DNA of 38,021 nucleotides, taken from positions 1 through 38,021 of the IMG/VR virus record IMGVR_UViG_3300034418_006509; one strand, written 5' to 3'. Each line of letters opens with the position of its first letter. The stretch's first letter is position 1. Shown here one piece after another: positions 1 through 38,021 of the stretch. The translations under genes and the position numbers were made by a program. The notes beneath the pieces were generated by a model. It saw only the letters and a program-made list of their open reading frames with translations, was not told the origin of the DNA and made no database searches. The stretch comes from a virus.

Positions 1-44
1 TTGCCGAATACAAGTATTTCCTTTATTGTGAGAAAAACAAATGA
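1..44 (+). CDS. 3' end of an upstream gene (partial)
   Basis: Reading from base 3, the frame gives AEYKYFLYCEKNK followed by TGA at 42-44. The stop overlaps the ATG of the next gene in an ATGA junction, the same tight coupling seen at many other junctions in this window. Only 13 residues are visible, so no function can be assigned. The call rests on the junction geometry alone. Confidence 0.45.
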   Translation, partial: AEYKYFLYCEKNK

Positions 45-373
45 GTATCCCACATTTCAAATCCCAACACGATTGGGAAGCATTTACCCAAATCTTTGAC
101 AATCAGTGGCATTGTAAGAGAGCACTGTTGAATCGTGTTAAAGATGATCTTTTCCCTGGTTACAACTGGGATCAACTTCAACCACAAACACTGGAAGTGA
201 TCAATGACATGGTACAAAATCTGCTGTATGATGTAGATCGTCAGTTCAAAGAAACACACCAGGACTACAAAACTGATGATGATGAGATGTTCATTCCGTA
301 TCGTTCATTCAAAGAGAATGTACTAGAAGCATTGAATGAAGCGATTGACAAACGGGGTCCGACTGATGACTGA
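41..373 (+). CDS. conserved-looking phage hypothetical protein, 110 aa
   Basis: I do not recognise this protein. It is a soluble, acidic, mostly helical-looking sequence with several aromatic residues (HDWEAF, GYNWDQL, FIPYRSF) and no signal peptide or membrane segment. The ATG overlaps the stop of the upstream gene (ATGA), which supports this start. The last codons overlap the start of a small ORF at 366, so it appears to belong to a compact co-transcribed run placed before the structural genes. No catalytic motif is visible, and no role can be inferred beyond membership of this phage operon. Confidence 0.75.
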   Translation: MSIPHFKSQHDWEAFTQIFDNQWHCKRALLNRVKDDLFPGYNWDQLQPQTLEVINDMVQNLLYDVDRQFKETHQDYKTDDDEMFIPYRSFKENVLEALNEAIDKRGPTDD

Positions 374-491
374 AGATTTCAATGAGTTGATGGATCTGGC
401 GAAAATAATTTCACACTCCTTTATGTTTGCTGTGATCTTCTCAACTGCTCCTGACACTCTCAATCATCAGATCTTGACACCTTCTAAATAA
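366..491 (+). CDS. small ORF, 41 aa, hydrophobic centre
   Basis: The ATG at 366 overlaps the end of the preceding gene by 8 bases and the frame stays open to TAA at 489-491. The product starts MTEDFNELMDLAKII and has an apolar run (SFMFAVIFSTA) at about residues 18-28, too short to be a confident membrane span. The stop codon lies inside a CTAAATA sequence, the arrangement seen where late promoters overlap stops elsewhere in the window. Function is unknown. The support is coupling and coding context only, so it may be spurious. Confidence 0.45.
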   Translation: MTEDFNELMDLAKIISHSFMFAVIFSTAPDTLNHQILTPSK

Positions 492-503
492 GTGTGTTAT
501 AAT
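474..503 (+). promoter_or_regulatory. consensus sigma70-type promoter with extended -10
   Basis: TTGACA lies at 474-479 and TATAAT at 498-503, separated by 18 bases. The -10 is preceded by TGT (495-497), which makes an extended -10 element. Both hexamers match the bacterial housekeeping consensus perfectly. It would start transcription near position 510, just ahead of the HNH endonuclease ATG at 526. This is the type of promoter expected for early transcription by host polymerase, unlike the TATAAATA-type late promoters of the structural genes. Confidence 0.75.
483..490 (+). promoter_or_regulatory. possible late promoter TCTAAATA
   Basis: TCTAAATA resembles the T4-type late -10 element and overlaps the stop codon of the small ORF ending at 491. 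It lies 35 bases before the HNH endonuclease start, somewhat farther than the other late promoters here. It falls within the spacer of the sigma70-like promoter, so it may be a chance match. Confidence 0.35.
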
Positions 504-525
504 CATTGTGTTAGTGACCGTCTGA

Positions 526-1011
526 ATGGATTTACTTGATAAGTTCAATGCCGGATTACCAGATCGTCTTCACGAAGATGAATGCTGGGAGTGGCAAGGC
601 AACAAAGACAAACAAGGTTATGGGAGAATATCTCATAACTACAAAAAGGTAAAGGTTCACAGATTAGCATATGAAGTTCATTATGCTGAACCTCTTGGAG
701 ATCTTCTTTGTTGTCATAAGTGTGATAATCCTTCCTGTGTCAATCCTAATCATCTTTATGCTGGCACCAATGCCGACAACATGAGAGATAAGGTTGAGAG
801 AGGAAGACAACATCGACCTGTTGTTGATTATAGGGGAGATAAGTCTCCAAGATCTATCCTTAAGGAACATCAAGTAAGAGACATCCGTAACCTTTATAAA
901 TTGGGTTATACTATTAGGAAACTATCAGGGTTATATCCAGCCGTCAAAGAAGCGGCAATTGCAAATATAGTTCATAACAGAACATGGAAACATTTATTGG
1001 AGCGTGAATGA
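526..1011 (+). CDS. HNH homing endonuclease (free-standing)
   Basis: The 161-residue product has the HNH_3-like arrangement. A conserved segment VHRLAYEVHY (about residues 44-53) is followed by CCHKCDNPSCVNPNHL (about 62-77), with His64 and Cys66/Cys71 as likely catalytic or zinc-binding positions, then NADNMRDKVERGR, typical of the family. The C-terminal third (from about 105, beginning SILKEHQVRDIRNLYKLGY) looks like the small helix-turn-helix often attached to phage HNH enzymes. Such enzymes nick or cut DNA at a target site and spread their own gene. No clear Shine-Dalgarno sequence precedes the ATG. A perfect sigma70-type promoter lies directly upstream, suggesting expression independent of the late programme. 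The stop overlaps the next gene's ATG. Confidence 0.88.
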   Translation: MDLLDKFNAGLPDRLHEDECWEWQGNKDKQGYGRISHNYKKVKVHRLAYEVHYAEPLGDLLCCHKCDNPSCVNPNHLYAGTNADNMRDKVERGRQHRPVVDYRGDKSPRSILKEHQVRDIRNLYKLGYTIRKLSGLYPAVKEAAIANIVHNRTWKHLLERE

Positions 1012-1820
1012 TGGCCAAGGGTTTCACAGTAAAGGCATCAAAACCAAAAACATCAGCACCACAACCAACGTGGGATTATGATGCAATCAAGAAAAGATGG
1101 CGCGGCAAGACAATCGTTTTTTGCTTACCTGGCAGAGGTTGTTCTTATCTCTTTTTGAAGAACTTTGTTCAACTTGCGTTTGACTTGGTTCAGAACAACA
1201 TGGCGATCCAAATTAGTCAGGATTATTCTTCAATGGTTAATTTTGCTCGATGCAAATGTCTTGGAGCAAATGTGTTGAGAGGTCCTGATCAGATCCCATG
1301 GGATGGTAAGTTACGTTACGATTATCAGTTGTGGATCGATAATGACATTATCTTTAACACAGAGAAGTTCTGGCAACTTGCTGATCTTGCTCTTCCTGCT
1401 GATGCCGTCGATGAAGATGGGGAGTTGATTGAAGGTAAAGATCACCCAATCTCTGCTGGTTGGTATTCCACTGAAGATGGAAAGACCACTTCTGTTGCAC
1501 ACTGGTTGGAAGAAGATGACTTCCGTAATAATGGTGGTGTGATGAATCATGAGATGGTTGATGGCATTACCAAACGTAAAAAGCCCTTCACTGTTGATTA
1601 CACTGGATTCGGTTGGGTGATGGTTCGTAAGGGTGTGTTTGAAGATCCTGAAATGAAGTATCCTTGGTTTGCACCAAAGATGCAAGTGTTTGAATCTGGA
1701 GCGGTTCAAGATATGTGTGGAGAGGATGTATCCTTCTGTTTGGATGCAATTGATGCTGGATTTGAAATCTGGTGTGATCCACGCATTCGTGTTGGACATG
1801 AGAAAACAAGAATCATCTAA
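1008..1820 (+). CDS. glycosyltransferase-like protein
   Basis: This 270-residue soluble protein has features of a GT-A-fold glycosyltransferase. The N-terminal strand KTIVFCLPGRGCSYLFLKNF is followed by a helix-rich segment and then YQLWIDNDIIF (about residues 108-118), whose DND fits the metal-binding DxD motif. Further on are GFGWVMVRKGVF and GEDVSFCLDAIDAGFEIWCDP, which resemble the distal acidic motif of family-2-like enzymes, then a terminal VGHEKTRII. It may modify a sugar on DNA or a virion protein, but donor and acceptor are unknown. The annotated ATG (1008) overlaps the HNH stop. A second ATG at 1011 (MAKGFTVK) is equally plausible. The family assignment is from motifs only. Confidence 0.65.
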   Translation: MMAKGFTVKASKPKTSAPQPTWDYDAIKKRWRGKTIVFCLPGRGCSYLFLKNFVQLAFDLVQNNMAIQISQDYSSMVNFARCKCLGANVLRGPDQIPWDGKLRYDYQLWIDNDIIFNTEKFWQLADLALPADAVDEDGELIEGKDHPISAGWYSTEDGKTTSVAHWLEEDDFRNNGGVMNHEMVDGITKRKKPFTVDYTGFGWVMVRKGVFEDPEMKYPWFAPKMQVFESGAVQDMCGEDVSFCLDAIDAGFEIWCDPRIRVGHEKTRII

Positions 1821-1828
1821 TTTTCATT

Positions 1829-1966
1829 ATGTCAAGTTCAAGAAAATCGACTGAGGCAAGAACTCGTCAAGAGAGTTATAATGAGAAGAGAAAGGAGATC
1901 AGACATCTGTATCTCCTTGCCAAACAAACAAAACAACTACAAAATGAGGCAAACGAATGGCAATGA
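1829..1966 (+). CDS. small basic/coiled protein, 45 aa
   Basis: This short ORF opens 8 bases after the glycosyltransferase stop (ATG 1829, TGA 1964-1966). The product begins MSSSRKSTEARTRQESYNEK and ends KQLQNEANEWQ. It is rich in Lys, Arg, Gln and Glu and should be almost entirely helical. It overlaps the next ORF (ATG 1957) by 10 bases, an arrangement repeated throughout this compact cluster. Function unknown. Confidence 0.55.
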   Translation: MSSSRKSTEARTRQESYNEKRKEIRHLYLLAKQTKQLQNEANEWQ

Positions 1967-2109
1967 CTTGGAGTATTGCTAAACTCCATCTTCATAAAGA
2001 CGGTCACCAAATGGGTGATCGTCAGAAACGCACTTCCATTGGTAATGGTAAAAGAAAGCGTGGTGGATACAAATCACGCAAAAAGTATAGAGGACAAGGT
2101 AAACGATGA
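1957..2109 (+). CDS. small strongly basic protein, 50 aa
   Basis: The ORF runs from ATG 1957 to TGA 2107-2109. The product starts MAMTWSIAKLHLHKDGHQMG and its second half is dense in Lys, Arg and Gly (GKRKRGGYKSRKKYRGQGKR), like nucleic-acid-binding tails. It overlaps both neighbours: the upstream stop lies inside it and its own stop forms ATGA with the gene at 2106. The charge pattern suggests RNA or DNA binding, but that is inference and the family is not recognised. Confidence 0.6.
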   Translation: MAMTWSIAKLHLHKDGHQMGDRQKRTSIGNGKRKRGGYKSRKKYRGQGKR

Positions 2110-2699
2110 ATTTTGAGGACGAGTGGCATAAAACACATCCTTTGGATCACTGGGTTTATGATAAACTTCTCCTCTCCAATGCATTAGGTTATACTTGCGG
2201 ACCAGTGGGAATTGATGTTCCCACACCTGGTCAATATATTATTCGACCCGTTCACAACTATATGGGAATGGGTCGTTTTTCACGCATTGCTTCACTAACA
2301 AGAAGCACTGATCATTTGCATCCAGGAGAGTTTTGGTGTGAAGTTTTTAAAGGTCCACACTTTACAGTTGACTTTCATAATGGAGTTGCTGAACTTGTTG
2401 TAAAAGGAGTTAGAAAAGAAGGAGATCCACTGTGGAAGTGGTCTCGATGGACTCGGGTAAATAAGAAGTTCAAACTTCCTAAGATCCTACAAGATCTTCA
2501 TGGTAAATATGAATGGATCAACTGTGAATTCATTGGAGATCGACTTATCGAAGTTCATTTTCGTAAGAATCCTGATTTTAGGTTTGGTAATAAGATTGCC
2601 ATTCCTGTTTGGGATGGAAGTGAAATCAAAAATAAGAAATCACAGTTTCATTTTGTAGAAGATAAAGATTATCACAGAAGGGGGTTTTATATCAAATGA
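2106..2699 (+). CDS. hypothetical protein, possibly ATP-grasp-like
   Basis: This 197-residue protein is not firmly recognised. The pattern PTPGQYIIRPVHNYMGMGR (about residues 39-57), then FWCEVFKGPHFTVDF, and finally CEFIGDRLIEVHFRKNPDF (about 139-157) is reminiscent of ATP-grasp folds, where a nucleotide-binding Lys/Arg strand, an acidic strand and an E...R/N.NP segment line the active site. The canonical residues cannot all be placed, so a structural rather than enzymatic role is possible. The start overlaps the preceding stop (ATGA) and its stop overlaps the next ATG. It is not gp53, to which its length is similar but its sequence is not. Confidence 0.7.
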   Translation: MNFEDEWHKTHPLDHWVYDKLLLSNALGYTCGPVGIDVPTPGQYIIRPVHNYMGMGRFSRIASLTRSTDHLHPGEFWCEVFKGPHFTVDFHNGVAELVVKGVRKEGDPLWKWSRWTRVNKKFKLPKILQDLHGKYEWINCEFIGDRLIEVHFRKNPDFRFGNKIAIPVWDGSEIKNKKSQFHFVEDKDYHRRGFYIK

Positions 2700-2860
2700 A
2701 TAGCCAAAGTCAAATGAGTGAGGAATTCCTCAGAGAAATCAATGAGGATGATCTCAATCCCAAGTCAAAGAAGAAGAGACCTGCTGATGGTCTCTTTGAA
2801 AGAACTGAATGTGAATGCGACACGTGTGAATGTGACAGGCAAACCCTCCAAGAAGGTTGA
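2696..2860 (+). CDS. small acidic protein with a four-cysteine cluster, 54 aa
   Basis: The ORF runs from ATG 2696, overlapping the preceding stop, to TGA 2858-2860. The product begins MNSQSQMSEEFLREINEDDL, has a basic patch PKSKKKRP, and then ECECDTCECD (about residues 38-47), where four Cys alternate with acidic residues in a CxCxxCxC spacing that could bind a metal ion. Its stop abuts the late promoter of gp25. Function unknown. Confidence 0.6.
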   Translation: MNSQSQMSEEFLREINEDDLNPKSKKKRPADGLFERTECECDTCECDRQTLQEG

Positions 2861-2866
2861 TAAATA
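2859..2866 (+). promoter_or_regulatory. late promoter (GATAAATA) for gp25-gp6-gp7
   Basis: GATAAATA matches the T4-type late promoter -10 element (TATAAATA) in seven of eight positions. It sits 25 bases before the gp25 start and overlaps the stop of the preceding small gene. The next real gap is after the giant gene at 17476, so this promoter could drive about 14.6 kb of wedge genes. Confidence 0.7.
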
Positions 2867-2891
2867 ACCACAGTAAGTTGTAACTGTAACT

Positions 2892-3293
2892 GTGCCGATT
2901 GAAAGGGTCAGTCAAGGATTTAAGGACATTAGTGCGTCTTTTCAAATCAATCCAATTAATGATGATCTCATTGCAATTAAGAATGAGGTCTCAATTGCAC
3001 GTGCAATTAGGAATTTAATCTTTACAGTTCCAGGAGATAAACCATTCCAACCAGAAGTTGGTTCGAATGTTGATAACTTACTATTTGACAACATGGATGA
3101 GCTGACTGCGGCATCCATTCGATCAGAGATTGAATACACAATTAATAACTTCGAACCCAGAGTTGAGTTGAATGAGGTTATCGTTGAACCTAACTATGAT
3201 GATAATGAGTTTAACGTGACAATTAAGTATTACATTGTTGGTATTGATGTTCCCCAACAGGAACTTGCTTTCGCACTTCAGCTCACCAGGTAA
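2892..3293 (+). CDS. 25: baseplate wedge protein gp25
   Basis: At 133 residues this is the size of T4 gp25 (132). It has the GPW/gp25 fold signature: a helical N-terminus with VSIARAIRNLIFTVPGDKPF (about residues 33-52), a segment VGSNVDNLLFDNMDE, then NNFEPRVELNEV (about 85-96) containing the near-invariant EPR motif, and a C-terminal beta strand pair. gp25 sits in the centre of the wedge next to the hub and helps trigger sheath polymerisation and contraction. The start is GTG (CTGTGCCGATT); no ATG is available that keeps the conserved N-terminus. The stop directly abuts the ATG of gp6. Only a weak ribosome-binding site is visible. Confidence 0.93.
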   Translation: MPIERVSQGFKDISASFQINPINDDLIAIKNEVSIARAIRNLIFTVPGDKPFQPEVGSNVDNLLFDNMDELTAASIRSEIEYTINNFEPRVELNEVIVEPNYDDNEFNVTIKYYIVGIDVPQQELAFALQLTR

Positions 3294-5333
3294 ATGGCAT
3301 TAGTTAATTTTAGTAACGTCGATTTCGATCAGATAAAACAATCCATTAAGGATTATCTGAAAGCGAACTCAAACTTCACTGATTACGACTTTGAAGGATC
3401 TAATCTTTCAACGATTATTGACGTTCTTGCTTATAACACCTACATTAACTCATACAACGCCAACATGGTGACGAATGAGGTTTTCATTGACAGTGCAACT
3501 CTTCGTAATAATGTAGTTTCGTTAGCAAGAAACGTTGGTTATGTTCCCACATCCCGTAAGGCATCAAAGGCGACCATTTCGTTTATTGTGGACATGCAGA
3601 ATGTGTCCGCATCAACTCTTACGTTGAAATCTGGTTTAGTCGCCATTAGTGCAAACAGAGCACTCAATCAAAATCTTACCTTCTGTATTCCAAGTGATGT
3701 TACGGTTCAGGTGGATTCCACAGGAACTGCTAACTTCGAGAACCTGGAAATTTACGAAGGTTCATTCATTCAACAAAACTACACTTACTCTTCTCGTAAT
3801 CCAAATCAGAAATATCTTCTTCCGAATGCTGGAGTTGACACAGACTTAGTTTCTGTGGTGGTAAAAGAATCAGAACAATCCACTGTTTCGAGAAAGTTTA
3901 GACGTTCTGACAGTCTTTTGGGTGTGGATGGAACTTCTCCTGTTTATTATCTCTCTGAAATTGATGGAGAAAGATATGAAGTTTACTTTGGTGATGGTAA
4001 TTTTGGACTTCCTCTTCAGGATCCAAATTATATTCAGATCTCTTACATCACATCGAGTGGAGCATCTGGCAACGGAGTGACTCGTTTTTCTTATGCTGGA
4101 AGTTTAGTGGATAATAATGGTAACTCAGTTACCGCTGGTGTTTCTAACATTACTACGATTTCACCTTCTGGTGGTGGATCAGATATTGAAAGTGTGGAAT
4201 CAGTTAGAAAATATGCTCCACAGATTTATTCATCACAAAACAGAGCAGTTACCTCTGCTGATTATGAAGCAATTATTCCTCAGATTTACCCTGAAGCGGA
4301 ATCTGTTTCTGCTTTTGGGGGCGAAGATCTTTCTCCTCCTGCTTATGGCAAGGTTTTTGTGAGCATCAAACCTTACAATGGAATCTTCTTATCCTCTGGA
4401 GTGAAGGAAAACATTCAAAATCAGATAAGAAAGTACAGTGTTGCTGGAATTGTTGTTGAAATTGTTGATCTGAAGTATCTTTATGTAGAGACAAACTCCA
4501 CTGTTTATTACAACACTAACCTCGCAACCTCCCCACAACAACTCAGCACAGTTATTCAGGGTAATTTGGGTGTTTATGCTAACTCAACTGAACTGAATAA
4601 GTTTGGTGCAAGGTTTAAGTACTCCAAATTCCAAGGTGTGATTGATAACAGTAACGATTCAATTACGTCTAACATTACAACTGTGAATATGAGACGGGAT
4701 ATGGTCCCTGTGATTAACGCATTTGCGGAGTATGAAATCTGTTATGGTAACAGATTCCACATTAAGAATCACGGACATTCACCAGTTGCTGATGGAACTG
4801 TCATTGGATACAACATTAAGTCCTCTGGTTTCACCATTAGTGGTGTGAATGGAACAGTTTATCTCGGTGACACACCAAATCCAGATCAGAAAACTGGAAC
4901 ATTATTCTTCTTTAGGCTTCAATCTCCCACTGAACCAGTAATTGTGAAATCAAATGTGGGACTTATTGATTACATCAAGGGTGAGGTTCGTTTAAATCCT
5001 GTTAATATTCTTAGCACACAAGTGAATAGAGGTGTTCCTCTGATTGAAATTTCAGCAACTCCATACTCAAATGATGTTATTGGCCTTCAAGACCTTTACC
5101 TTCAATTAGACACCTCAAATGTCGTGGTAAATATGTTACAGGATAACATCGCTTCTGGTAGTGATACCTCGGGAGTAAATTATCCAGTAACGACGAGTTA
5201 CTCCAATGGAGGTCTCGTTAGAGGTACTCCAGTTATCAATACCTCAATAACTGGAACAGTTCAAACAACTGGAACCACATCGGCTTCAGTTGTGACGACA
5301 CAGAGTGGTTCCAGTTACCAAGCTACTTACTAA
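3294..5333 (+). CDS. 6: baseplate wedge protein gp6
   Basis: The 679-residue product is close to T4 gp6 (660). The N-terminal block with NFTDYDFEGSNLSTIIDVLAYNT (about residues 27-49), then LRNNVVSLARNVGYVPTSRKASKA, parallels the T4 gp6 region that reads DYDFEGS, LLAYNT and GYLPTS. The middle SAFGGEDLSPPAYGKVFVSIKP is typical of the gp6/baseplate-J-like wall. gp6 dimers form the continuous inner ring of the baseplate, joining adjacent wedges. The C-terminus ends in a Ser/Thr-rich tail (TTGTTSASVVTTQSGSS). It follows gp25 with zero spacing and is followed after 5 bases by the gp7-like giant, the T4 order 25/6/7. Confidence 0.93.
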   Translation: MALVNFSNVDFDQIKQSIKDYLKANSNFTDYDFEGSNLSTIIDVLAYNTYINSYNANMVTNEVFIDSATLRNNVVSLARNVGYVPTSRKASKATISFIVDMQNVSASTLTLKSGLVAISANRALNQNLTFCIPSDVTVQVDSTGTANFENLEIYEGSFIQQNYTYSSRNPNQKYLLPNAGVDTDLVSVVVKESEQSTVSRKFRRSDSLLGVDGTSPVYYLSEIDGERYEVYFGDGNFGLPLQDPNYIQISYITSSGASGNGVTRFSYAGSLVDNNGNSVTAGVSNITTISPSGGGSDIESVESVRKYAPQIYSSQNRAVTSADYEAIIPQIYPEAESVSAFGGEDLSPPAYGKVFVSIKPYNGIFLSSGVKENIQNQIRKYSVAGIVVEIVDLKYLYVETNSTVYYNTNLATSPQQLSTVIQGNLGVYANSTELNKFGARFKYSKFQGVIDNSNDSITSNITTVNMRRDMVPVINAFAEYEICYGNRFHIKNHGHSPVADGTVIGYNIKSSGFTISGVNGTVYLGDTPNPDQKTGTLFFFRLQSPTEPVIVKSNVGLIDYIKGEVRLNPVNILSTQVNRGVPLIEISATPYSNDVIGLQDLYLQLDTSNVVVNMLQDNIASGSDTSGVNYPVTTSYSNGGLVRGTPVINTSITGTVQTTGTTSASVVTTQSGSSYQATY

Positions 5334-5338
5334 GATAG

Positions 5339-8300
5339 ATGACAGTAGATAGAGTTAGATTTCAGGACATTGTAGAGAGTCAACTCCCTCGTTATGTGAG
5401 GGAAGATTTTCCACTGCTACCAGAATTCCTCAAGCAATATTACATTTCACAAGAAATTCAGAGTGGAACTCTGGATTTGGTTCAAAATTTAGATCAATAT
5501 GTCAATTTGAGCGAGATTTTTGACCTTTCTAACTCAACAACTCTTGGTGCTGATCTTTCTTTCACTGGAAAAATCATTCAAACCTCATTTGAGGGTAATT
5601 TTACAGTCGGATTTCCCGATAAAAATGGTCTAATTCAGATTGATGATGAAATTATCTTCTATGAAACCAAAACTGACCGCAATTTTGAAGGATGCACTCG
5701 CGGTTTTAGTGGAATTACGTCATATATTTCACCTTCAACCCCAGATGAGCTCGTTTTTACGACTTCTGTAGCGACAGAACACAAAAATGGAGCCAGAATT
5801 GTCAATTTGAACGTTCTTTTCCTCCAACAATTTCTTCAAAAGCTTAAAAAACAATTTACACCTGGTTTTTCTGGTCGTTCTTTAACAAATAACCTCGATC
5901 AGAAGAACTTTTTGTATGGTGCAGAGTCATTTTACTCCGCAAAAGGAACAGATGCCGCCACAGAAGTGCTTTTTCGAGCACTTTATGGTGAAGATGTTGA
6001 AATTATTCACCCAAGTCGTTTTCTGTTTAGACCTTCTGATGCAGATTACAAGATTACTGAGGATTTCATCGTTGAAGCGATTGATGGAGATCCGTTAGAA
6101 CTAAAAAACCTCACATTGTTCCAACTTGAAAGTGGAGCAAATGGTTCTGTTACAAATGTTGAAAGAATTAATTACGATAAAGGTCAATATTACCAAATTA
6201 GTGTCGATAGTGGTTATGACAGAGACATTAATGTCAGAGGAACCATTTATGCTGATTTTCAGGTTAATCCAAAGACAAAATTACTGAATTCCGTAAGTTA
6301 TGGATCCACAATTCTCGATGTTGATTCAACATTGGGTTTTGATGACTCTGGAGAACTTGTCACAACTGATATTGATGGAAATGACGTTATTTTAACTTAT
6401 TCTGGAAAGAATATTAACCAATTCTTCAATGTTGAAGGTGTAACTTATGAAATTGATGTCAAAACTGACATTCGAAAGAACGATTACTCTTATGCTTATG
6501 TTGGAATTGGCACAGAAGAACAAATTCGAGTTAGAATTGCTGGTGCTCTGAAAGATCTCGAAATCAACGAGAAAACTTACTCATATAACGAAAGAGACCT
6601 CATTAACATTAAGTCTCTGGGTCGAATTTCGAAGAATCAGAGGTCCACTGGGTGGATTACTAACGTTAAAACCTCAATGGATGTTGAGAACGTTATTCCC
6701 GATGACATCGATGAGAGAATTTACAGCATCTTTACTTTTGACACCCATTATTATTATCCCGGTTACAGAATTGTTCTAACTGATGCCTTTGGGACAAAAA
6801 CAAACGGAAAGATTTCAAGAGTCATCTCTAAACGAGGATTTGTTGTTAAATTTGAAAATGCTCTGAATTTGGCAGCTCCCACTTATGTTGTGGAGAACCA
6901 ATTACTCAAAGGAGACTCGGACAACTTTCAGGAGATCACAGAATTCACAGCAAACGTTCAGAACACCTATTCTGACCCCTCAGACAACGTTCTGGTGGTT
7001 TCTAACACCATTCCAAACTACTTCGACACTAAGACTAACCCCTATAACAAAACAATTGTTTTCAGTGGATCTGCAGATGGTGAAAACATCAGATTAACCA
7101 ATAACACTGATCACGGATTCTACACTGGTGATGCAGTTTTCTACAGTCCTGGAATTACCAATGAGGTGACAAGTTCTCCTGATGGAATTGAAGTTGTAAC
7201 TCAAAACATCAGTAAATTCACTAATGTTGAATCTCTTGTTTATTATGTCAAGAGAGTTGATCAGGAAACAATCAAACTTGCCAGATCTCGTTCTGACATC
7301 TTTGCTAATAAGTTCATTTCTCCTCTGGGAGATGTAACAAACAACGTCTTCACTTACTACGATTACTACAATAAGAAACTTCTCCCACAATCCATTATCA
7401 GACAGATTACTGATCCTGTTAATCGATCCGATGAATATGAGACTGTTGCTGGAGATTACAATGGCATTCTGGTAAATGGTGTTGAGATTCTGAACTATAA
7501 GTCTCAGGATAAACTGTTCTCTGGAAGAATTGAATCCATTAAGGTTGGAAGTGGTGGTGAGGACTATGATGTTGTCAATCCTCCTGAATTTCACATTGAT
7601 GATAATGTTCAGACTGGAATTGCTGCAACTGGTGTTGTGGCAGTTAGAGGAAGTCTTCAGAAGATTAACATTATTGATCCAGGATTTGATTACATTGGAA
7701 CTCCCACTGTTCGCATCACTGGTGGTAATGGAACTGGTGCGGCTGCAGAAGTTAATCTCACAACAGCTTATAATGTACCACAATTCAACTCTGAGGTTGA
7801 TGGCAGTGTTACTGGTGGCATAAGCACAACTAATAACACAATTGGTTTCTCTACCTATCACAGGTTCAGAGATTATGAGAGGGTTGTTTATGATTCCAAG
7901 AAACTTCAGAATGTTGGTGGTCTCTCCACTGGAAGTTTCTATTATGTTTCTCTTGTAGATGCATCAACTGTCAAACTTCATAAGTCTTATGATGATGCCA
8001 ATTTGGGCATCAACACCATTTCTCTCACTGGTTATGGTAAAGGGATTCAGTCCATTAATTCCACTGGTCTGAAGTATATTCTTTCTGATGTTGTTGTTAC
8101 AAATCCAGGACAAAATTATCAGAATAAAAAGAGAAGAATCACTGGAATTAACACAGCATCCAACACAATCACCATCAAGAGCCATGGTTACTTGAATGGT
8201 GAAATTATTGAGTATGAATCCATTGATGATGATGTTCTGGGACTCTCCACAACAGAAGATTACTTTGTCACCAAGGTTGATAATGATAACTTTAAGTTAT

Positions 8301-11300
8301 CTTTGGTTGGAACTGGAATCACCAATCAGAGATATTATCTGGAGAGGCAACTTTATGTTGATCTTCTGTCAGAAGGAACTGGTAACTTTAATTACCAACC
8401 TATCAGTGTCACCATTGAAGGTGTCATTGGAGTAAACACATTAACTGATCAGGACTTCAGAGCAGTTGTTCAACCCATCTTCAGAGGTGAAGTTGATTCT
8501 GTGGATCTGACTGAACAGGGTGTTGGTTATGGTTCTTCTGAGATTCTGAACTTCAACAGACAACCAACCATTTCTTATAAGAGTGGTGAGAATGCAGTTC
8601 TCCAACCTGTCATCAGTAATGGAAGAATTTCTGATGTTATCATTGTTTCTCCTGGTTCTGGTTATAACTCTGTTCCCACCATTGAAGTTGAAGGTGGTGG
8701 AAATTATGCAAAACTGACTGTTCTTATTGATAATGGTCAAATTTCAGAAGTTAAAATCATCAGTGGTGGAATTGGTTATGTTGCGTCTGAGACTTCACTG
8801 AAGGTTACTGCATCAGGAAGAGATTGTGTCTCTGAAGCACAGATTCAAGAATGGAACATTAACCTGTTTGAGAGAGACTTCTCCAAGATTACATCAGATG
8901 ATGGATTTGTCTCTGAGAACATTGATGACACACAACTTCAGTATTCCCACATTTATGCTCCCAGAATTCTGAGACAGACTGTTAGTTCTTTGGATTCTGA
9001 TGGTAATCGACTATATGGTTCAAAGGACCTAAACATTGCTAGAGGAGTTGAGATCGATAATAGAAGACACTCTTCGATCATTGGTTGGGCATATGATGGA
9101 AACCCAATTTATGGTCCTTATGGTTATGCCAACGGACAGAAAGGAACCATCAAGCAACTCACCAGCAGTTATGAACTGAGATTTGATAAACCAAACAGAC
9201 CCTCACTTTCCACGTTCCCTGGTGGATTCTTCGTTGAAGATTACGAATACACAGAGAGTGGTGATCTGGATAAACACAATGGAAGATATTGCCTCACTCC
9301 AGATTATCCCAACGGTGTTTATGCTTACTTTGCAACCTTTGATAATATTGTGGACTCGGATGGTCCCTTCACTAATTACAAGAGACCTTATTTCCCCTAC
9401 TTGGTAGGTAACTCGTTTAAGTCACAACCGAATGAATTCAACTATCGTAAGACTTCCAACCAGAATCAATACAATCTGGAGAATGGTAACTGGTTCAGAA
9501 ACACCAAAGAATACCTGATCAATGATGACCGTTCCCATTATGACTTTATTCTGAACTCTGATAACTTCTCACCACAAGGCGCAGAGGTTGTTTCCACGAC
9601 GGCATCCGGAATTGATTATGTTGGAGTGGTAACTGGTGGTCGCGGTTATAGTGTTTATGATAAAGCATCGTTTGCAAACGGACCAACTGGTGGTTCAGGT
9701 GCTCAGGCAGTTGTTGAGAGAATCTCTGGTAAGCAAATTGTAGATGTCTCCACTGCTTCCACTTCTTTTGATAATGTTGAATTTACTCCTTTTGGCAATC
9801 CTTCCAGTTTCATTGGATTCAGTTCTATTCCCACCAAATTTGAGTTTGGTGATCTGGTCAGCATTTCTGGTCTGAACATTCGTTATGATGGATTTGAAGA
9901 TTATTATACAGTTGGAGTTAGATCTGATAACTTTGTTCTGACACTGGGTGTTGGTTCTGCAACTGCAACTGGAATTACCACTTACTTCTATGTCTCTGGT
10001 CTTCTGGAGTATCCTTACATCAGACCTAATGATATTCTTGGAATTGGAACTGAGAGAGTTCAGGTTCTAAATGTTGATCCTGTAACTCAGAGAATCAGAG
10101 TTATCAGAGAGGTTGATGGAACTGTTGGAAATGCACACACTAACAGTAGTGTTCTTTATGAGGATCCCAGAAAGTTCACTTTCAATGCCACTGGAATTCA
10201 CACCAACCGTTCATTCAGAATTAACACTGAACTGTATTTCCAACCATCAGAATCTGTTGGTATAGGAACAACTTTGGGTCCCGGAGTTGGAGTTACTGTT
10301 TCTCTCTCCAATCCTGGAGTCGGTGCTACTCAATTGTTCCTCACACCTCAAGGAATCTACTATAAGGATCACCAACTGAGACTGAATGATACTGTTTTCT
10401 ATGAGACTCACGGTGGAAATAGCATTGAGGTTTGGAATGGAGAGGCAACTCATCCTTACACAGATCTGACGGCGTTTGGGACCCTCTATGTTGTTCCTCT
10501 CACTAAGGACATTATTGGTATTGCTAGTAACAAAGTGGGACTTGGAACCACTGGTGGATATGTTGGTGTCAATAGTAATCCTGGTCTCTTCTACTTTACT
10601 GACGCAGGATCTGGTGAGTATCACAGCTTTGAAACCAATTACACTGAAGTTCTAACTGGTCAAGTTGCTAAGAACATTGTTACTGTTTCGACCGCATCCA
10701 CACACAATCTCCAACTGAGTGACAAAGTTTGGTTGGATGTGAATCCCATTGATACTGTGACTGTAACAGTTAAGTATGATGATTACAACAGAAGAATCAT
10801 ATTCAATCCTCAGGATTTTGTTGCTGGGGATGTTAATGCTTTGAGAAACACCATCACCTTTGTAAATCATAACTTCAGAAAGGGAGATAAAGTTCTTCAT
10901 ACTGCAACCTCTCCTTCTGGTGGGTTGGCGAATGAGGGAATGTATTATGTTCTTCCCTTCAGTCAAGATAAGATTCAGTTAGTTGAGAATAAGTTCAATT
11001 TGCTTCAAACTGTTCCTGAGATTGTTGACATCACCAGTGCTTCTGCTGGAACACTCTCCAAGATTAATCCTTACACTGAAACCAGAAAGAATAATAAACT
11101 GAAGTTTGATCTCTCTGATGAATCTCTGTCATTTGTTTCTAATGGTGAGAGATTCTCCGCTTTTGATATGAGTTTGTATTCTGATCTTGAATACACAACT
11201 CCCTTTGTTTCTTCTGGTAAGGCCAATGAATTTGAAGTTACTAAGGAAGGAAGAGCTGGCATTGACGCAACTGCACATCTGACTCTTCTGGTTTCTGATT

Positions 11301-14300
11301 ATGTTCCAGACAATCTTTGGTACAAATTCAACCTCATCAACACTCAGTTCATTACTAAAATCAAGAGTGAGATTCTGATTGACACTGACACAATTTCTAA
11401 CAATCAGATCAATGTTGTTCCCAGTGATTATGATGGGGATCACACCATTGTGGGACTTGGAACCACAACCTTCTCCTTTAATCTTTCAAGAATTCCTGAG
11501 AGTTTGTCTTATGACAAAACAAACTCCACTGCAACTTATGAAACCAATTCCAGAACTGCAACTGGTTCAATTACCAGAATGTTGGTTCAGAGCAGAGGTG
11601 CTGGTTACAGATCACTTCCTGAAATTACCAATGTTATAAGTGTTGGTGGAACAGATGCAATTCTGTTCGCAGAGGGCAATGATGTTGGTTCAATCACTGG
11701 AACCAGATTCCTTTCCAATAACATTGGATTTGATTATCCTTCTGACAAGACAATGAAGATTGTCTCTAACCTCCCTGAGATTGTTGAGGTTGAGACACTC
11801 GCATCCTTCAGATACATCGGAATTACTTCTAATGGTCGTAATTATCTGGTTGCACCTGATCTGGTGGTGATTGATGGTTATACCAATGAGCCAATCACAG
11901 ATATTGATCTGGAATATTCTTTGGGAGACCAGAGAGTTACCATTTTGAAGAATAACACTGGAATTTATCCAGTTACTCCTCGGATTGTTCCTGTCAATAA
12001 CTCCAACGGAATTGGAATTAATTCCATTGGGTTTAACACCGAATCCAAGAATGTTCAAGTTTATTTTGATGTTGATTTTGAAACTCTGGACGATTTCCCT
12101 TACACCATTGGGGACAGAGTGTTCATTGAGAACACCAGCGTTGGTGTGGGGTCCACTGGAATTGGTTACAACTCTGAAAATTATGGTTACGCTTACTTTA
12201 CCATTACTAACACCGATCCAAATGTCGGTGGATCAAATGGAAGCATCACTTATGACCTGACTGATTATCTTGGTGATAATGATGTTCCTGGTAAATTCAG
12301 CACCACTCTTTCGAAGGGAAGAGTAATTCGTGTGGATGATTTCCCCATCTTTGACCCTGTGGTGGCAAAGAATGACTTCTTTGTTGGTGAAACAGTTCTG
12401 AGTGATGGTGCTTCTGGTGTTGTTGCAAGTTGGAATGACACTCTGGAGATTGTAAAAGTTTCCACAAAGGATGACTTCAAACTTGGAAAACTTCTGATTG
12501 GTAAGTCTTCTGGAACTCAGGCATTTATTGATAAGATTGATTCCTTTGATTCTGAGATCATCACTGGTGCTGGAGTCACCATTGTGGATGGTTGGCAGAG
12601 TAACACTGGTTTCTTGAATGATAGCCTTCAGAAACTTCCCAACAATGAGTATTATCAGAACTTCGCTTATTCAATCAGTTCTAAGATTCCTTATGACACC
12701 TGGAGTGATCCAGTTGGGTCCATCAATCACACTGCTGGATTTGGTAAGTTTGCGGATCTTCAGGTTGTAAGTATTCAAGACATCAATCAAAATATCATTG
12801 AACCCATTGAATCTAACATTGAAGTCGCTGTTGATATTGTCAGTGAGAGTGACATTCATTGTTTTTATGACTTTGACAATGTTACAGAAAGAACAACTTC
12901 TGTAGATGGTGTCAATGTCTCTGATGAAATCTACTTTGAAAATAGAATTCTCACAGATCACTTTGAATCCATTGGTAACAGGGCAATTGTTATTGATGAC
13001 ATTAGTGATGGATTTGATAGTAATGAGAGAACAGATGCTTTTGTGGAGATTGGTCCCTATAGTCAGGACAGAATCTTCAACAGATTCTTCACTTATGTGA
13101 AAGATCAAACCTTCTCTGAAAGAAGAGAATCTTCTATCATATCTGCTGTACAGAATGGAGCACAGATGTTCTCCAATGTGTACGCTGATATGAACACTTC
13201 TACACCTCTGGGTGTGTTTGATTACATTAGAAAAGCAGATGGTTTCTATCTGAGATACACACCCTTTGCTGGAGTGTTTAATAATTATGATGTGAGCGTG
13301 AATTCCATTGGTATTTTCAATAACATCACCACTGGTTTTGGAACATCATTCTTAGGAATTGGATCCATCACTGGAATTCAAGGAGAACAATCCAATATTT
13401 CAGTTGGAACCACAACAAACATTGTTTCCTTTGGAACTTCTTACCGCTCCGCTAAAGTGAGAGTGGTTTATGAGGATGATCAACAGAACTTTGATGCAGC
13501 AGAAATCAGCATGTTGCATGATGGAACTGATGTTGTGATTGTGGAATATGGAAACATCAAATCCAATGAGAGCCCTTATTACACATCAGGTGTTGGAACT
13601 TATAACGCTTACATTGATAGTGGAAATGTTAAACTTGATTTAATTCCCAGTGTTGGTGTTGCACTTACTGCAAACTCCTCCATTGTTGTGATGAGTGACA
13701 ATGAAGTTGGAGTTGGATCCACATCAATGGATACAGCACTTCTGAGATCTGTTTATACTTCAATCGCTTCCAGTGCCTCACCTGTTGCTGTTGAGGTTGC
13801 TTCTTATGAGGATCCCTATCAATTCGCTTATTATCAGGTTGTCACTTCAAACACCACAGGTTCTGAATATGAGTACAGAGAAGTTGCAATTCTAAACTCT
13901 GATACTGATGAATACTTTGGTGACTTTGGTCAGATTCAAACTGGCGGAAACATTGGAACATTTGGAATTGAACAATCTGGTCCTTATGTGAAACTGATGT
14001 TCACACCTGAGGCAAACATTGCCACTGAGGTGAGAGTCACAGCAATTGAAACTCAGTCATACACTGGAGATAAGGACATTGATGTTATTGAACTTGAGAA
14101 CCTTCAGTATGACTCCAGGGCAGCTGTTTATCAAGCAACTGGACTCGCTGCTCAAACTAAATTTGAACTGAAGAGTAACACTTTTGACATCTTCACCAGA
14201 TATTTCAATGGAAGTGACTCAGCGGTTGTGGGTGTTGGAACCAATACTGTTAAGATCCCTAATCATTATTTTGTAACTGGTCAGAATGTCACTTATGAGA

Positions 14301-17300
14301 CCACTGGTGGCCGCGGTGTTGGGACTCTTTATAACATTGGAATCGCAAATACTAATGTTCCTGGAATTGGTTTAACTGATAAACTTCCTTCTGATCTTTA
14401 CATTGTGAAGGTGGGAGAAGGTGCTGTTCAGTTTGCAGCAACAGCAGAAAATGCACTAGCAACACCAAATCCAATTGTTTATGAAATCACCTCTGTGGGT
14501 GTTGGAACTTATCACATTCTTAAATCTAATGATAATGATTCCAACTCTAAGACTTTGGTTTCCATTGACAGAAAACTCCAGTCTCCTGTTTCTGATACCA
14601 GTGTCACTTCCACACTAAATGAATCCATTGTGAATGAAACCTCATTCATTGTTGCTGGAATTACTTCATTCTATCCTTATGACATTATCAGAATTGATAA
14701 TGAATATATGACCATTACTGCTTCTTATCTGGACAGCGGTCAGCCCACAATGGATGTGGTTAGAGCTCAGTTGGGTTCTGATCTTGTTTCTCACTCCAGT
14801 GGAACTCAAATCACAAAGATTGGTGGTCAGTACAATATTGTGGAGAACACAATTAACTTTGTTGCCTCTCCTTATGGTAATGTTCCTCTCAGCACCACCA
14901 CAGAAGGTCCTAATGAGGCGGATTGGACTGGAATCACAACTCACTCCACATTCCAAGGAAGAGCGTTCCTGAGAACCGCTCCAGTGGGTTCTTCCACTGA
15001 GACTTATGATCACAACGCAGTGTTTGATGATCTGTCACCTCAGTTCACAGGTCTTACCAGTGAATTCACTCTGAAGTCTCAGGGTAATGATGTTCCTGGA
15101 ATCTCCACTTATAACGCAGCAATTCTGATCAATGGAATCTTCCAGAAACCTGATGGTCCAGACATCTCTAGAATTGATAATGAACCCAATTATGATCTTC
15201 TTGGTTCTGCTGGAATCACCACCATTCAGTTCTTGGGAGATCCTGGTGATTATGTGAATGGTGATGTCAACACTGGTTCTTATCCTCGCGGTGGCATAAT
15301 TCAGGAAGTTGGTTCAACTCCTGGTTATGGTTACCAACCTCTGGTGGCAGCGGGCGGAACCGCAGTTGTTTCTGGTTTGGGAACCATTTCTTCCATCGCC
15401 ATTGGTAACAGTGGTTCTGGTTATCGCCCTGGTGTTCAAACTGTTGTGAATGTGGGTGTTCAAACTTACAGTGATGGTGTTCCTAACATTGAATTCATTG
15501 GAACCGCAGCAATCAGTGGTGGTCACATTGTCAGTGTGGCAATCACCAATCCTGGAGCGGGTTACACAACCACAGATGTTCCACAGGTTGTCTTTGATAA
15601 ACCACTCTCTTATTCCAACATTCCTCTGATTTACAGTGGAACTTCTGGCATTGGAACTGATGCTCTTGTTGACATTACAGTTGGACTTGGTTCCAGTGTG
15701 ATTGACTTTACTCTGAAGAACACTGGTTCTGGTTATGGTTATGGAGACACTCTGACTGTTGCGATTGGTGGAACTGTGGGCATTCCCACTAACACTAATC
15801 TTACCTTCAGTGAGTTCCAATTGAGTGTAAACAGAGTTTATGAGGACCTCTTCAATGGTTGGTTCTTTGGTGAACTGGAAGCATTTGATTCCTTTGAGGA
15901 TGATTTTGATGGTGTTTCCAAGACCTTCAACTTGAAGATTAATGGCGAAGGTGTCGCAGTGATGACCAGAAAGGGTTCTGTGATTGACACCACTCTCAAT
16001 CTTCTGGTGTTTGTGAATAATATTCTTCAGGAACCTCATCAAGCTTATGAGATGCAAGGTGGAAGTGTGATTCGCTTCTCTGAAGCACCCAAAGCAGGTG
16101 ACACTTGCACAGTGGTGTTTTACAAGGGAACTCCTGAAATTGATGTTATTTTCAGAGATGTTCTTGAGACTATCAAGGAAGGTGATGTTCTGGACATTTA
16201 CAATGACCCAGAAGAAGGTCAAGGAAGAGGTTTAGATCAGAACCCCAGAGTTGTTACTGGAATCAACACAGTTGATTCTGTGAGGACTAATCCTTACAGA
16301 AATCCTGGAGTTACTACTGACACAACTCTTCAAAGACCCATCGCATGGTGTAAGCAAACTGTGGATAAGATTATCAACAATCAAGTTGTTGGTAAGGACA
16401 GACCACATTATGAGCCCAACATTTATCCCTTCTCTTATCTGATTGAGAATGTTGGAATTACAACTCAGATCGCTTATGTGGACAGTGTCAAGCCTTTGTT
16501 TGATGCACCCAATGAGCAAGAAGATAACAGAACAGTTTGGCAAAATAAGGTTGAGTTTGTTTCACAGGCGGATTATGAAGTGGGTCTGGCAACTGCGGTT
16601 GTGGATGACTTTGGAAGAATTTCCTCCATTGTTGTTACTAACCCTGGCGCGGGTTACACTTACAACCCTCAAGTCTCCATTGCACCTCCTGCAGATGGAA
16701 CAAGAGCAGTTGCAGAATCCAACACATTCAATGGAAAGGTTACAGGTTTCAATCTCATTGAAATTGGTGCAGGTTACACCAACACCAATCCTCCTCTGGT
16801 TCTGATTGAAACTCCCAATTATGGAAATGAAATCATCAATGTTGACAGTTATGAGGGTGATTATGGAATTGTGGTTGGTTTTGGAACCACCACAACAGGA
16901 GACAACACACAATTCATCTTTGACTTCTTTATTCCCACAGATTCTTTCCTGAGGGATGATGATTACAACAGCCCCACCATTACTGTCAGTGGAATCAGCA
17001 CTGGTGACTTCTTCACCATCTTTGATTCTGACGCAACACACAGCAAGGGAACCATTGTTTCTCTTCAGAATGATGACACAACCAGAATTGGTGTTTCCAC
17101 TCAGTTCTTAGATAACATTTATCAGGTCGCATCCACACAAACTTTGGATGTGAATGTGATTGGTGTGGGTGTTACTGAAGTTAGAAGAGTCTTCACTAAC
17201 ATTGTTGGTTATTCCACAGAATCCTTCTCTTCCACTTTGATTACATTTGATTCCACAGTTTACACCTTTGATGATCAGTCTTATGAAGTCTTTACTGGTG

Positions 17301-17476
17301 GAATTGGTTCAGCATTCTATTTCGCTAACTTCAGTTGGGGTAAGTTGAACTTTGATGGAAGAAATAACGCTCAGGCGTTTGATGCTGAAACATTAGGTGG
17401 TTACTCAGGTCTAAACACTTCCACTTATGTGAGAAGATACAACCCCCTGAGATACAAAAACTATTACTCTTCATAA
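5339..17476 (+). CDS. 7: giant gp7-like baseplate/fibre protein, 4045 aa
   Basis: This is one open frame of 12.1 kb. Residues 1-250 resemble the C-terminal part of T4 gp7: FLKQYYISQEIQSG, then LFLQQFLQKLKKQF, then FYSAKGTDAATEVLFRALYG (about 198-217) align with the T4 gp7 stretch containing FYSTKGIEASYKFLFKVLY. This implies attachment to the wedge. An extra module (about 97-160) is inserted in that region. The rest is a beta-rich extension with about thirteen GxGY repeats (near residues 780, 1103, 1141, 1431, 2085, 3357, 3403, 3767, 3807 and others). It has a YHYH-type domain at about 1235-1360 (IIGWAYDGNPIYGPYGY, LDKHNGRYCLTPDYPNG) and fibre-type segments such as VFVNNILQEP (about 3558). I count only about six Cys. 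T4 gp7 is about 1032 residues, so this protein lacks its N-terminal half and gains a huge tail. It probably displays host-contact domains at the baseplate. Confidence 0.82.
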   Translation: MTVDRVRFQDIVESQLPRYVREDFPLLPEFLKQYYISQEIQSGTLDLVQNLDQYVNLSEIFDLSNSTTLGADLSFTGKIIQTSFEGNFTVGFPDKNGLIQIDDEIIFYETKTDRNFEGCTRGFSGITSYISPSTPDELVFTTSVATEHKNGARIVNLNVLFLQQFLQKLKKQFTPGFSGRSLTNNLDQKNFLYGAESFYSAKGTDAATEVLFRALYGEDVEIIHPSRFLFRPSDADYKITEDFIVEAIDGDPLELKNLTLFQLESGANGSVTNVERINYDKGQYYQISVDSGYDRDINVRGTIYADFQVNPKTKLLNSVSYGSTILDVDSTLGFDDSGELVTTDIDGNDVILTYSGKNINQFFNVEGVTYEIDVKTDIRKNDYSYAYVGIGTEEQIRVRIAGALKDLEINEKTYSYNERDLINIKSLGRISKNQRSTGWITNVKTSMDVENVIPDDIDERIYSIFTFDTHYYYPGYRIVLTDAFGTKTNGKISRVISKRGFVVKFENALNLAAPTYVVENQLLKGDSDNFQEITEFTANVQNTYSDPSDNVLVVSNTIPNYFDTKTNPYNKTIVFSGSADGENIRLTNNTDHGFYTGDAVFYSPGITNEVTSSPDGIEVVTQNISKFTNVESLVYYVKRVDQETIKLARSRSDIFANKFISPLGDVTNNVFTYYDYYNKKLLPQSIIRQITDPVNRSDEYETVAGDYNGILVNGVEILNYKSQDKLFSGRIESIKVGSGGEDYDVVNPPEFHIDDNVQTGIAATGVVAVRGSLQKINIIDPGFDYIGTPTVRITGGNGTGAAAEVNLTTAYNVPQFNSEVDGSVTGGISTTNNTIGFSTYHRFRDYERVVYDSKKLQNVGGLSTGSFYYVSLVDASTVKLHKSYDDANLGINTISLTGYGKGIQSINSTGLKYILSDVVVTNPGQNYQNKKRRITGINTASNTITIKSHGYLNGEIIEYESIDDDVLGLSTTEDYFVTKVDNDNFKLSLVGTGITNQRYYLERQLYVDLLSEGTGNFNYQPISVTIEGVIGVNTLTDQDFRAVVQPIFRGEVDSVDLTEQGVGYGSSEILNFNRQPTISYKSGENAVLQPVISNGRISDVIIVSPGSGYNSVPTIEVEGGGNYAKLTVLIDNGQISEVKIISGGIGYVASETSLKVTASGRDCVSEAQIQEWNINLFERDFSKITSDDGFVSENIDDTQLQYSHIYAPRILRQTVSSLDSDGNRLYGSKDLNIARGVEIDNRRHSSIIGWAYDGNPIYGPYGYANGQKGTIKQLTSSYELRFDKPNRPSLSTFPGGFFVEDYEYTESGDLDKHNGRYCLTPDYPNGVYAYFATFDNIVDSDGPFTNYKRPYFPYLVGNSFKSQPNEFNYRKTSNQNQYNLENGNWFRNTKEYLINDDRSHYDFILNSDNFSPQGAEVVSTTASGIDYVGVVTGGRGYSVYDKASFANGPTGGSGAQAVVERISGKQIVDVSTASTSFDNVEFTPFGNPSSFIGFSSIPTKFEFGDLVSISGLNIRYDGFEDYYTVGVRSDNFVLTLGVGSATATGITTYFYVSGLLEYPYIRPNDILGIGTERVQVLNVDPVTQRIRVIREVDGTVGNAHTNSSVLYEDPRKFTFNATGIHTNRSFRINTELYFQPSESVGIGTTLGPGVGVTVSLSNPGVGATQLFLTPQGIYYKDHQLRLNDTVFYETHGGNSIEVWNGEATHPYTDLTAFGTLYVVPLTKDIIGIASNKVGLGTTGGYVGVNSNPGLFYFTDAGSGEYHSFETNYTEVLTGQVAKNIVTVSTASTHNLQLSDKVWLDVNPIDTVTVTVKYDDYNRRIIFNPQDFVAGDVNALRNTITFVNHNFRKGDKVLHTATSPSGGLANEGMYYVLPFSQDKIQLVENKFNLLQTVPEIVDITSASAGTLSKINPYTETRKNNKLKFDLSDESLSFVSNGERFSAFDMSLYSDLEYTTPFVSSGKANEFEVTKEGRAGIDATAHLTLLVSDYVPDNLWYKFNLINTQFITKIKSEILIDTDTISNNQINVVPSDYDGDHTIVGLGTTTFSFNLSRIPESLSYDKTNSTATYETNSRTATGSITRMLVQSRGAGYRSLPEITNVISVGGTDAILFAEGNDVGSITGTRFLSNNIGFDYPSDKTMKIVSNLPEIVEVETLASFRYIGITSNGRNYLVAPDLVVIDGYTNEPITDIDLEYSLGDQRVTILKNNTGIYPVTPRIVPVNNSNGIGINSIGFNTESKNVQVYFDVDFETLDDFPYTIGDRVFIENTSVGVGSTGIGYNSENYGYAYFTITNTDPNVGGSNGSITYDLTDYLGDNDVPGKFSTTLSKGRVIRVDDFPIFDPVVAKNDFFVGETVLSDGASGVVASWNDTLEIVKVSTKDDFKLGKLLIGKSSGTQAFIDKIDSFDSEIITGAGVTIVDGWQSNTGFLNDSLQKLPNNEYYQNFAYSISSKIPYDTWSDPVGSINHTAGFGKFADLQVVSIQDINQNIIEPIESNIEVAVDIVSESDIHCFYDFDNVTERTTSVDGVNVSDEIYFENRILTDHFESIGNRAIVIDDISDGFDSNERTDAFVEIGPYSQDRIFNRFFTYVKDQTFSERRESSIISAVQNGAQMFSNVYADMNTSTPLGVFDYIRKADGFYLRYTPFAGVFNNYDVSVNSIGIFNNITTGFGTSFLGIGSITGIQGEQSNISVGTTTNIVSFGTSYRSAKVRVVYEDDQQNFDAAEISMLHDGTDVVIVEYGNIKSNESPYYTSGVGTYNAYIDSGNVKLDLIPSVGVALTANSSIVVMSDNEVGVGSTSMDTALLRSVYTSIASSASPVAVEVASYEDPYQFAYYQVVTSNTTGSEYEYREVAILNSDTDEYFGDFGQIQTGGNIGTFGIEQSGPYVKLMFTPEANIATEVRVTAIETQSYTGDKDIDVIELENLQYDSRAAVYQATGLAAQTKFELKSNTFDIFTRYFNGSDSAVVGVGTNTVKIPNHYFVTGQNVTYETTGGRGVGTLYNIGIANTNVPGIGLTDKLPSDLYIVKVGEGAVQFAATAENALATPNPIVYEITSVGVGTYHILKSNDNDSNSKTLVSIDRKLQSPVSDTSVTSTLNESIVNETSFIVAGITSFYPYDIIRIDNEYMTITASYLDSGQPTMDVVRAQLGSDLVSHSSGTQITKIGGQYNIVENTINFVASPYGNVPLSTTTEGPNEADWTGITTHSTFQGRAFLRTAPVGSSTETYDHNAVFDDLSPQFTGLTSEFTLKSQGNDVPGISTYNAAILINGIFQKPDGPDISRIDNEPNYDLLGSAGITTIQFLGDPGDYVNGDVNTGSYPRGGIIQEVGSTPGYGYQPLVAAGGTAVVSGLGTISSIAIGNSGSGYRPGVQTVVNVGVQTYSDGVPNIEFIGTAAISGGHIVSVAITNPGAGYTTTDVPQVVFDKPLSYSNIPLIYSGTSGIGTDALVDITVGLGSSVIDFTLKNTGSGYGYGDTLTVAIGGTVGIPTNTNLTFSEFQLSVNRVYEDLFNGWFFGELEAFDSFEDDFDGVSKTFNLKINGEGVAVMTRKGSVIDTTLNLLVFVNNILQEPHQAYEMQGGSVIRFSEAPKAGDTCTVVFYKGTPEIDVIFRDVLETIKEGDVLDIYNDPEEGQGRGLDQNPRVVTGINTVDSVRTNPYRNPGVTTDTTLQRPIAWCKQTVDKIINNQVVGKDRPHYEPNIYPFSYLIENVGITTQIAYVDSVKPLFDAPNEQEDNRTVWQNKVEFVSQADYEVGLATAVVDDFGRISSIVVTNPGAGYTYNPQVSIAPPADGTRAVAESNTFNGKVTGFNLIEIGAGYTNTNPPLVLIETPNYGNEIINVDSYEGDYGIVVGFGTTTTGDNTQFIFDFFIPTDSFLRDDDYNSPTITVSGISTGDFFTIFDSDATHSKGTIVSLQNDDTTRIGVSTQFLDNIYQVASTQTLDVNVIGVGVTEVRRVFTNIVGYSTESFSSTLITFDSTVYTFDDQSYEVFTGGIGSAFYFANFSWGKLNFDGRNNAQAFDAETLGGYSGLNTSTYVRRYNPLRYKNYYSS

Positions 17477-17478
17477 AC

Positions 17479-17486
17479 CCTAAATA
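17479..17486 (+). promoter_or_regulatory. late promoter (CCTAAATA)
   Basis: CCTAAATA lies in the 34-base gap after the giant gene, 24 bases before the ATG of the gp10-like fibre gene at 17511. It shares the TAAATA core and spacing with the other late promoters in the window. Confidence 0.6.
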
Positions 17487-17510
17487 TAGTTACCAAGGAC
17501 TAAACAGAGA

Positions 17511-20500
17511 ATGGCTAAGTTAGGTATAAACACTGGAACAACGCCAAATGACGGAACAGGCGATACTTTACTTGATGCCGGTGTAAAAATAAACAGTAAC
17601 TTCGATGAAGTTTACGGTGTTATTGGTGATGGCAGCGCTGTATACACAGGAATCGTAACACAACTGGTTGCTGGTGATTTCATCAGCATCTCCACCTCAT
17701 TTGGAAGTGTGACCGTAACTGGTCTCGCCAACACAATATCAGTCAATGCAGAATCATTGGTTGTTTCTGGTCTCTCCACCCTTGGTGTTATAACTGGGGC
17801 GACCTCTCTGGAAGTTGGACCAATTTATGGAACCACCGCTGAGTTTAGTGGAAATGTTACTGGTGGGGCATTTATTGGTGATGGTTCTAATCTGACTGGA
17901 TTGGCAACCACTGAGCATGTGGTGACAGAATCCTTGGTTGTCTCTGGTGTCTCCACACTTGGAATTATCACTGGTGCCAATTCTCTTGGAATTGCCAATG
18001 TTTACACCAGTTTCATTTATGGTGATGGTAATGGATTGGTAAACATTCCTTATTCTGCTTTGGCGGGTGTTGCCACTTATGCGGACAATGCAGGAATCGC
18101 CACCTATTCTGATAACGCTGGAATTGCGACTTATTCAGATAACGCTGGAATTGCGACTTATGCCACCTCAGCGGGTGTTGCCACTGATGCCACTTATGCC
18201 ATCAGTGCTGGAATTGCCACTTACTCTGACACGGCAGGGATTGCCACTTATGCCACCTCAGCAGGTGTTGCCACTGATGCAACTTATGCAGTAAATGCTG
18301 GTGTTGCGACTTATTCAGACACATCAGGAATTGCCACTTATTCATCAAACGCTGGTCTTTCCACCAACGCAACTTACGCCACTTATTCATCAAACGCTGG
18401 TCTTTCCACCAACGCAACTTACGCCACTTATTCCACCACAGCGGGAATCGCAACTTACGCCACTTACGCCACTTATTCATCAAACGCTGGTCTTTCCACC
18501 AACGCAACTTACGCCACTTATTCCACCACAGCGGGAATCGCAACTTACGCTGACACTGCTGGAATTGCCACTTATGCCTCCAGTTCTGGAATCGCAACCT
18601 TTGCAACTCGTGCTGGTGTTGTAACAAACTCCGACTTTGCTGGTTATGCGGATGTTGCGGGAATCTCCACTTATTCACCAAACGCCGGTGTTGCCACTTA
18701 TGCCGACACAGCAGGAATTGCAACAAACGCTGAAGGACTGACTGGAACTCCAAACATTACAGTTGGGCAGGTTGTTGCTTCCAACCTAAGTGTTTCTGGT
18801 GTTTCCACATTGGGTGTGGTTACTGGAGCCACTTATTATGGTGATGGAACCAATCTCACTGGTGTTGTTTTAGAGAACACAACACAAACCTTCACTCAGT
18901 TAGTTGTAACAGGTGTCACCACATTGGGTGTTGTGACTGGTGTTCAGGCACTCTCAGCGGATAACATTTACGCCACCAGTTTTTATGGTGATGGTTCTAA
19001 TGTCACTGGAGTAATCGCAGAAGGTTCTGTTGGTGTTTCCATTGGTGGTTCTTATGTTGGTGCTGGATTTACCAACATCAACACCATTTACGCTGGTTCA
19101 GTGGAAGGAACCGCTGTTGGAAATGGCAGCACAGTAAACATCACAATCACTGGTCTTGCAAACACAGCAAACATCAATGGTGACTCAATGGTTATCACTG
19201 GTGTTTCCACACTGGGCATTATCACTGGTGTTCCTTCCATTGAAGTTACCAACATTTATGGAACAGAGTTTACTGGTAATTCAGCATCCGCTGATGAAGT
19301 CAAGACACAAACTCAAACTCTGGATGGTAATTATAATGTCACCTTTGTTGATGGCGACAATGGTTCTCCAACAAATGAAACAGTTTACACAGGTAATCTT
19401 GTTTGGAATCCCTTTAGTGGTTCTCTGACTGGAATCACCTCACTGAATGCAACTGAAGCAGTGATTGGTGATGCAACAGTAACTCAACAGATTACAAGTG
19501 GAATTGCAACTTTCAGTTCTGATGCTGGAGTTGTTGGTGTTCTAACTGCTGGCAGTTTGGAAGTCACTGGTGTTACCACACTGGGTGTTGTAACTTCTGT
19601 TACTTCCATTGAGGTTACTGATGTTTATGCAACCACACTTTATGGTGATGGATCTAATCTTACTGGAGTTGTTGCTTCTGGAGTTGGGGTTACTGTTCAG
19701 GATGGAGGAGTTGGAAAGGGAACTGCATCAATTCTGAATTTCGATTCAAACCTTACGGTCACAGATGTTTCTGGTGGAATTGCAACTGTAACTGCATCTG
19801 CTGGTTCTGGTTCAACAGCTAACATTTCAGCAGACACATTGGTTGTTTCTGGAGTTTCCACTCTCACTAACCTAGCAGAAGTTAGAAGTGATGATGGAAC
19901 CCCTGGAAGAGTTGATTATTATTGTGAGGTGTCTAATGCACATTACACAAGAATTCAAGCAGCTCCTCATGCCGAATATTCTGGTAATGCCACTGTAACT
20001 CTTCCAACAACTGATGGAGATATTATTGTTGGAGATACGGCTTCTGCAATTTCACAGAATGTCAATACATCTGGCATCATAACAGCTGCTGAGTTTTATG
20101 GTGATGGTTCGAACCTGACTGGAATCTCTGCTGGTTCGACTGCTAATGTTTCAGCAGACACATTAGTCGTTTCTGGAGTCTCCACACTCGGCATCATTAC
20201 TGGTGCCACATCTTTGGGTGTGACTGATCTTTATGCCACAACACTTTATGGTGATGGTTCTAACCTCACTGGAGTTGGTGGAGGTGGTTCAGGATTTGAT
20301 GTTGGTTATGGATTGACACCAGCAAGTTCAATTAACCTTGTTGGAACTGGAATTACTCAGGTCAATTTTGTTGGTGTAGGATACACCGTTGAAGTTTCTG
20401 GCAACATTGCTACAGTTCGAAACCTGGCACAAGGACTTGAGGTTATTGAGGTAACAAGTTCTGGATTTGCAGCAACAGTGTTTGCTGGAGCTCAGATGTC

Positions 20501-21839
20501 ATATAGTGCAACATCAAATAATGCAAATGCACATTGGTTTATTGAGGATTATGATGGTCTAACCTCAATCGCCATTGGTTATGATACTGGAAACATGGCT
20601 GGTGGACAACTGGATGAAGCAGGAACATACAACATCGGAATCAGAGCTGGAACATTTTTTGGTCTTTCAGAAAGACACAATGTCTCACTAACCATTGAAC
20701 CATTCACTCTTACGATGGACACCGCTTTTGGTAATGAAACCAGCCTTCTGATGTGGGATGAATTGGGTAACATATATGGAATGCTCGCAAGTGGAGGTGT
20801 TGTTGATTATGATGGTGCTAACTATGTGATTGATAGGGACAATTCAAATATTGGATCTGCTAGTTCACATGCCTTGTTCTATTCGCCATCATCAAATAGA
20901 ATGATTGGTTTCAGATATAACGCCTCTGAGAATGTTGATAGTTACAGATATTGGACAAGTGTTTCAGATGCTTCTGATGGTACTAATGTTGGATCAGGAA
21001 ACATTTTAGATAGCGATTCCGGCAACCTTGCGGATCAAGTTCTTCCAGAGAATATGCTTCGTGCAACTGTTGGTGGTGGAGGTACTGGAGGATACTGGTT
21101 CCCCACAGGTGATAGGCAGAACTTCCTTGGAGGATCTCACTACTTAGAAATTACTCCCAGCGACGCTACTCTGGACAACTTTGGTACAAAGAGTAACGGT
21201 TCTTGGTCTTATGGTTTCACACTCGAAGACCCCTGGATCGTTAGTGGGGGTGCTCAACAGATGTTGTCACCTTCGACATCAGCAAAAGGATGGCACTTAT
21301 TTGGCATGTATTCATACACAATTGGAAGTAGTGATTATGAAGGAATAATGTATGGTGATTTTGATAGTGGTCCTTACTCGACCTCATCCGGATCTGAGTA
21401 CACCGCTATTGATGGAAAAGTTGGTCTTGCTGGATCGACAGTTCAAGTTTACTTTAATGATTCTACTGACAGATATCACATCTATATTGATGGTACTCAG
21501 GTTTTCAGTAGCACTTCTCCAGCAACATACATGATTTCTGGAACAACTTCAGAACCAGTGTTGAGATTTGGTGATACAACACTAACTAACGGTGGTAATA
21601 CGCCTATTGATGAAGACGAACCTGTACCCTGGTACACTCGTATCAGAGACTTGTGGATTGATAACAGTGGAGTCCTTGGCCCATCATCCTTCACAGCAAT
21701 TGGAACCTTTAGAGATAGAAATCTCGAAACTTATGAAGGTTATGAATACATTGATGTTTATGCAACTCTCACTGGAGCAGGAACCAGTGTGAAGAAGGGG
21801 GGTGTATCTCTCGCGAGAGGAACCGTCACATTTACCTAA
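17511..21839 (+). CDS. gp10-like baseplate-anchored tail fibre, 1442 aa
   Basis: The N-terminus LGINTGTTPNDGTGDTLLDAG and KINSNFDEVYGVIGDGS (residues 1-45) closely follow T4 gp10 (which reads DDGTGDYLRKGGIKINENFDELY) and the related gp9. It should therefore be the baseplate attachment domain. Next come about seven copies of a module with VSGVSTLGIITG followed by YGDGSNLTG. Residues about 185-410 are a low-complexity shaft of 9- and 15-residue units (GIATYSDNA, TYSSNAGLSTNATYA). Residues about 970-1060 look like an Ig/cadherin-type domain (AGTYNIGIRAGTFFGLSERH). Residues about 1195-1400 look like a concanavalin-type beta sandwich (HIYIDGTQVF, TRIRDLWIDNSG), a likely sugar-binding tip. Late promoters precede this gene and the next, so it may be transcribed as its own unit. 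Confidence 0.8.
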   Translation: MAKLGINTGTTPNDGTGDTLLDAGVKINSNFDEVYGVIGDGSAVYTGIVTQLVAGDFISISTSFGSVTVTGLANTISVNAESLVVSGLSTLGVITGATSLEVGPIYGTTAEFSGNVTGGAFIGDGSNLTGLATTEHVVTESLVVSGVSTLGIITGANSLGIANVYTSFIYGDGNGLVNIPYSALAGVATYADNAGIATYSDNAGIATYSDNAGIATYATSAGVATDATYAISAGIATYSDTAGIATYATSAGVATDATYAVNAGVATYSDTSGIATYSSNAGLSTNATYATYSSNAGLSTNATYATYSTTAGIATYATYATYSSNAGLSTNATYATYSTTAGIATYADTAGIATYASSSGIATFATRAGVVTNSDFAGYADVAGISTYSPNAGVATYADTAGIATNAEGLTGTPNITVGQVVASNLSVSGVSTLGVVTGATYYGDGTNLTGVVLENTTQTFTQLVVTGVTTLGVVTGVQALSADNIYATSFYGDGSNVTGVIAEGSVGVSIGGSYVGAGFTNINTIYAGSVEGTAVGNGSTVNITITGLANTANINGDSMVITGVSTLGIITGVPSIEVTNIYGTEFTGNSASADEVKTQTQTLDGNYNVTFVDGDNGSPTNETVYTGNLVWNPFSGSLTGITSLNATEAVIGDATVTQQITSGIATFSSDAGVVGVLTAGSLEVTGVTTLGVVTSVTSIEVTDVYATTLYGDGSNLTGVVASGVGVTVQDGGVGKGTASILNFDSNLTVTDVSGGIATVTASAGSGSTANISADTLVVSGVSTLTNLAEVRSDDGTPGRVDYYCEVSNAHYTRIQAAPHAEYSGNATVTLPTTDGDIIVGDTASAISQNVNTSGIITAAEFYGDGSNLTGISAGSTANVSADTLVVSGVSTLGIITGATSLGVTDLYATTLYGDGSNLTGVGGGGSGFDVGYGLTPASSINLVGTGITQVNFVGVGYTVEVSGNIATVRNLAQGLEVIEVTSSGFAATVFAGAQMSYSATSNNANAHWFIEDYDGLTSIAIGYDTGNMAGGQLDEAGTYNIGIRAGTFFGLSERHNVSLTIEPFTLTMDTAFGNETSLLMWDELGNIYGMLASGGVVDYDGANYVIDRDNSNIGSASSHALFYSPSSNRMIGFRYNASENVDSYRYWTSVSDASDGTNVGSGNILDSDSGNLADQVLPENMLRATVGGGGTGGYWFPTGDRQNFLGGSHYLEITPSDATLDNFGTKSNGSWSYGFTLEDPWIVSGGAQQMLSPSTSAKGWHLFGMYSYTIGSSDYEGIMYGDFDSGPYSTSSGSEYTAIDGKVGLAGSTVQVYFNDSTDRYHIYIDGTQVFSSTSPATYMISGTTSEPVLRFGDTTLTNGGNTPIDEDEPVPWYTRIRDLWIDNSGVLGPSSFTAIGTFRDRNLETYEGYEYIDVYATLTGAGTSVKKGGVSLARGTVTFT
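18061..18740 (+). repeat. tandem coding repeat of the fibre shaft
   Basis: The region encodes head-to-tail units built on GIATY/GLSTNATY. Some units are 27 bp (9 residues) and others 45 bp (15 residues). Around 18334-18560 the units are nearly identical in DNA: the 45-bp period starts at 18334, 18379 and 18469. It is protein-coding and in frame throughout, and it is not a CRISPR array because there are no unique spacers. Confidence 0.85.
18379..18550 (+). repeat. 82-bp identical direct repeat, 90-bp period
   Basis: Bases 18379-18460 and 18469-18550 are identical by eye. Each copy spans one TYSSNAGLSTNATYA unit and most of one TYSTTAGIATYA unit. A multiple of three bases separates the copies, so slippage or recombination would keep the frame and change shaft length by 30 residues. 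Confidence 0.85.
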
Positions 21840-21845
21840 TAAATA
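21838..21845 (+). promoter_or_regulatory. late promoter (AATAAATA)
   Basis: AATAAATA overlaps the TAA stop of the gp10-like fibre gene (CTAATAAATAAC) and lies 20 bases before the gp8 ATG at 21866. It is a seven-of-eight match to the TATAAATA late element. Confidence 0.7.
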
Positions 21846-21865
21846 ACAAAAAATAGTGTCACAAA

Positions 21866-23422
21866 ATGGCAGCGATAATTACTGATCAACTTCGTATTTT
21901 AAATGCAAAGAACTTCGTTGCTGGAATTCAATCCAGTGACAATTCTTACTATGCATTTATTGGTCTCCCAAATGCACTGAGTTATCAGGCAACATGGGAC
22001 CAGAGTCCACCAACTCCAATCGACAGTCTCAATCAATCAAATGATGATTGGGATACGATGTTGGCGATGAAGAAGATCAACTCCAGCGATGTCTCACAGG
22101 TCGTTCGTAAAAACGTTTGGACTTCCGGGATCACATATGATATGTGGAGAAACGACATTAGTCGTAACAACCCTTCACAACCCTCTGGTTCTTTTGATAT
22201 CTATTCTGCCAATTATTATGTGATGAACTCTGATTACAGAGTTTATATTTGTCTTTTCAATAATGCAAATCCAGAGAATAACTTCAATGGTGGTCCTTCT
22301 CTGGATGAACCAACATTTACTGACCTGGAACCCAAGGAGGCAGGTAACAGTGGTGATGGATACATTTGGAAATATCTTTACACCATTCCTCCCAATCAAG
22401 CAATCAAGTTTGATTCCACCAATTATATTCCTGTTCCCACCGACTGGTACACAAATGTCAAAGATGCACCTGTAAGAGAAAATGCATCATCTGGAGGACA
22501 ACTGAAGGTTGTTACCATTAGAAACAGAGGTGTGGGTCTTGGAACTGCTAACACAACTTACACCAATGTTCCTATTCTTGGTGATGGTTCTGGAGGACAA
22601 GCAACCATTGTGGTGAATAATGACTCTAAGGTGGAGTCGGTGACTGTGTCGAAAGGTGGGAGAGGTTATACGTTTGGGACATTAGATCTTCCCGCTGGAG
22701 GTGTTCCCACTGGAACAACTGAACCCATCTTTAATGTTATTATCCCCCCTCAGGGTGGTCACGGAGCTGACATTTACAGAGAACTTGGAGCTTACAATGT
22801 TCTCACTTATGCAAGGTTTGAAAACGACACAGATAACCCAGACTTTATCACTGGTAACCAGTTTGCCAGAGTGGGTTTGGTAGAGAATCCAAAGGCAAAT
22901 GGTTCCGATGAACTTTTGAATTCCGATAAGGCAAGTGCTGTTTATGCACTGAGACTGACTGGAGCTGGTTACAGTGAAGCTGTCTTTACTGCAGACTCAT
23001 ACATTACCCAAACAGTTGGTCTTGGTTCCACCGCGGTTGGTCGTGTGGTTTCTTATGATCCCATCACTGGTGTTCTGAAATATTGGCAGGATAAGACTAA
23101 TTGTGGATTCAACTCCGATGGAACCTTAAATGCCAACCCAATTTATGGATTTAGGGAGAACAGATTTACTGCCGACATCACTGGAGGTGGGAGCCTCACA
23201 ATCCTTGGTGGAAGCACAAATCTGGCAATTCAAACCTCATTCCAAGGTGTTTCTACTGTTCTAAATAGTAGGACATATTACCTGGGACAGAATTTCGTCA
23301 ACGGTACTGCCCTTCCAGAGGTTGAAAAATACACTGGAAACATTATCTATGTTGACAACCGACCTTCGGTTACAAGGTCTGCATCTCAGAAAGAAGACGT
23401 AAAGATCATTTTGCAATTCTAA
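21866..23422 (+). CDS. 8: baseplate wedge protein gp8
   Basis: The 518-residue product begins MAAIITDQLRILNAKNFVAG and contains YYAFIGLPNAL, SGITYDMWRNDI, NYYVMNSDYRVYICLFNN and GDGYIWKYLYTIPPNQAIKF (about residues 162-181), a pattern I associate with gp8 of marine T4-like phages. T4 gp8 is 334 residues, so this one is much longer. The extra length lies after about residue 205 and includes GxGY-type repeat segments (SKGGRGYTFGTL) like those of the giant gp7-like protein. gp8 forms dimers in the outer wedge, linking gp7, gp10 and gp6. It has its own late promoter and is followed after 6 bases by the DUF4815-type protein. Confidence 0.8.
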   Translation: MAAIITDQLRILNAKNFVAGIQSSDNSYYAFIGLPNALSYQATWDQSPPTPIDSLNQSNDDWDTMLAMKKINSSDVSQVVRKNVWTSGITYDMWRNDISRNNPSQPSGSFDIYSANYYVMNSDYRVYICLFNNANPENNFNGGPSLDEPTFTDLEPKEAGNSGDGYIWKYLYTIPPNQAIKFDSTNYIPVPTDWYTNVKDAPVRENASSGGQLKVVTIRNRGVGLGTANTTYTNVPILGDGSGGQATIVVNNDSKVESVTVSKGGRGYTFGTLDLPAGGVPTGTTEPIFNVIIPPQGGHGADIYRELGAYNVLTYARFENDTDNPDFITGNQFARVGLVENPKANGSDELLNSDKASAVYALRLTGAGYSEAVFTADSYITQTVGLGSTAVGRVVSYDPITGVLKYWQDKTNCGFNSDGTLNANPIYGFRENRFTADITGGGSLTILGGSTNLAIQTSFQGVSTVLNSRTYYLGQNFVNGTALPEVEKYTGNIIYVDNRPSVTRSASQKEDVKIILQF

Positions 23423-23428
23423 GAAATC

Positions 23429-26400
23429 ATGCCACAGGAAACTAATCTCAACGTTGCTCCTTATTTTGACGATTTTGATTCTAATAGCAACTATTATAGA
23501 GTCCTCTTCAAACCAGCTTTTCCTGTACAGGCGAGGGAACTAAACAATCTTCAGTCTATTCTTCAGGGACAGATTGAAGACTTTGGTAACCACATCTTCA
23601 AGGAAGGCGCAAAGGTCATTCCGGGTCAGCTGACATATAACAAGAACTTTTATTGTGTTCAGGTTGAGCCGAGTTTTCTTGGTGTGCCAGTTACTCTTTA
23701 TCTTGATCAGTTAGTTGGAAACTACATCAGAGGACAATCTTCTGGTGTCACGGCAAAAGTTATTTCTTATTTGACTCCCGATCAATCTGAGAGGGGAACC
23801 ACAACTCTTTATCTGGAATATCACCAATCCAGTACAACGGACTTGGCGACTCAAACTTTCTCTGATAATGAAGTACTGGTTACTGAATCTAACATCAATT
23901 ATGCAACAACCTTTATTGCAGAAGGAGAAGGTTTTGCTAAAACTCTGAGTCAGAGTTCAACTGCAACTGGTTCTTCCTTTGGTTTGGAGGATGGTGTTTA
24001 TTACATCAGAGGTTTCTTTGTTGATGTTTATAAACAACTTCTGATTCTGGATCAGTACACTAACACACCTTCTTATCGCGTTGGTTTCCGTGTTACTGAG
24101 GAAGTGATTTCTGCTGATGTTGACCCTACACTGAATGATAACGCTCAAGGGTTCAATAACTACACTGCTCCGGGTGCAGATAGACTTAAGATCACTGCAA
24201 CGCTAATCAAGATCCCATTGGATCAAATTGAGGATACGAGTTTTATCGAACTGGCAGAAGTTCAGAATGGTTATCTCAGAAAGTATGCCGATAACACAGA
24301 ATACAATTACATTGGAGATGAACTCGCTAGAAGAACATTTGACGAATCTGGTCACTATTATGTGAAATCATTTGAGACTTCTGTAAAAGAGTCTCTGAAC
24401 AATGGTTATGGTAATCGAGGAATCTACAATCCAGGTCAAACAACAACAACTGGATCTGAACCGAGTGAAGATCTGGCAATCTATAAAATCTCACCAGGTA
24501 AAGCATACGTTCGGGGATATGAGTGTGATGTTCGTTCTCCTGTATTCCTGGATTGTCCAAAACCAAGAACTACAGCACTTCTGGAATCACAGGGTATCAA
24601 CTTTGCGTTTGGTCCCACCTTTGGTGTGAATCGTGTTTTCGGTTCTCCCACTCTTGGGTTTGATTCCACAAACACTGTGAGTCTCAGAAGTGAAAGGGTT
24701 GGTTCGGATCAGAAAGTCGCTGCGGGTAAAGAGATTGGAATCTCTCGTGTTTATGACTTTGCTCTGGAATCTGGTTCTTATGACACAACACTTCCCGACA
24801 TCAACCAGTGGGATCTGTCTCTGTTTGATTTTCAAACTTACACAGACTTTGAAGTCAATGAGGCAGTCACTCTTACTACACCAACTTACATTCAAGGTAA
24901 GAACAGTGGTGCTTCTGCATTCCTGAGATATGATGTTTCAGCTGGAACTGCTTTCACTGCTTATGATGTGAAGGGTGAGTTCTTTATTGGCGAAAAACTG
25001 GAATTCAATGGTGTTGATAATAACTCCAGAACCGCAACAGACATTTCTAATTATGAGATCTCTGATGTTAAGTCAGTTTTTGGTATTGTTGGTGCTGCCT
25101 CCACCTTCTCTGCAGACTTGATCCCTTCAGTGAGAACCACCATTGGTATTGGTTCATTCACAGCAGCAAGTGGTGGTGTTTCAACTGTTACCACACCTTC
25201 TGGTGGTTTCCCTGGTATTGTCACCACTGGTAACCTGATCCAGTATTCTGATCCAATTAGCACAACTCCATCTTTGGCGAGAGTCACAACTGTCAACACT
25301 AACTCTTTGGTGATTGAGGCAGTTGAGAATGTTCCTGGATTTAGAGTTGGTGACCTTCCAACTTCTGATCTGAGTGTTACTGATTTGTCTGTCGTTGAGT
25401 CCAAGACTCAAACCATTCCTCAGAGTGGAAACACTGCCAATAACTTCTCACTTTATAGCATTTTCCCCAAGAAAAACATTTCCAATGTTGATCTGGATTC
25501 TTGTACTCTGACGATCAGAAAACAGTTCACTGTCAATATTAGTGGTGGAGAGACAACACCTATCAATTCAGACACAAATGAAGTATTCCTGGCTTTCGAT
25601 GAGGAGAGATACACTCTGATTCGTTCTGATGGGTCAACAGAGGCTCTTACTTTGGATAAATTTGTTTTCACCAATGGAAACACAACTCTCCAAATTATTG
25701 GTCTTGGGTCCAATGACAATGGTGCTCTTCTTATCACCACACTGGAGAAAGGAAAGATTACCCCTAAGGTGAAGACTTATAATGTGAGTCAGAGTTTGGT
25801 AATCGATAAGTCTTCTTCTGCTGCATCTGGTGTTGGTGGAACCACACTGAATGATGGATTGACTTATGGTGATTTTCCATTTGGAACAAGAGTTCAGGAT
25901 AATGTTATCTCTCTGAATGTTCCTGATGTTGTGAGAATTTATGGAGTCTTTGAATCAAACGGAACCGATACTCCAGAACCACCATCGATGACAACTGCAT
26001 CAATGGACGGCCCCACATCAACCACCAATGATCTGATTATTGGTGACGAATTGATTGGATCCATTAGTGGAGCAAGAGCAATTTATATTGAGAAGAAGTC
26101 AGACACAAGTATCTACTTCATCTATAAGAACACATCAACATTCCAAAGAGGAGAGGTTCTTACCTTTGTTGACTCTGGTGTAAGTGCAATTGTATCAAAC
26201 ATTGATGTTGGTGATAAAAACATCACTCAGAATTATAAGTTCTCTAATGGTCAGAAGAAAGCTTTCTATGATACTTCAAGAATTATCAGAACCACAGATG
26301 CTCCAATCCCCCAGAACATACTGAAGATTTTCTATTCTAGTGGATCTTATGAGAGTGGAGACAGTGGAGATATTACTGTTGCTAACTCTTATAATGACTT

Positions 26401-29400
26401 CAATTACACCAATGAAATTCCACACGTTGATGGAGTTAGAGTTACGGATCTAGTTGACGCAAGGCCAAGAGTTTCAAACTACACAGTAAGTACCGGATCT
26501 CGTTCTCCTCTGGAGTTCTTCGGAAGGTCCTTTAATGGTGGACAACACAGTTCTAAAAACATCATTGCTTCAGATGAAACAATGGTATGTGACTATGATT
26601 ATTATCAAGGAAGAATCGACAGTATTTTCCTAACGAAAGACGGCCGTATGACCGTTAAGTATGGAAATCCATCTGACAGTCCCACCATTCCGGAACCAAT
26701 TCCAAATGCATTAAAGATTTCTGATGTCATTCTTCCCCCCTATGTCTTCGATGTGGGCAATGTAAGGGTTAACTTTATCTCCCATAAGAGATATCAGATG
26801 ACCGATATTGCCAAATTGGAGAAAAGAATTGCCAATCTTGAGTATTACACATCTCTGAGTCAACTGGAATCCAATGCGGCAAATCAATTTGTTCCTGATG
26901 CCAATGGATTGAACAGATACAAGTCTGGCATTTTCGTCGATAACTTTACATCTCTGGATACACAAGACCCTGGACTTGGGATCAGAAATAGTATCGATAG
27001 AACAAATAAGGCACTTCGTCCATCACATTATACCACAAATATTCAACTTCAGATTGGAAACACAACAATTGCCGGAATTGGAACCACAACAAGTGTCAAT
27101 TCTGATTCCCGTTATGCGGACATTCTTGGATCTAATGTTGCAAGATCTGAACAAGTTATTACTCTCGATTACACAGAAGTTAACTGGTTGACTCAAGAGT
27201 TCGCAACTCGTGTTGAGAGCGTCACTCCCTTCTTGGTGACCTTCTATGAGGGTTCATTGGCGATGGAACCCGATAGTGATGTTTGGATTGATGTGAACCG
27301 TCTTGAAGTCAATGAGGTCGTCATGGAAGGTTCTTTCAATTCCATCGCCGAACTGGTTGGAGCTGAAGTCACCACAGATGAAGATGGAAACAGAACTGGT
27401 GTGACTCCAATTATTTGGGGTTCTTGGGAAACCACAGGTGTCAATGTTGATGTTGACACGAGCACATCTACAAGTAGCAGCACATCCACCTCAAGCAGAC
27501 AGGGAACACAAGGCGAAGCAGACGCTCTTGGATTGGATCGATGGGATCCAGCTGAGGGAGTTCCTCCCACTTTCACAGTGGAACAGGAATCCACAACCAC
27601 CAACACCCATCTAACGACCAGTGTCTCTGTTGGCCTCGAACAAAGAAGAGAAGGTACTCAAATTACTGTTAATGAGCGAATTGACACCGAATCTCTGGGT
27701 GATGCGATCGTCAGCAGAGAAGTAATTCGGTTTATGAGATCTCGTAACATCGAATTGACTTCACAAGGTCTGAAACCATTCACCAGAGTTTATGCATTCT
27801 TTGATAATGTGGATGTTAATAAGTTTGTGATGCCGAAACTGGTTGAAATTCAGATGACTTCTGGAACTTTCCAGATCACTGAAACTGTAAATGGCGTGAT
27901 GCCAACCTCTGAGGAACAAGAGGGTGTGGATGATAACACTTCTCCCAACATCACATTCAGGGTTGCAAACCCCAACCACAAGTTTGGTCCTTTCAATGCA
28001 CCAACTGATGTCTTTGATAACAGTCCTTACAACAGAGAAGTTATCATTGAATCAAATTATTCTGAAACTTCTCCAATTATCAACATTGACACCTTCAGTC
28101 TTGCATCTGAAGAGAATCCTGAGTTTTCTGGATGGATTGCTCCTGGAATGATTCTGAGAGGAGAAAGCAGTGGCGCAGAGGCAACTGTAACTGATGTTCG
28201 TTTAGTTACTGATGCTGTTGGGACATTTATTGGCAATTATCTCGTTCCTCCTTCCAGTAATCCAGAGAATCCGATCTTTGAAACTGGTCGTTCTCTGATG
28301 AGACTCACAGCAAGTGAGACCGACTCTAAAGTTAATGGAACTTTCTCCACCGCTGCTGAAGAGATCTTCTACTCTCAGGGTGATATGGACAATGTTCAGG
28401 AAACCACTCTGTCTCTGAGAAATGCTTCTGTGGAAGTGGACGATTCCTTTGAAGAGAGTAGAGTTATCGAAGGCTCTGATTCTTCAACTACAACTGTTAG
28501 TTCCAGCACAGAAACTAATACAACTGGAGGATACACCGATCCCCTGGCACAATCCTTCTTTGTGGATGATCCCACTGGAATTTATCTTTCTTCTGTTGAC
28601 ATCTACTTCTTTGCTGTTCCTGAGTTCAGCAGCACTCCTTGTTTCATTCAGATTAGAGAAGTTGAGTTTGGTGTTCCTAACTCTAAGATTCTGGCATTCT
28701 CTGAGGTGTTCATTGATCCTAAGACGATTACAACCTCTGACGATTCCACAATTCCAACGAACATTAAGTTCCATGCTCCTGTTTATCTGGAAGGACAGAG
28801 AGAATATGCTGTGATTATTGGATCCAGTAACACCGAATATGCAGTATGGATCTCCAGACTGGGTGAACCAGACGTTACAACAATCGATCAGGAATCTGGT
28901 CAGGTTATTGTTTCTTCTCAGACTTTGTTGGGTTCGTTGTTCAAATCACAAAACGCATCAACTTGGACACCTTCACAATATGAGGATTTGAAGTTTACTC
29001 TTTACAGAGCAGACTTTGCAAATCAAGGTTCTATTCAGTTCTTCAACCCCAATCTTCCTAAGGATCTGGAGATTATCGCCAAAGATAACATTAAGATGGA
29101 ATCCAGAACTATTAAGGTTGGTTTGGGAACCACAGTTCAGGATAGTGGATTGGAGGATGGTAATACTGTGATTCAGGTTAACACTGGATCAACGGGTAAC
29201 TTTGTTGGGTTCGCTGGTTCTGCAACTGGAGACCTTACAGTCACCAACGCTGGTGTAGGTTACACTCCTTCTTCTTCTTACTACACCTTCACTGGTGTTG
29301 CTCTTACTTCTATAACTGGATCTGGTCTAAATGCAACAGCAGACATCACCATCAGTAGTGGTGTTGCTGTTGGTGCGACCGTTAGATCTGGTGGTCTTGG

Positions 29401-30994
29401 TTACCGATTGGGTGATGTTCTAGAACCCATTGAGGTTGGAAACACAGGACTTGGAGCTGGAATGAGGTTGTCTGTTTCTGACATCTACGGCGAGAATGAG
29501 CTTTATCTCACAGATGTTCAGGGTCGTTTTGACACCATTAATGAACTTCAATACACCAACAGCCTAGGTGTTACAACCACACTTAACGCTTCTTCTGGTG
29601 GAGCTGTAATTCCTCAGGATCCAATTCGTGTGGATTATGATGGTCTCCATATGGATGTGTTCTTCCGCAATCACGGAATGCACAACTTGGGTAATGTGGT
29701 CACTTTGAGTGGTTTGATGGGAGAGGTAAAACCAACCACACTCACTGCCGATTATGCAAACACATCAACTGATGTAATTCAAATCGCCAGTGACGCTAAC
29801 TTTACTAACTTTGAAGGTGTTGGTGTGGGTGCATCCAATCCTGGTTATGTGAAAATTGGTAAAGAAATTATCTCTTACACTGGAACCACTGGAACTACTC
29901 TCACTGGCATCACCAGAGGTGTCGATAACACCAATGTTGAGTCCCATTCAGAGAACAATAAGGTTTATAAGTATGAGATGAATGGTGTTTCGTTGAGAAG
30001 AATCAACAGAACCCATAACTTGAATGATGTTTTGGAATCTGATCCCGTAACACTTGATTCCTATAAGGTGTTTATTGAGATGGATCAGAATGGAACTGAT
30101 AGAACTGGATCAGGTGCGTTCCCTGCGCTTCATTGGACTAAGACAAAGAGTGGTGGTGGAAGCAAAGGAAGATCCACCTACAATGTTCAGTATGAAATGT
30201 GCATTCCCAATGTTAACATTATGCAACCCAATGGAACTAACATCAAGAGCACATTGAGAACAACATCCGCAACTAGTGTTTCTGGTAGTGAGCCTTCATT
30301 CCAAGATAAGGGATTCACTCCCGTAACCATCAAACAGGAGAACTTCTTTGAGTCTCCCAGAATGGTTGCATCCAAGATCAATGAGGATACATACTTGGAT
30401 GATCTTCCTGGCAAAAAGTCTATGACATTGAATATGGTTTTGAACACATCAGATTCAAGAATCACTCCATGTATCGACTTGAACAGAGTGTCCATGATCC
30501 TTGTGACAAACAGGGTCAATCAACCTGTTACCAATTACGCTGATGACTTCAGGGTTACCAACACAGTTGAAGATCCCAACAGGTTCTATTATGTAACAAA
30601 GAACATCATTCTTGAGAATCCCTCCACACAGCTTCAGGTTCTGTTGGATGGTTACATCAATAATGATGCCGACATTAGGTTGTTCTACGCTATCAATCAG
30701 GATACACCACTAGACGAAACGGTGTTTATTCCTTTCCCTGGATATGCAAATCAAAACTCGTCTCTACCTGGAATCCCTCTCTCCCCCAGTGCGAATGATG
30801 GAACTCCTGACATTAAAGTTCCAAAGACTGATGTGTTTACTAATTTGCCATCAATGGGTAACTTCAGGGAATATCAATTCACGGCAGATCAACTACCACC
30901 ATTTGACTCATTTAGGATCAAGTTGATTTGTTCGAGTACCAATCAGGCGTTCATTCCTCAAATTAAGAACTTCAGAGTTACGGCATTCGCATAA
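23429..30994 (+). CDS. large virion protein with DUF4815-type N-terminus, 2521 aa
   Basis: The N-terminus (PYFDDFDSNSNYYRVLFKPA, then FPVQARELNNLQSILQGQ and FGNHIFKEGAKVIPG, residues 11-70) fits DUF4815, known from large structural proteins of marine T4-like phages. Around residue 350, YKISPGKAYVRGYECD is another family landmark. A predicted coiled coil (IAKLEKRIANLEYYTSLSQL) lies near 1124 and a Ser/Thr-rich linker near 1345. LAQSFFVDDPTGIYLSSVDIYF (about 1705) begins a jelly-roll-looking segment, and the GxGY repeats VGYTPSSSYY and LGYRLGDVLE follow at about 1945-1995. An 'IDxExM'-like module lies near 2140 and a conserved-looking C-terminus (SDSRITPCIDLNRVSMILV) near 2340. It occupies the place of T4 genes 9-12, so a baseplate or fibre role is inferred. 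Its stop overlaps the next ATG (TAATG). Confidence 0.8.
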   Translation: MPQETNLNVAPYFDDFDSNSNYYRVLFKPAFPVQARELNNLQSILQGQIEDFGNHIFKEGAKVIPGQLTYNKNFYCVQVEPSFLGVPVTLYLDQLVGNYIRGQSSGVTAKVISYLTPDQSERGTTTLYLEYHQSSTTDLATQTFSDNEVLVTESNINYATTFIAEGEGFAKTLSQSSTATGSSFGLEDGVYYIRGFFVDVYKQLLILDQYTNTPSYRVGFRVTEEVISADVDPTLNDNAQGFNNYTAPGADRLKITATLIKIPLDQIEDTSFIELAEVQNGYLRKYADNTEYNYIGDELARRTFDESGHYYVKSFETSVKESLNNGYGNRGIYNPGQTTTTGSEPSEDLAIYKISPGKAYVRGYECDVRSPVFLDCPKPRTTALLESQGINFAFGPTFGVNRVFGSPTLGFDSTNTVSLRSERVGSDQKVAAGKEIGISRVYDFALESGSYDTTLPDINQWDLSLFDFQTYTDFEVNEAVTLTTPTYIQGKNSGASAFLRYDVSAGTAFTAYDVKGEFFIGEKLEFNGVDNNSRTATDISNYEISDVKSVFGIVGAASTFSADLIPSVRTTIGIGSFTAASGGVSTVTTPSGGFPGIVTTGNLIQYSDPISTTPSLARVTTVNTNSLVIEAVENVPGFRVGDLPTSDLSVTDLSVVESKTQTIPQSGNTANNFSLYSIFPKKNISNVDLDSCTLTIRKQFTVNISGGETTPINSDTNEVFLAFDEERYTLIRSDGSTEALTLDKFVFTNGNTTLQIIGLGSNDNGALLITTLEKGKITPKVKTYNVSQSLVIDKSSSAASGVGGTTLNDGLTYGDFPFGTRVQDNVISLNVPDVVRIYGVFESNGTDTPEPPSMTTASMDGPTSTTNDLIIGDELIGSISGARAIYIEKKSDTSIYFIYKNTSTFQRGEVLTFVDSGVSAIVSNIDVGDKNITQNYKFSNGQKKAFYDTSRIIRTTDAPIPQNILKIFYSSGSYESGDSGDITVANSYNDFNYTNEIPHVDGVRVTDLVDARPRVSNYTVSTGSRSPLEFFGRSFNGGQHSSKNIIASDETMVCDYDYYQGRIDSIFLTKDGRMTVKYGNPSDSPTIPEPIPNALKISDVILPPYVFDVGNVRVNFISHKRYQMTDIAKLEKRIANLEYYTSLSQLESNAANQFVPDANGLNRYKSGIFVDNFTSLDTQDPGLGIRNSIDRTNKALRPSHYTTNIQLQIGNTTIAGIGTTTSVNSDSRYADILGSNVARSEQVITLDYTEVNWLTQEFATRVESVTPFLVTFYEGSLAMEPDSDVWIDVNRLEVNEVVMEGSFNSIAELVGAEVTTDEDGNRTGVTPIIWGSWETTGVNVDVDTSTSTSSSTSTSSRQGTQGEADALGLDRWDPAEGVPPTFTVEQESTTTNTHLTTSVSVGLEQRREGTQITVNERIDTESLGDAIVSREVIRFMRSRNIELTSQGLKPFTRVYAFFDNVDVNKFVMPKLVEIQMTSGTFQITETVNGVMPTSEEQEGVDDNTSPNITFRVANPNHKFGPFNAPTDVFDNSPYNREVIIESNYSETSPIINIDTFSLASEENPEFSGWIAPGMILRGESSGAEATVTDVRLVTDAVGTFIGNYLVPPSSNPENPIFETGRSLMRLTASETDSKVNGTFSTAAEEIFYSQGDMDNVQETTLSLRNASVEVDDSFEESRVIEGSDSSTTTVSSSTETNTTGGYTDPLAQSFFVDDPTGIYLSSVDIYFFAVPEFSSTPCFIQIREVEFGVPNSKILAFSEVFIDPKTITTSDDSTIPTNIKFHAPVYLEGQREYAVIIGSSNTEYAVWISRLGEPDVTTIDQESGQVIVSSQTLLGSLFKSQNASTWTPSQYEDLKFTLYRADFANQGSIQFFNPNLPKDLEIIAKDNIKMESRTIKVGLGTTVQDSGLEDGNTVIQVNTGSTGNFVGFAGSATGDLTVTNAGVGYTPSSSYYTFTGVALTSITGSGLNATADITISSGVAVGATVRSGGLGYRLGDVLEPIEVGNTGLGAGMRLSVSDIYGENELYLTDVQGRFDTINELQYTNSLGVTTTLNASSGGAVIPQDPIRVDYDGLHMDVFFRNHGMHNLGNVVTLSGLMGEVKPTTLTADYANTSTDVIQIASDANFTNFEGVGVGASNPGYVKIGKEIISYTGTTGTTLTGITRGVDNTNVESHSENNKVYKYEMNGVSLRRINRTHNLNDVLESDPVTLDSYKVFIEMDQNGTDRTGSGAFPALHWTKTKSGGGSKGRSTYNVQYEMCIPNVNIMQPNGTNIKSTLRTTSATSVSGSEPSFQDKGFTPVTIKQENFFESPRMVASKINEDTYLDDLPGKKSMTLNMVLNTSDSRITPCIDLNRVSMILVTNRVNQPVTNYADDFRVTNTVEDPNRFYYVTKNIILENPSTQLQVLLDGYINNDADIRLFYAINQDTPLDETVFIPFPGYANQNSSLPGIPLSPSANDGTPDIKVPKTDVFTNLPSMGNFREYQFTADQLPPFDSFRIKLICSSTNQAFIPQIKNFRVTAFA

Positions 30995-31227
30995 TGAGAA
31001 AACCAAAATACTCCAAGGTAAAGAATCAAGCGAATCTTTACCGGGATAATGATACTAATGCGATTATCAATAACGATAAGCTTGGTTACCAGGCTTATCT
31101 GGCCAATCGTGAGAAGTTATCTTCAGATCGTGAGAGAATTGAGGATCTGGAAACAAATGTTGCCAAGATTAACGAGAACCTGGACACCATCAAGGATTTA
31201 CTAACGAAGCTGGCGGAAGATAAATAA
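30994..31227 (+). CDS. small coiled-coil protein, 77 aa
   Basis: The ATG overlaps the stop of the preceding gene. The N-terminal half is basic (MRKPKYSKVKNQANLYRDND). Residues about 40-77 form a heptad-like helix (RERIEDLETNVAKINENLDT and onward) ending in AEDK, a typical short coiled coil. A structural or chaperone role linked to the large protein upstream is plausible but unproven. Its final codons GAT AAA TAA form the late promoter of gp13. Confidence 0.75.
   Translation: MRKPKYSKVKNQANLYRDNDTNAIINNDKLGYQAYLANREKLSSDRERIEDLETNVAKINENLDTIKDLLTKLAEDK
31219..31226 (+). promoter_or_regulatory. late promoter (GATAAATA) for gp13
   Basis: GATAAATA is built into the last two codons and stop of the upstream gene and lies 19 bases before the gp13 ATG at 31246. 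Its core and spacing match the other late elements here. Confidence 0.72.
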
Positions 31228-31245
31228 CAATAAAGAGTAGTGTAA

Positions 31246-32115
31246 ATGGCTCAGCCCTCTACTAGACAAGAACTAATCGATTATGTTCTGAGAAAACTCG
31301 GTGCTCCTGTTCTTGAGATTAACGTTGCTCAGGAACAGATAGAGGACTTGGTTGATGATGCCATTCAGTTCTTTCAGGAAAGACATTTTGATGGTGTTAT
31401 TCAAACCTACTTAAAATATGTTGTCACACAGGAAGACATCGACAGAGGAAAGGCACGGCCACCTGGTCTTCCAACTGGACAAGGAAGTCAACAATCGGGA
31501 ATTACCACTGAATCGGTAACTACATCTATTGTTGGAACCGCAACTACATTTACTTACTATGAGAATAGTAACTATCTTGAGGTCCCTTCATCGATTATTG
31601 GTGTGAATAAGGTGTGGAAGTTTGATGGAATTACCACCGTCAACTCTGCCAATATGTTCAACATTAAGTATCAGATGTTCCTAAATGACATCTATTACTG
31701 GGGGAATATGGATCTCCTATCTTACTCCATGGCAATGAGTTATCTGGAGACGATGGATTTCCTTCTGGACACTCATAAACAGATTCGTTTCAATCAGAGA
31801 CAGGATCGTCTTTACCTGGATGTGGATTTTGGTCAGATGGGTGTTGGTGAAGTTCTCATTATTGATTGTTGGAGACACATGGATCCCAGCGATTATGCGA
31901 GAGTTTGGAATGACTCTTTCCTGAAACGTTATGTGACTGCTCTTGTGAAGAGACAATGGGGTCAGAATCTTATCAAGTTCCAAGGAATGAAACTCCCAGG
32001 TGGAATGGAGTTCAATGGAAGACAACTTTATGATGATGCTCAAACAGAATTAGATAAAATCAACGAGGAGATGATGTCCAAGTATGAGATTCCTCCACTA
32101 GATATTATCGGCTAG
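31246..32115 (+). CDS. 13: neck protein gp13 (head completion)
   Basis: The 289-residue product begins with STRQELIDYVLRKLGAPVLE and then INVAQEQIEDLVDDAIQFFQ, the hallmark N-terminus of gp13 in marine T4-like phages. The middle section YWGNMDLLSYSMAMSYLETM and the C-terminal KRYVTALVKRQWGQNLIKFQ also fit. T4 gp13 is about 309 residues. gp13 closes the filled head together with gp14 and connects it to the tail. It is transcribed from its own late promoter. In T4, gene 14 follows directly; here a homing endonuclease gene lies between the two. Confidence 0.9.
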   Translation: MAQPSTRQELIDYVLRKLGAPVLEINVAQEQIEDLVDDAIQFFQERHFDGVIQTYLKYVVTQEDIDRGKARPPGLPTGQGSQQSGITTESVTTSIVGTATTFTYYENSNYLEVPSSIIGVNKVWKFDGITTVNSANMFNIKYQMFLNDIYYWGNMDLLSYSMAMSYLETMDFLLDTHKQIRFNQRQDRLYLDVDFGQMGVGEVLIIDCWRHMDPSDYARVWNDSFLKRYVTALVKRQWGQNLIKFQGMKLPGGMEFNGRQLYDDAQTELDKINEEMMSKYEIPPLDIIG

Positions 32116-32117
32116 GG

Positions 32118-32127
32118 GTGTTATAAT
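32118..32127 (+). promoter_or_regulatory. extended -10 promoter-like GTGTTATAAT
   Basis: The ten bases GTGTTATAAT are identical to those at 494-503 upstream of the HNH endonuclease and contain TGTTATAAT, an extended -10 element. No -35 hexamer like TTGACA is visible 17-18 bases upstream. The element overlaps the first ATG (32126) of the GIY-YIG gene, so any transcript would start near 32134, at the second in-frame ATG (32135). Confidence 0.4.
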
Positions 32128-32683
32128 GAAAGTTATGGACAAGTATTATATCTACGCATATCTCCGTGAGGATGGGACTCCATACTACATTGGAAAGGGG
32201 TGCGGCAACAGAATTGATGCCAAAAATCATCCCGGCATCGGTCTTCCAAAACCAGAGAGACGCGCAAAACTTCACACAAATTTGACAAATGAGGAAGCGT
32301 GTGATAAAGAAAGAGAACTCATTGCCCATTATGGGAGAAAGGATTTAGGAACAGGAATCCTCTATAACCGCACAGAGGGAGGAGAAAACCCACCCACACT
32401 GAAGAAAAATAACCCCAACCATATTGCTGGATTGTTGCGAAGATACGCCAACGAAACACCAGAAGAGAAAGTAGAAAGAGCAAGAAAGATAAGTGAGGCA
32501 AAGAAAGGAAAGGGAAACGGACTACCAACTCGCCCAGTTATGATTATTGAGACGGGTGAGAAGTTTGATTCCATCAAAGCGTGTGCTGAACACATTGGTG
32601 GCAACACATCAACAATCATCAAGTGTATCAACCACAATGGACAACACCGCCATCGTGGATACTCTTTTAGGAGACTCGACTGA
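32126..32683 (+). CDS. GIY-YIG homing endonuclease (free-standing)
   Basis: The 185-residue product has the GIY-YIG core at its N-terminus. YYIYAYL (about residues 7-13) and YYIGKG (about 20-25) are followed by Arg29, a likely catalytic position. KERELIAHYGR (catalytic Glu, about 62) and ILYNRTEGGENPP complete the fold. A Lys/Arg-rich linker (about 110-135) leads to a C-terminal NUMOD1-like DNA-binding segment (VMIIETGEKFDSIKACAEHI, then HRHRGYSFRRLD). It sits between gp13 and gp14, 10 bases after one and overlapping the other by TGATG, typical of intergenic homing genes. The ATG at 32126 has AGGGG upstream; ATG 32135 (MDKYYIYAYL) is an alternative start. Confidence 0.9.
   Translation: MKVMDKYYIYAYLREDGTPYYIGKGCGNRIDAKNHPGIGLPKPERRAKLHTNLTNEEACDKERELIAHYGRKDLGTGILYNRTEGGENPPTLKKNNPNHIAGLLRRYANETPEEKVERARKISEAKKGKGNGLPTRPVMIIETGEKFDSIKACAEHIGGNTSTIIKCINHNGQHRHRGYSFRRLD
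32669..32673 (+). promoter_or_regulatory. ribosome-binding site for gp14
   Basis: AGGAG lies 9 bases before the gp14 ATG (32683), inside the last codons of the GIY-YIG gene. The inserted gene therefore carries the translation signal of the essential neck protein. Confidence 0.65.
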
Positions 32684-34092
32684 TGTTGAATCCATTCTTT
32701 CTCAACGGCAGCACAGGAGAACAAGGTCTTCTTCAGAGTCTCAACAATGAAGCTCTGATGATGTATGGTGTTGAATGCTATTATATGCCTCGTCAATACA
32801 TCACAGAGAAGACTGTCATTCGTGAGGTCATTGAGTCAGAGTTCAATAATGCTTATCCACTGGAAGCTTATGTGGATAACTATGAAGGTTATGGTGGTCA
32901 AGGAACCATTCTCTCTAAGTTTGGAATTGAGGACAGAGATGATCTGACATTGATTATCTCAAAGGAACGATTTGAGAACTACATTACACCACTAATTGCA
33001 AATCTTCCAAACAGCGAACTTTCTACCAGACCAAAAGAGGGCGACCTTATTTTCTTCCCATTGGGAGATCGTTTATTTGAAATCAAATTCGTTGAGCACG
33101 AAAACCCCTTCTATCAACTGAAGGACCGTTATGTTTATGAACTCAAGTGTGAACTCTTCCGTTATGGGGATGAGGTTATTGACACAGGTGTCAGTGAGGT
33201 AGATGAAACCATTCAGCAACTTGGTTACATTGCCACTCTGACAATGGTTGGAACTGCAACCACAGCGACCGCAACTGCTGGTTATTGTGCAAGTGGTTCA
33301 GTTCATTCTGTGACCATTACCAACATGGGAAGTGGTTACACCTCTCAGCCTCAAATTGGTTTCTCTTCTGCTCCAGATGGTGGTGTAACTGCAGTTGGTG
33401 TTGCATCCGTCACTGGTCTTTATGGTGAATGTTCTGTTGATGGTGTTGGTGGTAAGGTTGCTGCAATCAATCTCATCAATGCTGGTTGTGGTTACACAGT
33501 CGCCCCATGGGTTACCATTTATGAAGGTGGTGGAATGGGAGCAGGCGCAACAGCGGGCATTGTTACAACAGGGGCCGTTCAGTTCATAACAGTCACTGAT
33601 GGTGGTGCGGGTTACTCCACAGCACCCTCTGTAACCTTCACAGGTTCCTCTGACATTGATGCAATTGGCATTTCCACCATAAGCTCCGCTGGTATTGTTA
33701 CAGCGATTTATGTGGTGAATTCTGGTGCTGGTTACACTCAGGCACCCACAGTTACCATTGCCGCACCGAGAGCTTCTGGAGCAGGATTGGGAACTGGTTA
33801 TTATCTGTTTAATGAAATTGTTACTGGTCAAACATCTGGAACCACAGCTCGTGTGAAGGAGTGGAATAACGACACATCTAAGTTGGAAATCTCCATTATC
33901 GACGGGGACTTCCTGGCAGGAGAACAGGTTGTTGGTGCAGATTCTGGAGCAAAACACGTTATCTTTACGGTCGAAACGCTCAACGAACCTGGATCAGATT
34001 TGGTTGATGGTTTTGCAGATAATGATGTTATTCAAGATGAAGCAATCGAAATCTTAGACTTCTCTGAGTCCAATCCATTTGGAGATCCATAA
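32683..34092 (+). CDS. 14: neck protein gp14 with inserted repeat domain
   Basis: The N-terminus NPFFLNGSTGEQGLLQSLNN and MYGVECYYMPRQYITEKTVI, then EGDLIFFPLGDRLFEIKFVE and ENPFYQLKDRYVYELKCELF (residues 3-160), are diagnostic of gp14. The C-terminus ends in DEAIEILDFSESNPFGDP, typical of the family. T4 gp14 is 256 residues while this protein is 469. Most of the difference is residues about 200-380, with four GxGY repeats (GSGYTSQP, GCGYTVAP, GAGYSTAP, GAGYTQAP). gp14 helps gp13 seal the packaged head. The start overlaps the endonuclease stop. Next comes a late promoter overlapping its own stop. Confidence 0.9.
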   Translation: MLNPFFLNGSTGEQGLLQSLNNEALMMYGVECYYMPRQYITEKTVIREVIESEFNNAYPLEAYVDNYEGYGGQGTILSKFGIEDRDDLTLIISKERFENYITPLIANLPNSELSTRPKEGDLIFFPLGDRLFEIKFVEHENPFYQLKDRYVYELKCELFRYGDEVIDTGVSEVDETIQQLGYIATLTMVGTATTATATAGYCASGSVHSVTITNMGSGYTSQPQIGFSSAPDGGVTAVGVASVTGLYGECSVDGVGGKVAAINLINAGCGYTVAPWVTIYEGGGMGAGATAGIVTTGAVQFITVTDGGAGYSTAPSVTFTGSSDIDAIGISTISSAGIVTAIYVVNSGAGYTQAPTVTIAAPRASGAGLGTGYYLFNEIVTGQTSGTTARVKEWNNDTSKLEISIIDGDFLAGEQVVGADSGAKHVIFTVETLNEPGSDLVDGFADNDVIQDEAIEILDFSESNPFGDP

Positions 34093-34095
34093 ATA
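34088..34095 (+). promoter_or_regulatory. late promoter (CATAAATA) for gp15
   Basis: CATAAATA overlaps the gp14 stop (TAA at 34090-34092) and lies 23 bases before the gp15 ATG at 34119. It is a seven-of-eight match to the late consensus. Confidence 0.72.
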
Positions 34096-34118
34096 ATCCT
34101 GTCTAGACGACTGAAAAG

Positions 34119-35120
34119 ATGTTTGAATATTTTTATAACGAGATCATAAGATCCGTTATTATTGGATTTGGATCGCTGTTTAATGGCATTGAGATTCAAC
34201 ATAAGGACAATTCAGGCAATGTAGAGAGCATTGTCAAGGTTCCTCTTGCTTATGGACCGACACAGAAGTTTCTTGCTCGTTTAAGACAACAGGCCAATCT
34301 GAATCGAGCAACGGAAATCACGCTTCCGAGAATGTCTTTTGAGATGACTGGACTGACTTATGATCGTTCTCGTAAGTCAACACAGATGACGAAGATCATC
34401 AATCAGACTCCGGACGGTGAGCAGGTAATGAGAAATTACCAACCTGTTCCTTATAACATGACATTTGAGTTGTCAATTATGACAAAGTTGAATGATGACA
34501 TGTTACAGATTGTTGAACAAATTCTTCCTTACTTTCAACCACATTATAATTTAAACATCAACTTTTTGGGTAACCTCAAAGAACAAAGAGATATTCCAAT
34601 TCAGTTGGATAACATCACAATGACTGATGATTATGAGGGTAACTTCGATACCAGAAGAGCACTGGTGTATACCCTGAACTTCACAGCAAAGGCTTACCTT
34701 TACGGTCCCACCACAGACGTTTCTGGCGAGGTTATCAGAAAAGTCACTGTTGGTTATGTGGCTGGAACTCCTGGAGATGGAACGGCAGAAAGAGATCTTA
34801 CTTACTCTGTGACACCAAGAGCAGTTAAGGATTATGATGGCGACGCTACAACTTATGTGGAAGAAAATGTGTCTCTCACTGATTCCACAATCACAGTCGC
34901 AGATGCATCTGCTCTAACTGCTGAGACTTACATTTATGTGGACCAGGAGGAGATGTACATTGAATCCATTGATGGTAATGACATTAGAGTGAAGAGAGCA
35001 CAGGATAACACTAAAGCACAGAAACACGTTCTGGGTGCTGCTGTAAATGTTATCACCGCCGCAGATGACAGTGAGATTCTGTTTGGTGATGACTTTGGGT
35101 TCAATGGATCCACTTTCTGA
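34119..35120 (+). CDS. 15: tail terminator / sheath-stabilising protein gp15
   Basis: The 333-residue product starts MFEYFYNEIIRSVIIGFGSL and keeps VPLAYGPTQKFLARL, ITLPRMSFEM, YQPVPYNMTFELSIMTK and the very characteristic DDMLQIVEQILPYFQPHYN (about residues 127-145). T4 gp15 reads DDMFQIVEQILPYFQPHFN at the same place. gp15 forms the hexamer capping the tail tube and sheath and docks the tail to the neck. T4 gp15 is 272 residues; the excess here is C-terminal (about 255-320) and carries YIYVDQEEMYIESIDGNDIR, a module also found in the large fibre proteins of this window. gp16 follows 8 bases later. Confidence 0.95.
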   Translation: MFEYFYNEIIRSVIIGFGSLFNGIEIQHKDNSGNVESIVKVPLAYGPTQKFLARLRQQANLNRATEITLPRMSFEMTGLTYDRSRKSTQMTKIINQTPDGEQVMRNYQPVPYNMTFELSIMTKLNDDMLQIVEQILPYFQPHYNLNINFLGNLKEQRDIPIQLDNITMTDDYEGNFDTRRALVYTLNFTAKAYLYGPTTDVSGEVIRKVTVGYVAGTPGDGTAERDLTYSVTPRAVKDYDGDATTYVEENVSLTDSTITVADASALTAETYIYVDQEEMYIESIDGNDIRVKRAQDNTKAQKHVLGAAVNVITAADDSEILFGDDFGFNGSTF

Positions 35121-35128
35121 GGTATTTT

Positions 35129-35581
35129 ATGAAGGATAATTATGAAAATCTGGATGAAGTTTTTGATGTGGAGCCAATCGAAGTGACAAAATCTCCAATT
35201 ATCGGTGAGGACAAATCTGGTTACACTGAGAGAATTGAGGAGGAAATGAAAGAGATTACCTCCAACACCGAGGACATCAAAAAAGATTATGAATACACCA
35301 GAGGCAATCTTTATTCCATCATTGAAAAGGGACAGGAAGCATTAAATGGCATTCTGGAACTTGCCCAAGAGAGTGAAATGCCAAGAGCTTATGAGGTTGC
35401 TGGTCAGTTGATTAAGAATGTTGCTGATGCAACTGATAAGTTGATGCAACTACAACAAAAACTCAAACAGGTGGAAGAAGAAAAGGAAGCAAAAGGACCC
35501 ACCAATGTTACCAATGCAATGTTTGTTGGTTCCACCAGTGAGTTACAGAAGCTTCTGAAGGATATGGGTAAAGATAAATAA
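35129..35581 (+). CDS. 16: small terminase subunit gp16
   Basis: The 150-residue product matches gp16 in size (T4 164) and layout: an acidic N-terminus, a central long helical hairpin (EYTRGNLYSIIEKGQEALNG and YEVAGQLIKNVADATDKLMQ), and the C-terminal motif TNAMFVGSTSELQKLLKDMG (about residues 127-146), which parallels T4 gp16 NATVFMGSPTELMDEIG. The small terminase forms rings that recognise DNA and stimulate the gp17 ATPase/nuclease. GAGGT precedes the ATG. The large subunit gene 17, next in T4, is not found in the following 2.4 kb. The last codons GAT AAA TAA form a late promoter. Confidence 0.9.
   Translation: MKDNYENLDEVFDVEPIEVTKSPIIGEDKSGYTERIEEEMKEITSNTEDIKKDYEYTRGNLYSIIEKGQEALNGILELAQESEMPRAYEVAGQLIKNVADATDKLMQLQQKLKQVEEEKEAKGPTNVTNAMFVGSTSELQKLLKDMGKDK
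35573..35580 (+). promoter_or_regulatory. late promoter (GATAAATA)
   Basis: GATAAATA is encoded by the final Asp-Lys-stop of gp16 and lies 16 bases before the ATG at 35597. The same Asp-Lys-stop solution occurs before gp13. Confidence 0.7.
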
Positions 35582-35596
35582 CTAAAAAGGTTAGAT

Positions 35597-35932
35597 ATGG
35601 CCGCAACACCTTCCATCAATATTGTTATCCCACAAGGTGCAGACTTTAGTGAAGTTTTCACTTCCACTGAATCTGATGGCAGTTTGTCTAACCTTTCTGG
35701 GTATACTGGGGCGTCAAAGATTAAGAAGTATTCAACTTCCCCAACGTCTTATTCGTTCACTGTTGGAATTACAACTTCCACATCTGAAGTGTCAATTGCA
35801 ATGACGGCCGCGGCCACAGTTGCTCTGGATCCTGGTCGTTATTATTATGATGTCGTTTTAACTTCTCCCAGTGGAGGAGTTACGAGAATGGTGGAAGGTT
35901 CTGCTATGGTAACTGCTGGAATTACCACTTAA
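35597..35932 (+). CDS. small virion-type beta protein, 111 aa
   Basis: The product (MAATPSINIVIPQGADFSEV, then LSGYTGASKIKKYSTSPTSY, TLDPGR-like ALDPGRYYYDVVLTSPSGGV) reads as a compact beta sandwich. The pattern NIVIPQGADF ... LSGYTGASKIKK ... LDPGRYYYDV ... is one I associate with small phage structural proteins resembling receptor-binding upper-baseplate N-domains. A virion location is inferred from the late promoter directly upstream and the neighbours. AAGG precedes the ATG. It is followed after 4 bases by the next gene. Confidence 0.65.
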   Translation: MAATPSINIVIPQGADFSEVFTSTESDGSLSNLSGYTGASKIKKYSTSPTSYSFTVGITTSTSEVSIAMTAAATVALDPGRYYYDVVLTSPSGGVTRMVEGSAMVTAGITT

Positions 35933-35936
35933 ACTA

Positions 35937-36290
35937 ATGGCTGTTGTTAGAAAATCATCCTCAAGAAGTCGAAAAGTCACTGCTGCTGCTCAATCTGCAT
36001 CAACGATCAAAAAGAAACCTTCAGATAAGACGGTCTCAGTTACGACAACAACTCAACCCAAAACTCTCAGAGAAATGAATGATGTGAGTTTTGGAACTCT
36101 TGATGCGCAAAAGGATGGGTTTCTTGTCATTTATAACAGAACTTCAGATAAAATGCAGTTGATTTCTGCTGACTCCATTCTTGAAACTGCTTCTGCTGAT
36201 AATGATCTTCCTGACACCTTTATTCAACAACTCGACACTGAACTGAATCTTGAGTTTGGTGACTTTGATGGTGGAGGGTTCGTCGAATGA
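35937..36290 (+). CDS. virion-type protein with 'LDxxxxxxNGxxLxY' module, 117 aa
   Basis: The first 45 residues are basic and low in complexity (MAVVRKSSSRSRKVTAAAQS). Residues about 47-117 contain MNDVSFGTLDAQKDGFLVIY and ASADNDLPDTFIQQLDTELN. The C-terminal segment aligns with almost the whole of the next protein (FLVIYN/FVVKYN, ADNDLPDTF/ADADLPDDF, GGGF/DAGEF), so the two are tandem paralogues. The stop overlaps the next start (ATGA). Function unknown; a virion role is inferred from position. Confidence 0.65.
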   Translation: MAVVRKSSSRSRKVTAAAQSASTIKKKPSDKTVSVTTTTQPKTLREMNDVSFGTLDAQKDGFLVIYNRTSDKMQLISADSILETASADNDLPDTFIQQLDTELNLEFGDFDGGGFVE

Positions 36291-36523
36291 GTCGAAGATT
36301 AGCGAGACAATTGGATGATTCTCAGTTTGATGATCTTCCAAATAAGAATAACTTTGTTGTCAAGTACAATTCAGATCTTGATCGATTTCAACTGCAGGCA
36401 ATTGATGAGTCTGTGTTAAATAAATCAGTTGCTGATGCTGATCTTCCCGATGACTTCGTTGAGACTGTTTTGGAAGAAATTGTGGATGCCGATCTTTATC
36501 GATTGGATGCTGGGGAGTTCTGA
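36287..36523 (+). CDS. virion-type paralogue of the preceding gene, 78 aa
   Basis: MSRRLARQLDDSQFDDLPNK is followed by NNFVVKYNSDLDRFQLQAID and SVADADLPDDFVETVLEEIV. The latter two blocks line up with the second half of the upstream protein, indicating duplication of one module. Very acidic in its second half. The stop and next start form TGATG. Function unknown. Confidence 0.65.
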   Translation: MSRRLARQLDDSQFDDLPNKNNFVVKYNSDLDRFQLQAIDESVLNKSVADADLPDDFVETVLEEIVDADLYRLDAGEF

Positions 36524-37536
36524 TGACTGACAATTTAGGCGACTTCTTTAGTCTCATTGGAGAGGCTAAGAAAGAAAAGGATAACACTAAGAAAAAACTG
36601 ATGGGAGATCTTTCTCTCACAGATCTTTTTATGTCGCTTGAAGAAGAAAAGAAGAGAACTAAGAAGAGAAAAGAAGAAGAGAAGAAGGAGAAAGAGAGAC
36701 TTCAGAAACAAGCAAAGGCGTTTGAGAGTTTTCTTTATTCAGAAAAGAAGCCAGTCAACACAACAGACTGGAGAGATGATTATAAACCACTGGAGATTGA
36801 AACCACTAACATCATTGAACCAGAACCTCTCATAAAAGAAGAGGAGAAGGAAGAAGAGAAAGTTGAACTCACAGAAAACATTGAGAGATCAATGGAGATT
36901 CTGGAGAAACTAATTCCAGAAGAAGAAAAGATTGATGACTCTGAGACAGAGATTGTCAGATTGAAGCGGGAGATGGATCAACTCCGCAAAATGGTTTATG
37001 AATCTGTCAGAACTGCCACAGCACAAGGTGGCGGTGGTGAAGTTCGCCTGGAGTTCTTAGATGATGTTGACAGAGACAGCGCCAAAGTCAATGGAATGTT
37101 CCTGAAGTATGATGATACTTCTGGAAAATGGGTTGGTTCTGCCGCTGCGGGTGCTGGTGCCACAGTTTTCACAGACCTCAATGATGTTGATGGATCAGTT
37201 GTGGGTCTCAATCGTGCTGTGGTTTGGGACACTGAAAGTTCTCAGTTCATTGGTTCTGACATTCTTGGATCTCTGAGGGAAGTTATTTCAGAGGATGTTG
37301 ATGATGGTGCGGTTCTGACTTACTCAGCATCAGAAGGAAGATTTATTGCTACAACTCCTGCCAATGTTGGAATTAGAACTCAACTGGCAGATCTGGATGA
37401 TGTGAGTGTTGCTGGAATTCAAACCAATGGTGTTCTTATCTTCAATGGAATTGACTTTGAATTCACCACTCCATTTGAGGTTGTGGATCGTTCTGATGGA
37501 ACAGACGACAACACTCTCGATTATGGGAGCTTCTAA
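36523..37536 (+). CDS. charged coiled-coil protein with C-terminal repeat module, 337 aa
   Basis: Residues about 15-70 are a highly charged Lys/Glu helix (EEEKKRTKKRKEEEKKEKER). A second acidic helical region around 100-170 (IVRLKREMDQLRKMVYESVR) should form a coiled coil. The C-terminal ~165 residues hold successive copies of the module seen in the two preceding genes: LEFLDDVDRDSAKVNGMFLK, TDLNDVDGSVVGLNRAVVWD and LADLDDVSVAGIQTNGVLIF. A long coiled-coil stem with repeated small beta modules suggests a trimeric whisker- or fibre-like virion protein, but that is inference. No late promoter lies before it; it is coupled to the gene upstream. Confidence 0.7.
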   Translation: MTDNLGDFFSLIGEAKKEKDNTKKKLMGDLSLTDLFMSLEEEKKRTKKRKEEEKKEKERLQKQAKAFESFLYSEKKPVNTTDWRDDYKPLEIETTNIIEPEPLIKEEEKEEEKVELTENIERSMEILEKLIPEEEKIDDSETEIVRLKREMDQLRKMVYESVRTATAQGGGGEVRLEFLDDVDRDSAKVNGMFLKYDDTSGKWVGSAAAGAGATVFTDLNDVDGSVVGLNRAVVWDTESSQFIGSDILGSLREVISEDVDDGAVLTYSASEGRFIATTPANVGIRTQLADLDDVSVAGIQTNGVLIFNGIDFEFTTPFEVVDRSDGTDDNTLDYGSF

Positions 37537-37538
37537 CT

Positions 37539-37546
37539 TATAAATA
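37539..37546 (+). promoter_or_regulatory. late promoter, perfect TATAAATA
   Basis: TATAAATA is an exact match to the T4-type late element, in the 38-base gap after the coiled-coil gene and 28 bases before the next ATG (37575). A second, overlapping AATAAATA lies at 37543-37550. Confidence 0.8.
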
Positions 37547-37574
37547 AATAAGTGGAATAACAGGATAAAGAGTC

Positions 37575-38021
37575 ATGGGAGTAGGCATAGCCTCAACCTC
37601 TGTATATTTCTGGGCTGATGGCAGTTCAACCTCCTATAACGGGAAGACAGCTGCAGCAGAAGGTCTTGCTGGCATTTATGTGTTGATCGATCCGATCACA
37701 CATCCGAACATCAATACTGGTTATTTTATAAATGATTCCGGTGTCCTTTCAGCATCAACAGGTGTTGGTACTGCCGTTAATGGTATTTCGACCGTTGCTT
37801 ATTATCTTTATGATCATGTAGCAAACGGTGGAATTGGGCAAACAGCTGCATTTATCAGAGACTGGAATAATACTGGTAAGTATTACAGCTGGAAATTATG
37901 CCATCAAATTGATTTGGATGGGGATGCAGACTTAAATGATGAGGATGAGGGACCTTTTGGTGACACTGATGCTGCAACACCAGCAACATATAGTGGTTTC
38001 TACGGAAACGTTCAAACTCTA
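37575..38021 (+). CDS. virion-type protein, 5' part only
   Basis: From ATG 37575 the frame stays open to the window end (149 codons). The product starts MGVGIASTSVYFWADGSSTS and is rich in Gly, Thr, Ser and Asn, with IYVLIDPITHPNINTGYF and an acidic Asp-rich stretch DLDGDADLNDEDEGPFGDTD (about residues 114-133) that looks like calcium-binding loops. A perfect late promoter precedes it. It reads like a fibre or adhesin N-terminus, but the family is not recognised and the gene is incomplete. Confidence 0.65.
   Translation, partial: MGVGIASTSVYFWADGSSTSYNGKTAAAEGLAGIYVLIDPITHPNINTGYFINDSGVLSASTGVGTAVNGISTVAYYLYDHVANGGIGQTAAFIRDWNNTGKYYSWKLCHQIDLDGDADLNDEDEGPFGDTDAATPATYSGFYGNVQTL

Follow-up and report, generated by a model that had tools for sequence, protein, structure and literature searches.

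Introduction

Seven free-standing endonuclease genes of bacteriophage T4 lack promoters of their own and rely on those located upstream, and no endonuclease-specific promoter is early (PMC2988022). The T4-like cyanophage S-PM2 carries the free-standing endonuclease gene F-CphI, which adjoins psbA (PMC6083498). According to PMC2984593, it is unclear how middle genes are controlled in cyanophages; the same article cites proposals of overlapping early and late promoters for RB49, S-PM2 and Syn9.

Here we analysed a locus in a 38-kb virus record (38,021 nt; the whole stretch is referred to as the window), where an HNH endonuclease gene lies between a sigma70-type promoter and a glycosyltransferase-like (GT) gene. 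Like the T4 free-standing endonuclease genes, the HNH gene is located between conserved phage genes in the same orientation, has a resident promoter upstream and is flanked by conversion tracts. Unlike in T4, where no early promoter is used according to PMC2988022, the promoter already in place is of the host type, and GT is parted from its own promoter by an insertion at the 5' UTR. F-CphI of a T4-like cyanophage, too, is a free-standing homing endonuclease gene adjoining the gene it probably targets, and a TTGACT-18-TATAAT-like site is found upstream of it, but F-CphI represents the Endo VII-type motif class at another locus, whereas the window nuclease is of the HNH_3 type. As in the proposals for RB49, S-PM2 and Syn9, a single gene is preceded by both a promoter of the host type and a late-type box; in the window, however, this box is placed inside the spacer of 17-18 nt in a near-fixed register, an arrangement found at practically one gene only. 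We propose, with a probability of roughly 0.85, that the conserved sigma70-type promoter at this site is resident and belongs to the GT gene, and that a free-standing HNH gene homed between this promoter and GT.

Results

An exact sigma70-type promoter precedes the HNH gene

The window encodes the T4-like baseplate proteins gp25 and gp6, and its first 3 kb match Synechococcus phages only. A 110-aa open reading frame (ORF; 41-373, phrog_10289) is followed by a 41-aa ORF, the HNH gene, the GT-like gene, small ORFs, gp25 and gp6. A location shortly upstream of gp25 is also seen for the GT-like gene of S-SM2 and S-B43, and in T4-like cyanophages the gene is a neighbour of the baseplate cluster. 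The phrog_10289 ORF, which adjoins GT in the window, is found near gp46/gp47 in S-RIM8, indicating that this segment has moved between genome regions. The 41-aa ORF gave no match in PHROG and Pfam searches, nor did an Rfam search of positions 1-6000 of the window.

The name of the GT-like gene reflects weak similarity. Some cyanophage records call it a glycosyltransferase, phrog_1574 is annotated as being of unknown function, and the match to a glycosyltransferase PHROG reaches only E 0.0017. The structure model is of low confidence (pLDDT 60.6) and yields weak matches to GT-A-like folds (GpgS/Mnn9), and a sequence search of the PDB with GT returned no match.

Table 1. Positions of the promoter elements, genes and sequence patches discussed, numbered from the first nucleotide of the window.
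Feature	Position	Strand	Remarks
41-aa ORF (MTEDF...LTPSK*)	366-491	+	its 3' end runs across the -35 hexamer and CTAAATA box
-35 hexamer TTGACA	474-479	+	identical in HNH-minus L002; recipient-derived side of the junction
Spacer, 18 nt	480-497		between -35 and -10
CTAAATA spacer box (TANATA class)	484-490	+	late-promoter-like; conserved in GT promoters
Extended -10, TGT-TATAAT	495-503	+	TG 495-496, TATAAT 498-503; L002 has GCGT-TAGAAT
HNH endonuclease gene, 161 aa	526-1011	+	between GT promoter and GT
GGAGCGTGA	999-1007	+	present in the HNH-minus allele too; probable ribosome-binding site of GT, here doubling as the 3' end of the HNH ORF
GT-like gene (phrog_1574; T4-GC102 in S-SM2)	1011-1820	+	original client of the promoter
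115-nt GT patch	1205-1319	+	34 mismatches to L002, one amino-acid change; identical flanks; only in HNH-plus contigs

The sequence-only reading had pointed to two exact hexamers 18 nt apart with an extended -10 in front of the HNH gene and to a late-type box nested between them, and all these elements are present at 474-503 (Table 1). With 12 of 12 hexamer positions matched, the sequence also bears out the description as a strong host-type, i.e. early-type, promoter. It ends 22 nt before the HNH ATG. An exact TTGACA-N15-19-TATAAT occurs once in the 38-kb window, compared with 0.05 expected occurrences and at least one occurrence in 4 of 100 shuffles, and the site is the sole 12/12 match within the first 20 kb.

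That the site is a chance look-alike of the consensus without function might be considered, as a simple scan of the first 20 kb showed no general excess of promoter-like sites (39 as compared to 50.5 in shuffled sequences). This explanation is hardly credible, however, since one position is conserved across relatives while the spacers are otherwise randomised, with 0.03-0.2 bits per column between the conserved elements. Moreover, the -35 hexamer, which encodes Leu-Thr in the ORF of the window, overlaps a TGA stop codon in most relatives, so that coding does not explain it. In most relatives this TGA belongs to another upstream gene, whereas the window instead has the 41-aa ORF ending inside the promoter.

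The promoter is present in relatives lacking the HNH gene

We assembled a set of 80 GT relatives, 78 of which had enough upstream sequence, and read the DNA before each of them. A promoter matching at least 10 of 12 positions with a spacing of 17-18 nt is located 18-36 nt before GT in 76 of the 78 loci, i.e. in 76 of the 76 HNH-less ones, these being counts of metagenomic contigs, possibly from related samples or assemblies, and not of independent events. The remaining two loci (L030 and L078) have an HNH gene in the interval before GT. Of 110-mers drawn at random from these loci, only about 6% score as high. The most direct comparison is provided by L002, a near-isogenic HNH-minus contig whose GT protein is 99.6-100% identical to that of the window by segment and whose upstream 500 nt are identical to those of the HNH-plus contig L082. 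L002 carries TTGACACCTCCCTAAATAAGGCGTTAGAAT, that is TTGACA-18-TAGAAT, directly ahead of GT.

The promoter thus exists independently of the HNH gene, and on account of these relatives we reject an HNH-specific promoter. The sequence-only reading had taken the promoter for a device of the selfish gene and had named its presence in phages without HNH as the observation that would speak against this; exactly that was found in the 76 HNH-less loci, including L002. Read-through from HNH into GT, which had also been suggested, is likely, as the HNH stop and the GT start overlap or abut at 1008-1011. GT, however, is the original client of the promoter and would not owe any early expression to read-through.

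The HNH family is tied to the promoter-GT interval

The HNH ORF contains a Pfam HNH_3 domain (PF13392, residues 43-87, E 2.9e-6) and a separate C-terminal part which matches phrog_20467; we predict that the protein is an active nuclease that cuts DNA. No clear Shine-Dalgarno sequence is located ahead of its ATG, so that the yield of HNH may be low. Folding of the RNA of the HNH 5' region revealed nothing unusual (z -0.89).

A profile built from three HNH sequences retrieved 47 loci. The HNH genes of the 32 closest ones are all located 3-19 nt before a GT gene, whereas the distant loci have no GT nearby; the best relatives of the window HNH that were listed included no isolate cyanophage. The GT promoter is found 22-53 nt upstream of HNH in 20 of the 32 closest loci and 123 nt upstream, beyond a short gene fragment, in L225, L227 and L229. 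In the L216/L219/L220/L222 and L234/L244 groups HNH directly follows the upstream gene and no GT promoter was seen. The HNH family is thus tied to the interval between promoter and GT, but the promoter is not tied to HNH, and the notion that the promoter travels with the endonuclease is not supported, as some phages with an HNH of the same family are devoid of it. In L030, L216, L219, L222, L234 and L244 the HNH gene lies right behind the stop codon of the upstream gene and the GT promoter is missing; GT must be transcribed from elsewhere in these phages.

A promoter dedicated to HNH and travelling with it would fit the location of the site 22 nt before the HNH ATG, and an HNH-linked tract does include both the spacer box and the -10 half (see below). 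We nevertheless regard this explanation as very improbable: the promoter precedes GT directly in all 76 HNH-less relatives, it is missing upstream of HNH in the L216/L219/L220/L222 and L234/L244 groups, and the promoter of L236-L241 is the same as that of the HNH-minus contig L065.

The insert and short adjoining tracts distinguish HNH-plus from HNH-minus alleles

Apart from tracts beside the insert, the HNH-plus contigs (window, L082 and L083) do not differ from L002 for more than 3.4 kb downstream of it and for 200 nt or more upstream. Sequence specific for the HNH-plus allele extends from ~483 to ~998. Its left edge falls inside the promoter spacer, so that the -35 hexamer is that of the recipient and the -10 half came with HNH. 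Within GT the window differs from L002 by six mismatches at nt 36-105, none at 106-193 and 34 in the 115 nt at 1205-1319 of the window, with none thereafter; per 100 nt of GT this corresponds to 5, 3, 27 and 5 mismatches, followed by zero for 3.4 kb. A second pair shows the same presence and absence of HNH along with a flanking tract: L236-L240 differ from L065 by six HNH-linked SNPs, all within the initial 53 nt of GT, and the promoter is the same and unchanged in L236/L237/L238/L240 and L065. The insert and its short flanking tracts look like the footprint of homing, with conversion tracts beside the homing gene, and homing is how the HNH gene probably arrived.

The promoter of the window matches the consensus best within its pair (TAGAAT being replaced by TATAAT plus TG), owing to its HNH-linked half, and in this one case a gain in strength to the benefit of the selfish gene is conceivable.

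The patch at 1205-1319 falls in the most conserved segment of the GT family. The version in L002 resembles that of sister lineages and the version in the window does not, suggesting that the window patch is the import, and an exact 29-nt patch probe was found only in the two other HNH-plus contigs. The patch might be a target that has become resistant to the endonuclease, or a product of recombination. A general recoding of this GT target segment wherever HNH is present was also considered and rejected, as the segment shows no association with HNH status across 16 HNH-plus and 73 HNH-minus sequences, nor in the L078/L065 pair; the patch therefore stays a local observation.

The spacer of the GT promoter contains a conserved TANATA box

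The window contains ten [AC]TAAATA boxes, all on the + strand, nine of which are located 16-35 nt before an ORF start, in line with the earlier statement that the structural genes use TATAAATA-type boxes. The box within the promoter ends 35 nt before the HNH ATG. TANATA is present in the spacers of 47 of 50 non-redundant GT promoters, as opposed to 2.9 in shuffled spacers (maximum 11) and to 7 of 167 other sigma70-like sites, two of these seven being the GT promoters of S-SM2 and S-B43. In its commonest register the box starts 5 nt after the -35 hexamer and ends 6 nt before the -10 hexamer, and its columns hold ~0.8-1.3 bits save for the variable central position, compared to 0.03-0.2 bits in the upstream part of the spacer.

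A dual early/late promoter is possible, with a sigma70 start at ~510 and a gp55-type late start at ~496 directed by CTAAATA, so that HNH and GT would be transcribed early and again late. In the same contigs [AC]TAAATA precedes gp25 in 72 of 72 cases, CTAAATA being a common form, and such a promoter would have counterparts in those proposed for RB49, S-PM2 and Syn9. We regard this as less likely than not, however, as exact [AC]TAAATA occurs in just 18 of the 47 GT spacer boxes. The others are TATATA, TACATA or TAGATA with a varying central A, forms which are not used as late box before gp25, so that relatives do not keep the late consensus as the gp25 boxes do. Moreover, nearly all matches to the composite of promoter and box are located at GT (10 of 11, in 24 records). 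Thus, a late start is possible in the window phage, and the spacer box may serve another factor.

A genome-wide class of composite promoters, or a general rule for middle genes, was rejected on the basis of the same distribution. The only match outside GT is L207:17302-17330 (S-PM2 117302-117330; TTGACATAGGATAAATACTCACTTATAAT), located ahead of S-PM2p158 in an intergenic region between divergent genes.

Discussion

Comparison with HNH-less relatives and with near-identical genomes suggests that the HNH gene settled between GT and its promoter, borrowing a switch rather than bringing its own. Host RNA polymerase would initiate at ~509-511, presumably early in infection, and produce a single transcript carrying HNH and then GT; through the spacer box, the gp55-type machinery may additionally transcribe the genes late, from a start predicted at ~496. 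GT retains its GGAG (999-1002), and the overlap between the HNH stop and the GT start would allow coupling of their translation. The placement of the insert adds a gene without severing GT from its promoter.

A more elaborate reading assigns to GT a promoter class of its own, host-type with TANATA locked in the spacer, which a factor of the phage or the host would read on a middle or two-phase schedule; a dedicated HNH family would home to the interval behind it and cut the most conserved coding segment of GT, and the patch at 1205-1319 would protect HNH-plus genomes from cleavage. We consider this combination unlikely and favour the resident GT promoter behind which a free-standing HNH gene homed.

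The locus, whose alleles with and without HNH are found in near-identical genomes, is a clear natural case of a selfish endonuclease entering an operon behind a resident promoter while the displaced gene stays unbroken. In addition, the analysis uncovers a composite promoter of cyanophages that is conserved and specific for one gene, so that early versus late use becomes testable at one defined site.
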